A stretch of 64,000 nt of DNA from a bacterium (GTDB lineage Bacteria > UBA8248): positions 1 to 64,000 of the forward strand of contig JAJEJD010000008.1 of NCBI GenBank assembly GCA_022828125.1, given 5' to 3'. Position 1 is the stretch's first letter. Each line of letters starts with the position of its first letter. Below, in pieces: positions 1 through 64,000 of this stretch. Below the pieces are notes generated by a model. It saw only the letters and a program-made list of their open reading frames with translations, had not been told where the DNA came from and ran no database searches. A program made the position numbers and the translations under genes.

Positions 1-1
1 G

Positions 2-2236
2 TACCGGACCGAACTCGCCAGGGAACTGGGAGAACTCGGCTACCGGGTCGAGAAGACCCACGCGGACGGGCGCTTCGAGGTCGCGGGCGTGCCCAGGGAC
101 GTGATCGAGGCGTTCTCGACCCGGCGGGCGGAGATAGAGGCTGCGATGGCCGAGCGTGGACTTGGCGCCACGGCGGAGAACCAGCGCGCAGCCCGGCGGG
201 CCGCGCTCATGACCCGCGCGCGCAAGCGGGACGTCGACAAGACGGCGATCGCGGCCGTATGGCAAAAACAGGCTGCTGATCTCGGCTTCAACGCCGGGGT
301 CCTCGCCGTCCAGGCAATGGCGAGGAGCGCCGTATCCCGCGACTCCGCCCGGAGCGCGGCGGACGTCGAGCCCGCCCGCGAGGCCGTGGAATGGGCCGTA
401 GCGCACTTGGCGGAAAGAGAAGCCGTCTTCGACCGCGCCGCCCTGCTCGCTGGCGCACTCGCCTGGCGGCCGGGCGCGGTGTCGATGGCGGGAGCACAGC
501 GCGAGGTGAAGAGGCTGGAGAAGACCGGCGTCCTGCACGCGGCGGACCTGCCCGGAGTGAAGGATATGATCACGACGGAGAAGGCCGCGGCGGCAGAGCG
601 CGAGACCATCGCGCTCGTGGAGGCCGGCAGGGGACGGGGCGCGCCCGCCATGCGCGGCCGCGCCGTGGACAAGGCACTCAGAAACGGCCCGCTGACCCAT
701 GGCCAGCGCGAGGCCGTCAAACTGATCCTCACGGACTCCGACCGGGTCGTCGGCGTGCAGGGCTACGCCGGCACCGGCAAGACCAGGATGCTGAAACGCG
801 CCCGCGCGCTCCTCGAAAAGCGAGGTTACAACGTGAAGGGTTTGGCGCCTTCTGCCTCGGCCGCGCGGACACTCGAAGCAGAAGCCGGCATCGCGAGCGA
901 GACGCTGCAGCGCTTCCTCACGCGAAACGCGGATGTCGCCGGGGGCCGCCTGAAGAGGAAAGCCCAAAAACAGTTGCGCGCGGGCTACGCGAAGACCGCC
1001 CTCGTCGTGGACGAGGGATCGCTTGCCTCCACGCGCGAGGTACGCGAACTCCTGCGTATCGCGCAGACCTTGCGCCTGCCCCGGGTCGTTCTGGTGGGCG
1101 ATGCGAAACAATTAGACGCCGTCGACGCCGGCAAACCCTTCGCGCAGCTGCAGGCCGCGGGCATGCAGACGGCGGTGATGGAGGAGATCATGCGCCAGCG
1201 CGACCAGGACCTCAAGGCCGCCGTCGAGTCCACTCTCTCAGGCGACGTGAAGAGCGCCTTCGAGAAGCTGGGCTCCAACGTGGCCGAGGTGAAACCCGAC
1301 AACCTCGCGGGCGCCGCCGCCGCGCGCTGGCTTGCGCTCCCGCCCGAGGCGCGTGCAAACGCCGGGCTCATGGCGCCGAGCCACGCGATTCGCGAAAAGA
1401 TCAACGCCATCGTACGCGAGTGCCTGGTCCGGGACGGCGTCGTCCACGGTCCCTCCTTCGTGACGGAACGCCTCGTCTCGCGCGGCTACACGAATCCCGA
1501 GAAATCGCTCGCCGCGAACTACGCCCCCGGTGACGTCGTAGCCTTCCACCGCCCCTACAAGCGCATCGGCGTCGAGAAGGGAGACGAGCTGCGTGTGGCG
1601 GGCGTCGATCACAAGGGCGCCGCGGTGATTCTAGAAGGCAGGCACGGGCGGGAAATCCGCTGGGAGCCCCGCCGTCTCGCGGCGCGCAGCGGCGGTGTCG
1701 AGGTCTACAAGGTTGAGCGGATGGAACTGCGCCAGGGCGACAAGGTCCGCTGGACCCGGAACGACCCGGACCTCGGTCTCATGAACAGCCAAGCCGCCGA
1801 GGTGACGGATGTCAGGGGCGGGCGCGTCACCTTCCGCATCGAGGACGGGCGCGTCCTCGACATGACGAGCGCCGATCCCCAGCTTCGCCACGTCGACCGC
1901 GCCTGGGCCTCGACCGTCCATGCCTTCCAGGGCCGGACGGTCGATACCGTCATCGCCGCGATGGAGGCGAACCACCCCGAACTCACCAACCAGAAGACGC
2001 TATACGTCGAGATCAGCCGCGCCCGGGACCGGGCGGAACTCGTGACCGACGATGCGGGGGTCCTGTGCGAGCGGCTCGAAGCCGCGACGGGGGAGCGGAT
2101 CGCGGCTCTGGAGGCTATAGGAGGGGGCAAGGCCGAGAGCATCGGGACAGAGAAGCAGACCGAAGCGCTGCATCCAGGTGAAGGGCGGCAGCCTGCGATG
2201 GAGAGGACGCGTTTCGATCGCCTGATGGAAATATAG
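2..2236 (+). CDS. MobF-type conjugative relaxase/helicase (TraA/TraI-like), 5' part cut by window edge
   Basis: C-terminal 744 residues of a relaxase-helicase that would nick and unwind DNA at oriT during conjugation. The frame is open from base 2, so the N-terminal relaxase domain with its catalytic Tyr lies mostly outside the window. Visible residues 1-45 resemble the end of a TrwC relaxase domain (GRFEVAGVP, then FSTRRAEIE). A RecD-like superfamily 1 helicase follows: Walker A GYAGTGKT (about residue 254), motif II VVDEGS (about 335), motif III VGDAKQLDAV, motif V VHAFQGRTVDT and motif VI EISRARD near the end. Convergent with two integrase genes, which suggests the edge of an integrative conjugative element or plasmid-derived island. 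Family assignment is firm; whether the protein is intact cannot be judged here. Confidence 0.9.
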   Translation, partial: YRTELARELGELGYRVEKTHADGRFEVAGVPRDVIEAFSTRRAEIEAAMAERGLGATAENQRAARRAALMTRARKRDVDKTAIAAVWQKQAADLGFNAGVLAVQAMARSAVSRDSARSAADVEPAREAVEWAVAHLAEREAVFDRAALLAGALAWRPGAVSMAGAQREVKRLEKTGVLHAADLPGVKDMITTEKAAAAERETIALVEAGRGRGAPAMRGRAVDKALRNGPLTHGQREAVKLILTDSDRVVGVQGYAGTGKTRMLKRARALLEKRGYNVKGLAPSASAARTLEAEAGIASETLQRFLTRNADVAGGRLKRKAQKQLRAGYAKTALVVDEGSLASTREVRELLRIAQTLRLPRVVLVGDAKQLDAVDAGKPFAQLQAAGMQTAVMEEIMRQRDQDLKAAVESTLSGDVKSAFEKLGSNVAEVKPDNLAGAAAARWLALPPEARANAGLMAPSHAIREKINAIVRECLVRDGVVHGPSFVTERLVSRGYTNPEKSLAANYAPGDVVAFHRPYKRIGVEKGDELRVAGVDHKGAAVILEGRHGREIRWEPRRLAARSGGVEVYKVERMELRQGDKVRWTRNDPDLGLMNSQAAEVTDVRGGRVTFRIEDGRVLDMTSADPQLRHVDRAWASTVHAFQGRTVDTVIAAMEANHPELTNQKTLYVEISRARDRAELVTDDAGVLCERLEAATGERIAALEAIGGGKAESIGTEKQTEALHPGEGRQPAMERTRFDRLMEI

Positions 2237-2319
2237 GAAAACCGCATTCACGGTTGGTTCTTGCGTGCGCGGCGGTCAGATCATCATAAACCGGATTCCC
2301 GGTAGTTGCGCCCGGCGCC

Positions 2320-3489
2320 CTACAGCAGGTCTTCGGCGATGCTCGCGGCGACCCGCTCGGCGGACTCGCGCACCGAATCGCGCGCGAGATGCGCGTAGCG
2401 CGAAGTGGTCTCGATCCGGGCGTGGCCGAGCAATTTCCCTATCGTGGAAAGCCCCTCGCCGAGCGCGAGAGCTCTCGAGGCGAACGAATGACGCAGGTCA
2501 TGGAGGCGCACGTCGTGAAGCCCCGCGCGCGAGCGGACGGACTGCCAGGCGTCGTCCAGCTTCCGAAGGTGCGTACCCGGCTTCGTGCCGGGGAGCACCC
2601 AGGGATTGCCGGGGGTGCGCGGCAGACCCGCGAGGAGTTTCACCGCGGGCTCTGAGAGCGAAACGACCCGCGCGCCCGTCTTGGAGTCTGAGAGCCGCAG
2701 TTCCGCTTGATCGAGCGCCACCTCCTCCCAGCGCAGCGTGAGGATCTCGGACTTCCGGCACCCGGTCAGGATCAGGAGCCTGATCGCCGCCACCGCGCTC
2801 GCCGACGCGCCTCCCTCCGTCTCGATCCGGTCGAGCGCGCGTCCCAGGCGGTCGAATTCCGCCTCGGTGAGGAACCGCTCCCGGCGGCCGACCGGATATT
2901 CGGCGATGGCGCGACACGGGTTCGTCCTCTCTGGAATCATGCCCCACTCCTCTGCCAAGCGGTACATCGCGGACAGCGTGCGGACAGCCTGGTTGGCGAT
3001 AGCGGGCGTCTCATGGAGGCTTTGATGCAGCCCCAAGACGTGGGCGCGCCCGACCGCCGTGAGCGGCAGCTTTCCCAGCGCCGGGACGATGTGCCTCAAA
3101 ACCACGGAGCGGAGCGTCTTCACGGTGCGCGGCTTGCACCGCACGGAGACGTATTCGGCGAGATAGCGCTTCGCGAGCTCTGCCACCGTGGGACCGACTG
3201 CGGGCTTGATCGGTTCGGGAACCGCCTCCTCGCCCGCCTTGATGCGCGCGATGACGAGCGCCGCGCGCTTGCGCGCCTGATCGGCGTGGATCACGCCGTG
3301 GCGGCCCACCGCCACCCGTTTCGGCCCCTCGGGCCCCCGCGCCTGGGCGATGTAGACTTTTGAGCCGGTGGGGTAGACCCTGACGCCGAAGCCGGTGAGA
3401 TCGCGATCCCAATACACGGTGTCCTTCTTGACCGTGAATTTCCTCACCAGCCGGTTCGAGAGCGTTTTCATGGCGGGCTTCGTCATCAC
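2320..3489 (-). CDS. Tyrosine recombinase/integrase with N-terminal arm-binding DUF4102-like domain (second of a tandem pair)
   Basis: Site-specific recombinase of the P4/phage integrase class, 389 aa. Residues about 5-90 form the arm-type DNA-binding domain (YWDRDLTGFGVRVYPTG). A SAM-like core-binding domain follows, then the catalytic domain with Arg in LTGCRKSEIL, HxxR in HDLRHSFASRAL, His in LLGHARI and the Tyr nucleophile in TSRYAHL. All catalytic residues are present, so it is probably active. It starts at GTG 3489 or ATG 3486, overlapping the stop of the upstream integrase, so the two are translationally coupled. It is a diverged paralogue of that gene, not a recent copy. It converges on the relaxase, 83 nt from its stop. 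Confidence 0.93.
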   Translation of the reverse strand: MMTKPAMKTLSNRLVRKFTVKKDTVYWDRDLTGFGVRVYPTGSKVYIAQARGPEGPKRVAVGRHGVIHADQARKRAALVIARIKAGEEAVPEPIKPAVGPTVAELAKRYLAEYVSVRCKPRTVKTLRSVVLRHIVPALGKLPLTAVGRAHVLGLHQSLHETPAIANQAVRTLSAMYRLAEEWGMIPERTNPCRAIAEYPVGRRERFLTEAEFDRLGRALDRIETEGGASASAVAAIRLLILTGCRKSEILTLRWEEVALDQAELRLSDSKTGARVVSLSEPAVKLLAGLPRTPGNPWVLPGTKPGTHLRKLDDAWQSVRSRAGLHDVRLHDLRHSFASRALALGEGLSTIGKLLGHARIETTSRYAHLARDSVRESAERVAASIAEDLL

Positions 3490-4664
3490 TCGACCCTCCC
3501 GTTCGTGACGTGGACGCCGATGCTCTCCCCCACACGGGCGGCCGCCGCCTTCTCAGCATCGCGCATCAGGTGCGCGTAGCGCGCCGTGCTCACCACGTGA
3601 CGGTGGCCGAGCAGCCTGCCGATCGCAGACAGACTCTCGCCGAGCGCCAGCGCCCGGCTGGCGTACGAGTGCCGGAGGTCATGAATGCGGACATCATGAA
3701 GCCCCGCCCGCTCCCTCACGGCCTCCCAGTAGTAGGAGAGGCTCAACGGGCGGTCCTTCCCGTTTCCTCTGGAGATCACCCAGGAATCGTCCGGCGAGCG
3801 GGGAACCCCCTCCAGCACCCTCAATACGGGTTTGGTCAGGGGAACCATGCGCGGACCCGCCTTGGCATCTTTGAGCCTGAGTTCCCCCGCCGTGCGGTCC
3901 ACATCGTCCCAGTGCAAGTCCAGTATCTCGCCCCTCCGGCAACCGGTCAGCGCCAGGAGCCTGATCGCCGCGACGGCAGCCAGCCACGCCTTCCCCTCCG
4001 TCTCCAGGTCACGGAGCGCACGTCCGAGGCGGCGAAATTCATCCTGTGTCAGGAATCGCTCCCGCTTGCGCGTCCGGTAGCGGCGAAGCCCCCGGCACGG
4101 GTTGTTCCCGGCCGGAACCAAACTCCACGCCTCGGCCATCTTGAACATCCTGGAGAGCAGTCCCAAGACCGCGTTGGCCGCGACGGGCGTCTCGCGCAGG
4201 CCGTGATGAAGCGCCGATACCTCCGCCCGGCCGACCTCGGTGAGCGCCTTTCTGCCCAGCCCTGGAAGAATGTGGTTCCCGATATAGGAGCGGTACGACA
4301 CAGCGGTGTCGGGCTTGCAGTGCGTTTCGGCATGGTCGCGCATGAAACGCTCGGCAAGCCCCGCCACGGTGGGCGCGGCCTCGGGCGGCTTGGGCTCGGG
4401 CTCCTCGCCCCGCTTGATGCGGTCGATGACGCCGGTCGCCGTCTTCCTCGCCTCGTCACACGACATCTCGCCGTGTTTGCCAAGCGTCACGCGCTTCGGT
4501 CCCCACGGCCCTCTCGATTGCACCACGTAGACCTTCCGGCCCGTGGCGTATACCCGCACCCCGAAGCCCGCCAGCTCCCGGTCCCAGAAGACGGCGTCGT
4601 TCTTCTCGACGGATAGCGCGTCGACGACACGTTTGGTAAGCTTGCGTTCGCTTCTTTTCGGCAT
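3486..4664 (-). CDS. Tyrosine recombinase/integrase with N-terminal arm-binding DUF4102-like domain (first of a tandem pair)
   Basis: 392-aa integrase with the same architecture as its downstream partner: arm-binding domain at about 5-90 (FWDRELAGFGVRVYATG), core-binding domain, and catalytic domain with Arg in LTGCRRGEIL, HxxR in HDLRHSYASRAL, His in LLGHRHV and Tyr in TARYAHLM. A GGAG lies 6-7 nt before the ATG, supporting the start. The divergently placed AT-rich stretch upstream (4665-5100) probably holds its promoter and possibly arm-type sites. Tandem overlapping integrases can act together or on different att sites; which applies here cannot be read from the sequence. Confidence 0.93.
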   Translation of the reverse strand: MPKRSERKLTKRVVDALSVEKNDAVFWDRELAGFGVRVYATGRKVYVVQSRGPWGPKRVTLGKHGEMSCDEARKTATGVIDRIKRGEEPEPKPPEAAPTVAGLAERFMRDHAETHCKPDTAVSYRSYIGNHILPGLGRKALTEVGRAEVSALHHGLRETPVAANAVLGLLSRMFKMAEAWSLVPAGNNPCRGLRRYRTRKRERFLTQDEFRRLGRALRDLETEGKAWLAAVAAIRLLALTGCRRGEILDLHWDDVDRTAGELRLKDAKAGPRMVPLTKPVLRVLEGVPRSPDDSWVISRGNGKDRPLSLSYYWEAVRERAGLHDVRIHDLRHSYASRALALGESLSAIGRLLGHRHVVSTARYAHLMRDAEKAAAARVGESIGVHVTNGRVE

Positions 4665-5162
4665 GAGTGCTCCGCGGAAATTGTGTCACAGGCCGGAGGA
4701 TATGGACGATCCGTAATCAAAACGCATACGTCCGGCATCAAATATGCGTCCATTATAGCGTAAATATGACGTAAACGCAAGGGGAGAGGAAAAGGAAAGT
4801 ATGATAATTACCGCTTTGAATACAGTAATTTATCATGCTTCAGGGTATCCAGTCGTACGATTGTCCGTGGGGTGAAATATTGAACGGGTCTTTCGATAAA
4901 TTCATGAAAGCGATAATACTGATTAAATATAAGTTATTTCAAATAGTTGCATTTATTCCTTCAAGTAAAAACGGAATATTTTTCCGAATTTTATCGAAAT
5001 AAAAAACTTTTTCAGCCCCCGCATTTCCCCGCATTTGCGCGCCGGGGCCGCCCGGCCTCCCGGAGCGCCCCGCCTCATGAATCGGGGCGTTTTCGTTCAC
5101 GGGCCGAACGTGATATATTCGGGCCATATCGATGCTGCCTTGAGTGAGGAGATGCGCTATCC
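4665..5162. other. AT-rich intergenic region between integrases and aceE, with short repeats
   Basis: About 500 bp with no convincing gene, much richer in A+T than its flanks. Near 4730-4780 it carries short direct repeats (CATACGTCC/TATGCGTCC and CGTAAATA/CGTAAACG) that could be integrase arm sites or an integrase promoter; this is inference. From about 4890 to 5045 it shares pieces (TTTCGATAAATT and CCCGCATTTGC) with the ~360-bp AT-rich repeat at 39050 and 50590, so it may be a decayed copy. The last 60 bp hold a GAGGAG ribosome site for aceE, about 10 nt before its ATG. I see no tRNA that could serve as attB. Confidence 0.5.
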
Positions 5163-7964
5163 ATGGAGACGAATCCTCAGGATATCGAGGAAGTACCGGT
5201 AAGGGAGGATAGCTCGTCCATCTCGACGAACGGGGCGCAGCAGGACGGCTCCGGCGATTCGAGGTATCTGCCCGACTCGGCGGGCGCCTCCGCTTCGGCG
5301 CAGGAAACGGAACTCGACGAGGTAGAAACCGACGAGTGGCTCGAATCGCTCGACTACGTACTTCAAACCAGGGGCCCCGATCGGACGAAGACCCTCCTTC
5401 GCCATTTGCAGGTCCATGCGGTGCGCGCGGGCGTCGTCCGCCCGTTTTCGGCGAATACGCCGTACATCAACACCATCCCGCTGGAAAAGCAGCCCCCCTT
5501 CCCCGGTGATCGGGCGATCGAGCGGCGGATCAAGAGCCTCGTCCGCTGGAACGCGATGGCCATGGTGGTGCGCGCCAACCGGGAGGACGCCTCCATCGGC
5601 GGGCACATCTCCACCTATGCATCGGCCGCCACGCTGCTCGAAATCGGGTTCAACCATTTCTTCCGGGGCAAGAACCATCCCTCGGGCGGCGACATCATCT
5701 ACTTCCAGGGCCACAGCGCGCCCGGCATCTACGCCAGAGCGTTCCTGGAGGGACGCCTGACGGAGAGGAATCTCGAAAACTTCCGGCGAGAGCTCAAAGA
5801 GGGCGGCGGCCTCTCCTCCTACCCGCATCCCTGGCTGATGCCCGATTTCTGGGAATATCCCACGGTATCGATGGGACTCTCTCCCCTGATGGCGATATAC
5901 CAGGCGCGCTACCTGCACTATTTGGAAGATCGCGGCCTCAAGCCCGCGACGGGCCAGAAGGTATGGGCTTTCCTGGGCGACGGCGAGATGGACGAACCCG
6001 AATCGCTGGGCGCCATCACCCTGGCCGCGCGGGAAAAACTCGACAACCTGATCTTCGTCATCAACTGCAACCTGCAGCGCCTCGACGGCCCCGTCAGGGG
6101 CAACGGAAAAATCATCCAGGAACTCGAGGCCGCCTTCCGGGGCGCGCGGTGGAACGTCATCAAAGTCATCTGGGGAGACGACTGGGACCCCCTCGTGGCG
6201 ATGGACGATGAGGGCGCGCTCCTCCAGCGGATGAACGAGACGGTCGACGGCCAATACCAGAAATACAGCGTCGAGAAGGTCAAGGAGGGCAACTACCTGC
6301 GCGAGCATTTCTTTGGTGGCGATGAGCGGCTCAAAGCGATGGCCGACACCGTGCCCGATGGGAAACTCAACAGAATGCGACGCGGAGGACACGACCCCGA
6401 AAAAGTGTTCGCCGCCTACAAGGCCGCCATGGAATGCAGGGCTCGCCCCACGGTCATCCTCGCGAAGACGGTAAAAGGATACGGTTTGGGCGAGGGCGGC
6501 GAGGGCCGAAACGTCACCCACCAGCAGAAAAAGCTGAACGAAGATGAACTCAAGGAGTTCCGCACGCGCTTCGAGATTCCCATGTCCGATGAAGAAGTGA
6601 CAGAGGCGCCGTTTTACCGACCGGCGGAGGACAGCCCCGAAATTCAATACCTGAAAGAAAAGCGGGAAAAACTCGGTGGATACGTTCCCACGAGGCGGAG
6701 CGTCTCCACGCCGCTAAAGCCGCCGCCTGACACCTTGTTCGAGGAATTCCTCGAAGGCACGGAGGGGCGTGAAGTCTCCACGACCATGGTGTTCGTCAGA
6801 ATCCTGAGCAAACTGCTCCGCGATGAGGGATTGGGCAAACTTATCGTTCCCATCGTACCCGATGAGGCTCGGACGTTCGGCATGGAAGCGCTGTTCCGGC
6901 AAATCGGAATCTACTCCCACTCCGGTCAGTTGTATGAGCCCGTCGACCGCGACAGCCTCCTTTACTACAAAGAAGCGCAAGACGGACAGATTCTCGAAGA
7001 AGGAATCACCGAGGCGGGCTCGATGGCTTCTTTCATCGCCGCCGGAACCGCCTATGCCACCCACGGTGTGAACACCATCCCGTTCTACATCTACTATTCG
7101 ATGTTCGGTTTTCAGCGCATCGGCGATCTGATTTGGGCAGCGGCGGACATGTGCGCGCGCGGCTTTCTGATCGGCGGGACGGCCGGCAGAACCACCCTGA
7201 ACGGGGAAGGACTCCAGCACCAGGACGGCAACAGCCACCATCTCGCCTATCCCGTTCCCAACCTTCTCACTTACGATCCGGCTTTCGCCTTCGAGATGGC
7301 GCTGATCATTCAGGACGGAATTCGCAGAATGTACCAGGAACAGGAAAAAATCTTCTACTACCTCACCGCCTATAACGAGAACTACGCCATGCCTCCGATG
7401 CCCGAAGGAGCGCAGGAGGGCATATTGAAGGGCATGTATCTCTTCAGGCGCTCTGAGTCGGACTCGGGTCTCAAAGCGCAATTGTTGGGCAGCGGCACCA
7501 TCATGAACGAGGTGCTCCAGGCGCAGGAAATACTGGAGAAACGATACTCGATTGCAGCGGACGTCTGGAGCGTCACGAGCTACAAGGAGCTCAGACGCGA
7601 CGCCTTGGAAGTCGAGCGATGGAATATGCTGCATCCGAATAGCGCACCGAAAACTCCTTATGTGACGCAATGCCTCGCGCGCGCGCCCGGCGTTTGCGTG
7701 GCGGCCTCGGACTATGTGAAGGCCACGCCCGATTCGATTTCGAAATGGGTACCCAGACCCATGATCTCGCTGGGAACCGAGGGGTTCGGACGAAGCGAAT
7801 CGAGGGAATCCTTGAGAGATTTCTTTGAAATCGATGCGCGCTATATCGTGCTCGCCACTTTGTACGGACTTGCGCGCGACAAGAAGATATACCCCGAACT
7901 CGTGAACAAAGCGATGAACGACCTGGATATCGACCCCGAAAAAACCAACCCGATGATGTCCTGA
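5163..7964 (+). CDS. aceE: Pyruvate dehydrogenase E1 component, homodimeric AceE type
   Basis: Thiamine-diphosphate enzyme that decarboxylates pyruvate and reductively acetylates the lipoyl group of E2. The 933 aa are slightly longer than the E. coli enzyme (about 890), the excess being an acidic N-terminal extension of about 50 residues. Recognisable blocks include GGHISTYASAATLLEIGF, the ThDP/Mg motif GDGEMDEPESLGAIT (from residue 272) followed by NCNLQRLDGPV, and the pyrimidine-binding domain with EAGSMASFIAAGTAYATHG. The homodimeric type is shown by the single fused chain. aceF follows after 21 nt, so they form an operon. No lpd (E3) gene follows; the convergent flavoprotein is not a canonical E3. 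Confidence 0.97.
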   Translation: METNPQDIEEVPVREDSSSISTNGAQQDGSGDSRYLPDSAGASASAQETELDEVETDEWLESLDYVLQTRGPDRTKTLLRHLQVHAVRAGVVRPFSANTPYINTIPLEKQPPFPGDRAIERRIKSLVRWNAMAMVVRANREDASIGGHISTYASAATLLEIGFNHFFRGKNHPSGGDIIYFQGHSAPGIYARAFLEGRLTERNLENFRRELKEGGGLSSYPHPWLMPDFWEYPTVSMGLSPLMAIYQARYLHYLEDRGLKPATGQKVWAFLGDGEMDEPESLGAITLAAREKLDNLIFVINCNLQRLDGPVRGNGKIIQELEAAFRGARWNVIKVIWGDDWDPLVAMDDEGALLQRMNETVDGQYQKYSVEKVKEGNYLREHFFGGDERLKAMADTVPDGKLNRMRRGGHDPEKVFAAYKAAMECRARPTVILAKTVKGYGLGEGGEGRNVTHQQKKLNEDELKEFRTRFEIPMSDEEVTEAPFYRPAEDSPEIQYLKEKREKLGGYVPTRRSVSTPLKPPPDTLFEEFLEGTEGREVSTTMVFVRILSKLLRDEGLGKLIVPIVPDEARTFGMEALFRQIGIYSHSGQLYEPVDRDSLLYYKEAQDGQILEEGITEAGSMASFIAAGTAYATHGVNTIPFYIYYSMFGFQRIGDLIWAAADMCARGFLIGGTAGRTTLNGEGLQHQDGNSHHLAYPVPNLLTYDPAFAFEMALIIQDGIRRMYQEQEKIFYYLTAYNENYAMPPMPEGAQEGILKGMYLFRRSESDSGLKAQLLGSGTIMNEVLQAQEILEKRYSIAADVWSVTSYKELRRDALEVERWNMLHPNSAPKTPYVTQCLARAPGVCVAASDYVKATPDSISKWVPRPMISLGTEGFGRSESRESLRDFFEIDARYIVLATLYGLARDKKIYPELVNKAMNDLDIDPEKTNPMMS

Positions 7965-7985
7965 TACAAATCCCGAGGGAGTTCC

Positions 7986-9380
7986 ATGACCATCGAACTC
8001 AAACTCCCCGAACTAGGGGAGAACATCACGTCCGGAAAAGTAATTGCCGTTTTAGTGAATGTGGGAGACACCGTAGAAGTGGATCAGTCGGTCATCGAAG
8101 TCGAGACCGACAAGGCGCTCATCGAAGTCCCCTCATCGGTCGAAGGCAAGATAACGGAAATCCATCTCAAACCCGGCGACGACGCCGAAGTCGGGGGAAC
8201 CATTCTCGTCATCGAGGAAAGCAGCGAGATTGCGACACCCACTCTGGACGCAGAGAATTTTGAGGAAATTTCCTCAGACACCAAAGAACGGGTGGACTCG
8301 GAAGAAGCCCGGCCCATGCCGGCAGATGAACCCGCGTTGCCTTTCGAGACAACGGGTGAAGATGCCGCCGCGACGGAATCCGCGCCTGCCGGATTTTCTC
8401 TGGAATCCACCGAGACCCCTGCACCGGAGACTTCTGAAATACCTGCGCCAAAGAGCAAAAAAGAGCCCGCGCCTGCGGCGCCCTCGGTACGCAGAATCGC
8501 TCGTGAGGCTGGCATCGACATAAGAGATGTACCGGGTAGCGGGATTGGAGGCAGAATATCCGCGCAAGACGTCAGGCAATTCGTGGCGGCGCAAGGAGGC
8601 GCCGCCGTACCGGATGCGCCTGCTCCCGCGCTGATGAGCGTACCCGTTCAACTGCCCGACCTCGCCCGTTGGGGAGAGGTTAAGCGCGAACCGATGTCGG
8701 GAATCCGGCGAGCGACATCCGTGAATCTCACCCGCGCGTGGACGAATATCCCCCACGTAACACAATGCGAAAAAGCCGATATTTCCGAACTTGATGATTT
8801 AAGAAGAAAATTCACTCCAAAAGCGGAGGCTGCAGGCGGCAAACTCACCGTCACCGCCATTCTCATAAAAGTCATCGCCTCGGCCCTCAAGGTCTTCCCG
8901 CAATTCAACGCGAGCGTGGATGCGGAGACAGAAGAAATCATCTACAAAAACTATGTTCACGTTGGCGTTGCCGTGGACACCGAAAATGGTTTGCTCGTTC
9001 CGGTGATTCGTGATGCGGACAAAAAGAACATCATTGAGCTATCGGTGGAACTGGGCGAAGTCGCAGAACGCGCGCGCTCACGCAAACTCGTTCCGGATGA
9101 AATGCAGGGCGGTTCCATCACCATCACGAACCTCGGCGGATTCGGCGGCACGTATTTTACTCCGATAGTAAACTGGCCCGAAGTTGCCATCCTCGGCGTC
9201 TCCCGCGCGCGCATGGAGCCGGTTTGGGCGAAAGACGCAGAAGAATTCGAACCGCGACTGATGCTCCCACTCATGGTTTCCTACGATCACCGCATCATCG
9301 ATGGGGCGGATGGCGTTAAATTCCTGCGGTGGGTGGCCGACGCGCTGGAGGAACCAATGCTCATGAGCCTCGAAGGTTGA
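7986..9380 (+). CDS. aceF: Dihydrolipoamide acetyltransferase, pyruvate dehydrogenase E2 component
   Basis: Core of the pyruvate dehydrogenase complex, transferring acetyl from lipoyl-lysine to CoA; 464 aa. It has a single N-terminal lipoyl domain with the lysine in ETDKALIEVP (K43), and a long Pro/Ala/Glu-rich linker (about 80-160). A peripheral subunit-binding domain follows (about 166-202, VRRIAREAGIDIRDVPGSG), then the acyltransferase domain ending in the catalytic HRIIDGADG (His about 434). E. coli AceF has three lipoyl domains; one is common elsewhere. The start is preceded by GAGGGAG. The intact subunit-binding domain implies an E3 partner encoded elsewhere in the genome. Confidence 0.96.
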   Translation: MTIELKLPELGENITSGKVIAVLVNVGDTVEVDQSVIEVETDKALIEVPSSVEGKITEIHLKPGDDAEVGGTILVIEESSEIATPTLDAENFEEISSDTKERVDSEEARPMPADEPALPFETTGEDAAATESAPAGFSLESTETPAPETSEIPAPKSKKEPAPAAPSVRRIAREAGIDIRDVPGSGIGGRISAQDVRQFVAAQGGAAVPDAPAPALMSVPVQLPDLARWGEVKREPMSGIRRATSVNLTRAWTNIPHVTQCEKADISELDDLRRKFTPKAEAAGGKLTVTAILIKVIASALKVFPQFNASVDAETEEIIYKNYVHVGVAVDTENGLLVPVIRDADKKNIIELSVELGEVAERARSRKLVPDEMQGGSITITNLGGFGGTYFTPIVNWPEVAILGVSRARMEPVWAKDAEEFEPRLMLPLMVSYDHRIIDGADGVKFLRWVADALEEPMLMSLEG

Positions 9381-9514
9381 GCGAGCCTCCCAGAAGCGCA
9401 ACGCGGTAGCCGTAATGGACAAGACGGGTCAATACTTTCCCAGCCCCCGGGTCGAGCGGCTCCACCGCCATCTTTTAGAAACTCTCCCCGATTCATCTTT
9501 GGGATATCTTTTCG

Positions 9515-10093
9515 ATGGCGAATCTCCTGGGTGATTGGAATTTCCTGCAATACTGGTGGTGGAAACCCTACATCAAACCCCTCATCGGTCTGGCCTGGTT
9601 TGCGGGCGTAATTGCGCTGGGAGCGATCATCTTCTTCGCCGTCATGGGAAGCGCCAAGCTCTCTGAATACAGAAACGCTCTCTTCCCTCCCAAAGAACCC
9701 GATATCCCCGAGGATGAAGCGGCGCTCGTGGAATTCATGGAGTCTTTCTTTCCGGAAGTATCGGAAGAGGAAGTGCTCTTGATGGAATATATCCTCGACG
9801 ACGTCCTCAAGGAAGATATTCATCCGCAAATGGCGCGGGAAATCGAGGCCAGGGGCATACCCGTCCGGCTGCTGGCGCTCCCGCCGCCGGAAATCGTACG
9901 CTCAGTAGGATGCTACCCCGTCGCCGTGTGGATTCCCCGCTTGAACGCGATAGAACTGTACGCATCGGTCGTTAAAAGCGAATGCCAGCAAGACCCGAAA
10001 CGCTACAGAGCGAAGATAGGCGATCTGCTGCTACATGAAATCGGTCACGCCCTGGGTCTGGATGAACCAAAAATCAAGGATTTCGGCGTATAG
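9515..10093 (+). CDS. Membrane-anchored zincin-like metallopeptidase family protein
   Basis: 192-aa protein with one N-terminal hydrophobic segment (about residues 18-47) and an acidic middle. Its C-terminal zinc-metallopeptidase motif is HEIGHALGLDE (His174, Glu175, His178, with the downstream acidic residue as possible third ligand). The motif and its position at the extreme C-terminus match the small zincin family PF06262 (DUF1025), whose members are usually soluble and about 120-140 aa. The added membrane anchor is unusual. It lies 134 nt after aceF on the same strand and converges on a flavoprotein gene. Substrate unknown; I infer a peptidase only from the motif. Confidence 0.7.
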   Translation: MANLLGDWNFLQYWWWKPYIKPLIGLAWFAGVIALGAIIFFAVMGSAKLSEYRNALFPPKEPDIPEDEAALVEFMESFFPEVSEEEVLLMEYILDDVLKEDIHPQMAREIEARGIPVRLLALPPPEIVRSVGCYPVAVWIPRLNAIELYASVVKSECQQDPKRYRAKIGDLLLHEIGHALGLDEPKIKDFGV

Positions 10094-10098
10094 CTGCC

Positions 10099-11613
10099 CT
10101 ATTTCTCCGTGCCGTGACCGTTCAGATCGGCGGGGTCGGTCACCTCGATGCTCCCTGTGAGCCCGAAAAGACGCTGCATCTTCTTTCGAAAGGCAGGGGT
10201 GAAGAGCTTTTCAGCATAAAACCTGCCCGCGACCCTCTTGTTCACCTGCGCCAGGGTGGGGTAGACGTGAACCGTATCCACCACCTCTTTTATATGCATC
10301 TTCTTACGGACGGCCAATACAAACTCGTGCAATATCTCTCCCGCCGCAGACCCGACCAAATCAGCCCCCACGAGCCTGCCCTTCTCGTCGCAGACAACCT
10401 TGCAAATGCCTTCCGTCTCTCCATCCAAAACAGCGCGGTCTACGCGACTCATCGGAAAACGAAGCACCTGCGTACGATTCGCCCCCAAAGCCGCTTCGGC
10501 GTCGGCTTCGCTCAAGCCGACGTGCGCCGCCTCAGGCGTCGTGTAGATGGTCCACGGCACGGCGTCATAGTTCGTCTTTTTCTTGAGAAACGGCAACGGA
10601 ATCCCGAAAGGCGCGCTGAAGAGCATGTTCCTGAGCGCAACGCCCGCTTCATATTCCGCCATATGGGTGAAGAGATATTGGCCCCGGATGTCGCCGGCGG
10701 CGAAGATGCGCGGATTCGAGGTCTGGAGATACTCGTCCGTCTCTATACCGCGCGGAGTGTGCTTCACGCCCGCCTTTTCGAGGTCCATCCCGCTCACGTT
10801 GGGCGAGCGGCCGGTCGCGATGAGTAGTTGATCGCAGACCCATTCTCGTTTTCCCAACGGCGTATCGGCCTTCAGGAAAATCTCCTCGCCGCGTTTCTCG
10901 ACCTTTTGCGTGTTTACGTTGAAGTGTAGTTTGAGGCCGGAATTCGTCAAGGAATCGGCAAGAATCTCGGCCATCTCCTCATCGAGCCTCGGCAGAAGCT
11001 TCGGCGCGCTTTGCAGCACTTCCACCTCGGCGCCGAGCTGTTGAAACGCCTGGGATAGTTCCAGGCCGATGGGGCCTGCTCCCAGCACCACCAGGCGCTT
11101 CGGCAATTCCTCCAAATCGAAAACAGTTTCGTTCGTGAGATAGGGCACGCTATCAAGACCGGCGATGGGCGGCACGAAGGGAGAACTCCCCATGGACAGC
11201 AAAAACCGCTTGGCCCGCAGCGTCCTGTCCCCTACCTGAAACGTATCGGGACCGGTAAAGGCCCCATCGCCGAATATCACCTCGATGCCCATGCCCTCGA
11301 AGCGCTCGGGCGCATCGTGCTCGCCGATGTGGGCCTGGGCCGCCTTCATCCGCTTCATGACGCGGGGAAAATCGACCCGCACGTCGCTTACATCAATCCC
11401 GAACTCGGGCATCGAGCGCGCCTGCGCGGCCAGCCGCGCCGAGCGGATCAGGCCCTTTGAGGGCACGCATCCATAATTCAGGCAATCGCCGCCGAGCTTC
11501 GCCTTTTCCACAAGCGCGGCTTTTGCTCCCAGTTGCGCGGCGCCAACGGACGCCACCAGACCACCGACCCCTCCTCCGATGGATACCAAATCAAACACCG
11601 ATTCATTTTGCAT
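10099..11613 (-). CDS. MerA-like FAD-dependent pyridine nucleotide-disulfide oxidoreductase
   Basis: 504-aa flavoprotein with FAD motif GGGVGG (from residue 13), redox-active disulfide GGDCLNYGCVPSK (C44, C49), NAD(P)-binding GAGPIGLE and the second FAD motif AAGDIRGQ. Dihydrolipoamide dehydrogenase has a C-terminal HxHPTLxE dyad. Here the segment reads HVYPTLAQ, so the catalytic His is Tyr and the Glu is Gln. Mercuric reductases also carry Tyr there. There is no N-terminal heavy-metal domain and no C-terminal Cys pair, so mercury reduction is not assured. Despite lying beside aceEF it is unlikely to be their E3. Substrate unknown; a disulfide or metal-ion reductase is most likely. Confidence 0.85.
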   Translation of the reverse strand: MQNESVFDLVSIGGGVGGLVASVGAAQLGAKAALVEKAKLGGDCLNYGCVPSKGLIRSARLAAQARSMPEFGIDVSDVRVDFPRVMKRMKAAQAHIGEHDAPERFEGMGIEVIFGDGAFTGPDTFQVGDRTLRAKRFLLSMGSSPFVPPIAGLDSVPYLTNETVFDLEELPKRLVVLGAGPIGLELSQAFQQLGAEVEVLQSAPKLLPRLDEEMAEILADSLTNSGLKLHFNVNTQKVEKRGEEIFLKADTPLGKREWVCDQLLIATGRSPNVSGMDLEKAGVKHTPRGIETDEYLQTSNPRIFAAGDIRGQYLFTHMAEYEAGVALRNMLFSAPFGIPLPFLKKKTNYDAVPWTIYTTPEAAHVGLSEADAEAALGANRTQVLRFPMSRVDRAVLDGETEGICKVVCDEKGRLVGADLVGSAAGEILHEFVLAVRKKMHIKEVVDTVHVYPTLAQVNKRVAGRFYAEKLFTPAFRKKMQRLFGLTGSIEVTDPADLNGHGTEK

Positions 11614-11673
11614 CTTTATATCCTCTCCAAATAGCAGAAGCCCTTAACCTTCAACAAAAGCGGATCGGCCCGC

Positions 11674-13200
11674 TCAAGATATTTCAGAATCCGAGGGTTT
11701 GACCGCGAACGCAAAAAACAAAACCGCCATCAGTAAATAGCCGACAGCTATGCCGGGCGCCGCCCCCCAACCAAAGAAGCTGACGACGCCCCCTGGCGTG
11801 ATTCGCCATGCGTGGATGACCCCGAACCAGCTCAATAACGCGCCGGCCAGCGCCCAGCCCCCCGCCTGTTTCGGCTCGCGGTCCACGAGTTTCGCCACGA
11901 TGGCGGTCAGAATGATGGACGTGAAAAGAAAACCGCGCTCCAAGGTGATCATCCCGACGAGGTGGAATCCCACTTTGGCGAACGCATCCTGCCCTACTTT
12001 CCATAAGCTCGTTCCCGCTCCCCTGAGGGCTGATTCCACCATCAACAGACCCCACGCGGCGATGGCGGGTATCAACCCGATGGCCACGGCCGGCCCGTGG
12101 TTCTTCGGTACGGCCTGGAAGGCTTGGGTCAGCATCATCACCCCGATCCAGAGCATGAGGGCAAAGAGCGCTTCGCCCGGAATGATCTTTGAGAGCGCCG
12201 CTATCGAGCCGGTGAGGCAAAGGACCGTCATCACGACACCGTTCATGGCGCTGTAGCCCGAGCGCGCTCCGACCGCCTTCCAGGCAGGGTGCCCGATATA
12301 TATGGTCGTGGGGAAACAACTACCCAGACACGCCGCGAGCAGCGATCCTGCGCCGTTCACCGCCAGAGAACTACCCGTGTCGAAATTGTCCCCGCCCGCA
12401 GACGCGCTTTCGAGGCACATCAGGCTGCCGACCAGCGTCATCAGGCCCATGGGGATGGAAACCGCGAGATAATCCCAGGCCAGCGGACCGAATAGAGCGT
12501 CTGACAAAGGACCGAAGGCGAAGGATGGAAGCGCCAGACCCACAGGCGCGGGGATACCGCCCGGAAATCCTCTGATGACGGCGGACAGAACCACTCCCAC
12601 CGCCACAGCCACGACGCCGCCCGGCACACCGAAGGGGAACCGGAATCCGCCGAAATAATGGACCAGGATGATTCCCAGCGGGATCATGGAGAGGAGCGGA
12701 CTCTCCCAGATTCTGAACGCGAAATCCATGGCGATGAACGTGAGCGCGATGCCTCCAAGTGCGGAGAGCAGAGCGGCCCTCGGCGCGACTCGCCTGATCC
12801 ACCCGCCCGCCAGCGCACCGACGGTCTCGATCACCCCGCTCACGAAACAGGCCGCCAGTCCGGCCTTCCAGGCCGCCTCGGCGCTCCCGGTTTTGAGCTT
12901 CACCGGCAGCATAACGAAGAAGATGAACGCGAAAAGCGTCACCGTGTTGAGGCCGTACGGCATGGCGGTCACGTCGTCGCGGCCCTCGCGCGCGGCCAGA
13001 CGCCGCGCCTGCCAAGTATAGAAAAGATTTCCCCCGAGGAGGCTCAGCGCCGCGGCGGGCAACACGCGCCCGAAGATGAGCGAATCTGGAAAATCCAGCA
13101 GCCCTCTGAGGAAACTCACGATGAGCAGAAGGTTGATGAGGTTGTCCATCCACAGGCCGAAGAAGCCGTCGATATCGCCCTTCACGAACCATTTGGCCAT
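11674..13200 (-). CDS. NCS2/AzgA-type nucleobase permease-like membrane protein
   Basis: About 508-aa polytopic membrane protein with a dozen or so hydrophobic segments, resembling the xanthine/uracil permease superfamily (SLC23-like; FFGLWMDNLINLLLIVSF near the N-terminus, then PYGLNTVTLFAFIF). I chose ATG 13200 over an upstream in-frame start at 13227 because GGGAG lies 7-8 nt before it and MAKWFVKGD begins the conserved region. Transport of a nucleobase or related heterocycle is expected from the family. It is divergent from the glutaredoxin-DinB gene, separated by 173 nt that must hold both promoters. The nearby carbamoylase-type amidohydrolase hints at hydantoin or pyrimidine use; this is inference. 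Confidence 0.8.
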   Translation of the reverse strand: MAKWFVKGDIDGFFGLWMDNLINLLLIVSFLRGLLDFPDSLIFGRVLPAAALSLLGGNLFYTWQARRLAAREGRDDVTAMPYGLNTVTLFAFIFFVMLPVKLKTGSAEAAWKAGLAACFVSGVIETVGALAGGWIRRVAPRAALLSALGGIALTFIAMDFAFRIWESPLLSMIPLGIILVHYFGGFRFPFGVPGGVVAVAVGVVLSAVIRGFPGGIPAPVGLALPSFAFGPLSDALFGPLAWDYLAVSIPMGLMTLVGSLMCLESASAGGDNFDTGSSLAVNGAGSLLAACLGSCFPTTIYIGHPAWKAVGARSGYSAMNGVVMTVLCLTGSIAALSKIIPGEALFALMLWIGVMMLTQAFQAVPKNHGPAVAIGLIPAIAAWGLLMVESALRGAGTSLWKVGQDAFAKVGFHLVGMITLERGFLFTSIILTAIVAKLVDREPKQAGGWALAGALLSWFGVIHAWRITPGGVVSFFGWGAAPGIAVGYLLMAVLFFAFAVKPSDSEIS

Positions 13201-13373
13201 CGGAGTCTCCCTGCTCAGAGTCAACAACGTCGAACCAGGCGCGCCGCGCCTTCGGGATAGTAAAACACGCGGGCATATTCGCCAAAGCGCGCGCGTGTGT
13301 TTTTCTCATCCACGTCGTTTTGATATGCTCCATCCATACAAAATCACATTCGCGCTCATCAGGGAGAAAAGCG

Positions 13374-14126
13374 ATGGAAGCCGTCAAAGTCTACACGCGG
13401 CACGGGTGATACACCTGTGCTCTTACGAGAGAGTTTCTCTCGTCCAGTGGTCTGGAAGTCGTCAACCGGGACTGCACGAACGACACCGAGGCACAGGCGG
13501 AATTGAAAGCACTCGGAATCAAGTCCCTGCCCGTCGCCGTGCGCGGAGAGAACGTGGTGGTGGGCTACGACGTGGATAAGCTTCGAGAGGCCTTCGGCAT
13601 CGAGCAGGAAGGCGCAGGCCCCCTCTCTTCCGAAAAGATGCTCCACTACTTCGAGATGGTCTTCGACGCCCTGCGCCGCGTGATCCGCCAGATTCCGCAC
13701 GAAACCCTCGACTGGATATCTCCCGGCAGGCCCCGCTCGCTTCGCCAGCTCACCTGGCACAGCTTCGAGCGTCCGGACCTGGTGATGCAGGCCCACGCAT
13801 CGGGCGAGTACACCGAGGAGATGGTGCGGCGGTACGAGACGATGGCGGATGATTACGATACCACCGAGGACATTTGCGCCTATGGGGATGAAATCCAGAC
13901 CAGGCTCACCGGATTCCTCACGGACGGCGGCGAGGCGCTCGCCAAGAAAGTGTCGAGCTATATGGGGCCCATCACCGTACATGAGCTGATGATCCTCTCC
14001 CTGGGACACGCCTTTCAGCATCTTCGGCAAACCTATCACTATTTCGGGATGCTGGAGATGGAGCCGGAAAATCCGCTCAGGCCCGAGGATTACGAGGAAG
14101 TGCCTGTACCCAAGGATCTGTTCTAG
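13374..14126 (+). CDS. Selenocysteine-containing glutaredoxin fused to a DinB-like domain (in-frame TGA at 13407 read as Sec)
   Basis: Reading from ATG 13374, with AGGGAG 7 nt upstream, the frame meets TGA at codon 12 and then stays open to 14126 (250 aa). The N-terminus reads VKVYTRHG-U-YTC, so TGA replaces the first Cys of a glutaredoxin CxxC motif (U12, C15). A cis-Pro block follows (IKSLPVAV), completing a thioredoxin fold by about residue 78. Residues about 85-235 look like a DinB four-helix domain with His129, His212 and His216 (GHAFQH) as a metal triad. A SECIS-like hairpin lies just after the TGA. The 30-nt gap to the M20 hydrolase suggests one operon. Alternative: a nonsense-mutated gene, or a shorter DinB-only protein starting near 13503. 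The intact flanking frame argues against decay. Confidence 0.82.
13407..13443 (+). promoter_or_regulatory. Candidate bacterial SECIS element (TGA plus downstream hairpin)
   Basis: TGA at 13407-13409 is followed by a perfect 8-bp stem: ACGAGAGA (13425-13432) pairs with TCTCTCGT (13436-13443), with a 3-nt loop GTT. The apical loop begins 23 nt after the TGA and its first base is G. Known bacterial SECIS elements recruit SelB and have an apical loop about 16-37 nt from UGA with a G in the first two loop positions, so distance, stem and loop all fit. All of it lies inside coding sequence, as in fdhF. Confidence 0.8.
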
Positions 14127-14156
14127 ACCATACCTGAACCACAAGGAGGCCGTCTG

Positions 14157-15434
14157 ATGCCCTCGAAAGACACGTTCCCTCTTCGCGCGAACCGCGCACG
14201 CATGAGGCGTGAATTCAACGCCCAGGCGAAGATCGGCAAATACGGAAAAACGGGCCTCGACCGCGTGGCCTTCACACCGGTCTATAACGAAGTGCGCGAC
14301 CTCGCCGAGGGCTGGATGAAGGAAGCGGGCCTCAAGACGCGCGTCGACGCCGTAGGGAATCTCTACGGTAGAAAAGAAGGCCGCGTGCGCGGGCTTCCCG
14401 CCGTGATGGCGGGCTCCCACCTCGATTCCCAAAGTCCGGGCGGGCGCTTCGACGGCCCCGCCGGCGTTCTCACTGCTTTAGAGGCTTACCGGCGCATCGA
14501 GGAGACGGGACTCGCCCACGATCACCCCATCGAGATAGTGGCCTTCGTGGGAGAGGAATCCGCGTGCGGGATGACGGTATTCGGCAGCAGCGTCGCCACG
14601 GGCGTCGTGGGCGTGAAGGACTTGAAGAACACGGTGCATCCGCCCAGCGGAAAATCGCTCTATGAGGCCATCGAGGCTGTGGGCGGGAGTCCTGCGCGCG
14701 TCCGCTCGTGCCGGATTAAAGATGGCTCGCTCAAGGCTTTTCTGGAGCTTCACATCGAACAGGGCCCCGTGCTGGAATCGGCCGAAATCCCCATCGGCAT
14801 CGTGGACAGGGTGGTGGGATACACGAGAGGCGAGGTTCATTTCACGGGCGTCACGGCGCACTCGGGCGGACAGCCCATGCCCTACCGCAAGGACGCGGGC
14901 ATCGCGGCGGCGGACTTCATGGTGCGCATGGAAAATTTAGTGAATCGCGCGCCCGACTCCCAGCGCCTGACGATCACCTTCGGCGAGATGGAGGCGCTCC
15001 CGGGATGGGTGTCCATCGTTCCCGGAGGCGCGAGGCTCTCCTTCGACCTGAGGAGCAGGAGCCAGGCGGTGATGGATCGCACCCTCGCGCGCATGGAAAA
15101 GACGCTCGCCGCCATCGGGAAGGAGCGAGGCGTAAAGGGTCGTCTGGCCGACGTGAAGAAACTGGCCGTATGCCCTGCGTCCAATAACATTCAAAAGGCG
15201 CTCCGGCGCGCTTCCGAGGAGACGGGCCACGCTTCGCTTACGCTCTCGAGCGGCGGGGTGCACGACGCCTGCCGCATGGCGGAGATTTGCCCCATGGGCA
15301 TGGTGTTCATCCCCTCGGTCAGGGGGCTTTCGCACACGCCGGAGGAGTTCACGCACTTCGACGATATGGTGAAGGGCGCTGAAATACTCGCCTCCGCCAT
15401 TGCGCACCTCGCGAATGAGAAAGTGAAGGCGTAG
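14157..15434 (+). CDS. M20-family Zn-dependent amidohydrolase (N-carbamoyl-amino-acid hydrolase/allantoate amidohydrolase type)
   Basis: 425-aa binuclear metallohydrolase. It shows GSHLDSQSPGGRFDGPAGVL (His88, Asp90 and the bridging Asp), the Glu-Glu pair in FVGEESACG, and LELHIEQGPVLE, a hallmark of the carbamoylase/allantoate branch. A dimerisation domain occupies the middle (GYTRGEVHFTGVTAHSGGQP). It would hydrolyse an N-carbamoyl or ureido amide, releasing ammonia and CO2. AAGGAGG precedes the ATG. It sits between the selenoprotein and a HAAT importer, so the importer may feed it; substrate specificity is not decidable from sequence alone. Confidence 0.9.
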   Translation: MPSKDTFPLRANRARMRREFNAQAKIGKYGKTGLDRVAFTPVYNEVRDLAEGWMKEAGLKTRVDAVGNLYGRKEGRVRGLPAVMAGSHLDSQSPGGRFDGPAGVLTALEAYRRIEETGLAHDHPIEIVAFVGEESACGMTVFGSSVATGVVGVKDLKNTVHPPSGKSLYEAIEAVGGSPARVRSCRIKDGSLKAFLELHIEQGPVLESAEIPIGIVDRVVGYTRGEVHFTGVTAHSGGQPMPYRKDAGIAAADFMVRMENLVNRAPDSQRLTITFGEMEALPGWVSIVPGGARLSFDLRSRSQAVMDRTLARMEKTLAAIGKERGVKGRLADVKKLAVCPASNNIQKALRRASEETGHASLTLSSGGVHDACRMAEICPMGMVFIPSVRGLSHTPEEFTHFDDMVKGAEILASAIAHLANEKVKA

Positions 15435-15518
15435 GGCGAAAACCGATGGGCGATATCTGCATAGAGCTTTTCCCATCCGTGCTTCTCTCCCTGAAATCCC
15501 TTTATGATTGTTAAGTTA

Positions 15519-15547
15519 TTGTGAAGCGGATTGTTTTGTGGTAAATT
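15519..15547 (+). promoter_or_regulatory. Candidate sigma70-type promoter for the first HAAT operon
   Basis: TTGTGA (15519-15524), a 17-nt spacer and TAAATT (15542-15547) lie in the locally AT-rich 219-bp gap before the binding-protein gene. Each hexamer matches consensus at four of six positions. Spacing is ideal but the match is modest. Confidence 0.35.
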
Positions 15548-15653
15548 TCGCCGCCGAATCAATGAAATGGAAATGTGAATTTGTTGCCGCACCTCGTGCG
15601 GTGTGGCGTCTCGAAACCAAGGCTCTTTAGTTGAAATCGAGAGGGAGAAAAAA

Positions 15654-16913
15654 ATGGGCAGGATAATCAAGCACGTTATTCTCGGGTTTGCGCTGCTCCT
15701 CGCCGTGAGCATCGCCTTCACGCCTGCGGCGCAGGCGGCCAAGGAAGTGAAGATCGGCTTCAGCATGGCGCTGACCGGACCGCTCGGCCCCGCGGGCAAA
15801 GCGGCGCTTCTGGCCATGCAGATCTGGCGCGACGACGTGAACGCCAAGGGCGGACTGCTCGGCCGCAAGGTCAAGCTGGTCTACTACGATGATCAGACAA
15901 AGCCGGCCAACGTTCCGGGCATCTACGCCAAGCTGCTCGACGTGGACAAGGTGGACTTCATCGTATCGGGCTACGGGACGAACCTCATCGTTCCCGCGCT
16001 GCCCATCGCGATGGAGCGCGGCATGGTGTTCATGGGCCTGTTCGGCCTCGACGCGAACGCGAAGTTCAAATACAACAACTACTTCCAGATCATGCCGGCC
16101 GGGCCCGACCCCATCGTGGACTGGTCGCGCGGCTTCTTCGAACTCGCCGCGAAGCAAAAGCCCCGTCCCAAGACGATAGCGCTGCTCTCGGCGGATGCGG
16201 AATTCGCGCGCAACGCCGTGGCCGGCGCCCGCCGGAACGCGAAGAAATTCGGCTTCAAGATCGTCTACGACAAGCGCTACCCCTTCCCCGGCACGACCGA
16301 CTTCACGCCGATTCTGCGCGCGGTCAAGGCCGCGAACCCGGACCTCTTCTACGTGGGCTCCTATCCGGGCGGTTCGGTGGGCATCGTGAAGGCCGCACAT
16401 GAGATCAAACTGGAACCCAAACTCTTCGGCGGCGGCATGGTGGGACTTCAGTACACCGCTATTCAGATGAACCTCGGCAAACTGCTGAACGGCATCACGG
16501 ACTACTGGTTCTGGGCGCCGGAGAAGACCCTGAAGTTCCCCGGCATCGAGGCATTCCTGGCGAAATACCAGAAAGAAGCGCCCAAGCAGAAACTCGACCC
16601 GCTGGGCTACTACCTGCCGCCGTTCGCCTACGCCTACGTGCAGTTGCTCGGAAATGCGATCGAGGCCACCAAGAGCTTCGATCAGGCGAAGATCGGCGCC
16701 TACATCCGCAACAACACCCATTCCACCGTGGTCGGAGACGTGAAGTTCGGCAAGAACGGCGAATGGGCGACTTCCCGGACGTTCCAGGTGCAGCTGCAGA
16801 ACATCGAGAGCAACAAGATGAGCGAGTTCAGCAAAGAGGGCAAGATGGTGGTGGTGTATCCCGAGGAGTTCAAGTCCGGAAACTTCATCTACCCATACGC
16901 GAAGGGCAAGTAA
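15654..16913 (+). CDS. HAAT-family ABC transporter periplasmic substrate-binding protein (LivK-like)
   Basis: 419-aa periplasmic binding protein. A Sec signal peptide runs to about residue 26 (hydrophobic core GFALLLAVSIAF, cleavage after AQAA), followed by KEVKIGFSMALTGPLGPAGK, the usual start of the type I periplasmic-binding fold (Peripla_BP_6). ATG 15654 is chosen over 15603 because GAGGGAG precedes it and the signal peptide starts there. It is the first gene of a five-gene importer (15654-20270). The family binds branched-chain amino acids, amides, urea or aromatic acids; the ligand here is unknown. Confidence 0.92.
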   Translation: MGRIIKHVILGFALLLAVSIAFTPAAQAAKEVKIGFSMALTGPLGPAGKAALLAMQIWRDDVNAKGGLLGRKVKLVYYDDQTKPANVPGIYAKLLDVDKVDFIVSGYGTNLIVPALPIAMERGMVFMGLFGLDANAKFKYNNYFQIMPAGPDPIVDWSRGFFELAAKQKPRPKTIALLSADAEFARNAVAGARRNAKKFGFKIVYDKRYPFPGTTDFTPILRAVKAANPDLFYVGSYPGGSVGIVKAAHEIKLEPKLFGGGMVGLQYTAIQMNLGKLLNGITDYWFWAPEKTLKFPGIEAFLAKYQKEAPKQKLDPLGYYLPPFAYAYVQLLGNAIEATKSFDQAKIGAYIRNNTHSTVVGDVKFGKNGEWATSRTFQVQLQNIESNKMSEFSKEGKMVVVYPEEFKSGNFIYPYAKGK

Positions 16914-16933
16914 CGAACCGGACATAAAATTGC

Positions 16934-16958
16934 GACCGGGGGGCGGCGCCCCCCGGTC
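16934..16958 (+). terminator. Intercistronic GC-rich hairpin between binding protein and permease genes
   Basis: Perfect 11-bp stem GACCGGGGGGC/GCCCCCCGGTC with a 3-nt loop, 20 nt after the binding-protein stop. It has no T-tract, so it is more likely an mRNA-stabilising or attenuating hairpin than a full terminator. Confidence 0.65.
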
Positions 16959-16987
16959 CGCGTCCGGCTCGCGGGAGGAGAGCACGC

Positions 16988-17860
16988 ATGCTCAGCATCG
17001 AATTCTTGTTGAACGCGCTCATTGCGGGCCTCCTGCTGGGTGGTTTCTACGCAGCGATGAGCGCCGGGCTTTCGCTCTCCTTCGGTTTGCTGGACGTCGT
17101 GAACATCGCTCATCCGGCCTTCATCATTTTCGGCTCCTATCTTACCTTCTATGTGAACGAGCACTTCGGGTTCGACCCGATACTCGCGGGCCTCGTCTTC
17201 GCGGTTCCCTCCTATTTCCTGGGCGTCGCGGTATACCGGATCTACTACAACTGCTTTGAAAAAACGGGAGCGGAATCCCTGCGCGGACTGGTGTTCTTCT
17301 TCGGACTCTTTTTCCTCATCGAGGTCATTCTCATCATCACCTTCGGGGTGGACTACCGCCTCGTCCGCGCCTTTTACATCGGCAAGTCCACATCCATCGG
17401 CTCGGTGGGAATCGCCTACCGGCTGTTTGTGCCCTTCCTCGTGGGGGGAATACTCGCCGCCGTCCTGTACCTGTTTCTCACAAAAACCTTTTTCGGCCGC
17501 GCCATCATGGGCGTGGCGCAGGACAGCCTCGCCGTCCAGTTGATGGGGGTGGACCCCATCCGCATCAAGACGGTCGCCTTCGGCATCGGCATCGCCACCG
17601 CCGTGATTGCGGGCTCGCTGCTCATCATCATCGGTCCGGTCGAGCCGACCATCGGGCGCGAATACATCGGCCGCGTGTTCGCGGTCACCGTGCTCGGCGG
17701 GCTGGGCAGCATGACGGGTACGCTCGTGGGCGGGCTCATCCTGGGCGTCGCGGAGAGCTTCACCTCTTCATTCTTCGGCCCCTCGTGGGCGCTGGCCGTC
17801 TCGTTCGGCATACTGCTCATCTGCCTGGCGGTCCGGCCGTCCGGCCTGTTCGGGAGGTAG
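16988..17860 (+). CDS. HAAT ABC transporter permease, LivH type
   Basis: 290-aa integral membrane protein with about eight hydrophobic segments. It carries LivH-type blocks: GGFYAAMSAGLSLSFGLLDVVNIAH near the N-terminus (the loop and second helix) and VTVLGGLGSMTGTLVGGLILG near the C-terminus (coupling region to the ATPase). It forms the membrane channel with the LivM-type protein encoded 4 nt downstream. ATG 16988 is preceded by GGGAGGAG. The tight spacing through to 20270 shows one operon. Confidence 0.93.
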   Translation: MLSIEFLLNALIAGLLLGGFYAAMSAGLSLSFGLLDVVNIAHPAFIIFGSYLTFYVNEHFGFDPILAGLVFAVPSYFLGVAVYRIYYNCFEKTGAESLRGLVFFFGLFFLIEVILIITFGVDYRLVRAFYIGKSTSIGSVGIAYRLFVPFLVGGILAAVLYLFLTKTFFGRAIMGVAQDSLAVQLMGVDPIRIKTVAFGIGIATAVIAGSLLIIIGPVEPTIGREYIGRVFAVTVLGGLGSMTGTLVGGLILGVAESFTSSFFGPSWALAVSFGILLICLAVRPSGLFGR

Positions 17861-17864
17861 CTCC

Positions 17865-18824
17865 TTGAGCAAGGAAAGGAAGCTCTTCCTGATCGTGGCC
17901 GCCGTACTGATCGTCGGCTCTTTCCTCATAACGACCCAGATGGAAAACCGCTTCTACTACAAGGCGGCCTACGTCGTGTTGCAGTACGTCGTCCTGGCAA
18001 CCGCCTGGAACATCCTGGGCGGCTACACCGGCTACGTGAACTTCGGCACGGCGGCGTTTTTCGCCATGGGCGCCTATACCGCCGTCGCGCTCATCAAGAC
18101 CTGGAAGCCGCCCCTCTACGTGCTGCTCGTCATGGGCGGCCTCGTCTCGGGCCTTCTGGGGCTCGGCATCGGCTACCTGACCTTGAGGCTCAAGGGCGTG
18201 TTCTTCTCCATCGCCACGCTGGCGCTGGCCGTCGTGCTCCAGATGATCATCTCGAACTGGAGCTACGTGGGCGGGGGCGCGGGCACGGCCATCCTGAAGC
18301 CCAGGAGCGTGCCGATGTTCTCGAACTACGACGAGTTCCTCTTCTTCGTCATGGCGGCGCTCGCTGTGGTCTCCGTGGCCGTCGCCTGGCTCATCGAGAA
18401 ATCCTGGGTCGGGCGGGGAATGGCCGCCATCCGCGACAACGAGGAGGCGGCCGAGTGCATGGGCGTGCCCATCCTCAAGCTCAAGCTGTTCGCCACCACG
18501 GTGAGCGGTGCGCTGATGGGAATCGCGGGCGCGCCGTTTTCCTATTTCGTCGTCTATATCGAACCCACTTCGGCGTTTCACCTCGACTACGCGGTGAACA
18601 GCCTCGCCATGCCCATGATCGGCGGCACCACCACCTGGCTGGGCCCACTGGTCGGCGCGGTGCTGGTCGGTACGGCCCAGCAGATAGCCACCGTCACCCT
18701 ATCTTCCGAGATGAACCTGCTCATCGTGGGCAGCCTGCTCGTGGGCTTCGTGGTGTTCGCGCCCGACGGCCTCGTGGGCCTGTTCGGAAAGATTCGCGCG
18801 CGACTCGCGGGGAGGGAGGCATAA
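17865..18824 (+). CDS. HAAT ABC transporter permease, LivM type
   Basis: 319-aa membrane protein of the LivM branch (NILGGYTGYVNFGTAAFFAMGAY after the second helix; SLAMPMIGGTTTWLGPLVGA near the end). It starts at TTG 17865 with GGGAGG about 9 nt upstream; no nearby ATG gives a better N-terminus. Its stop overlaps the ATG of the ATPase gene (TAATG), indicating translational coupling. Partner of the LivH-type permease. Confidence 0.92.
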   Translation: MSKERKLFLIVAAVLIVGSFLITTQMENRFYYKAAYVVLQYVVLATAWNILGGYTGYVNFGTAAFFAMGAYTAVALIKTWKPPLYVLLVMGGLVSGLLGLGIGYLTLRLKGVFFSIATLALAVVLQMIISNWSYVGGGAGTAILKPRSVPMFSNYDEFLFFVMAALAVVSVAVAWLIEKSWVGRGMAAIRDNEEAAECMGVPILKLKLFATTVSGALMGIAGAPFSYFVVYIEPTSAFHLDYAVNSLAMPMIGGTTTWLGPLVGAVLVGTAQQIATVTLSSEMNLLIVGSLLVGFVVFAPDGLVGLFGKIRARLAGREA

Positions 18825-19549
18825 TGGCCGAAAATCTCCTCGACGTGCACGGCGTCACGAAGCGCTTCGGCGGCTTCAGCGCGCTCACCCGCGTGGACCT
18901 GCACGTGAAGGAAAACGAGCGCTTCGGCCTCATTGGCCCGAACGGATCGGGCAAGACGACGATGATCAACTGCATCTCGGGCGCGCTCGCAAACGACGAG
19001 GGAAACATCGTCTTCGCCGGCCGGGACATCACCAGGATTCCCGCCTACCAGCGAACACGCCTTGGCATCGCTCGCAGCTTCCAGATTCCCAAGCCCTTCG
19101 TCAGCATGACGGTGCTCGAGAACCTCTGCATCCCGCTCGAATACGCCGCTCACCAGCACTCCCACGGGGTGGAGCTTCGCGGCGAGGCCATGGAGATACT
19201 CGAACTCATGAGCATGACGGACAAAGCCGACGTGCGCACCGGCGGACTCACGCAGATCGAGTTGCGAAAGCTCGAACTCGCCCGCGCCATGGCGGCCAAG
19301 CCGAAGCTCCTCATATCGGACGAGGCCATGGCAGGTCTCTCCAACACCGAGGTGGACGACATTCTCGAAATTCTCGTGCGCCTGAACGAAGAGGGCCTCA
19401 CCGTCATCATGATCGAGCACATCATGCGGGCGGTCATGAACTTCTCGGAGCGCATCGTCGTCCTCGACGCCGGGGAGAAGATCGCCGAGGGGACGCCCGA
19501 TGAGATCGTCAACAACAAGGACGTGGAAAGGGCCTACCTTGGCGCATAG
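18824..19549 (+). CDS. HAAT ABC transporter ATP-binding protein, LivG type
   Basis: 241-aa ATPase with Walker A GPNGSGKTT (about residue 37), Q-loop region IARSFQIPKPF, Walker B LLISDEAMAGL and switch His in MIEHIMRAV. The signature stretch reads GLTQIELRKLELARAM, so the usual LSGGQ glycines are absent. LivG-type subunits of this family often have a degenerate signature. ATG 18824 overlaps the LivM stop; earlier in-frame starts lie inside livM and lack family similarity. It pairs with the LivF-type ATPase. Confidence 0.92.
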   Translation: MAENLLDVHGVTKRFGGFSALTRVDLHVKENERFGLIGPNGSGKTTMINCISGALANDEGNIVFAGRDITRIPAYQRTRLGIARSFQIPKPFVSMTVLENLCIPLEYAAHQHSHGVELRGEAMEILELMSMTDKADVRTGGLTQIELRKLELARAMAAKPKLLISDEAMAGLSNTEVDDILEILVRLNEEGLTVIMIEHIMRAVMNFSERIVVLDAGEKIAEGTPDEIVNNKDVERAYLGA

Positions 19550-20270
19550 CATCGTCGTCGACAACGTATCCGCAGGCTACGGGGCCGTGCGCGTCCTGCA
19601 CGGGGTTTCCATCGAGGTGAACGACGGGGAGACCGTGGTGCTCCTGGGCACCAACGGCAACGGCAAGAGCACCCTCATCAAGTGCATCATGGGCATCATC
19701 CAGCCCGATGAGGGCGAGATTTATCTCGAAGCCGACGGCGAGCGAATCAACCTGGCAGGCCGGAATCCTGAGGAAATCGTGAACCTGGGCGTAGCGCTCG
19801 TGCCCGAGGGCAGGCGCCTGTTCCCGCGCCTCACGGTGGAGGAGAACCTCCTCCTGGGCGCTTACCGCGAAGAAGCCCGCCGCGGCATCGATCGCAACCT
19901 CGCCTTCTCCTTCGAGGCGTTTCCTGTGCTCGCAGAGCGCAAGAACCAGCTCGCCGGCAGCATGAGCGGGGGCGAGCAGCAGATGCTGGCCGTGGCCCGC
20001 GCGCTCATGTCCGCGCCCAAGGTGCTCCTGGTGGACGAGCCCTCCGTCGGCCTGGCTCCCATCCTCGTGAGCCGGGTGATCTCCAAGATCCGAGAGCTCA
20101 AAGAGGAATACCAGCTCACCGTCCTCATGGCCGAGCAGAACTTCAACCAGGCGGTCAAGATCGCCGACAGGGGCTACATCATCGTCCACGGCGAGATCGC
20201 TTTCGCGGGCGAGGACACCGAAGCCCTCGCCGGCCACGAACTCGTGAAGAAATACTACTTGGGGGCGTGA
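19539..20270 (+). CDS. HAAT ABC transporter ATP-binding protein, LivF type
   Basis: 243-aa ATPase with Walker A GTNGNGKST, signature SMSGGEQQMLAVARAL, Walker B LLVDEPSVGLAP and switch region LMAEQNFNQAV. The likely start is TTG 19539, 11 nt inside the end of the LivG gene with GGAAAGGG upstream; an ATG at 19500 would add 13 residues unlike the family. Last gene of the first importer operon. Confidence 0.92.
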   Translation: MAHSIVVDNVSAGYGAVRVLHGVSIEVNDGETVVLLGTNGNGKSTLIKCIMGIIQPDEGEIYLEADGERINLAGRNPEEIVNLGVALVPEGRRLFPRLTVEENLLLGAYREEARRGIDRNLAFSFEAFPVLAERKNQLAGSMSGGEQQMLAVARALMSAPKVLLVDEPSVGLAPILVSRVISKIRELKEEYQLTVLMAEQNFNQAVKIADRGYIIVHGEIAFAGEDTEALAGHELVKKYYLGA

Positions 20271-20332
20271 GGGAGAATCACCAACCTCCCTTGGTCACGC
20301 ATCTTCCCCGGTAAGCCTGTCCTTCCCCTGAA

Positions 20333-20606
20333 GGGGCTGTTGAAAAAGCCCCCAAGGGAATAGCGCTTGCGGCGCATTCCCCGCCCCGGCGCGTAATGCC
20401 TTTCTCATCCCGAGCAACCCGCCGCTCCGCCTCACCCTGAGTAGCCGCCGGAGGCGGCGTATCGAAGGGCGGAGTTCGTGCCTACCGGAGAGGTGCGCCC
20501 CTCATCCTTCGATACGGCGCTTTCGCGCCTACTCAGGATGAGGGTTTGGGGCGACCGATGAGGGAGCAAGAATCACTCCCCCCTTGAGGGGGCTGTTGAA
20601 AAAGCC
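20333..20606. repeat. Repeat-rich segment bounded by GGGGCTGTTGAAAAAG ends
   Basis: Part of the 570-bp gene-free gap 20271-20840. GGGGCTGTTGAAAAAGCCCC (20333-20352) recurs as GGGGGCTGTTGAAAAAGCC at 20588-20606. Between them lies a palindromic block at 20431-20542 with related halves: CTCACCCTGAGTAG...GTATCGAAGG and CTCATCCTTCGATAC...TACTCAGGATGAG. I see no gene in the gap. Confidence 0.65.
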
Positions 20607-20792
20607 TCCGGTGGGGAGGGAATCCCGATCATCGAATTGTTCACCGTAGGGACAGGCCTCCGTGCCTGTCCTGACGAAGGACAACCACGAAGGGCAGGAC
20701 AGGCACGGAGGCCTGTCCCTACAAAACCATCGCGCCTGCGCCGCGTGAACCTCCATGCCGCCAACCCTGAAACAGGCTTTTCAACAGCCCCC
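20588..20792. repeat. MITE-like element (205 bp) with terminal inverted repeats and an internal 27-bp palindrome
   Basis: The ends GGGGGCTGTTGAAAAAGCC (20588-20606) and GGCTTTTCAACAGCCCCC (20775-20792) are inverted copies. Inside, a perfect 27-bp inverted repeat (arms 20646-20672 and 20696-20722, 23-nt loop) could fold into a long hairpin. The inner segment is also present in reverse at 32945-33117, including CAATTCGATGATCGGGAT. No coding capacity. Confidence 0.75.
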
Positions 20793-20840
20793 TGAATCAG
20801 AGAAGCGTGAGAAGCGCCCGTTCATTCTCGTCGCATAGTC

Positions 20841-21272
20841 TCAATACCCCAAATCCCTGGCGGGGACGTCGGAGGCCACCTGGATCACGATGCCTTCCGT
20901 CTCATCGGGGTGCAGGAAGAGGATTTCATACCCTCTGGGGGTGTAGGTGCCCGGCCCGAAACCGTCCAGGAACTGCACGCCGCTGTCCGTGAAATGCTTG
21001 CCGGCCGCGCCCGTATCCGGTGTGGAGAGCGCGATGTGCGAGAGGCAGGGACCGCCGTTTCGTTCGAGCATCTTCGTGTAGAGGTTCTCCGGATCGTAGG
21101 GCTGCATAATCTCGATTTCCACGTCGCCCATGCGCAGGAACGTGGCGTGCGCCCAGCCGGTGTCGGCCACCTGCACGCGGTTGGGCTCGCAGCCGAGCTT
21201 TTCCTGGAACATCCTCACAGTGCGCTCCATGTCGTCCGTGATGAGGCCCACATGATGAATCTTCTTGAACAT
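20841..21272 (-). CDS. VOC-family protein, methylmalonyl-CoA epimerase/glyoxalase-like
   Basis: About 143-aa single-domain vicinal oxygen chelate protein with two beta-alpha-beta-beta-beta repeats (KKIHHVGLITDDMERTV at the start, then LSHIALSTPDTGAAGKHF). Candidate metal ligands are the His in IHHVG, the Glu in VEIEIMQP, the His in LSHIA and a late acidic residue near ILFLHPDET. ATG 21272 is preferred over 21278 because GAGGAG is 7 nt from it but only 1 nt from the upstream ATG. It is divergent from the next importer operon. Epimerase or lyase activity is family inference. Confidence 0.82.
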   Translation of the reverse strand: MFKKIHHVGLITDDMERTVRMFQEKLGCEPNRVQVADTGWAHATFLRMGDVEIEIMQPYDPENLYTKMLERNGGPCLSHIALSTPDTGAAGKHFTDSGVQFLDGFGPGTYTPRGYEILFLHPDETEGIVIQVASDVPARDLGY

Positions 21273-21441
21273 TTTCATACTCCTCGAATGATGATTGCCC
21301 GCTAAAACGATGTCTCAGAAAATGACCCGGCATAAGAGACACAGGCGCTTTTGAATGTCAAAAAGGATGCGTCCCGACGCACCGGTTCATCCATGAAATT
21401 GTCTGAACAGGAAAAGCCGGAAACCCCCCGTTTTTGAGTTG

Positions 21442-21470
21442 TTGACATCGCCATGCCCAGATTCTATGAT
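21442..21470 (+). promoter_or_regulatory. Strong sigma70-type promoter for the second HAAT operon
   Basis: TTGACA (21442-21447), exactly 17 nt, then TATGAT (21465-21470). The -35 box is a perfect match and the -10 box matches at five of six positions. It lies 88 nt before the binding-protein ATG, with AAGGAGGAG in between. Confidence 0.75.
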
Positions 21471-21557
21471 CCTCGTATAGCAACAATTTCAAAGGGGAAT
21501 CGGCAGCATGATTCGCAACGTCCTCATGTCATTCATCACCACAAGGAGGAGAAATCC

Positions 21558-22844
21558 ATGAGTCGTTTGGACAGAAGAAAATTCCTGAAAGGCGCAGGCC
21601 TCATCGGCGGCATCGTTGCCGCGCAGACCGCGCCCCCCTTCCTGAGAGAGGGCCTCGGCGCCCGGCCGATCAAATGGGGTTCCATCCACCCGACGACGGG
21701 TCCCTACTCCACTGAAGCATTCGACCAGGTGGAAGGCGTCAAGATCGCCATCGAGGACGTCAACAAGGAAGGCGGCGTAGACGGACGCGAAGTCAAGCTG
21801 CTCTTCCGCGACGACCAGTTCAAATGGGATCAGACCACCACGCACGCGCTCGACCTGATCGACAACCACAGGATCGACTTCCTCGCGGGCTCCATGGTCG
21901 GCCCCGAAGAAGTGCGCTTGAACGAGTTCTCCCGCAAGCGCAAGATCATTTATGCGAACTATCCCCAGCACATCATGTCCACCCCGGGGAACGCGAAGAA
22001 GATGTCGCCCCTGTTCTTCACGGCGAACACCACGCCGTATCAGCTTTGCGCCAGTTCGCTCACCTATATCGCCAAGAACAACCTGGGCAAGAAAATCCAC
22101 TGCGTGTTCGACGACTACATCTGGCCCAAGATGTTCATCCCCGCCTTCGAGAAGCTGACGAAGGACTTCAACCTCACCTGGAACGCGAACAGCTCCGTAT
22201 CGTGGGTGCCCTTCCCGACCTCGATGGACTATTCGGCGACGTTCCCGAGAATTTTGAAAGAGAAGCCCGACGTCGTCTACGCGCTCAACTGGGGACAGCG
22301 ACAGGTCGCATTCGTCAAGCAGGCGCGTGAAGCCGGTCTCGACAAGAAGGTGAAGATCGTGCTCGGCGCCACCGAGATCACCATGCCTGAGGCCGCCGGT
22401 CTCGGCTCCTATCACGGCTTCAACGCGGCGATGATGTGGCACCCCTCTCTCGCGAGCAAGTATCCGGCCGCCAAAACGCTGAACGACAAGTTCCTGGCGC
22501 GCCGCAAACGGCCGTGCTCGAGCTACGGAATGCTCGCCCACGACCTCACGCGGCTGATCCTGGACACGGCGAGAGAGACCAAGCTCTACAAGCGCCGCGA
22601 CCACTTCAAGCTCGCGAAGGTGCTCGAAGGCAAGAAGTTCCAGTACAGCAAGGGCGTGTGCGAGATTCGCGCCTGCGACCACGTCTGCATCTCGGAAGTG
22701 TTCGTGATGCGCGGCAAATCCAAGGCCGAGATGAAGGATAAATTCGACCACATCGAGGTCATCGGCTCCTCGAGCGGCGAGGGCAACACCGTCTCCTGCG
22801 AGGCGAAAGGCCTGAAAGGACCCGCCAGCGAGAGAAGGGCCTAG
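21558..22844 (+). CDS. HAAT-family ABC substrate-binding protein with twin-arginine signal (amide/urea type)
   Basis: 428-aa periplasmic-binding protein. Its N-terminus MSRLDRRKFLKGAG is a twin-arginine (Tat) signal, followed by a hydrophobic stretch to about residue 40, then RPIKWGSIHPTTGPYS. Tat export implies folding in the cytoplasm, common for FmdD/UrtA-like members. ATG 21558 follows AAGGAGGAG; an upstream in-frame ATG at 21453 would bury the Tat motif. First gene of the importer 21558-26684. The ligand could be an amide, urea or amino acid. Confidence 0.92.
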   Translation: MSRLDRRKFLKGAGLIGGIVAAQTAPPFLREGLGARPIKWGSIHPTTGPYSTEAFDQVEGVKIAIEDVNKEGGVDGREVKLLFRDDQFKWDQTTTHALDLIDNHRIDFLAGSMVGPEEVRLNEFSRKRKIIYANYPQHIMSTPGNAKKMSPLFFTANTTPYQLCASSLTYIAKNNLGKKIHCVFDDYIWPKMFIPAFEKLTKDFNLTWNANSSVSWVPFPTSMDYSATFPRILKEKPDVVYALNWGQRQVAFVKQAREAGLDKKVKIVLGATEITMPEAAGLGSYHGFNAAMMWHPSLASKYPAAKTLNDKFLARRKRPCSSYGMLAHDLTRLILDTARETKLYKRRDHFKLAKVLEGKKFQYSKGVCEIRACDHVCISEVFVMRGKSKAEMKDKFDHIEVIGSSSGEGNTVSCEAKGLKGPASERRA

Positions 22845-22876
22845 GAAACGGCGCATCGAAACACCATCAGACGCCG

Positions 22877-22911
22877 GCCGGGGCGGCTGGATTTCAGCCG
22901 CCCCGGCTTTT
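22877..22911 (+). terminator. Hairpin with T-tract between binding protein and permease genes
   Basis: Perfect 13-bp stem GCCGGGGCGGCTG/CAGCCGCCCCGGC with a 5-nt loop followed by TTTT. It resembles a rho-independent terminator inside the operon and would give more binding-protein mRNA than permease mRNA by partial termination or 3'-end protection. Confidence 0.7.
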
Positions 22912-22990
22912 CCTCACGGCGTTTGACAAAGGCGGCGTTTCATCCTAGACATTTCACTCTTGCGACTTCCCCGTTCTCAAGGAGCGTGTT

Positions 22991-23971
22991 TTGGCAGCCG
23001 GAGGTGTTGAGTTCTCGGAGTTCGTCCAGCACCTGTTCCTGGGTCTGGTGCAGGGCTCCTTCTGGGTTCTGCTGGCCCTGGGGCTTTCGATCATATTCGG
23101 TCTTATGGGCATCATCAATTTCGGGCACGGCGCCTTCTACATGCTGGGCGCGTACGTGGGCTTCACGGTCTCGGACCTCGTATTCTCTCCCTTTCTCGGG
23201 CCGAACGCGGGCTTCATCGTGGCCCTCGCCATGGTGCCCGTCGTCATGTTCGCCCTCGGGATGGTTTTTGAGAGATACGTCATCAGCAGAATATACAATA
23301 CGGAGAACGAGCGGTTCTCGGGCGTGCTGATCATGTTCGGCATGTCCATCTTCTTGCCGGACTTCGTGCGCCTCATCTGGGGCAGGCCGGGAAAGCCCTT
23401 CAACATCCCGCCGATGTTCCAGTTCTCGCTCTTCAAGACGGGTACGCTCGACATCACGGCCTACAGGAGCTTCACCATCATCACAGCGGCGATTCTCGTC
23501 GCCCTCCTCTGGGTGCTCATCTACAAGACGAACCTGGGCATGATGATCCGTGCGGGAACCAACAACAACACGATGGTGAAGGTGCTGGGCATCAACGTGT
23601 CGCGCATCTGGCGCCTCACGTTCGGACTGGGCATCGCACTGGCCGGATTCTCCGGCGTCATGATTGCGCCCCTGTTCGCGGTGGACGCCACGATGGGCGA
23701 ACTCATACTGGTGCAGACCTTCATCGTGGTTGTCGTGGGCGGCATGGGGAGTTTCATCGGTCCCGTGATAGGCGGGCTGATCCTCGGCCAGCTATGGGCG
23801 CTCACGCCCCTGGTGGGCAGAACCCAATACGTGGTTCAGAACTGGACGGGCACCGTGATCGGCCCCGATTTCTGGGAAAAAGCGTCCGACATCCTGCTCT
23901 TCATCGTGATGGCGGTGATCCTGCTCTTGAGACCAAGAGGGTTGTTCGGCCAGGAAGGCGCTTTTGATTAA
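22991..23971 (+). CDS. HAAT ABC transporter permease, LivH type
   Basis: 326-aa membrane protein with LivH-type signatures (LGLSIIFGLMGIINFGHGAFYMLG near the N-terminus; VVVVGGMGSFIGPVIGGLILG near the C-terminus). It begins at TTG 22991 with GGAG upstream. It is longer than the other LivH proteins here owing to a larger periplasmic loop (about 90-140). Part of the operon with the downstream LivM, LivG and LivF types. Confidence 0.92.
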   Translation: MAAGGVEFSEFVQHLFLGLVQGSFWVLLALGLSIIFGLMGIINFGHGAFYMLGAYVGFTVSDLVFSPFLGPNAGFIVALAMVPVVMFALGMVFERYVISRIYNTENERFSGVLIMFGMSIFLPDFVRLIWGRPGKPFNIPPMFQFSLFKTGTLDITAYRSFTIITAAILVALLWVLIYKTNLGMMIRAGTNNNTMVKVLGINVSRIWRLTFGLGIALAGFSGVMIAPLFAVDATMGELILVQTFIVVVVGGMGSFIGPVIGGLILGQLWALTPLVGRTQYVVQNWTGTVIGPDFWEKASDILLFIVMAVILLLRPRGLFGQEGAFD

Positions 23972-24003
23972 GGATCCTTTGCGTCTCGGGAGAGATTTCT
24001 AAA

Positions 24004-25233
24004 GTGGACTCAGCTGCTCCAAAAAACCGATTCACACCCAGGGAATTCTGGGCGTGGCTCTCGGAAGTCTTCGACAACTACGGCATCCTGATTCTCGCCG
24101 CTATCCTGGTGATCTATCCGTTCCTGTTCGACGCCTTGAACGAATCCATCATCTGGCTCGAGGACAACGACTGGGAGGAGACCGCCGAGATCGTCGCGGA
24201 GTTCCGCGGCTTCGTGCCGAGCACGCCGCTGATGATCCAGATTCTCATCTATACGCTCTTCGGTATCGCCTTCAACATCCTGCTCGGCAACACCGGGATG
24301 CTCAGCCTGGGCCACTGCGCCTTCTTCGGCGTGGGCGGCTACACCGTGGGCATCATGCACGCCTGGATCAAGCCCGGCACCTACGCACCCGACTGGATGG
24401 TCAGCGCATTCAAGGTGCTGCCCCTGGAAATCTCTCTCATCACCTGCGTCATCGTATCGACTTTCGTCGCCTGGCTCATCGGCACCATCTGCAGCACGAA
24501 GCGCGGCGTGTACTTCGCGATGGTCACGCTCTCCATCAGCATGATCTTCTACTACTCCGCGCAGACATTCGACGACCTCACGGGCGGAACGGACGGGCTG
24601 GGCGGTCTCGAAAACATGCGGCTGGGCTCGATCAATCTTCGCGTGGGCATCATGGACGCGAACATCACCTATTACTTCGTCTTCATAGTGAGCGTCGTAT
24701 TCATCGCCGCCATCTGGCAGGTGCTTCGCTCGCCGTTCGGCCACGTGCTCAGAGCCGTCCGCGAGAATGAGAACCGCGCGCGCATCTGCGGCTACAACGT
24801 GGCGAAAGTGCGGCTCATGGCGTTCACGATGAGCGGGGCCATCTCGGGGATCGCGGGCGCGCTGGCGATCATCTACGGCGAGACGGTGCCGATCGAGAAC
24901 ATCCACTTCATCACCTCGGGGCAGATCGTCATCATCACCCTCTTCGGTGGCGCGGGCACCTTCCTGGGGCCGGCGGTGGGTTCTTTCATCTACTGGTATC
25001 TCCGGCAGTTGATGAGCGTGGAGTTCGTGAAGTACCTGGCCATCTTCCAGTATTGGGAAGCGTGGGTGGGCGGCATCTTCGTGCTGATCGTGCTCTTCGT
25101 GCCCTCGGGCATCCTGGGCACCATCCGCAACATGACGCTCGAGTACCGCGAGAAGAAATTGTTGAATCGAAAGGCCGTGGCGGAAGCTTTGGCGAAAAAC
25201 GCCGAGGACGAGGCGGCAACCGAAGCCGAATAG
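24004..25233 (+). CDS. HAAT ABC transporter permease, LivM type, long form
   Basis: 409-aa membrane protein, about 90-100 residues longer than the other LivM proteins in this window. The extra length is an N-terminal region with an acidic periplasmic loop (LEDNDWEETAEIV) and a charged C-terminal tail. Core LivM blocks are NILLGNTGMLSLGHCAFFGVGGY and GQIVIITLFGGAGTFLGPAVG. The GTG start at 24004 is preceded by GGGAGAG. Urea/amide-type HAAT systems often have extended LivM proteins, which fits the Tat-exported binding protein upstream. Confidence 0.92.
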   Translation: MDSAAPKNRFTPREFWAWLSEVFDNYGILILAAILVIYPFLFDALNESIIWLEDNDWEETAEIVAEFRGFVPSTPLMIQILIYTLFGIAFNILLGNTGMLSLGHCAFFGVGGYTVGIMHAWIKPGTYAPDWMVSAFKVLPLEISLITCVIVSTFVAWLIGTICSTKRGVYFAMVTLSISMIFYYSAQTFDDLTGGTDGLGGLENMRLGSINLRVGIMDANITYYFVFIVSVVFIAAIWQVLRSPFGHVLRAVRENENRARICGYNVAKVRLMAFTMSGAISGIAGALAIIYGETVPIENIHFITSGQIVIITLFGGAGTFLGPAVGSFIYWYLRQLMSVEFVKYLAIFQYWEAWVGGIFVLIVLFVPSGILGTIRNMTLEYREKKLLNRKAVAEALAKNAEDEAATEAE

Positions 25234-25245
25234 CGGAAAGACAAA

Positions 25246-25980
25246 ATGCCTATCCTGGAAACGAAAAACCTGAGCAAGCACTTCGGCGCCCTCATCGCCG
25301 TGGACGGCGTGGATTATGCGGTCGATTCGGGCGAGCTGCGCTCCATCATCGGGCCCAACGGCGCGGGCAAGACGACGTTCTTCAACATGATCGCGGGCGA
25401 TCTGATTCCCACCTCGGGCCAGGTCATCTTCGACGGGGCGGACGTCTCGGAAGTGCCCGCCCATGAGCGCTCCCACATGGGGATCGGCCGCACCTACCAG
25501 ATCACCAACATCTTCCCCAAGCTGAGTGTGCTGGAGAACATCCGCATCGCCGCGCAGTCGCGCAAGATGACGTTCAACCTGTGGTCGACCGTCCCGAGCC
25601 ACAAGGAGTTGGTCGAAAAATCGGACGGGATACTGGAGCGCATCAACCTGACGGAAAAGCGCGACGAACTCGCCGGCACGCTCGCGCACGGCGAGCAGCG
25701 CTATCTCGAAATCGGGATCGCGCTCGCCACCGACCCCAAGCTGCTCCTGCTCGATGAGCCCACCGCGGGCATGAGCCCCGAGGAGACGATCCAGACAGGC
25801 GAGTTCATCAAGAGCCTGGCCGATCCGCTCACCATCGTGCTCGTCGAGCACGACATGGAGGTGGTGCTCGGCATTTCGGACAAGATCACCGTGCTGCACA
25901 ACGGCGCCTTTCTCGCCGAGGGCACGGTGGAGGAAGTTCGCGCGAACGCAGAAGTCCAGCGCGTATATCTGAGGGAATAA
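25246..25980 (+). CDS. HAAT ABC transporter ATP-binding protein, LivG type
   Basis: 244-aa ATPase: Walker A GPNGAGKTT, Q-loop region IGRTYQITNIFP, signature LAHGEQRYLEIGIAL, Walker B LLLLDEPTAGMSPEE, switch His in LVEHDMEVV. Its last base overlaps the ATG of the next ATPase gene (TAATG), so the two are coupled. Confidence 0.93.
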   Translation: MPILETKNLSKHFGALIAVDGVDYAVDSGELRSIIGPNGAGKTTFFNMIAGDLIPTSGQVIFDGADVSEVPAHERSHMGIGRTYQITNIFPKLSVLENIRIAAQSRKMTFNLWSTVPSHKELVEKSDGILERINLTEKRDELAGTLAHGEQRYLEIGIALATDPKLLLLDEPTAGMSPEETIQTGEFIKSLADPLTIVLVEHDMEVVLGISDKITVLHNGAFLAEGTVEEVRANAEVQRVYLRE

Positions 25981-26684
25981 TGCTCGAAGTCGATTCCATC
26001 AACACGTTTTACGGCCTGAGCCACGTGCTCCATGACCTGAGCCTGAAAGTCGGCGAAGGCGAGGCGGTGGCCTTCCTCGGCAGGAACGGGGCGGGCAAAT
26101 CCACCACCATGAAGACGATCATGGGGCTGCTGACGCCCAGCAGCGGCAATATCACCATGGAGGGAGCCGACATCACCGAGGCCGAGGCGCACACCGTCTC
26201 GCTCGCGGGGATTTCATGGATCCCCGAGGACCGCCAGGTGTTCACCAACCTCACCGTGTATGAGAACCTCAAGATCAGCCGCATCCCCATCGACGGCGCC
26301 AAGGACCTGGACGCCCATCTCGACTGGATTTTCTCCCTCTTCCCGCGTCTCAAGGAGCGCATCAACAACAAGGGCAACCAGTTGAGCGGCGGCGAGCAGC
26401 AGATGCTCACCATGGCGCGCGGCCTCGGCACCGAGCCCAAGCTCATCATGGTGGACGAACCCACCGAGGGTCTCATGCCCGCCTACGTCGAGACGATCGA
26501 GAACGTGCTGGTGGAGATTCAGAAAAAAGGCATCGCCATCCTGCTCGTGGAGCAGAACTTCCGCATGGCGCTCAGCATCACCAAGCGCGCCTATCTCATC
26601 GAAAAAGGCATCATCCAGTGGGAAGGCGCCTCCGCCGACCTGCTCGAAGACCAGGAAACCCGCATGCGGTATCTCGGCGTCTAG
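25980..26684 (+). CDS. HAAT ABC transporter ATP-binding protein, LivF type
   Basis: 234-aa ATPase with Walker A GRNGAGKST, signature LSGGEQQMLTMARGL, Walker B LIMVDEPTEGLMP and switch region LVEQNFRMAL. It closes the second importer operon; the next gene, a VOC protein, starts 56 nt later and may be co-transcribed. Confidence 0.93.
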   Translation: MLEVDSINTFYGLSHVLHDLSLKVGEGEAVAFLGRNGAGKSTTMKTIMGLLTPSSGNITMEGADITEAEAHTVSLAGISWIPEDRQVFTNLTVYENLKISRIPIDGAKDLDAHLDWIFSLFPRLKERINNKGNQLSGGEQQMLTMARGLGTEPKLIMVDEPTEGLMPAYVETIENVLVEIQKKGIAILLVEQNFRMALSITKRAYLIEKGIIQWEGASADLLEDQETRMRYLGV

Positions 26685-26740
26685 GCGAGCTACATAGCAC
26701 CCCAAACCTCCCCGCTATACGACGGCAAGAAGGAGACGAT

Positions 26741-27166
26741 ATGGATCAGCGTCTCAGCATCGTCACCCTGGGCGTGGACGATCTCCCGCGTGCGCGCGCG
26801 TTCTACGAGGCGCTCGGCTGGCGCGTTGCGAGCGAGGAGTTAGCCGAATCCATCGTCTGCTTCACGCTGAACGGCATCGGTTTCGCGCTGTATCCCCGCG
26901 ACAAGCTCATCGAGGACATCGGGCCGGGGGCCGGCAGCGGTGAGCCGACCGGCGCGGTCACCCTGGCCTACAACGTCCGCACGCGCGAGGAGGTCGCCAA
27001 GGTGCTTGCCGAAGCCGAACGCGCAGGCGGCGTCATCGTCAAACAGGCGCAGGACGTCTTCTGGGGCGGCCATTCGGGATATTTCAAGGACCCTGACGGG
27101 CATTTCTGGGAAGTCGCCTGGAACCCCTTCTCGCCCCTCGATGATGCGGGAAACTTCGCCTGGTAG
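26741..27166 (+). CDS. VOC-family (glyoxalase/bleomycin-resistance-like) protein
   Basis: 141-aa single VOC domain: LSIVTLGVDDLPRARAFYEALGW at the N-terminus and GHSGYFKDPDGHFWEVAWNPF at the C-terminus, the classic second-module ending. ATG 26741 follows AAGGAG; earlier in-frame codons lie within the upstream ATPase gene. First-module metal ligands are not obvious (no His in the first strand), so it may bind a ligand without catalysing a reaction. Function unknown. Confidence 0.87.
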   Translation: MDQRLSIVTLGVDDLPRARAFYEALGWRVASEELAESIVCFTLNGIGFALYPRDKLIEDIGPGAGSGEPTGAVTLAYNVRTREEVAKVLAEAERAGGVIVKQAQDVFWGGHSGYFKDPDGHFWEVAWNPFSPLDDAGNFAW

Positions 27167-27231
27167 TTGGTGGAGGGACAACCTTTCTTCATCGGTCGGA
27201 GCTATCGCTCCCTCCCCGGTCGCGATTGACC

Positions 27232-28572
27232 TCACCGCTCATCCACGAGGCGGCGGGCCTTCACGTCGCGCATCGGGTCGTGGATCACGCCGGGCGCCAC
27301 GAATTCGAGCACCGGCCGTATCATCACCGCTCCGCGCACCCTGTCCGGCAGGGAGGCGCCGAGCCGCTCGCGCTCTGAATCCTCGGCTTCCAGGCGGATG
27401 ATCATCTCGTCCATCGAATCTGAATCCCCGGGCGCCGACTTGCGGATCCGGATCTGAAACTCCCTGATCGCGCGTTCTTTCGCCAGGAGGTCGATGATGA
27501 TATCGGGGTTCATGAGCATCCCGCGCACCTTGAGCAGGTCGCCCGTTCTGCGAGGCAGTCGCACGACCCGCTCGCCCACCCGCCCGCAGTGCGGGCAAGG
27601 CTCCCACCTGAGCGCAATCAAGTCGCCGATGAGATAGCGCAGGAACACCGTGCCGCGGCGATGCAGGTGCGTGAGGGCGATCACCCCCTCTTCTCCTTCC
27701 GGCATACGCTCGCCTGTTTCGGGATTCACCACTTCGAGCAGGTAGAGTTCGGGCACCACGTTGTGCGGCATCGCATCGTTCGCGCACTGCACGAGGCCGC
27801 CCTGCATCTCAGTGGCCGCGTAGCGCACGCGCACCTGGGGGTCATCCGCCCCGAAATGGCGCAGGTGGTCCATATATTCCTCGCGCAGTGCGTCGCTCAC
27901 CGCCTCGCCCGTGGTGAGCACCATGCGCGCGCGGTCGAGCTTCACGCCGCGCTCGCGCGCGCGCCTCAGAAAGCGGCGGACGAAACTCGGCACGCCCCAG
28001 ATGACGGTGGCGCCCGAATCGGCGACTACCTCGACGGCCTCATCGAGCGAGCGCCGCACGGGATATTCGGGATGCGGGCTGCCCGTGAGCGCGCTCACCA
28101 CGGGAAGCCCCATGATTTCCGCCGAGCGCACGCAGCACAAGAATCCGCCCAGCGGCATGGGCGAGAGCGGGTAGAGGTTCGCTATGACGTCGCCTGTCCT
28201 TAAGCCCTCCGCCTCGTTGCACACCCGCGCCTGGAGCATGATGTGGTACTGGTCGTGCGTGGTGTTGAAAAAAGGAGACGGCCGCCCGCTCGTGGTGCCC
28301 GTGGTGTAGGCCACGTTCCACATCGTGCGCTCCTCGAAGGGAAGCTCGGGCAGCCAGGAGGGGTCGAGGCTGAAATCCTCGGGCGCCGCCATGAAGTCCT
28401 CTTTTTTCGTGAGGGGGATTTTCTGGAGGTCGTCCAGTTCCTTGACCGCCTCGGGGATCAGGTTCGCCTCGGCGAAGCGGCGCTTGTAGAACGGGTGCGC
28501 GCGTCCGCACAGGGCGACCATGCGTCTCAGACGTTTTCGTCTCAACTCATACAACGCATCTCGCTCGTTCAT
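27232..28572 (-). CDS. PaaK-like AMP-binding protein (phenylacetate-CoA ligase family)
   Basis: 446-aa adenylate-forming enzyme with phosphate loop YTTGTTSGRPSP (residues 89-100). A PaaK-type CPHCGRVGERV segment is followed by the hinge TGDLLKVRG and a small C-terminal domain. PaaK family members activate aromatic or short carboxylic acids to CoA thioesters. No paa catabolic genes lie nearby, so the substrate is unknown. It is downstream of a cytochrome c gene (21-nt gap) on the same strand, probably one transcript though functionally unrelated. Confidence 0.85.
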   Translation of the reverse strand: MNERDALYELRRKRLRRMVALCGRAHPFYKRRFAEANLIPEAVKELDDLQKIPLTKKEDFMAAPEDFSLDPSWLPELPFEERTMWNVAYTTGTTSGRPSPFFNTTHDQYHIMLQARVCNEAEGLRTGDVIANLYPLSPMPLGGFLCCVRSAEIMGLPVVSALTGSPHPEYPVRRSLDEAVEVVADSGATVIWGVPSFVRRFLRRARERGVKLDRARMVLTTGEAVSDALREEYMDHLRHFGADDPQVRVRYAATEMQGGLVQCANDAMPHNVVPELYLLEVVNPETGERMPEGEEGVIALTHLHRRGTVFLRYLIGDLIALRWEPCPHCGRVGERVVRLPRRTGDLLKVRGMLMNPDIIIDLLAKERAIREFQIRIRKSAPGDSDSMDEMIIRLEAEDSERERLGASLPDRVRGAVMIRPVLEFVAPGVIHDPMRDVKARRLVDER

Positions 28573-28593
28573 TCGTTCTTCAGCCTCTATCCT

Positions 28594-28989
28594 CTAAAAA
28601 ATTCCGGCCTTTCTCTGCAGCCAGCGCACGTACCTGACGATCAGGGCCACTTCTTCTGGTTTCACGCCCGGCACGGGCTGCATGTCGCCGAACTTCCAGT
28701 GGTGGCTCCTCACCCCGCGCGAGACGGCCATGAAGAAAGCGGCGTCCCCGTGGTGGGAGGGCTCGTAAACCTTGTGCACCAGCGGCGGACCGATTCGAGA
28801 ACCCTTCGCTTCGGGCCCGTGGCAGCGCATGCAGTTGCGCGAGAACAGCTTCTTCCCCTGGTTGATTCGGGCCATATCCTCGGTAACGGGCGCCTGCGGA
28901 CGCCTCGGGGGCTCGGCTCTTTTCGTCAGGGTCACGACCAATCCGAATCCCGCCAGGAGAAAAAGCCCCGCCGCCAACGCCTTGTTCAT
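28594..28989 (-). CDS. Membrane-anchored or secreted c-type cytochrome (single haem)
   Basis: 131-aa protein with an N-terminal hydrophobic segment (residues 4-21), haem motif CMRCH (C53, C56, H57) and a likely axial Met103 in FGDMQPVPG. The start at 28989 is chosen because GGAGGAGG lies about 8 nt upstream; an earlier in-frame ATG at 29064 would add an Arg-rich stretch before the signal. A periplasmic electron carrier by family; its partner is not evident from the neighbours. Confidence 0.88.
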   Translation of the reverse strand: MNKALAAGLFLLAGFGLVVTLTKRAEPPRRPQAPVTEDMARINQGKKLFSRNCMRCHGPEAKGSRIGPPLVHKVYEPSHHGDAAFFMAVSRGVRSHHWKFGDMQPVPGVKPEEVALIVRYVRWLQRKAGIF

Positions 28990-29098
28990 TTCCAGAAACC
29001 TCCTCCGGCGGAGACGCCTCGCGCAGAGGCGCGCGCTCCGCCAATCACACCATCTCTCGGACAATATTCAAGAGACCACCCAAAGCGGCGCAGACAGA

Positions 29099-30484
29099 TT
29101 ATGTGGATTCGCGCGCCGATTTCAATCCCCGGGCGCCCATGAACCCCAGAATGTCTCCGCTCCTCGACCAGTGCAAGAACCACGCGAACAGGAGCGCGCC
29201 GCTCAGTATCTGGCCCCCGCTCACCGCCCACCAGACGCCGCCCGCGCCCACCGCAAGCCAGAACGAGAGCAGCCAGGCGGCGGGAATCTGCACACCCCAG
29301 CGGACGACGCCCTCCACCAGCATGGGCGGCTTCGAGCGCGATGCGCCCTGGAACGCGCCCGCCATCACCCGGCGGACGGACTCCATCAGCAAGCCCGCGC
29401 ACAGGATCCGGAGCGCCATGACGGCCGTGGCGTTTCCCCCCATGCCGAAAAACGAGACGATCTCCCGCGCCCAGACGAACAAACAGACGCTCGCCGCCGT
29501 CATCAGGACGACGAGAGCGACGACGGCAAGCCATACCGTGCGCGTCACGCGCTCCGGCTTCTCCGCGCCCAGGTTCTGGCCCACCAGCGTGCGCACCGAG
29601 CTTTGCAGGCCGAAGCTCGGCATCCTGGCGATCATCGTCACGCGGTTGCCGATGCTCCAGGCCGCAAGGGCGCTGGCCCCGAATGGGGAGAGCATCCGCA
29701 CCATGAGCAAAAGGGCGCTGCGCTCGAGAAGGTTCTGCGCCATGGCGGGCCAGGCGAGGCGCGCGACGCGGGCTATCTCCGCGCCGCGCGGGCGCAGGTC
29801 GGTCCACCGGAGCGTGAGCCTCGAATATCCTTTCACGATAAAGGCCAGCATCGTCAGGAAACCGCCCAGCCTCCCCACGCCGATGCCCAGGAAGCTGCCC
29901 GCGAGACCCAAAGCGGGAACCGGCCCCCAGCCGAACATGAGGAGCGGGATGAAGATGAGCGTCAGGACGGTGGAGGCCACGACGCCCGCGATGGTGATGG
30001 CCGGCTCACCGGTTCCCCTTAAAATCTGGCCGACCACGAACATGGCTTCTGCGGCGAGCAGCACGGTGAAGCCCGCGCGGATGTAGACGACGCCCAGAGC
30101 GGCCAACGCCGGGTCGCGCGTCATCAGGCCCATCAGGAGGGGAGCGAACCAGAGGCCCAGGAACGTGGCGACGAGGCTGAAGACGCCGACCAGGAAGATG
30201 GTCTGTCCGGCCATGATCGAGGCGCCTTGCGCGTCGCCCGCCCCCACGCGCTGGGCCACGAGCGCCTGGCCTGCGATTCTCAGCCCGAAAGGAGCAGAGC
30301 GGATGAACAACAAGGTGATGAAGCCCAAAGACGCCGCCGCCAGCGCTTCGGGTCCCAATTGGCCAAGCCAGTAGATCTCGAAGATGCCATCCAGATTGCG
30401 CAGGATGCGCTCGCCGCAAATCGGCACCGAGAGGCGCGTGATGGCCCAGCCGACCGAGCCGCGGGTATAATCGTATCCGCGCAT
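29099..30484 (-). CDS. MATE-family multidrug efflux transporter
   Basis: About 461-aa polytopic protein with twelve hydrophobic segments in two related halves. MATE blocks include GQALVAQRVGAGDAQGA in the first half and VRTLVGQNLGAEKPERV in the second. Start 30484 gives a normal-length protein; the frame continues upstream to 31024 but that part overlaps the divergent SulP gene and has no similarity to MATE proteins. The ribosome site is weak. Exports organic cations or drugs by Na+ or H+ antiport; substrate unknown. Confidence 0.88.
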   Translation of the reverse strand: MRGYDYTRGSVGWAITRLSVPICGERILRNLDGIFEIYWLGQLGPEALAAASLGFITLLFIRSAPFGLRIAGQALVAQRVGAGDAQGASIMAGQTIFLVGVFSLVATFLGLWFAPLLMGLMTRDPALAALGVVYIRAGFTVLLAAEAMFVVGQILRGTGEPAITIAGVVASTVLTLIFIPLLMFGWGPVPALGLAGSFLGIGVGRLGGFLTMLAFIVKGYSRLTLRWTDLRPRGAEIARVARLAWPAMAQNLLERSALLLMVRMLSPFGASALAAWSIGNRVTMIARMPSFGLQSSVRTLVGQNLGAEKPERVTRTVWLAVVALVVLMTAASVCLFVWAREIVSFFGMGGNATAVMALRILCAGLLMESVRRVMAGAFQGASRSKPPMLVEGVVRWGVQIPAAWLLSFWLAVGAGGVWWAVSGGQILSGALLFAWFLHWSRSGDILGFMGARGLKSAREST

Positions 30485-30520
30485 GCTTTTGGAGTGACTC
30501 AGAAGCGCACCTCGATAAAA

Positions 30521-30580
30521 GCGGAGATACCGGAAAGCAACCCCGCTATGATACGCTAAAGCACCTTTTACGTTAAGGGA
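30521..30580 (+). promoter_or_regulatory. Upstream element shared with 33301-33360
   Basis: GAGATACCGGAAA, 12 nt, then TGATACGCT, and about 12 nt later ACGTTAA, ahead of the SulP gene. The same order and spacing (one 1-nt difference) occurs just ahead of the M20 peptidase gene. The ATGATACGCT part could hold a -10 box. It could be a conserved promoter/operator or a dispersed repeat. Confidence 0.45.
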
Positions 30581-30637
30581 GAGAGGGCTCGATGCGGTAC
30601 CTGGATTACGAAATGAAATATCGTAAGAGGGGAAACC

Positions 30638-32824
30638 TTGTACCGAGATATTGCATCCGAGCTTCGCGCGGACATCCTTTCCGATAAGGTCGTTCCGGCG
30701 CTTTTCGCCGGCCTCACCTCGGGCCTGGGCCTGCTCGTCGCCCAGATTGCCTTCGGCAGTTTCATTTTTTCGGGCGCATTGGCCCCATATTCCTCCCAGG
30801 GCATCGGTCTGGTTTTGTTTGGAAACTTCGCCGCCTGTCTGGTCATCGCCCTCGCAGGCGGCTTCCGCGGGGCGATTTCGGGGCTTTCTCCCGCGCTCGT
30901 GCTCGTGATGGCGCTGATCGGCTCCACGATGGACGCCGGGGGCGAAGCGCTGTTCGTCACCACGGCGGGGGCGCTCATACTCAGCGCGATGGCCACCGGC
31001 GTCTGCTGTGTCGTTATCGGGCATTTCCGGCTCTCCAACCTGGTGCGCTTCATCCCGTATCCGGTGGCGGGCGGATTCGTGGCCGGCATCGGAGGGGCCG
31101 TGTGCCTGGCGGCCATGTCGATGATGGGAGCAGAGCCGGATTGGCGCACGATTCCGGCGCTTCTGGAGCCGGCGGCGTTATGGAAGTGGGGCCCGGGCGC
31201 AGCGTATGGGATCGCTCTGTACCTCGCCATGAAGCGCTGGCGAAACGCGTTGATCCTGCCCGTGAGCGTGGCGATTGTCGTCGGCGCATACCACTTCGTA
31301 CTGGCCACCCTCGATATTTCCGGCGAGGAGGCGAGGGCAGCCGGTCTGCTGTTCAAGAGCACCGCTGACGGAAGCTTGTGGCCGGCTCTTGGGATCGCCG
31401 ATCTGGCGCATCTGGATTGGGCCGCGATGGCCTCGCAGATCCCCAACATGCTGACGCTTCTGCTGATCGCTCTGATCTGCGTGATCATGAATTTCGCCGG
31501 CCTCGAGTTGGCCGCGAATCACGAGCTGGACTGGGACCGGGAGTTCAGGGCGGCCGGTTTCGCGAGCCTGGTCGCCGGTCTGGGCGGCGGCACTGTGGCA
31601 TGCACAGTCGTGCCCGCCTCGCTGCGCAGCAAGCTGCTCGGGGCCACCACGCGCCTGACAGGAATCGTCGCCGCCCTCGTCATCGGGGGCGCATTGCTCC
31701 TTGGCGACGGTATGCTGGAACTGATCCCGATACCGCTCGTAGGAGGAATTCTGTTTTTTGCGGGCTCCGGTATGCTGGACGAAGGTCTCTTGAGAAGCTG
31801 CAAGCGGCTCCCCTGGTCAGAATACGGCATTATCGTTTTGATCTTCGTTGTCATCATCTCCTTCGGGTTGTTCGAGGGCGTAGGCGCCGGCATGCTGGCC
31901 ACCCTCGTGTTCTTCGTCGTGCGCTTGAGCCGCGTGGACCTGATCGAATCCCGCTTCACTGCGCGCGAGCATCGAAGCAACAAGACACGGCCCGTCCCCG
32001 ATCGGGCCATCCTGCTAACGGAAGGCGAGGACGTACATGCCTACCAGCTGCGCGGCTACATCTTCTTCGGCAGCGTCTGTCCCCTGGCCGATCACCTCAA
32101 GAAATCCCTGAGCGGCGCTTCGCGTCCCGCTTGCCTGATGCTGGACTTCGCCGCCGTCTCCGGCTTCGACTACTCGGCGGTGAGCGTCCTGTCCAGGTTC
32201 CTGCAGACGGCGCAAGCCGCGGGAGTTCCCGTGGTTCTGAGCGCCCCCGGCGAACAGTTGAAATCTGAATTGGAGCGCAACCTCCCGCCTTCGGTATTTC
32301 AGGAACTGCTGATTGAACCGAACGCGGATACCGCCCTGGAGCGCTGCGAGGAAACCGTCATCGAGACATGGAAGGCGGACGTGAGCACTTCGGACAAGCG
32401 GCGCGAATTACTGCTGGCGCACACTGCCGATGAACTCGAGCGCTATCTGGAGCGGCAGATTCATTTCGAGGACCTGATAGAGGAACTTCGGGGCTGGCTA
32501 GAGCCTCGCCAATACGACGCCGGAGAGGCCCTCGCGGGACCCGATGCGCCGGGAGAAGACCTGCAACTGTTGCTGTCAGGCCGGGCTTGCGCCTACGACT
32601 CCGCAGGTTCACGTCTCTATGAGTACGGTCCCGGCGACGCGATCTGGCCGACCGCTCCCCTGGATGAAAAGGAGGCCTCGGTGGTTGCTGACGAACCCTG
32701 CCGGACGATGGTGCTGACGCCGGCCGCCCAGCACTGGCTGGACGAGCACGAAGAGAGTCTTGCAATCAAGCTGTATCGTTATCTGCTCACCTCGCGGCAC
32801 CGGACCGGGTCAGAAGCCGGCTAG
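30638..32824 (+). CDS. SulP-family anion transporter with STAS domain and C-terminal cNMP-binding-like domain
   Basis: 728-aa protein. Residues about 15-420 are hydrophobic SulP transport segments (GFRGAISGLSPALVLVMALI; PYPVAGGFVAGIGG). Residues about 460-570 form a STAS domain (LDFAAVSGFDYSAVSVLSRF). Residues about 610-725 resemble a cyclic-nucleotide-binding beta-barrel (LEPRQYDAGEALAGPD...LLLSGRACAY...YGPGDAIWP). Lacking the usual FGExAL-Arg phosphate cassette, it may not bind cNMP. TTG 30638 is used, with AGAGGGGA upstream. SulP proteins move sulfate, bicarbonate or carboxylates; the sensor-like tail suggests regulated uptake. Confidence 0.85.
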   Translation: MYRDIASELRADILSDKVVPALFAGLTSGLGLLVAQIAFGSFIFSGALAPYSSQGIGLVLFGNFAACLVIALAGGFRGAISGLSPALVLVMALIGSTMDAGGEALFVTTAGALILSAMATGVCCVVIGHFRLSNLVRFIPYPVAGGFVAGIGGAVCLAAMSMMGAEPDWRTIPALLEPAALWKWGPGAAYGIALYLAMKRWRNALILPVSVAIVVGAYHFVLATLDISGEEARAAGLLFKSTADGSLWPALGIADLAHLDWAAMASQIPNMLTLLLIALICVIMNFAGLELAANHELDWDREFRAAGFASLVAGLGGGTVACTVVPASLRSKLLGATTRLTGIVAALVIGGALLLGDGMLELIPIPLVGGILFFAGSGMLDEGLLRSCKRLPWSEYGIIVLIFVVIISFGLFEGVGAGMLATLVFFVVRLSRVDLIESRFTAREHRSNKTRPVPDRAILLTEGEDVHAYQLRGYIFFGSVCPLADHLKKSLSGASRPACLMLDFAAVSGFDYSAVSVLSRFLQTAQAAGVPVVLSAPGEQLKSELERNLPPSVFQELLIEPNADTALERCEETVIETWKADVSTSDKRRELLLAHTADELERYLERQIHFEDLIEELRGWLEPRQYDAGEALAGPDAPGEDLQLLLSGRACAYDSAGSRLYEYGPGDAIWPTAPLDEKEASVVADEPCRTMVLTPAAQHWLDEHEESLAIKLYRYLLTSRHRTGSEAG

Positions 32825-32944
32825 TCGAAGAAGTTCCCCGCAGGCGAACAATCAACCCGCTTCCCCGGAAACAACGCAACGACGATTGAAGACAGGCCTG
32901 TTGCTCTTCGTGACCTTTTCCCCTCCCGCCAAGGCGCAGCGCAA

Positions 32945-33117
32945 GGGGTTGTTGGAAGAGTCCCCTCAAATGGTGGGGGTACGATGGTTTTGTAGGGACA
33001 ACCCTCCGTGGTTGTCCTTTTCAGGATGGTTGCCATCAGGACAGGCACGGAGGCCTGCCCCTACGGCAAACAATTCGATGATCGGGATCCCTCCCTCCTC
33101 GGGGACTTTTTCAAAGG
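32945..33117. repeat. MITE-like element, inverted copy related to 20588-20792
   Basis: The ends GGGGTTGTTGGAAGAGTCCCC and GGGGACTTTTTCAAAGG are degenerate terminal inverted repeats. The interior shares the palindrome arm GGACAGGCACGGAGGCCTG and CAATTCGATGATCGGGAT with the 20588 copy in the opposite direction. Lies in the 532-bp gap 32825-33356, which holds no gene. Confidence 0.7.
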
Positions 33118-33260
33118 AGCAACCCCCCCTACCCCCCCCTTGTCAGGGGGGTATAAAAAAGCAACGCGCCGACAGGATGGGGGTATAGAGAGAAAGGCCC
33201 CCCGGCAGGGGGGAATAAAAAAAGACCCCCCTGTCAAGGGGGGGTAGGGGGGGTTGGTTT
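33113..33260. repeat. C/G-run repeat (CCCCCCCTACCCCCCC family)
   Basis: Short runs of C7-TA-C7, TTGTCAGGGGGG and GGGGGGGTAGGGGGGG arranged as nested inverted repeats. The same module occurs at 34780, 52560, 53665, 56765 and 60240. Non-coding. Confidence 0.75.
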
Positions 33261-33300
33261 TCAAGGCAACCCAGCCGAAAGACAAGCGCGCCCGGATGTG

Positions 33301-33360
33301 AGCTGAGATACCGGAAAACATCTCGTCCATGATACGCTGGAGCTCCCGATACGTTAATGG
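33301..33360 (+). promoter_or_regulatory. Upstream element shared with 30521-30580
   Basis: GAGATACCGGAAA, 12 nt, TGATACGCT and then ACGTTAA, ending at the start codon of the M20 peptidase gene. It matches the element before the SulP gene in order and spacing. Confidence 0.45.
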
Positions 33361-34643
33361 AGCATGAGAAACCGATGCCGCACCCTGACTTCGCGCGCTG
33401 CGCGCGCCACATCACCGAAGACGCCGTGCGCGAACTCCTCGCCGATATGGTGGACATCCCCAGCCCCACGGGCAGGGAGTCCAGGATGGCGCGCTATCTG
33501 GATGGGCGCATGGCGCGCGCGGGGCTCAAGACCCGCCTGCAGGAGGTCGACCCCGGCAGGCCGAACGCGGTCGGCGTGCGCGAGGGCGCGGGCGACGGGA
33601 TGAACCTGCTCTTCACCGGCCACATGGACACCTCCTATGACGGGGATGAGGATTACCTGAGCGGCGAAGGCTTCAAGCCCAGGGCCGTCCACCGGGACGG
33701 CTGGCTGTGGGGTCTGGGCGCGAACAACATGAAGAGCGGGCTTACAAGCGCGCTCGCGGCAATCGAAGCCATATGCCGCGAAAATATCCCCCTGCGCGGT
33801 GACCTCACGCTGGCCGGCGTGGTGGGCGAGATAGAAAAAGCGCCCGTGGATGAGTTCAAGGGCCAATCCTACTCGGGCTACGGGACGGGCACGCGGCACC
33901 TCATCCTGCACGGCGTGACGGCGGATTGCGCCATCCTCGCCGAGCCGACCGGGCTCAAGGTCTCGAACGCGAACATGGGCGTCGTGTGGGCGAAGATCAC
34001 AGCATCCGGCACCATCAGCCACAGCGTCTTCTCGAACCGCCCGGGGGTCACGAACGCCGTGCGCGCGATCCACGGGATACAGACCGCCATAGAGCGCTGG
34101 ATACCCGATTACGAGGCGAGGCACTCCTGCATGGGGGAGCATCCCAACGTGACGATAGCCGCCGTCCGGGGCGGGTGGCCCTGGCGGCTTTCCAGAAACC
34201 CGGCCGAGGCGAGCCTGTATCTCGACATCCGCACCGTGCCGGGGCAGAACACCGAGGACATCAAGCGCGAGCTGCGCGCCGTGCTCGATGAAGCGGCGGA
34301 CGAAGCCGGGCGGACCTCGCTCACCTTCTACGTGAACGACCCGCCCACGCTGCTCGACCCGGACTCATCCTTGGTTCGGGCGGCGCTTGCGGCGCACGAG
34401 GAAGTGACGGGCGAGGCTTCACGGCCCGTCATCAGGCGGCCCGCGGCCGATTCCACGCATTTCAACCGCTACGGCATCCCGTGCGTTTGCTACGGCCCCG
34501 GCGGGCGGATGCACCCGGAAGCCGCCGAAAAGGGGCTGATGCACGCCGTGGGCGAGCACGTGCTCATCGAGGACGTGGTGACGGCGGCCCGAGTCTACCT
34601 CGCCGCGGCGCTTGCGGTCTGCGGCGAGAAAGCCGGTTTATAG
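33357..34643 (+). CDS. M20-family metallopeptidase/deacylase (ArgE/DapE/carboxypeptidase-like)
   Basis: 428-aa binuclear zinc hydrolase: LLFTGHMDTSYDGDED (first His-x-Asp), WGLGANNMKSGLTSALAA (bridging position), catalytic Glu in VVGEIEKAP, and a late His in ADSTHFNRYGIPC-type context. The bridging-metal residue is usually Asp (GxxDxK); here the loop reads GANNMKSG, with Asn at that position, which may alter metal binding. ATG 33357 or 33375 are both possible. Substrate unknown: an N-acyl amino acid or peptide. Confidence 0.87.
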   Translation: MEHEKPMPHPDFARCARHITEDAVRELLADMVDIPSPTGRESRMARYLDGRMARAGLKTRLQEVDPGRPNAVGVREGAGDGMNLLFTGHMDTSYDGDEDYLSGEGFKPRAVHRDGWLWGLGANNMKSGLTSALAAIEAICRENIPLRGDLTLAGVVGEIEKAPVDEFKGQSYSGYGTGTRHLILHGVTADCAILAEPTGLKVSNANMGVVWAKITASGTISHSVFSNRPGVTNAVRAIHGIQTAIERWIPDYEARHSCMGEHPNVTIAAVRGGWPWRLSRNPAEASLYLDIRTVPGQNTEDIKRELRAVLDEAADEAGRTSLTFYVNDPPTLLDPDSSLVRAALAAHEEVTGEASRPVIRRPAADSTHFNRYGIPCVCYGPGGRMHPEAAEKGLMHAVGEHVLIEDVVTAARVYLAAALAVCGEKAGL

Positions 34644-34719
34644 GGGGGTGTAAAAAAAGACCCTGGTATCGTGATTCGGCGTATGGAGCCGACCGGGGAG
34701 GGAGGGTTCATGGCAAGGA

Positions 34720-34956
34720 GGGATGAGGGGTTCGGAGAGAATCACGCTTCACTCGCCCTCCCCTGGCTGGAAAACCAACCCCCCCTACCCCCCCTTAACA
34801 GGGGGGTAAAAAAAGAAAGCCACCTTAACAGGGAGGTATGAAAAGGCGACGCCCGCCGCCGGTTGAGGGGCTTTTGTTTTTTCTTGCCCCCCTGTTAAGG
34901 GGGGGTAGGGGGGGTTGCCTTTATCCCCTGACCAGGGGTTTTTCAGCAGCCCCATC
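34720..34956. repeat. MITE-like element with C/G-run module
   Basis: Contains two C/G-run blocks (ACCCCCCCTACCCCCCC near 34778 and GGGGGGGTAGGGGGGG near 34900) in inverted arrangement, and ends with GGGGTTTTTCAGCAGCCCC, a degenerate form of the shared element end. It occupies most of the 403-bp gap 34644-35046, where no gene is seen. Confidence 0.7.
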
Positions 34957-35046
34957 GGGATACGGATAACGAGGCATCACATTCAGGCGAAAAGGAAACC
35001 TCTCATCTAACTAACCACCGGAAAAATCAACCGATAAGGAAACCGC

Positions 35047-36222
35047 ATGGACTTCGAACTGAGTGAAGAACAGAAAAGCCTGCAGCTTCTCGCCAGAAAA
35101 TTCGCGATGGAGGAGATGTTGCCAGAGGTGGCTGAACTCGAGAAACGACCCGACGGGGAGGACAAGTTCCCCTACGACCTGGTGAAGCGCGGCGCCGCGC
35201 TCGGTTTCCACTCCCTGGGCGTACCCGAAGCGCACGGGGGCGACGGGGCCAGCGTCCTCACCCAGTGCGTCGTCGTGGAGGAACTCTCCACCGGCTCGCC
35301 CGCCGTCTCCAAGGTGTACAGCCACAACTGGAAGGGAATCGCGGGCCTCATCGCCGTGGCGACGCCCGAACAACTCGCCCGCGTTATCCCCGCCTATCTC
35401 GAAGACCCGCTCTATTGCATCGGCATCGCCATCACGGAGCCGGGCGCTGGCAGCGACAACGCCCTCCCCTTCGATGCGGACCCGGCCGCAGGCCCCGCCC
35501 TGAGCGCGGTGCGCGACGGGGATTCTTACGTCCTGAACGGCATGAAGCAGTTCATCGCCATGGGCGCGCAGGCGAAATACGTCACCGCATTCGCCCGGAC
35601 GGACAGGAGCGTCCCGTGGACGAAGGGCGTGACGGGGTTCATGATTTTTCCGCCGCACGAGGGCTTCGAGGTCGGCAGGCTGCACGACAAGGTGGGGCTC
35701 AGGTGCTATCCCCAGCACGACCTCATCTTCCGCGACGTGCGGGTGCCGGTGGAAGACCGCCTGGGCGAGGAGGACAGGTTCCAGGAAGGTCGCAAGAGCG
35801 TCGTCAACGTCGGCACCGTGGAGGCGACGGCCACCTCTTTGGGCATCGCCCGGCGCGCGTACGACCTGGCGCTCTCCTATGCGCGCGAGCGCGTGCAGGG
35901 CGGAAAGCCCATCATCGAGCACGACCTCATCGGCGCGCTCCTGCTCGAGATGTTCACCCGTCTGGAAGCCGCGAGAACGCTGCTCTGGCGCGCCGCCTGG
36001 AGCATTGACGAGGGAGTGAGCGACCAGAAACTCGCGCGGGCGACCAAGGTGCTCGCCGTCGAGACGCTAAACTACATGGCCACCAGGGCGGTGGAAATCT
36101 GGGGCGGCATGGGCGTGATGAAGGACGCGCCCGTGGAGAAGGTCTACCGCGACGCCATACAGCTTTACCACATGGGCAACACGAACCAGGTGAACGTCCT
36201 GAAGGCCCTGCCCCACCTGTGA
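35047..36222 (+). CDS. Acyl-CoA dehydrogenase family protein
   Basis: 391-aa FAD enzyme with the N-terminal helical domain starting MDFELSEEQKSLQLLARKF and the middle beta-domain with AITEPGAGSDN (flavin/substrate contact). The C-terminal domain carries ALSYARERVQGGKPI and RAVEIWGGMGVMKDAPVEKVYRDA, where the catalytic base (Glu) would lie nearby. It would oxidise an acyl-CoA to the enoyl-CoA and pass electrons to ETF. Chain-length specificity cannot be read. Monocistronic between two repeat-filled gaps. Confidence 0.93.
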   Translation: MDFELSEEQKSLQLLARKFAMEEMLPEVAELEKRPDGEDKFPYDLVKRGAALGFHSLGVPEAHGGDGASVLTQCVVVEELSTGSPAVSKVYSHNWKGIAGLIAVATPEQLARVIPAYLEDPLYCIGIAITEPGAGSDNALPFDADPAAGPALSAVRDGDSYVLNGMKQFIAMGAQAKYVTAFARTDRSVPWTKGVTGFMIFPPHEGFEVGRLHDKVGLRCYPQHDLIFRDVRVPVEDRLGEEDRFQEGRKSVVNVGTVEATATSLGIARRAYDLALSYARERVQGGKPIIEHDLIGALLLEMFTRLEAARTLLWRAAWSIDEGVSDQKLARATKVLAVETLNYMATRAVEIWGGMGVMKDAPVEKVYRDAIQLYHMGNTNQVNVLKALPHL

Positions 36223-36299
36223 GGACGCCTGAGCGATTTGCGCAGCGCTTGTCTTTCGCGCGTTTTTTGAGGATTCTATCCGATGCAGGGGGCGCATTC

Positions 36300-36572
36300 A
36301 GGACTGTTGAAAAAGCCTGAGGAGAGAGGAATCACTCCCCCCTTGAGGGGGAGTCGAAGAGTTGAGGGCGTAAGCCCGAAAGCGATTCGGTGGGGGGGTA
36401 ATTCGGAATGGCGATAAAACGCATTTTACCCCCCACCGAGTCAGCCTTCGCACAAACCGCTCGGCTTCCTCGTCGGGCTTTCCCCTCGGGAAGCCCGACC
36501 CTCAAGGGGGGAGTGAACTTCAAAAACTTGCGCTCAACCAAAATCGCTTCAAGGGACTTTTTCAACAACCCC
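36300..36572. repeat. MITE-like element (273 bp) with terminal inverted repeats
   Basis: The ends AGGACTGTTGAAAAAGCC and GGGACTTTTTCAACAACCCC are inverted copies. Nested inside are AATCACTCCCCCCTTGAGGG and its inverse, and an inverted pair of GGTGGGG...TACCCCCCACC blocks around GCGATAAAACGCATTTTA. The interior is closely similar to 50968-51172. It fills the 397-bp gap 36223-36619. Confidence 0.78.
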
Positions 36573-36619
36573 GTATGCGTCCCCTACAGGCGAACCGGAA
36601 ATCATGAAGGAGATTCGAC

Positions 36620-37018
36620 ATGACAGAGAAAACCGATGCGGAGTGGCGCGAGCAGTTGACGCCCGAGCAATACCACGTCACGAGGGAGGCGGGCACCGAG
36701 CGCGCCTTCAGCGGGAAATACTGGGACTGCCACGATGACGGCATCTATGCGTGCGTGTGCTGCGGGACGGAGCTTTTCGACGCCGAGACCAAGTTCGACT
36801 CGGGCACGGGCTGGCCGAGCTTCTTCCAGCCGCTCAAGCCGGAGAACGTGGGCGAGAAGGAGGACAACTCCTTCTGGATGCGCCGCGTGGAGGTGGTGTG
36901 TTCGAACTGCGACGCGCACCTGGGACACGTGTTCCCCGACGGCCCCGCGCCCACCGGCCTGCGGTACTGCATGAACTCGGCATCGCTGGACCTGAAGCCC
37001 AAGCCCTCCTCAGAGTAG
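36620..37018 (+). CDS. msrB: Peptide-methionine (R)-S-oxide reductase MsrB
   Basis: 132-aa repair enzyme that reduces methionine-R-sulfoxide in proteins. It has both zinc-binding CxxC pairs (C45/C48 in CVCC and C94/C97 in CSNC), the [10 protein letters not shown] block and the catalytic Cys117 in RYCMNSASL. It is the Cys form, not Sec. Full length for the family. ATG 36620 follows AAGGAG. A T-tailed hairpin follows the stop, so it is probably a single-gene transcript. Confidence 0.96.
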
Positions 37019-37046
37019 GGCCCGGACGGAGAACGCAACCACCAAG

Positions 37047-37083
37047 AGGCGCTCCACGCGCGAACTGCGAGGAGCGTCTTTTT
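37047..37083 (+). terminator. Rho-independent terminator after msrB
   Basis: Stem AGGCGCTCC (37047-37055) with GGAGCGTCT (37071-37079), one G-T wobble and a 15-nt loop, followed by TTTTT. Placed 29 nt after the msrB stop. Confidence 0.65.
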
Positions 37084-37108
37084 CACGCAATGACGGGAGA
37101 GAATATCC

Positions 37109-37552
37109 ATGAGCATCGAGCGCTTTCATAACGTATCGCTTACGGTAAAGGACGCGGACGCGTCTTCGAAATGGTACGCAGATAACTTCGGCTTCGAGGT
37201 GGAATCGGATTCGGAACGCACGCCGGATTTCTCGGCACAGGTGACGGGCGTTCCGGGCGCGATTCTCCGCGTGGTGCACATGGGCGGCCACGGGCTTCAT
37301 CTCGAACTCATGGAATACAAGGGCGCGGCGGGCGATGCGATAAACACCTCTCCCAACAACGCGGGCTGCCTACAGATCGGCTTCGTCGTGGACGACGCCG
37401 AAGCGCTTTACGAGAAACTCAAATCACAGGGAACCGCCATGTGCTCGCCGGAACCCGCCACGGTGCCGAGCGGCCCCATCCAGGGCTCAAAAATCTTCTT
37501 CTGCAAAGACCCCGACGGCGTGGTGCTCAAGTTTCTGTCGATCAAGAAGTAG
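37109..37552 (+). CDS. VOC-family (glyoxalase-like) protein
   Basis: 147-aa single VOC domain starting IERFHNVSLTVKDADASSKWY and ending IFFCKDPDGVVLKFLSI. Candidate metal ligands are the His in RFHNV, the Glu in LHLELMEY and the late acidic/Lys region. Start ATG 37109 with GGGAG upstream. Another of five VOC proteins in the window; no substrate can be named. Confidence 0.88.
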   Translation: MSIERFHNVSLTVKDADASSKWYADNFGFEVESDSERTPDFSAQVTGVPGAILRVVHMGGHGLHLELMEYKGAAGDAINTSPNNAGCLQIGFVVDDAEALYEKLKSQGTAMCSPEPATVPSGPIQGSKIFFCKDPDGVVLKFLSIKK

Positions 37553-37576
37553 GGATTGGTGGATTGCAGAGATGCT

Positions 37577-37608
37577 TCGTAGGGGGGGCCTGTGCCCGCC
37601 CTTACGAA
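37577..37608. repeat. Short imperfect palindrome (TTCGTAGGGGG...CTTACGAA)
   Basis: The arms TTCGTAGGGGGGGC and GCCCGCCCTTACGAA are imperfect inverted copies with a small loop. Same type as the GTAGGGGCGG palindromes at 51196 and 20646. Located in the 173-bp gap after the VOC gene. Confidence 0.5.
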
Positions 37609-37725
37609 GAATTATCGGACCTACTACTTATAAAGAAGAGCGGATTGTATGTCTTGACGAACCCCAATACGCTGAGGTTATCCTGCAAACGCTGTCGAGC
37701 ACGTTGAGTTGCAAGGCGTACTTGC

Positions 37726-38103
37726 TCAATCGTCATATACCACTACCTTTACCCCATACCTTTCAGCCAAAGGCTCCAAGGCGGCATCTCCCTTGGTGCA
37801 AACTGCAACTGTAGCAATGCTGTTGGGTTCAAATCTCTCCATTAGGCCTCGCGAAAATAACGCCTGCCCTAATAGATACATGTCCAATCTGTATGCCTTT
37901 GTTTGGATAATCACGATATCTTGGTTCTTGATCGCAACTTCGGTAGATTTTGCGATGACATGCGGTCCACCAAGTAACACGACTCCATCCAAATATCGTG
38001 GGGCCCGATCAGAGCTGCGACGAACAGCTGGAAACTCCTCCACGAGAGTGCCGCCAATCTCCCTCCAGAAGCGTCGTGTTAGCGGAGTCTCATACTTAGA
38101 CAT
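37726..38103 (-). CDS. Hypothetical protein, possible PD-(D/E)XK-nuclease-like fold
   Basis: 125-aa protein, clearly lower in GC than its neighbours, as are its flanks (37620-38215), suggesting transfer. I do not recognise the family with certainty. Visible features are an Asp in RYLDGVVL, then DIVIIQTKAYRLDMYLLGQ, an alternating hydrophobic strand ending in QTK followed by a helix. This resembles the D...(D/E/Q)xK core of PD-(D/E)XK enzymes with Q in place of E. ATG at 38103, no strong ribosome site. A nuclease role is a guess from one motif. Confidence 0.55.
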   Translation of the reverse strand: MSKYETPLTRRFWREIGGTLVEEFPAVRRSSDRAPRYLDGVVLLGGPHVIAKSTEVAIKNQDIVIIQTKAYRLDMYLLGQALFSRGLMERFEPNSIATVAVCTKGDAALEPLAERYGVKVVVYDD

Positions 38104-38215
38104 GTAACCCCTTTCGATTTGAAACTGGGTAGCAGAATAACAAACGAAGATCCATTAGACCTGCCCCACCGGATATCTAAGTAGAACACAACTCAATAGG
38201 AGAATTTTATCGCCT

Positions 38216-38713
38216 CTAGTTTTTGCTTCGACCAATCCATAAACTCAACAGCAGCAGAACGAAAGCAGCGAGGCTCGCGAGGGTGCGGACGTGGTTCCAG
38301 AGGGTCCATTCCGCGATGTAGGAGACCATCACGCCTGCGTTCTCGGGCCTGGCCGGATCCAGGGGCGCGATTTCGCCGTTCAAGGGCACGTTGAAAAGGC
38401 TGGTCACCCCGAAAGCGCCTATCAAGTAAATGAGGGCGGCGGAAAGTGCCAACCAGCACGCGGGGGCGTCGCGGCGCAGGAGCGCATGAAGCGCGGCGGC
38501 GGTGCAAAGGATCAACGCGCCGAAAAAACCGAGCGCGAAGACGGCGTTTCTCACGGCCAGGTTGACCGCCTGCATGGAGGCCAGGGCGGCGAGCGGCTCC
38601 ATCGCGCCAAGGCCGGGCATGACCACGAACGAGAAGGCGAAGAAGAACCCGGCCATCACGCCGACCCAGACGGCGCATGCCAGACGCAGCCAGGAACCCA
38701 AGGACATCGACAT
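38216..38713 (-). CDS. DUF1772 family four-helix membrane protein (anthrone oxygenase-like)
   Basis: About 165-aa integral membrane protein with four hydrophobic helices (roughly 8-30, 52-72, 80-102, 140-160). The motifs FFFAFSFVVMPGL and TSLFNVPLNGEIAPLDP are typical of DUF1772. ATG 38713 is chosen because GAGAGGGA lies upstream; an in-frame ATG 14 codons earlier has none. DUF1772 is related to anthrone oxygenases; function in bacteria is unknown. Confidence 0.82.
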   Translation of the reverse strand: MSMSLGSWLRLACAVWVGVMAGFFFAFSFVVMPGLGAMEPLAALASMQAVNLAVRNAVFALGFFGALILCTAAALHALLRRDAPACWLALSAALIYLIGAFGVTSLFNVPLNGEIAPLDPARPENAGVMVSYIAEWTLWNHVRTLASLAAFVLLLLSLWIGRSKN

Positions 38714-39049
38714 TATAAATCCCTCTCGTGGCGGCTTCGGCCCGCGACTGTTCATCAGTCGCCCCGCCCGTGCATATCTTTATTTTCGCCCATCAGTCGA
38801 TAGGCAAGAACCGCCTCCGCATCGGGTCGATTCGCAACCTCTGCGGGCGACTCGCGAGCCGCCCCTGCAAAGATCGTCCACATCGGAGCAACACAACCAA
38901 GGGCGGACAACATATCCTTCCATCGTATTATCACCTTTTCGCCTTCTAACGCCCACGGGCAAACGCGCACCTTCATCCCCTCCTCGGGAAAGCGGCGCGG
39001 GCGGCCACAGGGGGCCGTCCCTGCGACTTCCATAAAACCGGACATGAGC

Positions 39050-39413
39050 GCATTTCCCCGCAATTGCCGTAATTCCTGAAACCACGAACTGCGGTATCGT
39101 GCGCGCGGCGAAGAAAAGCGGTGATTGCCGCCGTCGCGCCGTATTCAGGAAGTGGCGGAAATCGTTTCGGGGAGAGAAATCATGTTCAGGGATTCGGGAA
39201 TGGCGATGGAAATGAAAATAATGATATTTCCCGTAAAATTCGATAAATTCACGGGGTTTTTCGATAAATTACTGAAAATCATTTTCCGTTTAACCTGTTT
39301 CAATACAAAGAGTTATATTGAAAATCTTAGCGTCGCGCACTCAGATATGGCAATAAAAAAAATTTTCGGGCTGCCCCGCATTTGCCCGCAACTGCCCGCA
39401 TTCGCCCGGTTAT
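39050..39413 (+). repeat. AT-rich ~360-bp dispersed repeat, copy 1
   Basis: Aligns over its full length with the reverse complement of 50590-50950: both start GCATTTCCCCGCAATTGCCG, pass through TATCGTGCGCGCGGCGAAG, TCGTTTCGGGGAGAGAAATC and GTTTTTCGATAAATT, and end CGCATTTGCCCGCAACT. The middle encodes an ungapped ~75-codon frame (from ATG 39182) alignable between copies, but differences are often non-synonymous. The rest of the gap 38714-39049 holds palindrome-type fragments and no supported gene. Confidence 0.8.
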
Positions 39414-39880
39414 TTCTTCGGCTTCATTCCGTGGCCCCCGTGCTTCATCGCCTTGCCTTCGCCGCCATGGGGCATGCCGGATTTGCGCTCGCCGCGCCCT
39501 TTCATCCCGCCGAAATGGAGTTTCTTGATCAGGCGGTCCCGGCCCGGCCTGGTGAAATCCAGCTTGAGCGCCCACTCTCCCGTCATTTCAAGGTGAACCC
39601 GAGCCCGGTAGGTTCCGGGGGGTCCGTGCGGTTTCGCGGGCGTCGGACGCACGTTGTGGGCGCCGGGCATGGACGGCATATCGGCGCCGACCGTAAACTC
39701 GGCGCCGGCGACCGGCATGCCGCTCTTCTTGCCCTTGAGGGAGATCATGCAGTCGTAGACCAGCTTCTTCTCCGCCGGCTTGCATTCCACCTCGGCCACC
39801 TTTCGCTCGCCCGCCGCCGGCATCGGCGGCAGCGCCAATCCGCCAACGACGAAAACGATGAATAAAAGGGTCTTCAGCAT
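39410..39880 (-). CDS. FixH/YtkA-like secreted protein with His/Met-rich tail
   Basis: 156-aa protein with a signal peptide (residues 1-23, FIVFVVGGLALPPMPAAG) and a small beta-sandwich resembling YtkA/FixH domains (GADMPSMPGAHNVRPTPAKP; GTYRARVHLEMTGEWALKLDF). A Gly/His/Met/Lys-rich C-terminus (MPHGGEGKAMKHGGHGMK) could bind copper or another metal. Its ATG overlaps the end of the LivF-type gene by 7 nt, so it is the last gene of the nine-gene transporter operon, an unexpected passenger. Periplasmic location inferred. Confidence 0.78.
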   Translation of the reverse strand: MLKTLLFIVFVVGGLALPPMPAAGERKVAEVECKPAEKKLVYDCMISLKGKKSGMPVAGAEFTVGADMPSMPGAHNVRPTPAKPHGPPGTYRARVHLEMTGEWALKLDFTRPGRDRLIKKLHFGGMKGRGERKSGMPHGGEGKAMKHGGHGMKPKK

Positions 39881-40626
39881 GGTTGCGCCTCCTCTGAGGA
39901 TGGATTGAGTGATTCGGGCGCGGGAATGCCCAGGTAATTCGACACGAGCCGCTCGTCCGACATCAGTTCCGCCGCAGTGCCGTGGAGCGTGATACGACCG
40001 CTTTCGAGAACGTAAGCCCGGTCGGCGAGCGCCATGGTCCGCCTGACGTTCTGCTCGACGAGGAGGATGGTGAGCCCCTCATCGCGCAGCCGGGAGATCA
40101 GTCCGAAAACCTCCTCCGCCAACTTGGGCGACAGGCCGAGCGAGGGTTCGTCCAGCAGCAGCATCCGGGGACCGGACTCGAGCCCGCGGGCGAGCGCCAG
40201 CATCTGCGCTTCGCCGCCGCTCAGGCCGGCGGCCGGACTGTCCAGTTTGTCCGCAAGGGCGGGGAACAGGCGCTGCAGGCCCGGGCGGTCGTGGCGCCGC
40301 AACACGAACCGGCCGCTCTGATGGGCGGCGGCCTGGAGGTTTTCCTCCACGCTCAAGGTCCCGAAGATCATCCGCCCTTCCGGAACCTGCACGATGCCGC
40401 GGGCGACGACGGCGTGCGACGGAAGGCCGCCAATCGACTCTCCCTCAAAGAGGATATCGCCCTTCTCCGGCGGCACGATGCCCGAGATCGCGTTAAGGAT
40501 CGAAGTCTTGCCGGCGCCGTTTGCGCCGATGATGGAAACGATCTCTCCGGGCCGGACTTCCAATGACACTTCCTCGACCGCGCGAATGCCGCCGTAGGAG
40601 ACGCCCAGCCGGCGCACTTCAAGCAT
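39874..40626 (-). CDS. HAAT ABC transporter ATP-binding protein, LivF type (cassette B)
   Basis: 250-aa ATPase with Walker A GANGAGKTS, signature GLSGGEAQMLALARGL, Walker B MLLLDEPSLGLSP and switch LVEQNVRRTM. ATG 40626 overlaps the LivG gene by 8 nt; earlier in-frame starts lie inside livG and show no similarity. Belongs to the second LivHMGF cassette of the operon 48010-39410. Confidence 0.92.
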   Translation of the reverse strand: MLEVRRLGVSYGGIRAVEEVSLEVRPGEIVSIIGANGAGKTSILNAISGIVPPEKGDILFEGESIGGLPSHAVVARGIVQVPEGRMIFGTLSVEENLQAAAHQSGRFVLRRHDRPGLQRLFPALADKLDSPAAGLSGGEAQMLALARGLESGPRMLLLDEPSLGLSPKLAEEVFGLISRLRDEGLTILLVEQNVRRTMALADRAYVLESGRITLHGTAAELMSDERLVSNYLGIPAPESLNPSSEEAQPC

Positions 40627-41377
40627 CGGGCGCATCGTCCCTGCCCAGATAGGCTTCACGGACCTTCGCATCGGCGAGCACATCGCCCGGCAGCCCTTCC
40701 GCAATCTTGCGGCCGAAATCGAGCACGCAAATACGGGTGCATACGCCCGCGATCAGCGCCATCTTGTGCTCGATCACCACACAGGTGCGGTTCGGAGCGA
40801 CGACCTCATGGATGAGCCGGGCCATGTCCTCGGTCTCGGCCGGAGTCATGCCGCCCGCCGGTTCGTCGAGGAACACCAGCGGCGGGTCGGTCGTCAACGC
40901 GCGCGCGACCTCCAGGCGCCGGCGTGCCGGCAAGGGGAGGTTTTTCGCCAGCACTTCACGATCTTTCAGAAGTCCAAACAGCTCCAGTATTTCATCGACT
41001 CTTCTGGTATCGGCGCATCTGCGCGTCGGCCGGCTTCGCAACAGGCCGAGCAGCCCGCCCGAAACCCGGCTGTGCTGCGAGGCCCATACGTTCTGGAAGA
41101 CGGTCATGGCCGGAAACAAGCGGATATTCTGAAAAGTGCGCGCGATTCCCAGGCGTGCAATCCGGTGCCCTCGCCATCCGGTGATGTCCGCGCCCTGAAA
41201 GGAAATGCGCCCGCCGCTCGGCGGGTACACGCCGGTCACGGTGTTCAGAAGCGTCGTCTTGCCCGATCCGTTCGGCCCGATGAGGCCCAGAACCTCTCCG
41301 GCCGCGACCTCGAGGTCGATCCTGTCGAGCGCCGCCAGAGCGCCGAAACGTTTTTCGACCTTCTTAAGCGCGAGCAT
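40619..41377 (-). CDS. HAAT ABC transporter ATP-binding protein, LivG type (cassette B), degenerate signature motif
   Basis: 252-aa ATPase with Walker A GPNGSGKTT, ARTFQNIRLFP, Walker B LVFLDEPAGGMTPAE and switch His in VIEHKMALI. The signature segment reads NLPLPARRRLEVARAL, where most LivG proteins have NLxYGQQRRLEIAR; the glycine position is Pro. The partner LivF keeps a canonical LSGGE, so one composite ATP site may be weakened. Overlaps LivM by 14 nt. Confidence 0.92.
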   Translation of the reverse strand: MLALKKVEKRFGALAALDRIDLEVAAGEVLGLIGPNGSGKTTLLNTVTGVYPPSGGRISFQGADITGWRGHRIARLGIARTFQNIRLFPAMTVFQNVWASQHSRVSGGLLGLLRSRPTRRCADTRRVDEILELFGLLKDREVLAKNLPLPARRRLEVARALTTDPPLVFLDEPAGGMTPAETEDMARLIHEVVAPNRTCVVIEHKMALIAGVCTRICVLDFGRKIAEGLPGDVLADAKVREAYLGRDDAPDA

Positions 41378-42272
41378 GATTCCGCCTCGAGAACACGGCC
41401 TTCAACCGATGCACCCGCTCCTCGTCGAGGATGCCGCGCGGCATGAAGATCAACAGTATCGCCACCAGGCCGCCGAACACGATCATCCGGTAGCCCTGGA
41501 TGAAGCGAATCGCCTCCAGAAAGCCGACATCGATGGCGACGCCGATGAGCGGCCCGAATGCCGTGCCAAGCCCTCCGATCAGACCGTAGGCGAGGGCATG
41601 CACGCCCAGCATGACGTTGAAGAACTGCGGCTCCACATAGGTGGTGAAGTGTGCGTAAAGAGCCCCACCGACGCCCGCGATCACACCGGCCGCCCCCACC
41701 GCCAGAATGCGATAGCGCACGGTGTTCAGGCCCTGCATCTCGGCCAACAGATCATCCGAGCCGAGCATCCTGAGAACCGAACCCAGACGGGAGCGCTCGA
41801 CCAGCAACAAGCAGATCACCGTCAGCGCGAGCAACCCGTAGATGAGGAGCATGAACTCGGTCAGGCTGATGTCGCGCTCGAACATCCAGCGGATGCCGTG
41901 GAATCCGTTTGCGCCCTCCGGACCCACCATCTCTCCATCGACCTCGACCTGAATTTCGACGATCAACAGGATCAGGCGCGCCATCTCCGCAAAAGCCAGA
42001 GTCGCTACCGAAAAGTAGAGACCGCTGAGCTGAAGCGTCAGAGCCCCCACGACCATCGCGATGATTCCGGCCGCGCACGCGCCGACGAGAATTCCCGCCC
42101 AGATCGGCATCTGGAACATGGCGGTCGCAGCACCGGCCGCGTACGCGCTCAGGCCGAAGTAGGCCTGCTGGCCGAAGGAGATCTCCCCCGTCAGCAACAG
42201 CAGGTAGGCCGACAGCGCGATGAACGAGATCATGCCGATGTTCGACAGCACCGTGATGACGTAGTCGTCCAT
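41364..42272 (-). CDS. HAAT ABC transporter permease, LivM type (cassette B)
   Basis: 302-aa membrane protein with LivM blocks LLTGEISFGQQAYFGLSAY and MLGVHALAYGLIGGLGTAFGPLIG. It is compact, without the N-terminal extension seen in the 24004 protein. Separated by 3 nt from the LivH gene of the same cassette. Confidence 0.92.
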   Translation of the reverse strand: MDDYVITVLSNIGMISFIALSAYLLLLTGEISFGQQAYFGLSAYAAGAATAMFQMPIWAGILVGACAAGIIAMVVGALTLQLSGLYFSVATLAFAEMARLILLIVEIQVEVDGEMVGPEGANGFHGIRWMFERDISLTEFMLLIYGLLALTVICLLLVERSRLGSVLRMLGSDDLLAEMQGLNTVRYRILAVGAAGVIAGVGGALYAHFTTYVEPQFFNVMLGVHALAYGLIGGLGTAFGPLIGVAIDVGFLEAIRFIQGYRMIVFGGLVAILLIFMPRGILDEERVHRLKAVFSRRNHARA

Positions 42273-42275
42273 CCC

Positions 42276-43175
42276 TCAAACCCGCCGGAAGGCGAGAGCC
42301 TCGCGGCTCAGAATGCGTTGACCCATGAGGCCGCCGGGCCGCAGCACCAGCATCCCGAACAGCAGCAGATATGCGCTGAGATCCTTGTATTCGTTGCCCA
42401 GATACCACAGCGCGTGGGCTTCGACGACGCCCAGCAGCAAGCCGCCCAGAATCGCGCCCGGCAGCGACCCCATCCCACCCAGCATCATCGCAATGAGACC
42501 CTTGAAGGTGGCCCACAAGCCGAAGAAGGGGGTAATCTGCGCATCGGTGGACAATATGGCGTAGCCAGCCACCCCGCCCATCAGGGACACCAACGCGAAT
42601 GCGCACAGCGTGACCCAAGCCGCATTGATACCCATATAGGCGGCAGCCAGAGAGCTTTCGGAGACCGCCCGCAACGCCAGACCAAAACGGGTGCGATACA
42701 ACAGGACGTGCAAAACGCCTACCATGATCATCGCCAGGACCAGCATCGAGGTCTGTTCCGCCCGGAACAGAAAGGGTCCGATTTCGAAGGAATCGGCTGC
42801 AAGCAAAGCGGGGAAAGCATAGGTGCGCTCGGGCAGCAGATGAATTGCGGCTTCCTCCAACTGCATCCAGATCACGAAGCTCGAGACCATCGACGCGAGC
42901 ACGGCGCTGCGGCGGATGGCGTGAAAGCACAAGCGTTCGACATAGATGCCGACGAGGACGGTGCTCGCCAGTGTCGTCAAGGCGACGACCCACACACTGA
43001 CCTGATGATGCACATGCAGCCACGTGCCGATGTAGGCGCCGAGCATGATGGTGGCGCCGAAGGAGAGGTTGATCCGGCGCATCACGCCGAAGATGATCGT
43101 GAATCCAATCGCCAGAAGCGCGTAGGACGAACCGAACATCATGCCGTCGACCGTATTCTGGACAAAATCGATCAA
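42276..43175 (-). CDS. HAAT ABC transporter permease, LivH type (cassette B)
   Basis: 299-aa membrane protein: SSYALLAIGFTIIFGVMRRINLSFGATIM near the start and MLGGMGSLPGAILGGLLLG near the end, as in LivH. It starts 27 nt after the LivF gene of cassette A and is in the same operon. It is only moderately similar to its cassette A counterpart, so the duplication is old or the cassettes were joined. Confidence 0.92.
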   Translation of the reverse strand: MIDFVQNTVDGMMFGSSYALLAIGFTIIFGVMRRINLSFGATIMLGAYIGTWLHVHHQVSVWVVALTTLASTVLVGIYVERLCFHAIRRSAVLASMVSSFVIWMQLEEAAIHLLPERTYAFPALLAADSFEIGPFLFRAEQTSMLVLAMIMVGVLHVLLYRTRFGLALRAVSESSLAAAYMGINAAWVTLCAFALVSLMGGVAGYAILSTDAQITPFFGLWATFKGLIAMMLGGMGSLPGAILGGLLLGVVEAHALWYLGNEYKDLSAYLLLFGMLVLRPGGLMGQRILSREALAFRRV

Positions 43176-43202
43176 GACGCGCTCCCACGACTCCGGTATT
43201 CG

Positions 43203-43919
43203 TTAATCCTTCTGCGACCCGAGGTAGGCCCGGTGAATGACCTCGTCTTCTGCGAGTTCACCGGGCGATCCCGAGAATGTGATTTCTCCGTTTTCGATGA
43301 GGTAGAACTTGTGGGCCACCGTCAGCGCCATGTGGGCGTTTTGCTCGACCAGGAAAATCGTGACGCCTTCCGCATTCAACTCGCGGATGATGTTGAAAAT
43401 CTCCCTGACGATCAGCGGCGCCAGCCCGATGGATGGCTCGTCCATGAGCAGAATCTTGGGGCGATTCATCAGGCCCCTGGCGATGGCCAGCATCTGCTGC
43501 TCGCCTCCCGACAGGGTGCCCGCAAGCTGACCCTTGCGTTCTTCCAGGCGAGGAAAGCGCCGGTACATGTCCGCGACATCGGCCGCGACCTCCGCCTCGG
43601 AAGCCCGCCGGGAGTAGGCGCCGGCATGGAGGTTCTCCTCGACGTTCATGTAGGGAAAGACAAGACGGTTCTCGGGCACCAGAGCGAGGCCTCTTGAGAC
43701 CACCTTGCTGGCCGGCAACCGCGTTATGTCGTCGCCGCTCAACACGACGGAGCCGGATTCGGGGGAAAGGATGCCTGCAATGGTGAACATGGTCGTCGTT
43801 TTGCCCGCGCCGTTGGGACCGAGCAGACACGTGATTTCGCCCTCGGCCGCATCGAGGCAGATGCCTCGCAGCGCCTGAACTTTTCCGTAGGAAGTGACGA
43901 GATCCCGAACGCTCAGCAT
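43203..43919 (-). CDS. HAAT ABC transporter ATP-binding protein, LivF type (cassette A)
   Basis: 238-aa ATPase with Walker A GPNGAGKTT, signature LSGGEQQMLAIARGL, Walker B ILLMDEPSIGLAP and switch LVEQNAHMAL. ATG 43919 lies 4 nt after the LivG stop; an upstream in-frame ATG at 44069 lies inside livG. Complete and apparently functional. Confidence 0.92.
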   Translation of the reverse strand: MLSVRDLVTSYGKVQALRGICLDAAEGEITCLLGPNGAGKTTTMFTIAGILSPESGSVVLSGDDITRLPASKVVSRGLALVPENRLVFPYMNVEENLHAGAYSRRASEAEVAADVADMYRRFPRLEERKGQLAGTLSGGEQQMLAIARGLMNRPKILLMDEPSIGLAPLIVREIFNIIRELNAEGVTIFLVEQNAHMALTVAHKFYLIENGEITFSGSPGELAEDEVIHRAYLGSQKD

Positions 43920-43923
43920 GTTC

Positions 43924-44700
43924 TCAATCGCCCGTATCGAGAGAGGGGGCATCCGAGTCGGACGTTCCCAGGTAAGCCTCCTGCACGGCCTTGTTCCGCT
44001 GCACGTCGCCTGGCGTCCCGGATGCAATCTTCTGCCCGAAATTGAGAACGGCGATTTGCTCCGCCACACCCATGACGAGTTCCATTACGTGCTCGACGAG
44101 CAGAATCGTTACGCCGGAATCACGGATACGCCGAATGCGCAGGCTCAGATCATGGATCTCCTGGCGGTTCATGCCGGCTGCAGGTTCGTCCAGCAACAAC
44201 AACTTCGGGCGGGCCGCCGCGGCGCGGGCAAACTCCAGTCGCCGTTGTTCCCCGAATGCGAGGTTGGATGCGAGTTCATCGCTTTTGTGTTCCAAATCGG
44301 CGAGTTCGAGCAGGGTGGCGATCTCCCGCCGGGTTTGGCGGGTAGCGCCGAACCAGCGTGACAGAAAGCCCTGCGTGGCGAGATCCTCGGGTGAGTTCTG
44401 CGCCACCCACAGGTTCTGCCATACGGTGAGATTCGGAAACAGGCGGATATTCTGAAACGTTCGGGCGATTCCCGCCCGCAGGCGTTGGTGCGGCGGCTTG
44501 CCGTTCATCAGTTCCTCGTGGAATCGAACCGTACCGGCCGTTTCCTGATACACACCGCAGATCAGGTTGATGGTCGTGCTCTTGCCCGAGCCATTGGGGC
44601 CGATCAACCCGAAGATCTCGCCCTCTTGAACAGTGATGTCCAGCTCATCGACGGCCTTGACTCCACCGAAGTGTTTCGACAGTCCGCGCAGCTCAAGCAT
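43924..44700 (-). CDS. HAAT ABC transporter ATP-binding protein, LivG type (cassette A)
   Basis: 258-aa ATPase with Walker A GPNGSGKST, ARTFQNIRLFP, signature NLAFGEQRRLEFARAA (Gly present), Walker B LLLLDEPAAGMNRQE and switch His in LVEHVMELV. ATG 44700 overlaps the LivM gene by 8 nt. In contrast to cassette B, the signature is normal. Confidence 0.92.
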   Translation of the reverse strand: MLELRGLSKHFGGVKAVDELDITVQEGEIFGLIGPNGSGKSTTINLICGVYQETAGTVRFHEELMNGKPPHQRLRAGIARTFQNIRLFPNLTVWQNLWVAQNSPEDLATQGFLSRWFGATRQTRREIATLLELADLEHKSDELASNLAFGEQRRLEFARAAAARPKLLLLDEPAAGMNRQEIHDLSLRIRRIRDSGVTILLVEHVMELVMGVAEQIAVLNFGQKIASGTPGDVQRNKAVQEAYLGTSDSDAPSLDTGD

Positions 44701-45607
44701 CGGACTTCTCCTGCGCACCGAGACCGACCGCACGTTTCAGGATCTGGGCGGTGCGCGCATCGAACAGGCCGGAAGGCTTCAGGTTCATCGCCATGATGAT
44801 CAGCAACCCGAACACGATGTTGCGCCAATCCCCCATGAATCGAAGCCCTTCCACGAGCACGCCCTGGATGAAGACGACCGCCACCAGGGTTCCGAACACG
44901 CTCGAGAGGCCGCCGAGGATCGGATAGGAGACCGCGAAGGTCGCCAGCAGCACGGTAAAGGTGAGGTGATCGACGTAGGTCGCCGTGTGCGCGTAGAGGG
45001 CTCCGCCGATGCCGGCGATGAAGCCGCCGGCGGTCATCGCCGTCACCTTCACCGCGGTGAGGTTGACGCCGACGCTTTGCGTCGCGAGTTCATCTTCGCC
45101 GACCGCTCGCAACACCGCGCCGGCGCGCGAACGGTCCATCCACCACAGCGCAGCCATCACCAGGATGACGAACGTCCAGACGAAGGCCGTGATCTCCCAC
45201 GGCGACCATCCGTTCGCCACGAAATACCGGATCTCGCGGAAGCCGTTGGTGCTGTCCGGTCCGACTACGATGTCTCCGCGCGGCACGCGCCAGCTCAGGT
45301 TAAAAAAGAACAGACGAACGAACTCGCCGAACGCGATGGTCGCGACCACCAGCATCAGACCCTTTACCCTCAGGGCGGGAAAACCGACGATGAACGCGAA
45401 GAACGCGGCGATGACCGCGCCCGCGAGCAATGCCGGAAGAATCGGTACTTCGAAAATCACGGTGAGAATGCCTGCGGAGTAGGCTCCGATCGCAAAGAAG
45501 CCGGCCTGTCCCAATGAGAGCTGCCCGGTCAGCATCAGGACATACGCGGACAAGCCGAGAAGAGTGTGGATCCCGATGAGTTGGGCGAGGCCAAGGTAGT
45601 ACGACAT
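44693..45607 (-). CDS. HAAT ABC transporter permease, LivM type (cassette A)
   Basis: 304-aa membrane protein with LivM blocks MLTGQLSLGQAGFFAIGAYS and LATFAVSYPILGGLSSVFGT. It starts 6 nt after the LivH stop. Pairs with the LivH-type protein to form the channel for cassette A. Confidence 0.92.
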   Translation of the reverse strand: MSYYLGLAQLIGIHTLLGLSAYVLMLTGQLSLGQAGFFAIGAYSAGILTVIFEVPILPALLAGAVIAAFFAFIVGFPALRVKGLMLVVATIAFGEFVRLFFFNLSWRVPRGDIVVGPDSTNGFREIRYFVANGWSPWEITAFVWTFVILVMAALWWMDRSRAGAVLRAVGEDELATQSVGVNLTAVKVTAMTAGGFIAGIGGALYAHTATYVDHLTFTVLLATFAVSYPILGGLSSVFGTLVAVVFIQGVLVEGLRFMGDWRNIVFGLLIIMAMNLKPSGLFDARTAQILKRAVGLGAQEKSDA

Positions 45608-45613
45608 CGGCGG

Positions 45614-46510
45614 CTAGTCCCGGTCTATCGCTGAGCCGAAGAGGCCGTCGGGTCTGAAAATCAGGAAAACGAACAGCAGCAGAAGCACGTACATATCGCG
45701 TTCGTTGACGCCCCGGAAGTACAGGAACCCATTTTCCAGCCCGCCGACCAGCAACCCGGCCGCAATGGCTCCGGGAATCGATCCGAGGCCTCCGATCACC
45801 GAGACGATCAGGCCTTTGACTGTGAGCGGCACGGTGATCAGCGGCGACAGCACGCCGACCGCGGACGCCGTCATCGAACCAGCGATACCGCCGAGCAAGC
45901 CCGCGAGCACGAAAGTGATGGCGTTGGTCCGATGGACGTCGATGCCGCAGAGCTGAGCCGCCACGTCCTGTTGAGAGACTGCTCGCGTCGCCAGACCCAG
46001 CCGGGTTCGGTAGAGCACGTAGAGCAGTCCGATTGTGCTGACGATGTTCACCGCCAACACGAACAACAAATCGCCGCGCACCCCGTAAGGGCCCATTTCG
46101 AACATCACGTCGTCGAACAGTGCCGGAAAAGTAAGCGGTGAACCATCGGTCGTATGCACGACGATCTCGTCGATGAAGAACAGCGCCCCGATGGAAGCCA
46201 TCAAGGCGGCAAGGTGGTTGTTGATTGGTATGAACCTGAAGCAGGTGATATACACGGCGCCGCCGATCAGCCCCGATGCGAGCGCGGAGATCAGGAACAC
46301 TACCGGGGCCGGGGCGTTGATGAAGGTGAACGCGGCCAGGCCTACGTACGCCCCGGCCAGAGCCGCCGCAGCGTAGGTCATGTTGAGTTTTCGCATGGCG
46401 CCGAAAATCAAGGAAAAGCCGATACCGATCAGCGCATAGGTCGTGCCGAAGAACAGGCCGTCGCCGATGGTCTGGGTGATCTCTACGAACTCGAGCAAAA
46501 AATCACTCAT
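45614..46510 (-). CDS. HAAT ABC transporter permease, LivH type (cassette A)
   Basis: 298-aa membrane protein: TTYALIGIGFSLIFGAMRKLNMTYAAAAL near the N-terminus and VIGGLGSIPGAIAAGLLVG near the C-terminus. First permease gene after the binding-protein gene, 222 nt downstream of it; that gap carries a 17-bp perfect hairpin and no gene. Confidence 0.92.
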   Translation of the reverse strand: MSDFLLEFVEITQTIGDGLFFGTTYALIGIGFSLIFGAMRKLNMTYAAAALAGAYVGLAAFTFINAPAPVVFLISALASGLIGGAVYITCFRFIPINNHLAALMASIGALFFIDEIVVHTTDGSPLTFPALFDDVMFEMGPYGVRGDLLFVLAVNIVSTIGLLYVLYRTRLGLATRAVSQQDVAAQLCGIDVHRTNAITFVLAGLLGGIAGSMTASAVGVLSPLITVPLTVKGLIVSVIGGLGSIPGAIAAGLLVGGLENGFLYFRGVNERDMYVLLLLFVFLIFRPDGLFGSAIDRD

Positions 46511-46640
46511 GGTCTGATCTCATTTGTACCCTCAGCGACCAGGGACAATCAGCGTCGCGCGAGACTAATACCGGATACGTGATCGGACCTTCCTAATCAT
46601 GCTTTCTCGCACTTTCCTGGGAAAGACGCCAGTCCCGGCC

Positions 46641-46691
46641 CGGCGACATGGTGAACAACATCTACTCGAACTCCTGTTCACCATGTCGCCG
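46641..46691 (-). terminator. 17-bp perfect hairpin between binding protein and permease genes
   Basis: Arms 46641-46657 (CGGCGACATGGTGAACA) and 46675-46691 are exact inverted copies with a 17-nt loop. In the minus-strand transcript it follows the binding-protein stop by 41 nt. No T-tract, so mRNA protection or attenuation is more likely than full termination. Confidence 0.7.
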
Positions 46692-46732
46692 CATCAAGGA
46701 TCCACCAGTCGCGATCCTGGTCGGAGACTGCG

Positions 46733-48010
46733 TTAGCGTGGATCGTGGACGACTTTCCACGCACCCTTTTGGGCTTGCACGAAGACGTAGGGTTTGATGG
46801 ATTCGCCCTCGTTCTGGACCCGACCGATCTCGCCCATCAGCCCATTGACCTTGACCAGGGCTTCGAGGCCGTCGCGGACCTTGCGCCTGTCGGCCTTCAG
46901 TGTCTCGGGCTTGGCCATGACGCCGGTCGCCTCGACCACCTGCTTGATGATGTGCGCGTTCTCCCAGGCGGCCGCGCTGTGCAGATCGGCGGCCCCGCCA
47001 TTGGCTTCGGCGGCGGCGGCGACCTTCGCGGCGGCCTTCGTGATCGGAGCGAAGCCGGTCGGGATGTAGATGCCCTCCGCGGCGGCGGAGCAACCCTTGA
47101 GGGTTTCCGCGCTAGACGAACTGGTGAGTCCCACGAGCACCTTCGGCTTGATTCGCTGGCGTCTCATTTCCTTGAGCATGCCGCAGGTGGTGAAGGGGTG
47201 CGAGGAGATGATCATCATGTCGGCGCCCGATCTCTTGAAGGCGCGGGCCTGGACCGAGAAGTTCGTATCGGCGAGCAGCCAGTTGGACGATTTCGAGACT
47301 TTGAGCACGTTCTTCATGCCCGCTATAATCTTGCCGCTCACCCCTTCGATGCCGCCGCCGACCCACTCGAAGCCGTATTTCTTGGCCTTTTGGACAATGA
47401 CGGCGGCGAAGGTGATCCTGGAGTGGGCCTGGTCGGTCTCGGTTCCGCCGTAGATCGTCTTGACGTCGGGATACTTGGAACGCAGCCATTTGAACAACGC
47501 GTCATACATGGTGATCTCGTTGGGCACGTTGCGGAACGTCCATTGGGACTTTTTGGCAAGACCGGGACGAATCGCGGTGTCGGTGAGAATGGGAAACTGA
47601 AGCCCGCTGTCGGACTTGTCGTCCACCTTTTTCTGGAAGATTCCGTACATGGCCGCCGCGGCGCCGGAGCACGTCGGACCGATGCCGGCCAAAGCTGCGG
47701 TTTGCGATTCGACCTTGCGCGCAATCGAGATGGCCTGATCGGCGTTGCAGGCGGAGTCGTAATAGGTGAATTCCATCTTGGCCATGGTGCCGTCGCCCAG
47801 TTTCACGCCGCCCGAATCGTTGATGGCCTTTATCGCTCCTTTGAGCACAGCCTCGGAGTTGACGCCGAAAGAGCGCAACGGTCCGGATTTCGCGCCCCAA
47901 GCTGCGATCTTGACGGTGCGCTCGGCCGCGACCACCGGATGCGCGAACGCGAGAAGTGCGGTTGCGACGATACCGGCCAAGGCCGCCGCCGTGAGTTTTG
48001 TTGTAGACAT
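46733..48010 (-). CDS. HAAT-family ABC substrate-binding protein (LivK-like), sole binding protein for two permease cassettes
   Basis: 425-aa periplasmic protein with a Sec signal peptide to about residue 30 (ALLAFAHPVVAA) and a type I binding fold starting ERTVKIAAWGAKSGPL. Several Cys (SACNAD, PTCSGA, TTCGML, KGCSA) could form structural disulfides. ATG 48010 follows GGGAGGG; an in-frame ATG at 48091 gives no signal at the N-terminus. It heads the nine-gene operon and is the only binding protein for two LivHMGF sets. Ligand unknown. Confidence 0.92.
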   Translation of the reverse strand: MSTTKLTAAALAGIVATALLAFAHPVVAAERTVKIAAWGAKSGPLRSFGVNSEAVLKGAIKAINDSGGVKLGDGTMAKMEFTYYDSACNADQAISIARKVESQTAALAGIGPTCSGAAAAMYGIFQKKVDDKSDSGLQFPILTDTAIRPGLAKKSQWTFRNVPNEITMYDALFKWLRSKYPDVKTIYGGTETDQAHSRITFAAVIVQKAKKYGFEWVGGGIEGVSGKIIAGMKNVLKVSKSSNWLLADTNFSVQARAFKRSGADMMIISSHPFTTCGMLKEMRRQRIKPKVLVGLTSSSSAETLKGCSAAAEGIYIPTGFAPITKAAAKVAAAAEANGGAADLHSAAAWENAHIIKQVVEATGVMAKPETLKADRRKVRDGLEALVKVNGLMGEIGRVQNEGESIKPYVFVQAQKGAWKVVHDPR

Positions 48011-48388
48011 TTTGAGCCCTCCCGTTTGAGTTCCGTCTTCGTGTTTGGATTCCTTCCCGGAGTTGATCGCTGCAAGTCCCGTGCTCGGCATGGAAACGCC
48101 TGTTGTCGTCAGCGCCCGTGGCCGCCGAACCCCTCCCTACTCATATCTCATTATATCGTAATCCAACTATAATATGTATAAAGAATTTCATGTTAAATTC
48201 GTGTTTTCGCCTCTCAGGTATTGCATTTTCATCTTGCGTTTCACTCGTGGAGTGAGGCCTGGAAGCCGCGGGACGAACCGGGAAACCACTTCAAATCGCA
48301 CCGAGGGAATATTAAGCTGCTGTAGGCCGGACTTTGGAGAACAATCCGGCACGGGGCGCCGGAACGCGTGGGAGTCGGGACTGATTGC
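48011..48388 (-). promoter_or_regulatory. Upstream region of the nine-gene HAAT operon, AT-rich with a TATAAT box
   Basis: 378-bp gene-free stretch. On the minus strand a perfect TATAAT lies at 48155-48150, about 140 nt before the ATG, within an AT-rich stretch (48140-48230). No good -35 hexamer is found at 16-18 nt, so an activator-dependent or non-sigma70 promoter is possible. The other part (48230-48388) shows nothing recognisable. Confidence 0.4.
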
Positions 48389-48844
48389 CTAGGAAACGCT
48401 CATCTTCCGCCCGCTCTCGTACCACTCGGGCCCCGGCTGTTCGGGTGGATCGTCGTAGCGCTTGATCTCGAGTTCCACGTTGTCGGGATCGTAGAAATAG
48501 GTGGCGTAGCCCACGCCGTAGGCGCCCAGGTTCTTCTCCTCGCCCCGGTGGGGCTCCCTGCCGCTCGCACGCAGGCGCTCGATCACCTTGTTGTATTCGA
48601 CCTCATCCATGCAAAACGCCATATGGTCCATCCCGCCCTTCACCTCGACGTTGTCGGACACGAAATCATCGGCGTGAAAGAGAACAAGAATGTCCTCCCC
48701 CACGCGGAAGACGACCTGGTCGATCTCGCCACCGTGGATGAGGCGGCGGCCGACGGGCTTGAAGCCCATCACGTCGCGGTAGAACGCGATGGACTTTTCG
48801 AGATTCGTGACGCGCAGGGCGACGTGTTCGATCATTCGCTTCAT
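48389..48844 (-). CDS. VOC-family (glyoxalase/dioxygenase-like) protein
   Basis: 151-aa single VOC domain: IEHVALRVTNLEKSIAFYRDVMGF at the start, GGMDHMAFCMDEVEY in the middle and TYFYDPDNVELEIKRYD at the end. Candidate metal ligands His in IEHVA, His in MDHMA and Glu in VELEIK are all present, as in glyoxalase I or extradiol enzymes. AAGGAGG precedes ATG 48844. It lies 28 nt after the 2Fe-2S gene, so the two may share a transcript. Confidence 0.88.
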   Translation of the reverse strand: MKRMIEHVALRVTNLEKSIAFYRDVMGFKPVGRRLIHGGEIDQVVFRVGEDILVLFHADDFVSDNVEVKGGMDHMAFCMDEVEYNKVIERLRASGREPHRGEEKNLGAYGVGYATYFYDPDNVELEIKRYDDPPEQPGPEWYESGRKMSVS

Positions 48845-48872
48845 GGCGGCCTCCTTTTAGGGGAGGAGGAAA

Positions 48873-49394
48873 CTAGTCGTCGTAGGCCTTCACCGTGGGA
48901 ACCGTGATGGGGGATTCGGGTTCGGTCCTGCCCTCGGCCACGGCGCGAATCGCGGAGATGATCTGGCGATATCCCGTGCAGCGGCAGAGGTTTCCGGTGA
49001 GCCAGTGCTGGATCTCCTCCTCGGAGGGGTCGGGATTCTCCTCGAGCAGTTTCTTGGCCGAGACGATCATCCCCGGCGTGCAATAGCCGCACTGCGTGGC
49101 GCCGTAGGAGGCGAAGGCGGCTTGCAGGGGATGCAGGTCTTCGAGGCCGCCGAGGCCTTCGATGGTCTCGACGTTCGCGCCGTCGGCGCGCACCGCCAGG
49201 ACGAGACACGAACTGATGAGTTCACCGTCCATGATGATCGAGCAGGAGCCGCACGCCCCCTGATCGCAGGCGCGCTTGGTGCCCATCATCCCTAAGTCCT
49301 CGCGGATGAGGTCCACCAGATAGCGGTTCACGGGAACCATCACCTCGACGGGCTCTCCGTTGAGAACGAAAGATATCATCCTTTTTTCAGACAT
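48873..49394 (-). CDS. CoxS/XdhC-type (2Fe-2S)-binding subunit of a molybdenum hydroxylase
   Basis: 173-aa small subunit with the plant-ferredoxin-like cluster (C43, C48, C51, C63; CDQGACGSC) and the helical [2Fe-2S] domain (C102, C105, C137, C139; GYCTPGM and CRCTGY). Such subunits carry electrons from a Mo-cofactor subunit (CoxL) to FAD (CoxM) in CO dehydrogenase/xanthine oxidase-type enzymes. Neither CoxL nor CoxM lies nearby. ATG 49394 is chosen at MSEKRM. Partners are elsewhere or the gene is a remnant. Confidence 0.92.
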   Translation of the reverse strand: MSEKRMISFVLNGEPVEVMVPVNRYLVDLIREDLGMMGTKRACDQGACGSCSIIMDGELISSCLVLAVRADGANVETIEGLGGLEDLHPLQAAFASYGATQCGYCTPGMIVSAKKLLEENPDPSEEEIQHWLTGNLCRCTGYRQIISAIRAVAEGRTEPESPITVPTVKAYDD

Positions 49395-49478
49395 TTCGAA
49401 CCCCCACATTTTGCGGCCATGCGCTGTCTTGAAGTGGCATCACTATACCACGTTTCGGCCCGACGTGCACGGAAACCC

Positions 49479-50492
49479 TCAAATCTTCCGGAGCGCCGGA
49501 ATGAGTTCGTCCGAGATCATCCGCATGCTGTGAAGCGCCGTGGAAAGCGGCATCCCCGCCCAGTGCGTGCGGATGACGAGGTGGTTCATCCCCACTTCCT
49601 CCCAGTAGGGGCGAAGCTGCTCGTAGCACTCCTCGGGCGAGCCGAGGACGAAGCGATCCTTGAGCAGATCGTCGAATTCCTGATCGAAGCTCTCATCCTC
49701 GGGCATGGCGTCGTCCTGACCCCACTTGGCGTAATCCCGGTATTTGCCGAAGAGATATGGCCCCGCCATCTCGAGGGCGCTCTTCCTGTCGTGGCTGCAG
49801 AAGACCTCCTTGATGCAGGGAAATTCCGCCGGGAACGGCTTGCCGCAGCGGTCGAGTTCCGCGCGGTAGAGCGTCATCTGCCGTTTGATGGTCGCCGTGG
49901 TGGAGTGGGGGTTGATGAACCAGTTGTCGCCGATGCGCGCGGCGCGCTCGATGGCTTTATCGTTATTCGCCGCCACCCATATCGGCGGATAGGGCTTCTG
50001 CACGGGGCGGATGTTCATGCGCGCGCCGTCGAGCTTGCAGACCTCATCCTCCCAGGTGACCTCCTCCTCCGTCCAGAGGCGCTTCACGAGTTCCAGGCAC
50101 TCCTCGAAGCGGCGCACGCGCTGCCCCCTGGGAACGCGGAAGGCGTCGAACTCCGCCTCGCGGTAGCCCAGCCCGATGCCGAACACGAAGTTCCCCCGGC
50201 AGAGGACGTCCATCGTCGCCACCGTCTCGGCCACGTAGACCGGGTTGTGCAGGTTGATGAGCAGGATGCCGAGACCGAGCGTCATCTCGCCCGCCTCGGC
50301 CTGAAGCCGCGCGAGGAAGGGCACGATCTGGAGCTGCTTGTTGTTGCCCTCGTTCAGGTAGTGCTGCCCGGTGAAGAGCGAGTCCCAGCCCTTGTCGCGT
50401 GCTAAGCGCACCATGGCGTACTGCTCGTCCAGGGCGCTGACCATGTCGGTTTCGAGGTATTGCTGGTTGGTGATGAAGAGCCCTACTTTCAT
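49479..50492 (-). CDS. LLM-class flavin-dependent oxidoreductase (luciferase-like monooxygenase family)
   Basis: 337-aa TIM-barrel protein beginning MKVGLFITNQQYLETD. It carries WDSLFTGQHYLNEG (beta-strand 2 region), LGLGILLINLHNPVYVAE, GNFVFGIGLGYREAEFDAF and PPIWVAANNDKAIERAARIGD, all typical of bacterial luciferase-like/F420 or FMN enzymes. ATG 50492 is chosen; upstream codons to 50546 show no similarity. Cofactor (FMN or F420) and substrate cannot be decided. Confidence 0.92.
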   Translation of the reverse strand: MKVGLFITNQQYLETDMVSALDEQYAMVRLARDKGWDSLFTGQHYLNEGNNKQLQIVPFLARLQAEAGEMTLGLGILLINLHNPVYVAETVATMDVLCRGNFVFGIGLGYREAEFDAFRVPRGQRVRRFEECLELVKRLWTEEEVTWEDEVCKLDGARMNIRPVQKPYPPIWVAANNDKAIERAARIGDNWFINPHSTTATIKRQMTLYRAELDRCGKPFPAEFPCIKEVFCSHDRKSALEMAGPYLFGKYRDYAKWGQDDAMPEDESFDQEFDDLLKDRFVLGSPEECYEQLRPYWEEVGMNHLVIRTHWAGMPLSTALHSMRMISDELIPALRKI

Positions 50493-50589
50493 GTCGCGTT
50501 CCCTATCTGGAGGTGAATGGTTGGGGGCCACCATACCCCAAGGCACGGGACGCCGCTATGCTAGCCGGGCTTTCGGGCGTGATGCGGTG

Positions 50590-50950
50590 CGGGAGGAAAC
50601 GCGGGGAGTTGCGGGCAAATGCGCGGCAACCAGAAAACTTTTTTTGCCGCTGAATCTGAGTGAGATACGCTAAGATTTATATGGTAACTCTTTTGATTAC
50701 AATCAATTAAAAGAGATAAATTTTTCAGGAATTTATCGAAAAACCCCGTGAATTTATAGATATTTACGGGAAATATAATTATTTTCATTTCCATCGCCAT
50801 CCTTGCATCCCTGAACATGATTTCTCTCCCCGAAACGATTCCCGCCGCATCCTGATGACGGCGCGTGGGCGGCGATTACCGCTTTCCTTCGCCGCGCGCA
50901 CGATACCGGAATCCGCGATGTCAGAGAGGACGGCAATTGCGGGGAAATGC
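50590..50950 (-). repeat. AT-rich ~360-bp dispersed repeat, copy 2 (inverted relative to 39050)
   Basis: Reverse complement aligns with 39050-39413 across the whole element, with substitutions but almost no indels. It includes GTTCAGGGAT, AAATGAAAATAAT, TTCACGGGGTTTTTCG and the end CGCATTTGCCCGCAACT. In both copies the central frame from ATG (50818 here) stays open for about 75 codons. Gap 50493-51329 holds this element and the next repeat, and no gene. Confidence 0.8.
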
Positions 50951-50967
50951 GGGGTCAGACCAGATTG

Positions 50968-51172
50968 GAGAGGAGAATCACTCCCCCCTTGAGGGTCTGG
51001 CTTCCCGAGGGGAAAGCCAGACGGTGAGGTAAGGGCGTAAGCCCGCAAGCGAACCGGTGGGGGGTATAATTCGGACTGGCAATAAAACGCATTTCACCCC
51101 CCACCGATTCAGCCTTCGCAAAAAACGCTCGACTTCATCGACTCCCCCTCAAGGGGGGAGTGAATTTTACCA
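50968..51172. repeat. MITE-like element related to 36300-36572
   Basis: Bounded by AATCACTCCCCCCTTGAGGG and its inverse ending AGTGAATTT. The interior has AGGGCGTAAGCCCGCAAGCG, GGTGGGG...ATAAAACGCATTTCACCCCCCACC and TCAGCCTTCGCA, nearly as in the 36300 copy. No coding capacity. Confidence 0.75.
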
Positions 51173-51195
51173 TCGACAGAGGGGAAGAGACTTTC

Positions 51196-51223
51196 GTAGG
51201 GGCGGCTCGCGAGCCGCCCCTAC
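51196..51223. repeat. 28-bp perfect palindrome
   Basis: GTAGGGGCGGCTCG and its exact inverse CGAGCCGCCCCTAC abut to form a perfect palindrome. Related arms recur at 38850-38880, 52436, 52482 and 52775-52798. Its role is unknown. Confidence 0.7.
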
Positions 51224-51329
51224 AGGTCAGGAAAGACCCGCGAGCCGACCGGGCGGACACTTTCGAGCTTCTCTTCCTCAGGAAGCTCGACACCCCTACA
51301 CACCCTCACACCTCTCTCTGCCCTCTCCC

Positions 51330-52325
51330 TTACCCCCTCCCCCCGGCCTGCTCGAAGATATCGCGTAATTCGTCCGGGTCCTCCGTATGCGCCAGGGCCA
51401 CCATGAGCAGGGTCCGGGCCTTGATGCCGCTCAGGTAGCCTGCGGATATCGCGCCGCGCTCGAGAAGGCTCAGGAACGAGCCCTCGTGCGCCTTGGCGCC
51501 GTGCGGCGCGCCCGCGAAGATGCGCACGCCGATCACCACGGGGATTCCGGCGTCGAGGGCATCGCACAGGGCGTGGTAGAAAGGCACGTTCACGTTGCCG
51601 GCGCCCACGCCCTCCACCACGATGCCGTCCACGCGCGCTTCGATGCACGCGCGCACGAGCAGGTCGTTCACCCCCTGGGTCACGGTCAGGAACTGCACGT
51701 TTTCCTTGAGAGCCGACACCTCGAAGTGGAGCCGCCGCTCGGGGCAGTAGTGGAAGAAGGCGCCCGCATCCGAGACGACCCCTATCGGCCCGCCGTCTCT
51801 CGAGGCGAAGGCATGGGGCCGCTGGCTGTGCACCTTGATGACGTCGCGCGCGGCGAATATCTCCCCGTCCAGCGCGACCATCACCCCCCTGCCCCGCGCC
51901 TCGGGCGCCCCGGCGATTTTCGCGGCATAGAAGATGTTCCGGGGGCCGTCCGCGTCGCGGGCGACGGAATTCCGCATCGCGCCCGTGATGACGACGGGCT
52001 TCTCCCCGCCGAGCGTCAGGTCCAGGAGATAGGCCGTCTCCTCCATGGTGGCCGTCCCGTGCGTGACGACCGCCCCCGCCGTCTCCTCATCCGCCAGAAC
52101 CCCGCGCAGGCGGTCGCGCAGCGCGAATGCCGTCGCCGTCTCCATCACGTCGCTGGTGACGTTCGAGTGCTCGACGACGCTTACTTCGGCCACGCCGGCG
52201 AGCTCTGGCACCGAAGCGATGAGTTCCTCAGCACTCGCCGCCGGCACGTTCTCGCCCCCGCGCGTGTCGTATTTCGACGATATCGTCCCGCCGGTCGTCA
52301 CTATCGCGATGGACGGCTTGTTCAT
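51330..52325 (-). CDS. Asparaginase-family amidohydrolase with Asp-to-Ala change in the active site
   Basis: 331-aa protein with the nucleophile Thr11 in TTGGTI and second-triad Thr91 in THGTATMEET. It also has ITGAMRNSVARDADGPRN, the Lys-containing VALDGEIFAARDVIK and the C-terminal ase fold (GIVVEGVGAGNVN). The family motif is HGTDTxEET; here Ala92 replaces the Asp that in classical asparaginases holds the substrate's alpha-amino group. Activity on asparagine may be lost or shifted to another amide. No signal peptide, so cytoplasmic. AAGGAG precedes the ATG. Confidence 0.88.
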   Translation of the reverse strand: MNKPSIAIVTTGGTISSKYDTRGGENVPAASAEELIASVPELAGVAEVSVVEHSNVTSDVMETATAFALRDRLRGVLADEETAGAVVTHGTATMEETAYLLDLTLGGEKPVVITGAMRNSVARDADGPRNIFYAAKIAGAPEARGRGVMVALDGEIFAARDVIKVHSQRPHAFASRDGGPIGVVSDAGAFFHYCPERRLHFEVSALKENVQFLTVTQGVNDLLVRACIEARVDGIVVEGVGAGNVNVPFYHALCDALDAGIPVVIGVRIFAGAPHGAKAHEGSFLSLLERGAISAGYLSGIKARTLLMVALAHTEDPDELRDIFEQAGGRG

Positions 52326-52435
52326 GGCGTCTCCTTGTCGGTGTCTGGGTTCGTGTATGGCCGTGTGAGTGTATTGTGGCTCGGCTGCGGAGGCGACCGC
52401 AAGGTCAGACGGAGCAGGCGCAAATTGACTCCCGT

Positions 52436-52505
52436 AGGGGCGGACCCGCGTGTCCGCCCGTTGGCGTAAGAGGATAAAGATTCTGCAGGGGCGGCTCGCG
52501 AGCCG
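52436..52505. repeat. Two short palindromes (GTAGGGGCGG...CCGCCCG and AGGGGCGGCTCGCGAGCCG)
   Basis: The palindromic arms recur from 51196. They sit in the 493-bp gene-free gap 52326-52818 with the following repeat. Confidence 0.5.
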
Positions 52506-52529
52506 CGCGTGCGCACCCCGGCAACCCTT

Positions 52530-52767
52530 TCACTCCCCCCTTGTCAGGGGATAAAAGCAACCCCCCCTACCCCCCCTTGTCAGGGGGGTAAGAAAAAGCA
52601 AAGCCCTCCCTACCGGCGACGGGCGCGTCGCCTTTTCATAGCTCCCTCGTCGGGTAAGAAAAAGCAAAACCCCCTCAGCCCGGCGAGGGCGCATCGCCTT
52701 TACCCCCCTGTTAAGGGGGGGTAGGGGGGGTTGCCTTTATCCCCTGGGAGGGGCCTTTTCAACAGCC
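52530..52767. repeat. MITE-like element with C/G-run module
   Basis: Opposed blocks ACCCCCCCTACCCCCCC (near 52561) and GGGGGGGTAGGGGGGG (near 52715) and the end GGGGCCTTTTCAACAGCC (52750-52767). The left terminal inverted repeat is not clear. No gene. Confidence 0.7.
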
Positions 52768-52818
52768 GAACGGGCGGACACATCGGTCCGCCCCTACAAC
52801 CCCTTTACAACCACTCTC

Positions 52819-53589
52819 CTACACGAACCGCCTCACCCCCGGGAACACCTCCTCCCTTCTCAAATCCGTCTCGTCGTGGCCGGCGAAGATGAGGTCGGGG
52901 GCGTCGGCGAGGTCCTTCACGGTTTCCAAGGCGCGCAGGGCGTCGTCCACGTGGATGTGGATGCCCGGCGGTATCATGGATTCGAGGCTCCGGTAGAGAT
53001 AGCACGCGTCCACGGCCAGCACCGCCCAGCCCCGCGCCGTGCGGAAGCGGATGATCTGGTGGCCCGGCGTGTGGCCGCCCGTCCAGTGGACGTGAACGCC
53101 GTCGACGATCTCCGCCTCCCCGTCCACGAGTTTCATACGGCCGGCCTCAAGCAGCTTCTCCGCTTCTTCGAGGTCGCCCAGGAAATGGTTGATGAAGTGG
53201 TATTCCGCCGCGTCGCTCCGCCAGAAATCGAGCTCGCGCCTCTGGAGATAGAACTGCGCCCCGGTGAACAGCCGTGGCGACATGAAGTGATCCCAGTGCA
53301 GGTGGCTCACGATCATCGTCTCGACCTGGGAGGGCTTGAGATCGAAATTCCTGAGCAACTCATGCTGCGGGCGGTAGTCGGCGTAATCGGGATTGCGCTT
53401 CTTCTGCGATTCCTCGCTGAAGCCCGTGTCGATGACGACCGGCGCGCCCTCGCCTTCGGGCATCAGCACCCAGAAGAAATAGGGCAGCGTGCGCGTCCTC
53501 CCCGATTCGCTCAAGTAAAGAAGCCAGGATGCGTCGCACGCGCGCGAGCCCTGGCACAGGGCGTAGAGGTTGTAAGTCGTCTCGCTCAA
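52819..53589 (-). CDS. MBL-fold metallohydrolase, N-acyl-homoserine lactonase-like
   Basis: 256-aa metallo-beta-lactamase-fold protein with HLHWDH (H96, H98, D100, H101), GGHTPGHQ (third His) and AVDACYL plus AGHDETD for the remaining ligands, all in the lactonase-type order. It would hydrolyse a lactone or ester by a dinuclear zinc site; quorum quenching is possible but unproven. TTG 53589 is used, with AAGGAGG 9 nt upstream. Confidence 0.88.
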   Translation of the reverse strand: MSETTYNLYALCQGSRACDASWLLYLSESGRTRTLPYFFWVLMPEGEGAPVVIDTGFSEESQKKRNPDYADYRPQHELLRNFDLKPSQVETMIVSHLHWDHFMSPRLFTGAQFYLQRRELDFWRSDAAEYHFINHFLGDLEEAEKLLEAGRMKLVDGEAEIVDGVHVHWTGGHTPGHQIIRFRTARGWAVLAVDACYLYRSLESMIPPGIHIHVDDALRALETVKDLADAPDLIFAGHDETDLRREEVFPGVRRFV

Positions 53590-53620
53590 GATGGAAGCCT
53601 CCTTGTAGTTCCGTTCGGAA

Positions 53621-53787
53621 GGGGGTTGTTGAAAATGTTCCCCTGCTCAGGGGATAAAGGCAACCCCCCCTACCCCCCCTTGTCAGGGGGGCAAGAAAAA
53701 TCAAAACCCCCTCGGCCCGGCGAAGGCGCATCGCCTTTTTATACCCCCCTGACAAGGGGGGGTAGGGGGGGTTGCCTTTCAACGCAG
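53621..53787. repeat. MITE-like element with C/G-run module
   Basis: Begins GGGGGTTGTTGAAAATGTTCC, holds ACCCCCCCTACCCCCCC and its inverse GGGGGGGTAGGGGGGG, and ends near CTTTCAACGC. It fills the 307-bp gap ahead of the mrp operon; the mrpA promoter may lie at 53790-53896. Confidence 0.7.
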
Positions 53788-53896
53788 GAGGTCGGCGCTT
53801 CGTTGTCCGATGCAAGCGATTATGCCATTATCCAGAATACGCAAAACGCTCGCTTAAGTATCTCGCTCATAAAAAGATTATTGAGGCGCGCTCGTT

Positions 53897-56242
53897 TTGG
53901 ACAATACCTTCATCATCGTTTTCTTCCCGTTCGCAGCCGCCCTCATCATCCCCTGGTTCGCAGAGCGCTTCCGCAAACACGCCGCGTGGTTCGCCATGGT
54001 TGCGCCCGTAGTCAGCACTTGGGCGCTCTTTAATCTTTACAGCGAATGGGCGGCGGGCGGGCGGCAGACCTTCACGCGCGCCATCGCCTGGGTGCCCGCG
54101 GCGAACGTGGAAATCTCCTTCATGGTGGACGGCCTGAGCCTCATGTGGGGCCTCCTCGTGGCGGGCATGGGCGCGCTCATCGTCCTCTACTCCCACTGGT
54201 ACCTGCACGAGCACGAGGCGCTCGGGCGCTACTACGGCTTTCTCATCGCGTTCATGGGCTCGATGCTGGGCGTGGTGTTCTCCGATCACCTGATATCGCT
54301 GTTCATCTTCTGGGAACTCACGAGCATCACCTCGTTCTTCCTCATCGGCTTCTGGTCGGACAGGGACGCTTCGAACTACGGCGCGACCAAGGCCATCCTC
54401 ATCACGGGCAGCGGCGGCCTCGCCATGCTCGGGGGATTTTTGCTCTTGGGCGACGTGGCGGGCGAGTGGCGGCTTTCGGAACTCGTGCTCATGCCGGACA
54501 TCGCCAGCCAGGTATCGCTCGGCGTATTCCTCTTGATCATCCTGGGCGCTGCGACCAAGAGCGCGCAGTGGCCCTTCCACATCTGGCTGCCGAACGCGAT
54601 GGAAGCGCCCACGCCCATCAGCGCGTTCCTGCACTCGGCCACCATGGTGAAGGCGGGCATCTACCTGCTCTCGCGCTTCTACCCCATCCTGGGCGCGCAC
54701 CCCGCCTGGGGCTACGTCGTGACGGGCTTCGGCATGACGACGATGATAGCGGGAGGTTTATTATCTCTCAGGGCTTATGATCTGAAAGCGATATTGGCGT
54801 ACGGCACCATCAGCCAGTTGGGCCTCATCGTCACCTTCCTGGGCTACGGCGGGAAGGGGGCGATCATCGGCGCGACGCTCCACCTCTACAACCACGCGGC
54901 GGCCAAGGCGGCGATGTTCATGACGGTGGGCATCATCGACCACGAGGCGGGCACGCGCGACGTGCGGCTGCTCGGCAACCTGAAAAAACTCATGCCGAAA
55001 ACGCACGTCCTCGCCGTCATCGCGGCGCTGAGCCTCATCGGCATCCCGCCCATGGGGGGCTTCATCACCAAGGAGATGCTCTACGAGGTGAGCCTCCACC
55101 CCGGCGGCCCCGGGAACTGGAGCTGGTTCTGGCCGTATCTCACCGTGTTCGCGGGCGTGTTCACGGCGCTTTATCACCTGAGATTTTTAAGCGAGCCCTA
55201 CTGGCAGGCGGCGGAGGGCGAAGCCCCCAAGCATCCACACGATCCGCCGATGGGGATGCTGGCCGCGCCCGCGATTCTCGTTCTTCTCGCGCTCGCGTTC
55301 GGTCTCGCGCCGGGGCTGATCGAGAACGCCATCGTCGCGCCCGCCGCATCCGCCACGCTGGGCGGCGGGGCGAAAGTGGAACTTCATTTGGCGCTATGGC
55401 ACGGGGTGAACTTGCCCTTGATCATGTCGGTCATCACCATGGCGCTGGGACTGGCGCTTTATTTCGGTTTCGCGCACGTGAAGACCGTCCTCGACGCCTG
55501 TGCCCGCATCTGGGGCAAGGCCCCCGCTCCCGACAGGATATATGACGGCTTCGTGAACTGGCTGAGAAACGGCACCTGGGAGATTCTCCTGCTCATCCAG
55601 GACGGGAATCTGAGACGCTACATGCGCTGGATGTTCGTCCTGCCCACCATAGCCGTACTCTACCTCGTCTGGCGGATGGAGTGGGGCGCGAACGTATTCC
55701 CAAAAGGGTTCGCGGGCGCGTCGTTCCTGCTCGTCGTCATCGCGCTTATGATCGCGGGCGCGGCCCTCGCCACAGCGCTGTTCAGGCGGAGAGTCCCGGC
55801 CATCCTCGCCCTCGGCACGATGGGCTACGGCATCGCGGGGCTGTTCCTGCTCTTAAAAGCGCCCGATCTGGCCCTCACCCAGATCATGGTCGAATCGGCC
55901 TCGGTCGTGCTCTTCCTGCTGGTGTTCTACTACCTGCCCGAGCTCAAGCCCGTGCCGTCATCGGCGGCGAAGAAGATTAGGGATTGGGGCATCGCGATAG
56001 GTCTCGGCGTCTGTACGACGCTCGTCATGGCCGCCGCCATGAACACGCACAAGTTCCGCACGATCGCCGATTACTTCATGCGCACGAGCAAGCCGGTGGC
56101 GGGCTTCAAGAACGTGGTGAACGCCATCATCGTCGATTACCGAGGCTACGACACGCTGGGCGAGATCACCGTGCTCGTCATCGCAGGCATCGCCGTCTAC
56201 GCCCTCATGCGACTGGTGGGAGAGATGAAATGCGATCACTGA
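53897..56242 (+). CDS. mrpA: Mrp-type Na+/H+ antiporter subunit A
   Basis: 781-aa membrane protein homologous to complex I NuoL. The N-terminal two thirds contain proton-channel helices ([34 protein letters not shown]; Lys/Glu-bearing TM helices). The C-terminal part carries the MbhD/MbhE-type block [21 protein letters not shown] and the final [19 protein letters not shown], so it is a full-length fused MrpA. TTG 53897 is used. It overlaps mrpB by 13 nt. With B-G it exports Na+ using the proton gradient, for pH and salt homeostasis. Confidence 0.95.
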
Positions 56243-56655
56243 TCCTGCAGACGATAGCGCCCGTCGTGCTGCACCTGACGCTGCTCTTCTCCATGTTCCT
56301 GCTCATCTACGGCCACAACCAGCCGGGCGGCGGCTTCATCGCGGGCCTGATGACGGCGGTGGGCATCGTGCTCCAGTGGATAGCGGTGGACGAGGAGGAA
56401 GGCCGCAGGCGGTTCAACTGGCCGTATGAGAGAATCTTCCTGGCGGGGTTGGCGCTTTCCACCTTGACGGGGGTGTGGGGCTATATAAAAGGCGCGTATC
56501 TCAAGAGCTCGATCTACCGCTTCGAGCTGCCCTTCATCGGCGACGTGGAGCTGTTCACCGCGTTCCTGTTCGACGTGGGCGTGTACGGCGTGGTGGTCGG
56601 GGTGGTGATGTGCATCTTCACCAACCTCTGCGAGGAGGAGGCGAAGGATTCATGA
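56230..56655 (+). CDS. mrpB: Mrp-type Na+/H+ antiporter subunit B
   Basis: 141-aa membrane protein with four predicted helices. MrpB family blocks [28 protein letters not shown] and [21 protein letters not shown] are clear. ATG 56230 lies 13 nt before the end of mrpA; earlier in-frame codons are inside mrpA. The next mrp gene is 356 nt away because a repeat is inserted. Confidence 0.94.
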
Positions 56656-56663
56656 GGGGCGTA

Positions 56664-56910
56664 ATCATTCCCCACTTGAGGGGGTTGTTGAAAAGGGCAT
56701 CCTTGGTCGCAATGACGACCAAAACCCGAACCCGGGCGGAGGCGCAAGCTGTCGCCTTGAAAACCAACCCCCCCTACCCCCCCTTGTCAGGGGGGTATAA
56801 AAAGGCGATGCGCCCCCGCCGGGTAGAGGGGCTTTGCTTTTTCTTGCCCCCCTGACAAGGGGGGGTAGGGGGGGTTGCCTTTATCCCCTGACAAGGGGGA
56901 GTGAATTTCC
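56664..56910. repeat. MITE-like element inserted between mrpB and mrpC
   Basis: AATCATTCCCCACTTGAGGG followed by GGGGTTGTTGAAAAGGG, then ACCCCCCCTACCCCCCC/GGGGGGGTAGGGGGGG inverted blocks and an end near CCCCTGACAAGGGGGAGTGA. It separates an otherwise overlapping operon. The rest of the gap to 57011 shows only an AAGGAGA ribosome site for mrpC. Confidence 0.75.
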
Positions 56911-57011
56911 TCTCTACTTGAGTAGTAAAGACTCTCAAGGGAGGGAGTGATTGCATATCTCGCGAGGGACGAAATTCTCCCTCAGGGACGGAGTAACAAG
57001 GAGACGATAAC

Positions 57012-57362
57012 GTGGTCTGGATACTGGCGATGATCATCGGCGTGCTGGTGACGGTGGCTTCCTACCTCATCATGCAGCGCAGGATCATTCAGGTCGTGCT
57101 CGGCATGGCGGTGCTGAGCCACGCCGCGAACCTGATGATCGTCGCCTCCGGCTGGGTGGGAGACGGGAAGGCGCCCATCGTCCCCAAAACGGGCGGGCCG
57201 CTCGATCCGTTCGCCTACGTCGACCCCCTGCCCCAGGCCATGGTGCTGACCGCCATCGTCATCAGCCTCGCCGTGACGGCGTTCCTGCTCGTGCTGGCGT
57301 TCTTCACCTACCGCAAGTTCGGCACCGACGACATCGACGAGATCAGGAGGCTCAAGGGATGA
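57012..57362 (+). CDS. mrpC: Mrp-type Na+/H+ antiporter subunit C (NuoK-like)
   Basis: 116-aa membrane protein with three helices, related to NuoK. The blocks VLGMAVLSHAANLMIVASG and DPLPQAMVLTAIVISLAVTAF are typical of MrpC. GTG 57012 follows AAGGAGA. Its stop overlaps the mrpD start (ATGA). Confidence 0.95.
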   Translation: MVWILAMIIGVLVTVASYLIMQRRIIQVVLGMAVLSHAANLMIVASGWVGDGKAPIVPKTGGPLDPFAYVDPLPQAMVLTAIVISLAVTAFLLVLAFFTYRKFGTDDIDEIRRLKG

Positions 57363-58834
57363 ACGCCTTCTTCCCCATGTTCGTCGTCTTGCCGCTGGCG
57401 GTGGGCACGTTCCTGTTTCTGGTGCGCAAGAACCGCGCGCTGCAGGAGTCGGTGAGCCTGATCGCGCTGCTGGCGAACCTGATCTTCGCAGGGGTGCTCC
57501 TGCACGCGACGGCGGACGGGACGATCTTCGTCCACAGGATGGGCCTGTGGCCCTTCCCGTACGCCATCGTCCTGGCGGCGGACAGGCTCGCCGCGACGCT
57601 CTTGTTTCTTTCTTCTTCCATCGTGGGGGCGTGCGCCGTCTTCGCGAGGAGCTATCTCACGGATGAGCAGCGCAAAGAGGCCTTTCACCCCCTGCTGCAC
57701 TTCCTCCTCATGGGGATGCAGGGGTGTTTCATCACGGGCGACCTGTTCAACCTGTTCGTGTTCTTCGAAGTCATGCTGATGTCCACCTACGCGCTGCTGG
57801 GCTTCTACTACAACCTCGACCAGCTCGAGATGGCCTTCAAGTACACCTGCCTGAACCTCATCGCCTCGGCCTTATTCCTGCTGGGCGTCTCGCTGCTCTA
57901 CGCCCAGGTGGGCACGGTGAACATGGCCGACCTGGCCGTGAAGATAAAGCTCCTGGGCCCCACGCCCCTGATGGTGGTGACGGCGCTCGTCTTCGTCTTC
58001 GTATTCAGCGTGAAGGCGGCGATCTTCCCGATGCACCTGTGGCTGCCCTCCGCGCACTCGATATCGCCCACCCCCATCAGCGCCATCCTCGCGGGCGTGC
58101 TGGTGAAGGTGGGCATCTACTCGATCATCCGCTGCGCCACGCTCATCTTCCCGGCGGCGTTCCTGATACTGCAACCCGGGCTGATCCTCCTGTGCCTCCT
58201 GACCATCGCCATGGGCGCGCTCGGCACCCTGCCCCAGACGAGCATCAAGCGCATCCTGGCCTACAGCACCATCAACCAGCTGGGCTACATCGCCTTCGGC
58301 GTCGCCCTGCTCTCCCAGGCCGGGCTCGCCGCGGCGGTCTTCTACATCGTCGGCCACGCGTATCTGAAAAGCGCGATGCTGCTCGGCGCGGGCCTCAACC
58401 AGAAGCTCACCGGCACAGTGGATCTGGAAGAAATGGGCGGCATGATGGGCAAGGCGCCCTTCGCGAGCCTGCTGATGCTCGTCGGGTTCCTCTCACTGGC
58501 GGGCTTCCCGCCGTTCACGGGCTTTTTCGCCAAACTCTTCGTGCTCCAGGCGGGATTCGCACAGGGCGCGATTCTCGCGACGGGGGTCGCCCTGGGATTC
58601 GGCGTCATATCGCTTTATTATAATTTCACGACGTACCAGCGCTACGCCTGGGGGACGGGCGGCGGCGAGGTCGGCGCGGCGGGAGCGGGCATCTACGGCT
58701 CGGTCGCCTTTCTCTCGGCCTTCGCGGTCATCTTCGGAATCGGCGCCTACTGGCTCTTCGAGTGGGCGCAACTCGTGGCCGCACAGTTGACGAACCCGGA
58801 ACTCTACATCGCCGCCATGCGGGATTTGGGATAG
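57359..58834 (+). CDS. mrpD: Mrp-type Na+/H+ antiporter subunit D (NuoN-like)
   Basis: 491-aa, about 14-helix membrane protein with the proton-translocating antiporter domain: FVFFEVMLMSTYALLGFY (Glu in the fifth helix), FSVKAAIFPMHLWLPSAH (Lys in the seventh), AYSTINQLGYIAFG and GHAYLKSAMLLGAG. It overlaps mrpC by 4 nt; mrpE follows after 10 nt. Length is normal for the family. Confidence 0.95.
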   Translation: MNAFFPMFVVLPLAVGTFLFLVRKNRALQESVSLIALLANLIFAGVLLHATADGTIFVHRMGLWPFPYAIVLAADRLAATLLFLSSSIVGACAVFARSYLTDEQRKEAFHPLLHFLLMGMQGCFITGDLFNLFVFFEVMLMSTYALLGFYYNLDQLEMAFKYTCLNLIASALFLLGVSLLYAQVGTVNMADLAVKIKLLGPTPLMVVTALVFVFVFSVKAAIFPMHLWLPSAHSISPTPISAILAGVLVKVGIYSIIRCATLIFPAAFLILQPGLILLCLLTIAMGALGTLPQTSIKRILAYSTINQLGYIAFGVALLSQAGLAAAVFYIVGHAYLKSAMLLGAGLNQKLTGTVDLEEMGGMMGKAPFASLLMLVGFLSLAGFPPFTGFFAKLFVLQAGFAQGAILATGVALGFGVISLYYNFTTYQRYAWGTGGGEVGAAGAGIYGSVAFLSAFAVIFGIGAYWLFEWAQLVAAQLTNPELYIAAMRDLG

Positions 58835-58844
58835 GAGACGCCTG

Positions 58845-59318
58845 ATGCCGCTCGCCACGCTCGCATTCACCATCGCCACCATCTGGATATTCCTGCACGG
58901 CAGCGCGACGCCGGGGCACTTCTTCGTCGGGCTGATCATGGCGCTCCTCATCATCCGGTTCTTGAAGAAATCCTACTACCAGGACAGGACGTTCTTCCGC
59001 ATCGGCAGCTATTTCAGATACTTGCGGAGCTTCACCTGGGAGCTGCTGGTCGCGAACGTCCAGGTGCTGAAGATCGTCCTCGCCCCCAAATTATCCATTC
59101 GCCCGGGCATCATCCCCTACAAGACGGTGTGCAAGACGCCACTGGGCGTGACGATGCTGGCGAATTCCATCACGCTCACGCCCGGCACGCTGAGCATCGA
59201 CGTGTCGGACGACGACGAGACGATTTTCGTCCACACGCTGGACATCGACCACCCCGACGAGGTGGCCGAGGGCATCCGGGAGGGGCTGGAAGAACCCATC
59301 GTGGGAGCCGTGGAATGA
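58845..59318 (+). CDS. mrpE: Mrp-type Na+/H+ antiporter subunit E
   Basis: 157-aa protein with two N-terminal hydrophobic segments and a cytoplasmic C-terminal domain. The MrpE blocks LLVANVQVLKIVLAPKLSIRP and LANSITLTPGTLSIDV are clear. Its stop overlaps the mrpF ATG. Confidence 0.95.
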   Translation: MPLATLAFTIATIWIFLHGSATPGHFFVGLIMALLIIRFLKKSYYQDRTFFRIGSYFRYLRSFTWELLVANVQVLKIVLAPKLSIRPGIIPYKTVCKTPLGVTMLANSITLTPGTLSIDVSDDDETIFVHTLDIDHPDEVAEGIREGLEEPIVGAVE

Positions 59319-59584
59319 TAGAGCTCGCCGTTCAGATAAGCCTCGTCATGATGGGCGCCTCGGTGCTCCTCGCGTTCATCCGCCTCGCCAAGGGCCCCAC
59401 GACGTCGGACCGCGTGGTGGCGGCGGACACCCTCGCCACGAACGTGCTCGGCGTCATCGCGCTCTTCGCCATCCAGACGCACAACAAGCTGTTCATCATC
59501 GCCGTGCTCGCCCTGGCTATCCTGAGCTTCGTGGGCACGACGGTGTATGCGAAGTTTTTGGAGAGGGGGAAGATCATTGAGTGA
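59315..59584 (+). CDS. mrpF: Mrp-type Na+/H+ antiporter subunit F
   Basis: 89-aa three-helix protein. The MrpF motif RLAKGPTTSDRVVAADTL and a membrane block around GVIALFAIQTHNKL are present. ATG 59315 overlaps the mrpE stop (ATGA). It ends 8 nt into mrpG. Confidence 0.94.
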   Translation: MIELAVQISLVMMGASVLLAFIRLAKGPTTSDRVVAADTLATNVLGVIALFAIQTHNKLFIIAVLALAILSFVGTTVYAKFLERGKIIE

Positions 59585-59948
59585 CGCACTCGCCGCCATC
59601 CTGCTGCTGGGGGGCTCGTTCTTCATGCTGGTCGCCAGCATCGGCCTCATCCGCCTGCCCGACGTCTACTGCCGCATGCACGCGGCCACCAAGGCGACGA
59701 CCTTCGGCATGGGCGGCATACTGCTGGGCGCGAGCCTCATCTTCCAGAGCACCACCGTCACGACGCAGGCGCTTCTGGCGATTTTCTTCCTGTTCCTGAC
59801 CGCGCCCGTCGCCGCGCACCTGATATCGCGGGCGGCGTACAAGCGCGGCCCGGATCTGTGCGCCGAGACGACGCACGACGAATACGGAAAGTACCTGGAG
59901 GGGCGAAAGTCGGAGGAGGAATCTTCGGATCAGTATGGGGACGCGTAG
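59577..59948 (+). CDS. mrpG: Mrp-type Na+/H+ antiporter subunit G
   Basis: 123-aa three-helix protein with the MrpG blocks ASIGLIRLPDVYCRMHAATK and LFLTAPVAAHLISRAAY. TTG 59577 is favoured, with GAGAGGGGGA 6 nt upstream. The C-terminal tail is hydrophilic and acidic. Completes the A-G set, so the antiporter is intact apart from the repeat between B and C. Confidence 0.94.
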   Translation: MSDALAAILLLGGSFFMLVASIGLIRLPDVYCRMHAATKATTFGMGGILLGASLIFQSTTVTTQALLAIFFLFLTAPVAAHLISRAAYKRGPDLCAETTHDEYGKYLEGRKSEEESSDQYGDA

Positions 59949-60037
59949 CAAAGTTACGTAACTCACAGGAAGCCGCCGCCTTTTTCATTACCACCCATTC
60001 ATACAAAAAGAATCAGATGCAATGTTGCGCTCAGAGT

Positions 60038-60085
60038 TCTACGCGCAACATTACAGGGTTACGCGCCACGTAATTTGCGCGTAGA
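60038..60085. repeat. Imperfect 16-bp inverted repeat with one bulge after the mrp operon
   Basis: TCTACGCGCAA (60038-60048), a bulged C and ATTAC (60050-60054) pair with GTAAT (60070-60074) and TTGCGCGTAGA (60075-60085), with a 15-nt loop. It lies in the 567-bp gap 59949-60515. A near-copy of the end of mrpG (59934-59958) recurs at 60137-60161. No gene seen; no T-tract. Confidence 0.55.
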
Positions 60086-60206
60086 GTTGATAATTGCGCG
60101 TATATGTTTTTTTGAGGAGGCGCAAGAAAGGAACGATATGGAGACGCGTAGCGAAGTACCGCCGGGGTCGGTCTCCGGGAAATCATGCGCCGGAAAGGCC
60201 TGCCGG

Positions 60207-60384
60207 GGGGATGTTGAGAAAGCCCCTGCAAAGGAGCAACCCCCCCTACCCCCCCTTGTCAGGGGGGCAAGAAAAAGCAAAACCCCCTCGGCCCGGCGAG
60301 GGCACATCGCCTTTTTATACCCCCCTGTCAAGGGGGGGTAGGGGGGGTTGCCTTTATCCCCTGAAAAGGGGCCTTCCCAACAGC
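60207..60384. repeat. MITE-like element with C/G-run module
   Basis: GGGGGATGTTGAGAAAGCCCC at the left, ACCCCCCCTACCCCCCC and its inverse inside, and GGGGCCTTCCCAACAGCCCCC at the right, both ends being degenerate versions of the shared terminal repeat. Confidence 0.72.
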
Positions 60385-60515
60385 CCCCCGGATGCGAATC
60401 CGAATCGACGCCATATGAAAGCGGAACACTTCCCCGCAATTGCGCATTTGCTCCATCGCGCCTAAAATCGGGCGCGTTTTTGCCGCCGATATTCATTCAT
60501 ATAGAGGAATTACTC

Positions 60516-61115
60516 ATGAACAGATTCGCGAAGTATGGAGCGGCGCTCATCGCGGCGGCATTTCTAACGATTCCCTCCCTTGGCCAAGCCGCCGAGTGGA
60601 GAATCGACCCCACCCACACGACGGTCTCCTTCAAGGTGCGACACCTGGGCGTCACCTGGGTGCAGGGGGAGTTCCAAAGAGTGTCGGGCAAAGTCAGTTA
60701 CGACCGGAAGAACCCCGGAGCGGCGGCTGCGGATATCGTCATCGACGCCGCCTCGATCAACACGCGCAACGCACGGCGCGACAACCATCTCAGGACCGAC
60801 GACTTCCTTCTCGTCGAGAAGCATCCCTCCATCACGTTCAAGTCCAAATCCGTGAAGAATGCGGGCGCGGACGGCCTCGACTTGGTCGGGGACCTGACCA
60901 TCCGCGGCGTCACGAAAGAAGTGGTCCTGAAGGTCGCCGACATCAGCGGGGAGGTCACGACGGGGCGCGGGACCGTCAAGATGGGCGCGAGCGCCACCAC
61001 CCGGATCAACCGCAAGGAATTCGGGGTGAAGTACAACCGACTCCTCGAAGCGGGCGGGCTCGTCGTGGGGAACGAGGTGCGGATCACCATCGACGTGGAG
61101 TTGAACAAGTCATAG
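60516..61115 (+). CDS. YceI-family periplasmic protein
   Basis: 199-aa secreted lipocalin-like protein. The signal peptide ends at about residue 26 (LTIPSLGQAA), then EWRIDPTHTTVSFKVRHLGVT and ADIVIDAASINTRNARRDNHLRT are the standard YceI opening. It would bind an isoprenoid or similar amphipathic ligand in the periplasm. ATG 60516 with AGAGGA upstream; in-frame codons before it overlap a repeat and have no similarity. Function beyond the family is unknown. Confidence 0.93.
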   Translation: MNRFAKYGAALIAAAFLTIPSLGQAAEWRIDPTHTTVSFKVRHLGVTWVQGEFQRVSGKVSYDRKNPGAAAADIVIDAASINTRNARRDNHLRTDDFLLVEKHPSITFKSKSVKNAGADGLDLVGDLTIRGVTKEVVLKVADISGEVTTGRGTVKMGASATTRINRKEFGVKYNRLLEAGGLVVGNEVRITIDVELNKS

Positions 61116-61187
61116 CGCGAGGACGCTCCGCTTGAATGGATCTCGCCGCCGAATCGGGCTGCATGATTTCCGGGCGGCGCGCCCTAA

Positions 61188-61322
61188 GATGAGATCGACC
61201 GGGCATTCCGGGTCGCTTACCACCGTCTGAGCGCCCGGATAAACGCCTTTCTGGTTCTGCCCTTCGAAGACATGGACCGCGCTACGCTAAAGACGCGCCT
61301 CGACGCCATCAGCCGTATATGA
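61188..61322 (+). pseudogene. arsC: C-terminal remnant of an LMW-phosphatase-type arsenate reductase (ArsC)
   Basis: The open frame reads DEIDRAFRVAYHRLSARI then NAFLVLPFEDMDRATLKTRL and DAISRI before TGA 61322. This matches the last 40-45 residues of thioredoxin-coupled ArsC proteins (pattern E-I-x-x-A-F-x-x-A-Y-x-x-L ... RI-x-x-F-x-x-LP ... L-D-A-I). A stop precedes it in frame (TAA 61185) and the N-terminal phosphatase loop is missing. So it is a truncated, probably non-functional gene just 12 nt before the aquaporin gene. The 60-bp segment upstream (61116-61187) shows only doubtful remnants. Confidence 0.65.
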
Positions 61323-61334
61323 GGGAGTGAACCG

Positions 61335-61988
61335 ATGGGCCGCAAACTCCTTGCCGAAGCAGTCGGAACCGCGTTTCTGCTCGCGACCATCGCGGGCTCG
61401 GGCATCATGGGCGAAGCCCTGGCGAACGGGCAGGCGGGCGCAGCGCTCCTGCCGCACTCACTGGCGATAGGCGCGATTCTTTTCGTCATGATCACCCTGC
61501 TCGGGCCGGTCTCGGGCGCGCACTTCAACCCCGCGGTCACCATGGTCTTCGCCTTGAACGGGGAGATGGAACAGCGCGAGGCCGCGCCCTACGTCGCCAC
61601 GCAAATCCTCGCGGGCATCCTGGGCGTACTCGCCGCGCATCTTATGTTCGACCTGGACATCGCTCAGGTCTCGGTGAAACAGCGGGCCGGGATCGGCCAG
61701 TGGTCGGCAGAGGTAATCGCGACGGCGGGGCTCATCTTCGTCATCCTGGGCGGGCTGCGAACGAACCCCGCCTACATCCCCGCGATGGTGGGACTCTACA
61801 TCATGTCGGCCATCTGGTTCACGGCCTCGACGAGCTTCGCCAACCCGGCGGTCACCATCGCACGGGTTTACACCAACACGTTCTCGGGCATTCAGCCGTT
61901 CGACGCGATCCCCTTCGTCATCGCCCAGTTTATTGGCGCGTTCTGCGGCTGGCGGCTGGCGAAAGCCGTCTGGCCCGAGGAGCGATGA
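61335..61988 (+). CDS. MIP/aquaporin-family channel (AqpZ/GlpF-like), possibly linked to arsenite efflux
   Basis: 217-aa six-helix channel with both NPA boxes (HFNPAVTM at N65; FANPAVTIAR at N170, Arg177 being the selectivity-filter Arg). ATG 61335 is preceded by GGGAG. In several bacteria an aquaporin (AqpS) lies in ars operons and conducts As(III) out after ArsC reduces arsenate. The remnant of arsC just upstream fits that origin. Whether the channel now carries water, glycerol or arsenite is undecided. Confidence 0.92.
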   Translation: MGRKLLAEAVGTAFLLATIAGSGIMGEALANGQAGAALLPHSLAIGAILFVMITLLGPVSGAHFNPAVTMVFALNGEMEQREAAPYVATQILAGILGVLAAHLMFDLDIAQVSVKQRAGIGQWSAEVIATAGLIFVILGGLRTNPAYIPAMVGLYIMSAIWFTASTSFANPAVTIARVYTNTFSGIQPFDAIPFVIAQFIGAFCGWRLAKAVWPEER

Positions 61989-62145
61989 ACCGGGGCGCGC
62001 GTTCCGAGCCTGCGGCGCACTCTTCGCCGCTTGTCTTGACAAAAATTGTGGTATACTTCCGTCTCCGACTCAGGCCGGATTCACTGTAAAAACCGAAGAC
62101 TCATGACACAGAAGCCCCCTTGGGGAAAACCTGGAGGATATACCA

Positions 62146-63495
62146 ATGACAATGAAGAAAACGACACTCTTTGCCGTCGCCTTCGGCTTGGCACTCGCCG
62201 TCCTGGCGGCGCCCCTCGGCGCGGTCGCGCTCGAGAAGAAGCTCGTCATCGTGACGTCCTATCCGCCGGATACGACGACCACCGTCAAGAAGGCGTTCGA
62301 GAAGAAACACCCCGGCGTCAAGGTCGAGATGCTCAAGAAAAAGACCACGGCCGGCATCAAGTATTTACAGGAAACCGCCTCGAACAACCGCTCCGACATG
62401 TTCTGGGCATCCGCGCCCGACGCTTTCGAAGTGCTCAAGGGCGACAACCTCCTGCAGAAATACAAGGTGAAGATCAAGGGCATTCCGAAGAAGGTGGGCG
62501 CCTTCCCGATCAACGACCCCGAGGGCTACTACAAGGGGTTCGCGGCCTCGGGCTACGGCATCATGTGGAACACCCGCTACTTGAAGGCCAAGAAGCTGCC
62601 TGAGCCCAAGACCTGGGCCGATCTGGCCAAACCCGTCTACCACGGCCACGTCGGCATGAGCGCGCCTTCGCGTTCCGGCACCACCCATCTGACGGTGGAG
62701 ACCCTCCTGCAGGGCAAAGGCTGGGAGAAGGGCTGGGCCGAGTGGAAGGCCATCGCAGGTAACTTCAAGACCGTCACCGAGCGCAGCTTCGGCGTGCCCG
62801 ACGGCGTGAACTCGGGCCAGTTCGGCTTAGGCATCGTGATCGACTTCTTCGGGCTCTCGTCCGAGGCTTCGGGCTTCCCGGTGAAGTTCATCTACCCGCC
62901 GGTGACGACGCTGGTGCCCGCGAACATCGCCATCGTCAAGAACGCGCCGCATCCCAAGGCCGCGGCGGCGTTCATCGAGTTCCTGCTCTCGCCCGGGGGC
63001 CAGGAGGTGCTGCTCGACAAGAAAATCAGGCGCCTGCCCGTGAACCCGGCGACCTACGCCAAAGCGCCCGCTGACTTCCCGAACCCGTTCAAGGACAAGT
63101 CCATCGGCGCCGCGGTCAAGTTCGACCTGCAGCTCTCCAAGAACCGCTACAACGTCATCAACTCGCTCTTCGACGTCATGGTCACCTACCGCTTGAGCGA
63201 CCTGCGCGCGGCGACCAAGGCCATCCAGGCCGCCGAGGCCCAGATGAGCGGCAAGAAGAACATGGCGGCCAGCAAGCTGATCGATGAGGCGAAGGCGCTC
63301 GTTGCCAAGGTGCCCATCACCGCGGCACAGGCGAGCAAGAAGGAATTCAACGCGATCTTCAAGAAGAAGCGCAAGAAGGCGACCACGAAAGTGACGGGCC
63401 GCCAGGCGGAGATCGAACGCGAGTGGGACGCGCAGGTCAAGGCCAACTACGCCAAGGCCAGGGCGCTGGCCGAGAAGGCGGCGTCCATGCTGTAG
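62146..63495 (+). CDS. ABC transporter substrate-binding protein, Fe3+/PgtC-like (extracellular solute-binding family 1)
   Basis: 449-aa periplasmic protein. The signal peptide runs to about residue 28 (FAVAFGLALAVLAAPLGAVA), then EKKLVIVTSYPPDTTTTVK and later ERSFGVPDGVNSGQFGLGIVIDFFGL, resembling AfuA/FbpA and PgtC-type proteins. It is longer than iron-binding members (about 340) owing to a Lys/Ala-rich C-terminal extension from about 355. ATG 62146 follows GGAGG. The permease starts 30 nt after its stop. Ligand may be iron, phosphoglycerate or a similar anion. Confidence 0.88.
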   Translation: MTMKKTTLFAVAFGLALAVLAAPLGAVALEKKLVIVTSYPPDTTTTVKKAFEKKHPGVKVEMLKKKTTAGIKYLQETASNNRSDMFWASAPDAFEVLKGDNLLQKYKVKIKGIPKKVGAFPINDPEGYYKGFAASGYGIMWNTRYLKAKKLPEPKTWADLAKPVYHGHVGMSAPSRSGTTHLTVETLLQGKGWEKGWAEWKAIAGNFKTVTERSFGVPDGVNSGQFGLGIVIDFFGLSSEASGFPVKFIYPPVTTLVPANIAIVKNAPHPKAAAAFIEFLLSPGGQEVLLDKKIRRLPVNPATYAKAPADFPNPFKDKSIGAAVKFDLQLSKNRYNVINSLFDVMVTYRLSDLRAATKAIQAAEAQMSGKKNMAASKLIDEAKALVAKVPITAAQASKKEFNAIFKKKRKKATTKVTGRQAEIEREWDAQVKANYAKARALAEKAASML

Positions 63496-63525
63496 CCCTC
63501 GCGCTTGCGCGGAGAAGGGGGAAGA

Positions 63526-64000
63526 ATGTCTCTGGAAGCGATGGCGCGCGGCCAGTGGGGGCCGGCGGCGGTGGGCCTCATCGTCGGCCTGTTCCTGCTC
63601 GCCTTCCTGGTCGTGCCCGTCGTGAACGTGATCTACGTCGCCTTCCAGGACCCGAATACGGGCGCGCTGACGCTCATCAACTTCGTCGACTTCTTCCGCA
63701 ACAGCCTGTTCCAGGAATCCGCCATCAATTCGATCTACGTCGCATTGATGGCGGTGGTGCTGGCGTCGATTTTTGCGCTCCCGCTCTCCTATTTCACGAC
63801 GCGCTTCCATTTCGGCGGTGCCATCCTCATCCAGACGCTGGGCGTGCTCCCGCTCATCATGCCGCCCTTCGTCGGCGCGGTGGCCATGCTGCTGCTGCTC
63901 GGGGAGAACGGCTCGGTCAACCTGCTGCTCGATGAGTGGTTCGGCTTCACGATTCCCTTCATGGAAGGGCTGAACGGCGTCATCCTGGTCGAGAGCATCC
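63526..64000 (+). CDS. ABC transporter permease (FbpB/ThiP-like), truncated by window edge
   Basis: First 158 residues visible. ATG 63526 follows GGAGAAGGGGGAAG. It shows a hydrophobic segment (about 16-39), a loop with VAFQDPNTGALTLINFVDFF, then further helices (about 63-87 and 98-125), the usual start of a binding-protein-dependent permease for iron or related anions. Continues beyond base 64000. Confidence 0.86.
   Translation, partial: MSLEAMARGQWGPAAVGLIVGLFLLAFLVVPVVNVIYVAFQDPNTGALTLINFVDFFRNSLFQESAINSIYVALMAVVLASIFALPLSYFTTRFHFGGAILIQTLGVLPLIMPPFVGAVAMLLLLGENGSVNLLLDEWFGFTIPFMEGLNGVILVESI

Follow-up and report, generated by a model that had tools for sequence, protein, structure and literature searches.

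A predicted selenocysteine glutaredoxin fused to a DinB domain represents a new bacterial selenoprotein family

Introduction

Glutaredoxins in which selenocysteine (Sec) replaces the first Cys of the CxxC motif are described as small, single-domain proteins of about 70–84 aa, among them cGrx1 of Clostridium oremlandii (PDB 7c10) and the UXX-star families NF041212 and NF041114. The HUGP/GUXX-star family (NF045501) is a selenoprotein in which a UXX-star glutaredoxin domain is fused to another domain. The DinB/STL proteins (PF12867), which include BstA/YfiT and mycothiol S-transferase, have a four-helix fold and a His triad with H-x3-H spacing. Known DinB/STL thiol transferases use a free low-molecular-weight thiol, and we know of none that carries a fused Sec-glutaredoxin. 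The thiol-transferase chemistry and the His triad of this group have been described (PMC5815605, PMC10950700); in BstA/YfiT, H160 and H164 are metal ligands and the bacillithiol transferase activity is metal dependent (PMC5815605). Bacterial Sec insertion hairpins (bSECIS) are recognized by a loop of 3–9 nt with a G in position 1 or 2, an upper stem of 4–16 bp, a UGA-to-loop spacing of 16–37 nt, and a minimum free energy of −7.5 kcal/mol or lower (PMC13188914).

Here, we analyze a gene in a 64,000-nt stretch of bacterial DNA (the window; contig JAJEJD010000008.1, forward strand, GTDB lineage UBA8248) from a 3.92-Mb assembly of 32 contigs (GCA_022828125.1). Its product shares the glutaredoxin fold and UxxC motif of cGrx1, with about 39–40% identity over that domain, and the four-helix fold, His triad, and H-x3-H motif of BstA/YfiT and mycothiol S-transferase, and unlike the single-domain proteins, it joins the two. 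It represents a new selenoprotein family, although each of its two domains belongs to a known one.

Results

The gene runs on the plus strand from the ATG at 13374 to the TAG at 14124–14126 (13374–14126), with a Shine-Dalgarno-like AGGGAG at 13361–13366, 7 nt 5' of the ATG. The frame is interrupted once, by a TGA at 13407–13409 (codon 12), and with this codon recoded, the product has 250 residues. The TGA stands at the first Cys position of the glutaredoxin CxxC motif (U12-Y-T-C15), where it aligns with the TGC or TGT codon for the catalytic Cys of plasmid-borne homologues. The resolving Cys15 (codon TGT, 13416–13418) is present in every one of the 59 proteins aligned. The preliminary description of this DNA, made from the letters alone, had the same frame and the same TGA base for base, and had read the product as a glutaredoxin joined to a DinB domain, which the domain searches bear out.

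Both Pfam domains score above their cut-offs, the glutaredoxin domain (PF00462; aa 4–56, 13383–13541) with 33.7 bits against 22.9 and the DinB_2 domain (PF12867; aa 93–219, 13650–14030) with 27.1–28.6 bits against 24.8. AlphaFold2, run on an 18-sequence alignment, returned a glutaredoxin fold followed by a four-helix DinB fold (pLDDT 90, pTM 0.85). Foldseek matched the N-terminal half to cGrx1 (7c10 and 7c12, 39–40% identity) and the C-terminal half to the DinB/YfiT structures 6iz2, 2p1a, and 1rxq and to mycothiol S-transferase 8f5v, with E values of about 1e-4 to the DinB/STL proteins DR0053 and bce_2162. Seven positions show no variation across the 59-protein alignment beyond U or C at position 12: G11, U/C12, C15, P53, H129, H212, and H216. 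Pro53 (13530–13532) is the expected cis-Pro of the thioredoxin fold, a geometry taken from the family, and His129 (13758–13760), His212 (14007–14009), and His216 (14019–14021) are the three predicted metal ligands, the last two with the H-x3-H spacing of H160/H164 in BstA/YfiT. The glutaredoxin half thus combines a score above the gathering threshold with the UxxC motif and the conserved Pro of the cis-Pro loop, and the DinB/STL half combines score, fold, and three predicted-ligand His residues. Together, these findings strongly support a UxxC glutaredoxin at the N terminus, joined to a four-helix, putatively metal-binding domain of the DinB/STL type.

The fusion falls outside the selenoprotein families in the inventory and model library searched. 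Membership in UXX-star was rejected since the product scores below every UXX-star curated cut-off, reaching 37.3 bits against 66 for NF041212, a model of a 70-aa protein. The HUGP/GUXX-star model NF045501 matches the glutaredoxin part only, with 21 bits against a cut-off of 325, and leaves the DinB part uncovered. The 2026 inventory, which covers 119 prokaryotic selenoprotein families, has no DinB fusion, nor is there one among the families of Haft and Tolstoy 2025 as tabulated there (PMC13188914), and no model in NCBIfam 20.0 covers the pair of domains. A search of freely readable literature for work joining selenoproteins and DinB found nothing relevant. The earlier remark that no Sec form of this fusion had been described therefore holds for the inventory, the model library, and the literature searched.

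We found all four components of Sec insertion, selA, selB, selC, and selD, which the preliminary description had proposed to look for, in the same genome. The tRNA-Sec gene (anticodon TCA) scores 75.9 bits; SelA (576 bits) and SelB (384 bits) exceed their curated cut-offs, and their genes share a contig with about 1 kb between them; and SelD (335 bits; L144, G000:C30:4116–5078) has one in-frame TGA of its own, within a GGUGSK motif. As read from the sequence, an alpha/beta-hydrolase-like gene lies between selA and selB (L065, 8321–13849 of G000:C30), and the cluster is followed directly by a class V aminotransferase-like gene, possibly a Sec lyase or desulfurase. Among 30 carriers and relatives tested, 28 have a tRNA-Sec above cut-off, and the two misses are metagenome-assembled genomes of 67–70% completeness.

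Downstream of the UGA, a hairpin at 13425–13443 has a perfect 8-bp stem (13425–13432/13436–13443) around a GUU loop (13433–13435) that begins 23 nt past the UGA, exactly as first described; the tip can also be read as a 5-nt AGUUU loop with a closing A-U pair. With −15.2 kcal/mol across the 54 nt 3' of the UGA, the stem, the loop with its leading G, the spacing, and the energy all lie within the published bSECIS limits. The same genome encodes a standalone Sec-glutaredoxin (L150, G000:C6:50333–50560; motif STFUAPC) with the hairpin GAAAGAGUUUCUUUC at the same SECIS position and a GAGUU loop, and the recurrence of GAAAGAGUUUCUUUC makes it look like the organism's element for UxxC glutaredoxins. 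This standalone protein is plausibly a relative of the source of the fusion's glutaredoxin domain.

Since codon-shuffled energies do not separate single-gene hairpins from chance (z of −0.11 for the fusion gene alone; means of −1.23 for 53 Sec genes and −0.30 for 6 Cys genes), we relied on covariation, register, and Cys-form controls. Across 44 distinct Sec sequences, 87.5% of helix cells are paired, compared to 39–62% in slid registers, and the helix contains 15 two-sided compensatory changes (G-C replaced by A-U, for example, or A-U by C-G), two of which come from a single locus (L027). In a slightly longer register, 77.5% of cells are paired in the Sec genes versus 50% in the 6 Cys genes. 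Of the 53 Sec genes, 36 pair contiguously over 5–7 bp from the loop, whereas no Cys gene goes beyond 3 bp. In the remaining 17 Sec genes, a mismatch close to the loop leaves only 2–3 contiguous bp in the conserved register; some members of the family must therefore either accept a mismatch or rely on a hairpin of another form.

Full-length homologues with exactly one TGA and no other stop were found 71 times in three phylum-level groups, far more often than chance would allow, and none of the 71 is a Cys form. The window's family accounts for 18 copies in 17 genomes (48–95% identity to the window's protein, TGA at the same codon), and most of its named carriers are assemblies from metagenomes assigned to Nitrospinota or Candidatus Tectomicrobia. 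The second group has the fusion in 5 of 5 genomes and the third has 48 copies among 95 genomes, both at about 26–34% identity to the window's protein. Nearly every genome sampled from the window's family carries the fusion, as do most genomes of one large family (f86). A broader profile built from Sec and Cys forms recovered no further full-length forms beyond the three groups among 386 sampled genomes. One genome that already has a copy carries a second, divergent Sec fusion at 48% identity (L034, G017:C35:2528–3292). Four others that carry the fusion (G441, G443, G444, and G445) also encode stop-free DinB relatives that match profile positions 83–249 only and have no glutaredoxin.

Cys forms with the same architecture and the same catalytic and predicted metal residues, at 20–27% identity, are found on plasmids of Roseomonas, Caballeronia, Variovorax, and Rhizobium, where they are annotated as DinB family or glutaredoxin domain-containing proteins. 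They differ in having Cys for Sec (GCSSC, encoded by TGC or TGT, versus mostly GUSSC or GUYTC) and a degraded hairpin. Homologues of both kinds, with U or Cys at position 12 plus the DinB part, had been proposed as support for the Sec reading, and both exist. The preliminary description had also named, as evidence that would count against this reading, Cys homologues that lack the hairpin and are often decayed around codon 12; loss of the hairpin was indeed found, but decay was not, the Cys-form genes being intact. When 53 Sec proteins and 6 Cys proteins are placed in one unrooted tree, a single change separates the two kinds with 100/99 support.

Among seven members of the window's genus, dN/dS is 0.00 for codons 1–11, 0.04 for codons 13–43, and 0.06 for the DinB part; these near-zero values on either side of the UGA indicate protein-level selection on both sides. 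In the same genus, dS is lowest in codons 13–28, as expected if an RNA structure is also selected.

The neighbors of the fusion gene recurrently include amidohydrolases. In the window, an M20-family amidase gene (14157–15434, plus strand) starts 30 bp 3' of the fusion gene and scores 347 bits against the hydantoinase/carbamoylase model TIGR01879 (cut-off 204); several genera of the family keep it next to the fusion. A divergently oriented polytopic permease-like gene (11674–13227, minus strand) is likewise a conserved neighbor in several genera; sequence comparison with Pfam, NCBIfam, and the PDB gave no credible match for it. In the third group, the Sec form of one genome (G388) lies near a hydantoinase/dihydropyrimidinase-like gene related to ErtD and a carbon-nitrogen hydrolase. 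The Roseomonas Cys form has an isochorismatase-family hydrolase on one side and an AtzG/AtzE-type amidase on the other, with an Asp/Glu/hydantoin racemase-family gene nearby; on plasmid p1318-3 of Roseomonas marmotae, a cultivable strain, the Cys fusion sits in a putative amide-degradation operon (L120, 7321–10388). Another genome (G102) has an enoyl-CoA hydratase gene 5' of its Sec form, and neighbors vary among the other Sec lineages. Naive ORF clustering in the high-GC genomes gave mostly spurious antisense ORFs, and neighbors there were called by GC3 instead, for orientation only. With amidohydrolase neighbors in three lineages, the recurring theme appears to be the cleavage of cyclic or carbamoyl amides.

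At the edge of the window, we read from sequence a large helicase/relaxase-like ORF (89–2236) and two adjoining tyrosine-recombinase-like integrases (2320–3489 and 3486–4664, minus strand). Together, they suggest an integrated element at 89–4664.

Discussion

Our analysis indicates that UGA 13407 is almost certainly decoded as Sec by SelB and tRNA-Sec, with the hairpin at 13425–13443 directing insertion, and we put the probability that the gene is a bacterial selenoprotein of a new glutaredoxin–DinB family at roughly 0.93, a figure that concerns its identity and not its mechanism. The machinery, the bSECIS, the 71 one-TGA homologues, and the Cys counterparts all favor the Sec reading offered in the preliminary description. 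A 207-aa ORF from an internal TTG at 13503 does exist, from which a DinB protein could be made if the UGA were a real stop and the glutaredoxin start a relic. However, this is very improbable: the low dN/dS at codons 1–11 and 13–43, which precede the TTG, reflects purifying selection and argues against a relic upstream frame, the TGA occurs without any other stop in 71 homologues, the Cys forms read straight through, and the genome has both the SECIS and the Sec machinery. Pseudogenes often gain a TGA through a single-base change, which would fit a recent nonsense mutation, and the preliminary description had allowed for a sequencing error at 13407, but the same TGA recurs across many genera of three phylum-level groups, in genomes that were assembled separately, which excludes an error and makes this reading the most negligible of all. 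We rejected both the pseudogene or error reading and the stop-codon reading on the conservation of the TGA across homologues.

As for function, we tentatively favor, at somewhat less than even odds, a metal-dependent thiol-transfer enzyme with a built-in Sec reductase. On the model of the metal-dependent bacillithiol and mycothiol transferases, a divalent metal on His129, His212, and His216 of the DinB half would activate a thiol or an adduct of one. In the glutaredoxin half, the Sec12-Cys15 pair would then attack the resulting mixed disulfide or S-adduct and close to a selenenyl-sulfide, which a cellular reductant would re-open; Sec would raise the exchange rate. The redox-DinB enzyme with a thiol cofactor proposed in the preliminary description is a plausible version of this chemistry.

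Two other mechanisms, each of them doubtful, would leave the identity of the protein as a selenoprotein unchanged. Mycothiol adds to and leaves its substrate in maleylpyruvate isomerase, and the fusion could be a Sec-dependent isomerase in which the selenolate plays this role while the DinB metal holds a cis-enediacid, for example a maleyl compound. Foldseek did match maleylpyruvate isomerase 2nsf, although modestly (TMq 0.42), and the two families beside the Roseomonas Cys form, isochorismatase and Asp/Glu/hydantoin racemase, include maleamate hydrolases and maleate isomerases; on the other hand, other lineages have different neighbors, and the invariant Cys15 points to disulfide chemistry. 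It is about equally improbable that the enzyme removes sulfur from thiohydantoin- or ergothioneine-type compounds or handles their thiols, with the DinB metal polarizing C=S and Sec taking the sulfur. Here, the amidase beside the fusion gene scores 365 bits against ErtE as well as 347 against hydantoinase/carbamoylase, and the ErtD-related gene lies near the Sec form of G388, but only the latter of the two amidase scores passes its cut-off (520 for ErtE), the curated cut-off for ErtD is likewise unmet, and the M20 amidase family is broad. The weight left after thiol transfer with a built-in Sec reductase and these two mechanisms goes to other thiol chemistry.

Since neighbors differ across Sec lineages, operon context does not fix the substrate. 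In the window's lineage, judging by the neighboring genes, the fusion probably serves a catabolic operon for nitrogen compounds such as hydantoins, N-carbamoyl compounds, or related amides. There is also an outside chance, slightly better than that of either the isomerase or the sulfur-removal mechanism, that Sec12 reaches into or over a DinB metal site, in the same chain or in that of a partner, providing an enzyme-borne nucleophile in place of the free thiol cofactor of DinB transferases. If true, this would be a cofactor-free class of selenium-plus-metal enzyme that serves one particular step in the breakdown of hydantoins or amides.

Since standard gene callers stop at UGA, genes of this kind are likely annotated as truncated DinB proteins or missed. 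The fusion places a Sec site on a thiol-transferase-type domain and has Cys homologues in cultivable bacteria, so the contribution of Sec to thiol transfer can be tested. Altogether, these findings add a selenoprotein family with a domain pairing that is new to the inventory and to NCBIfam 20.0.
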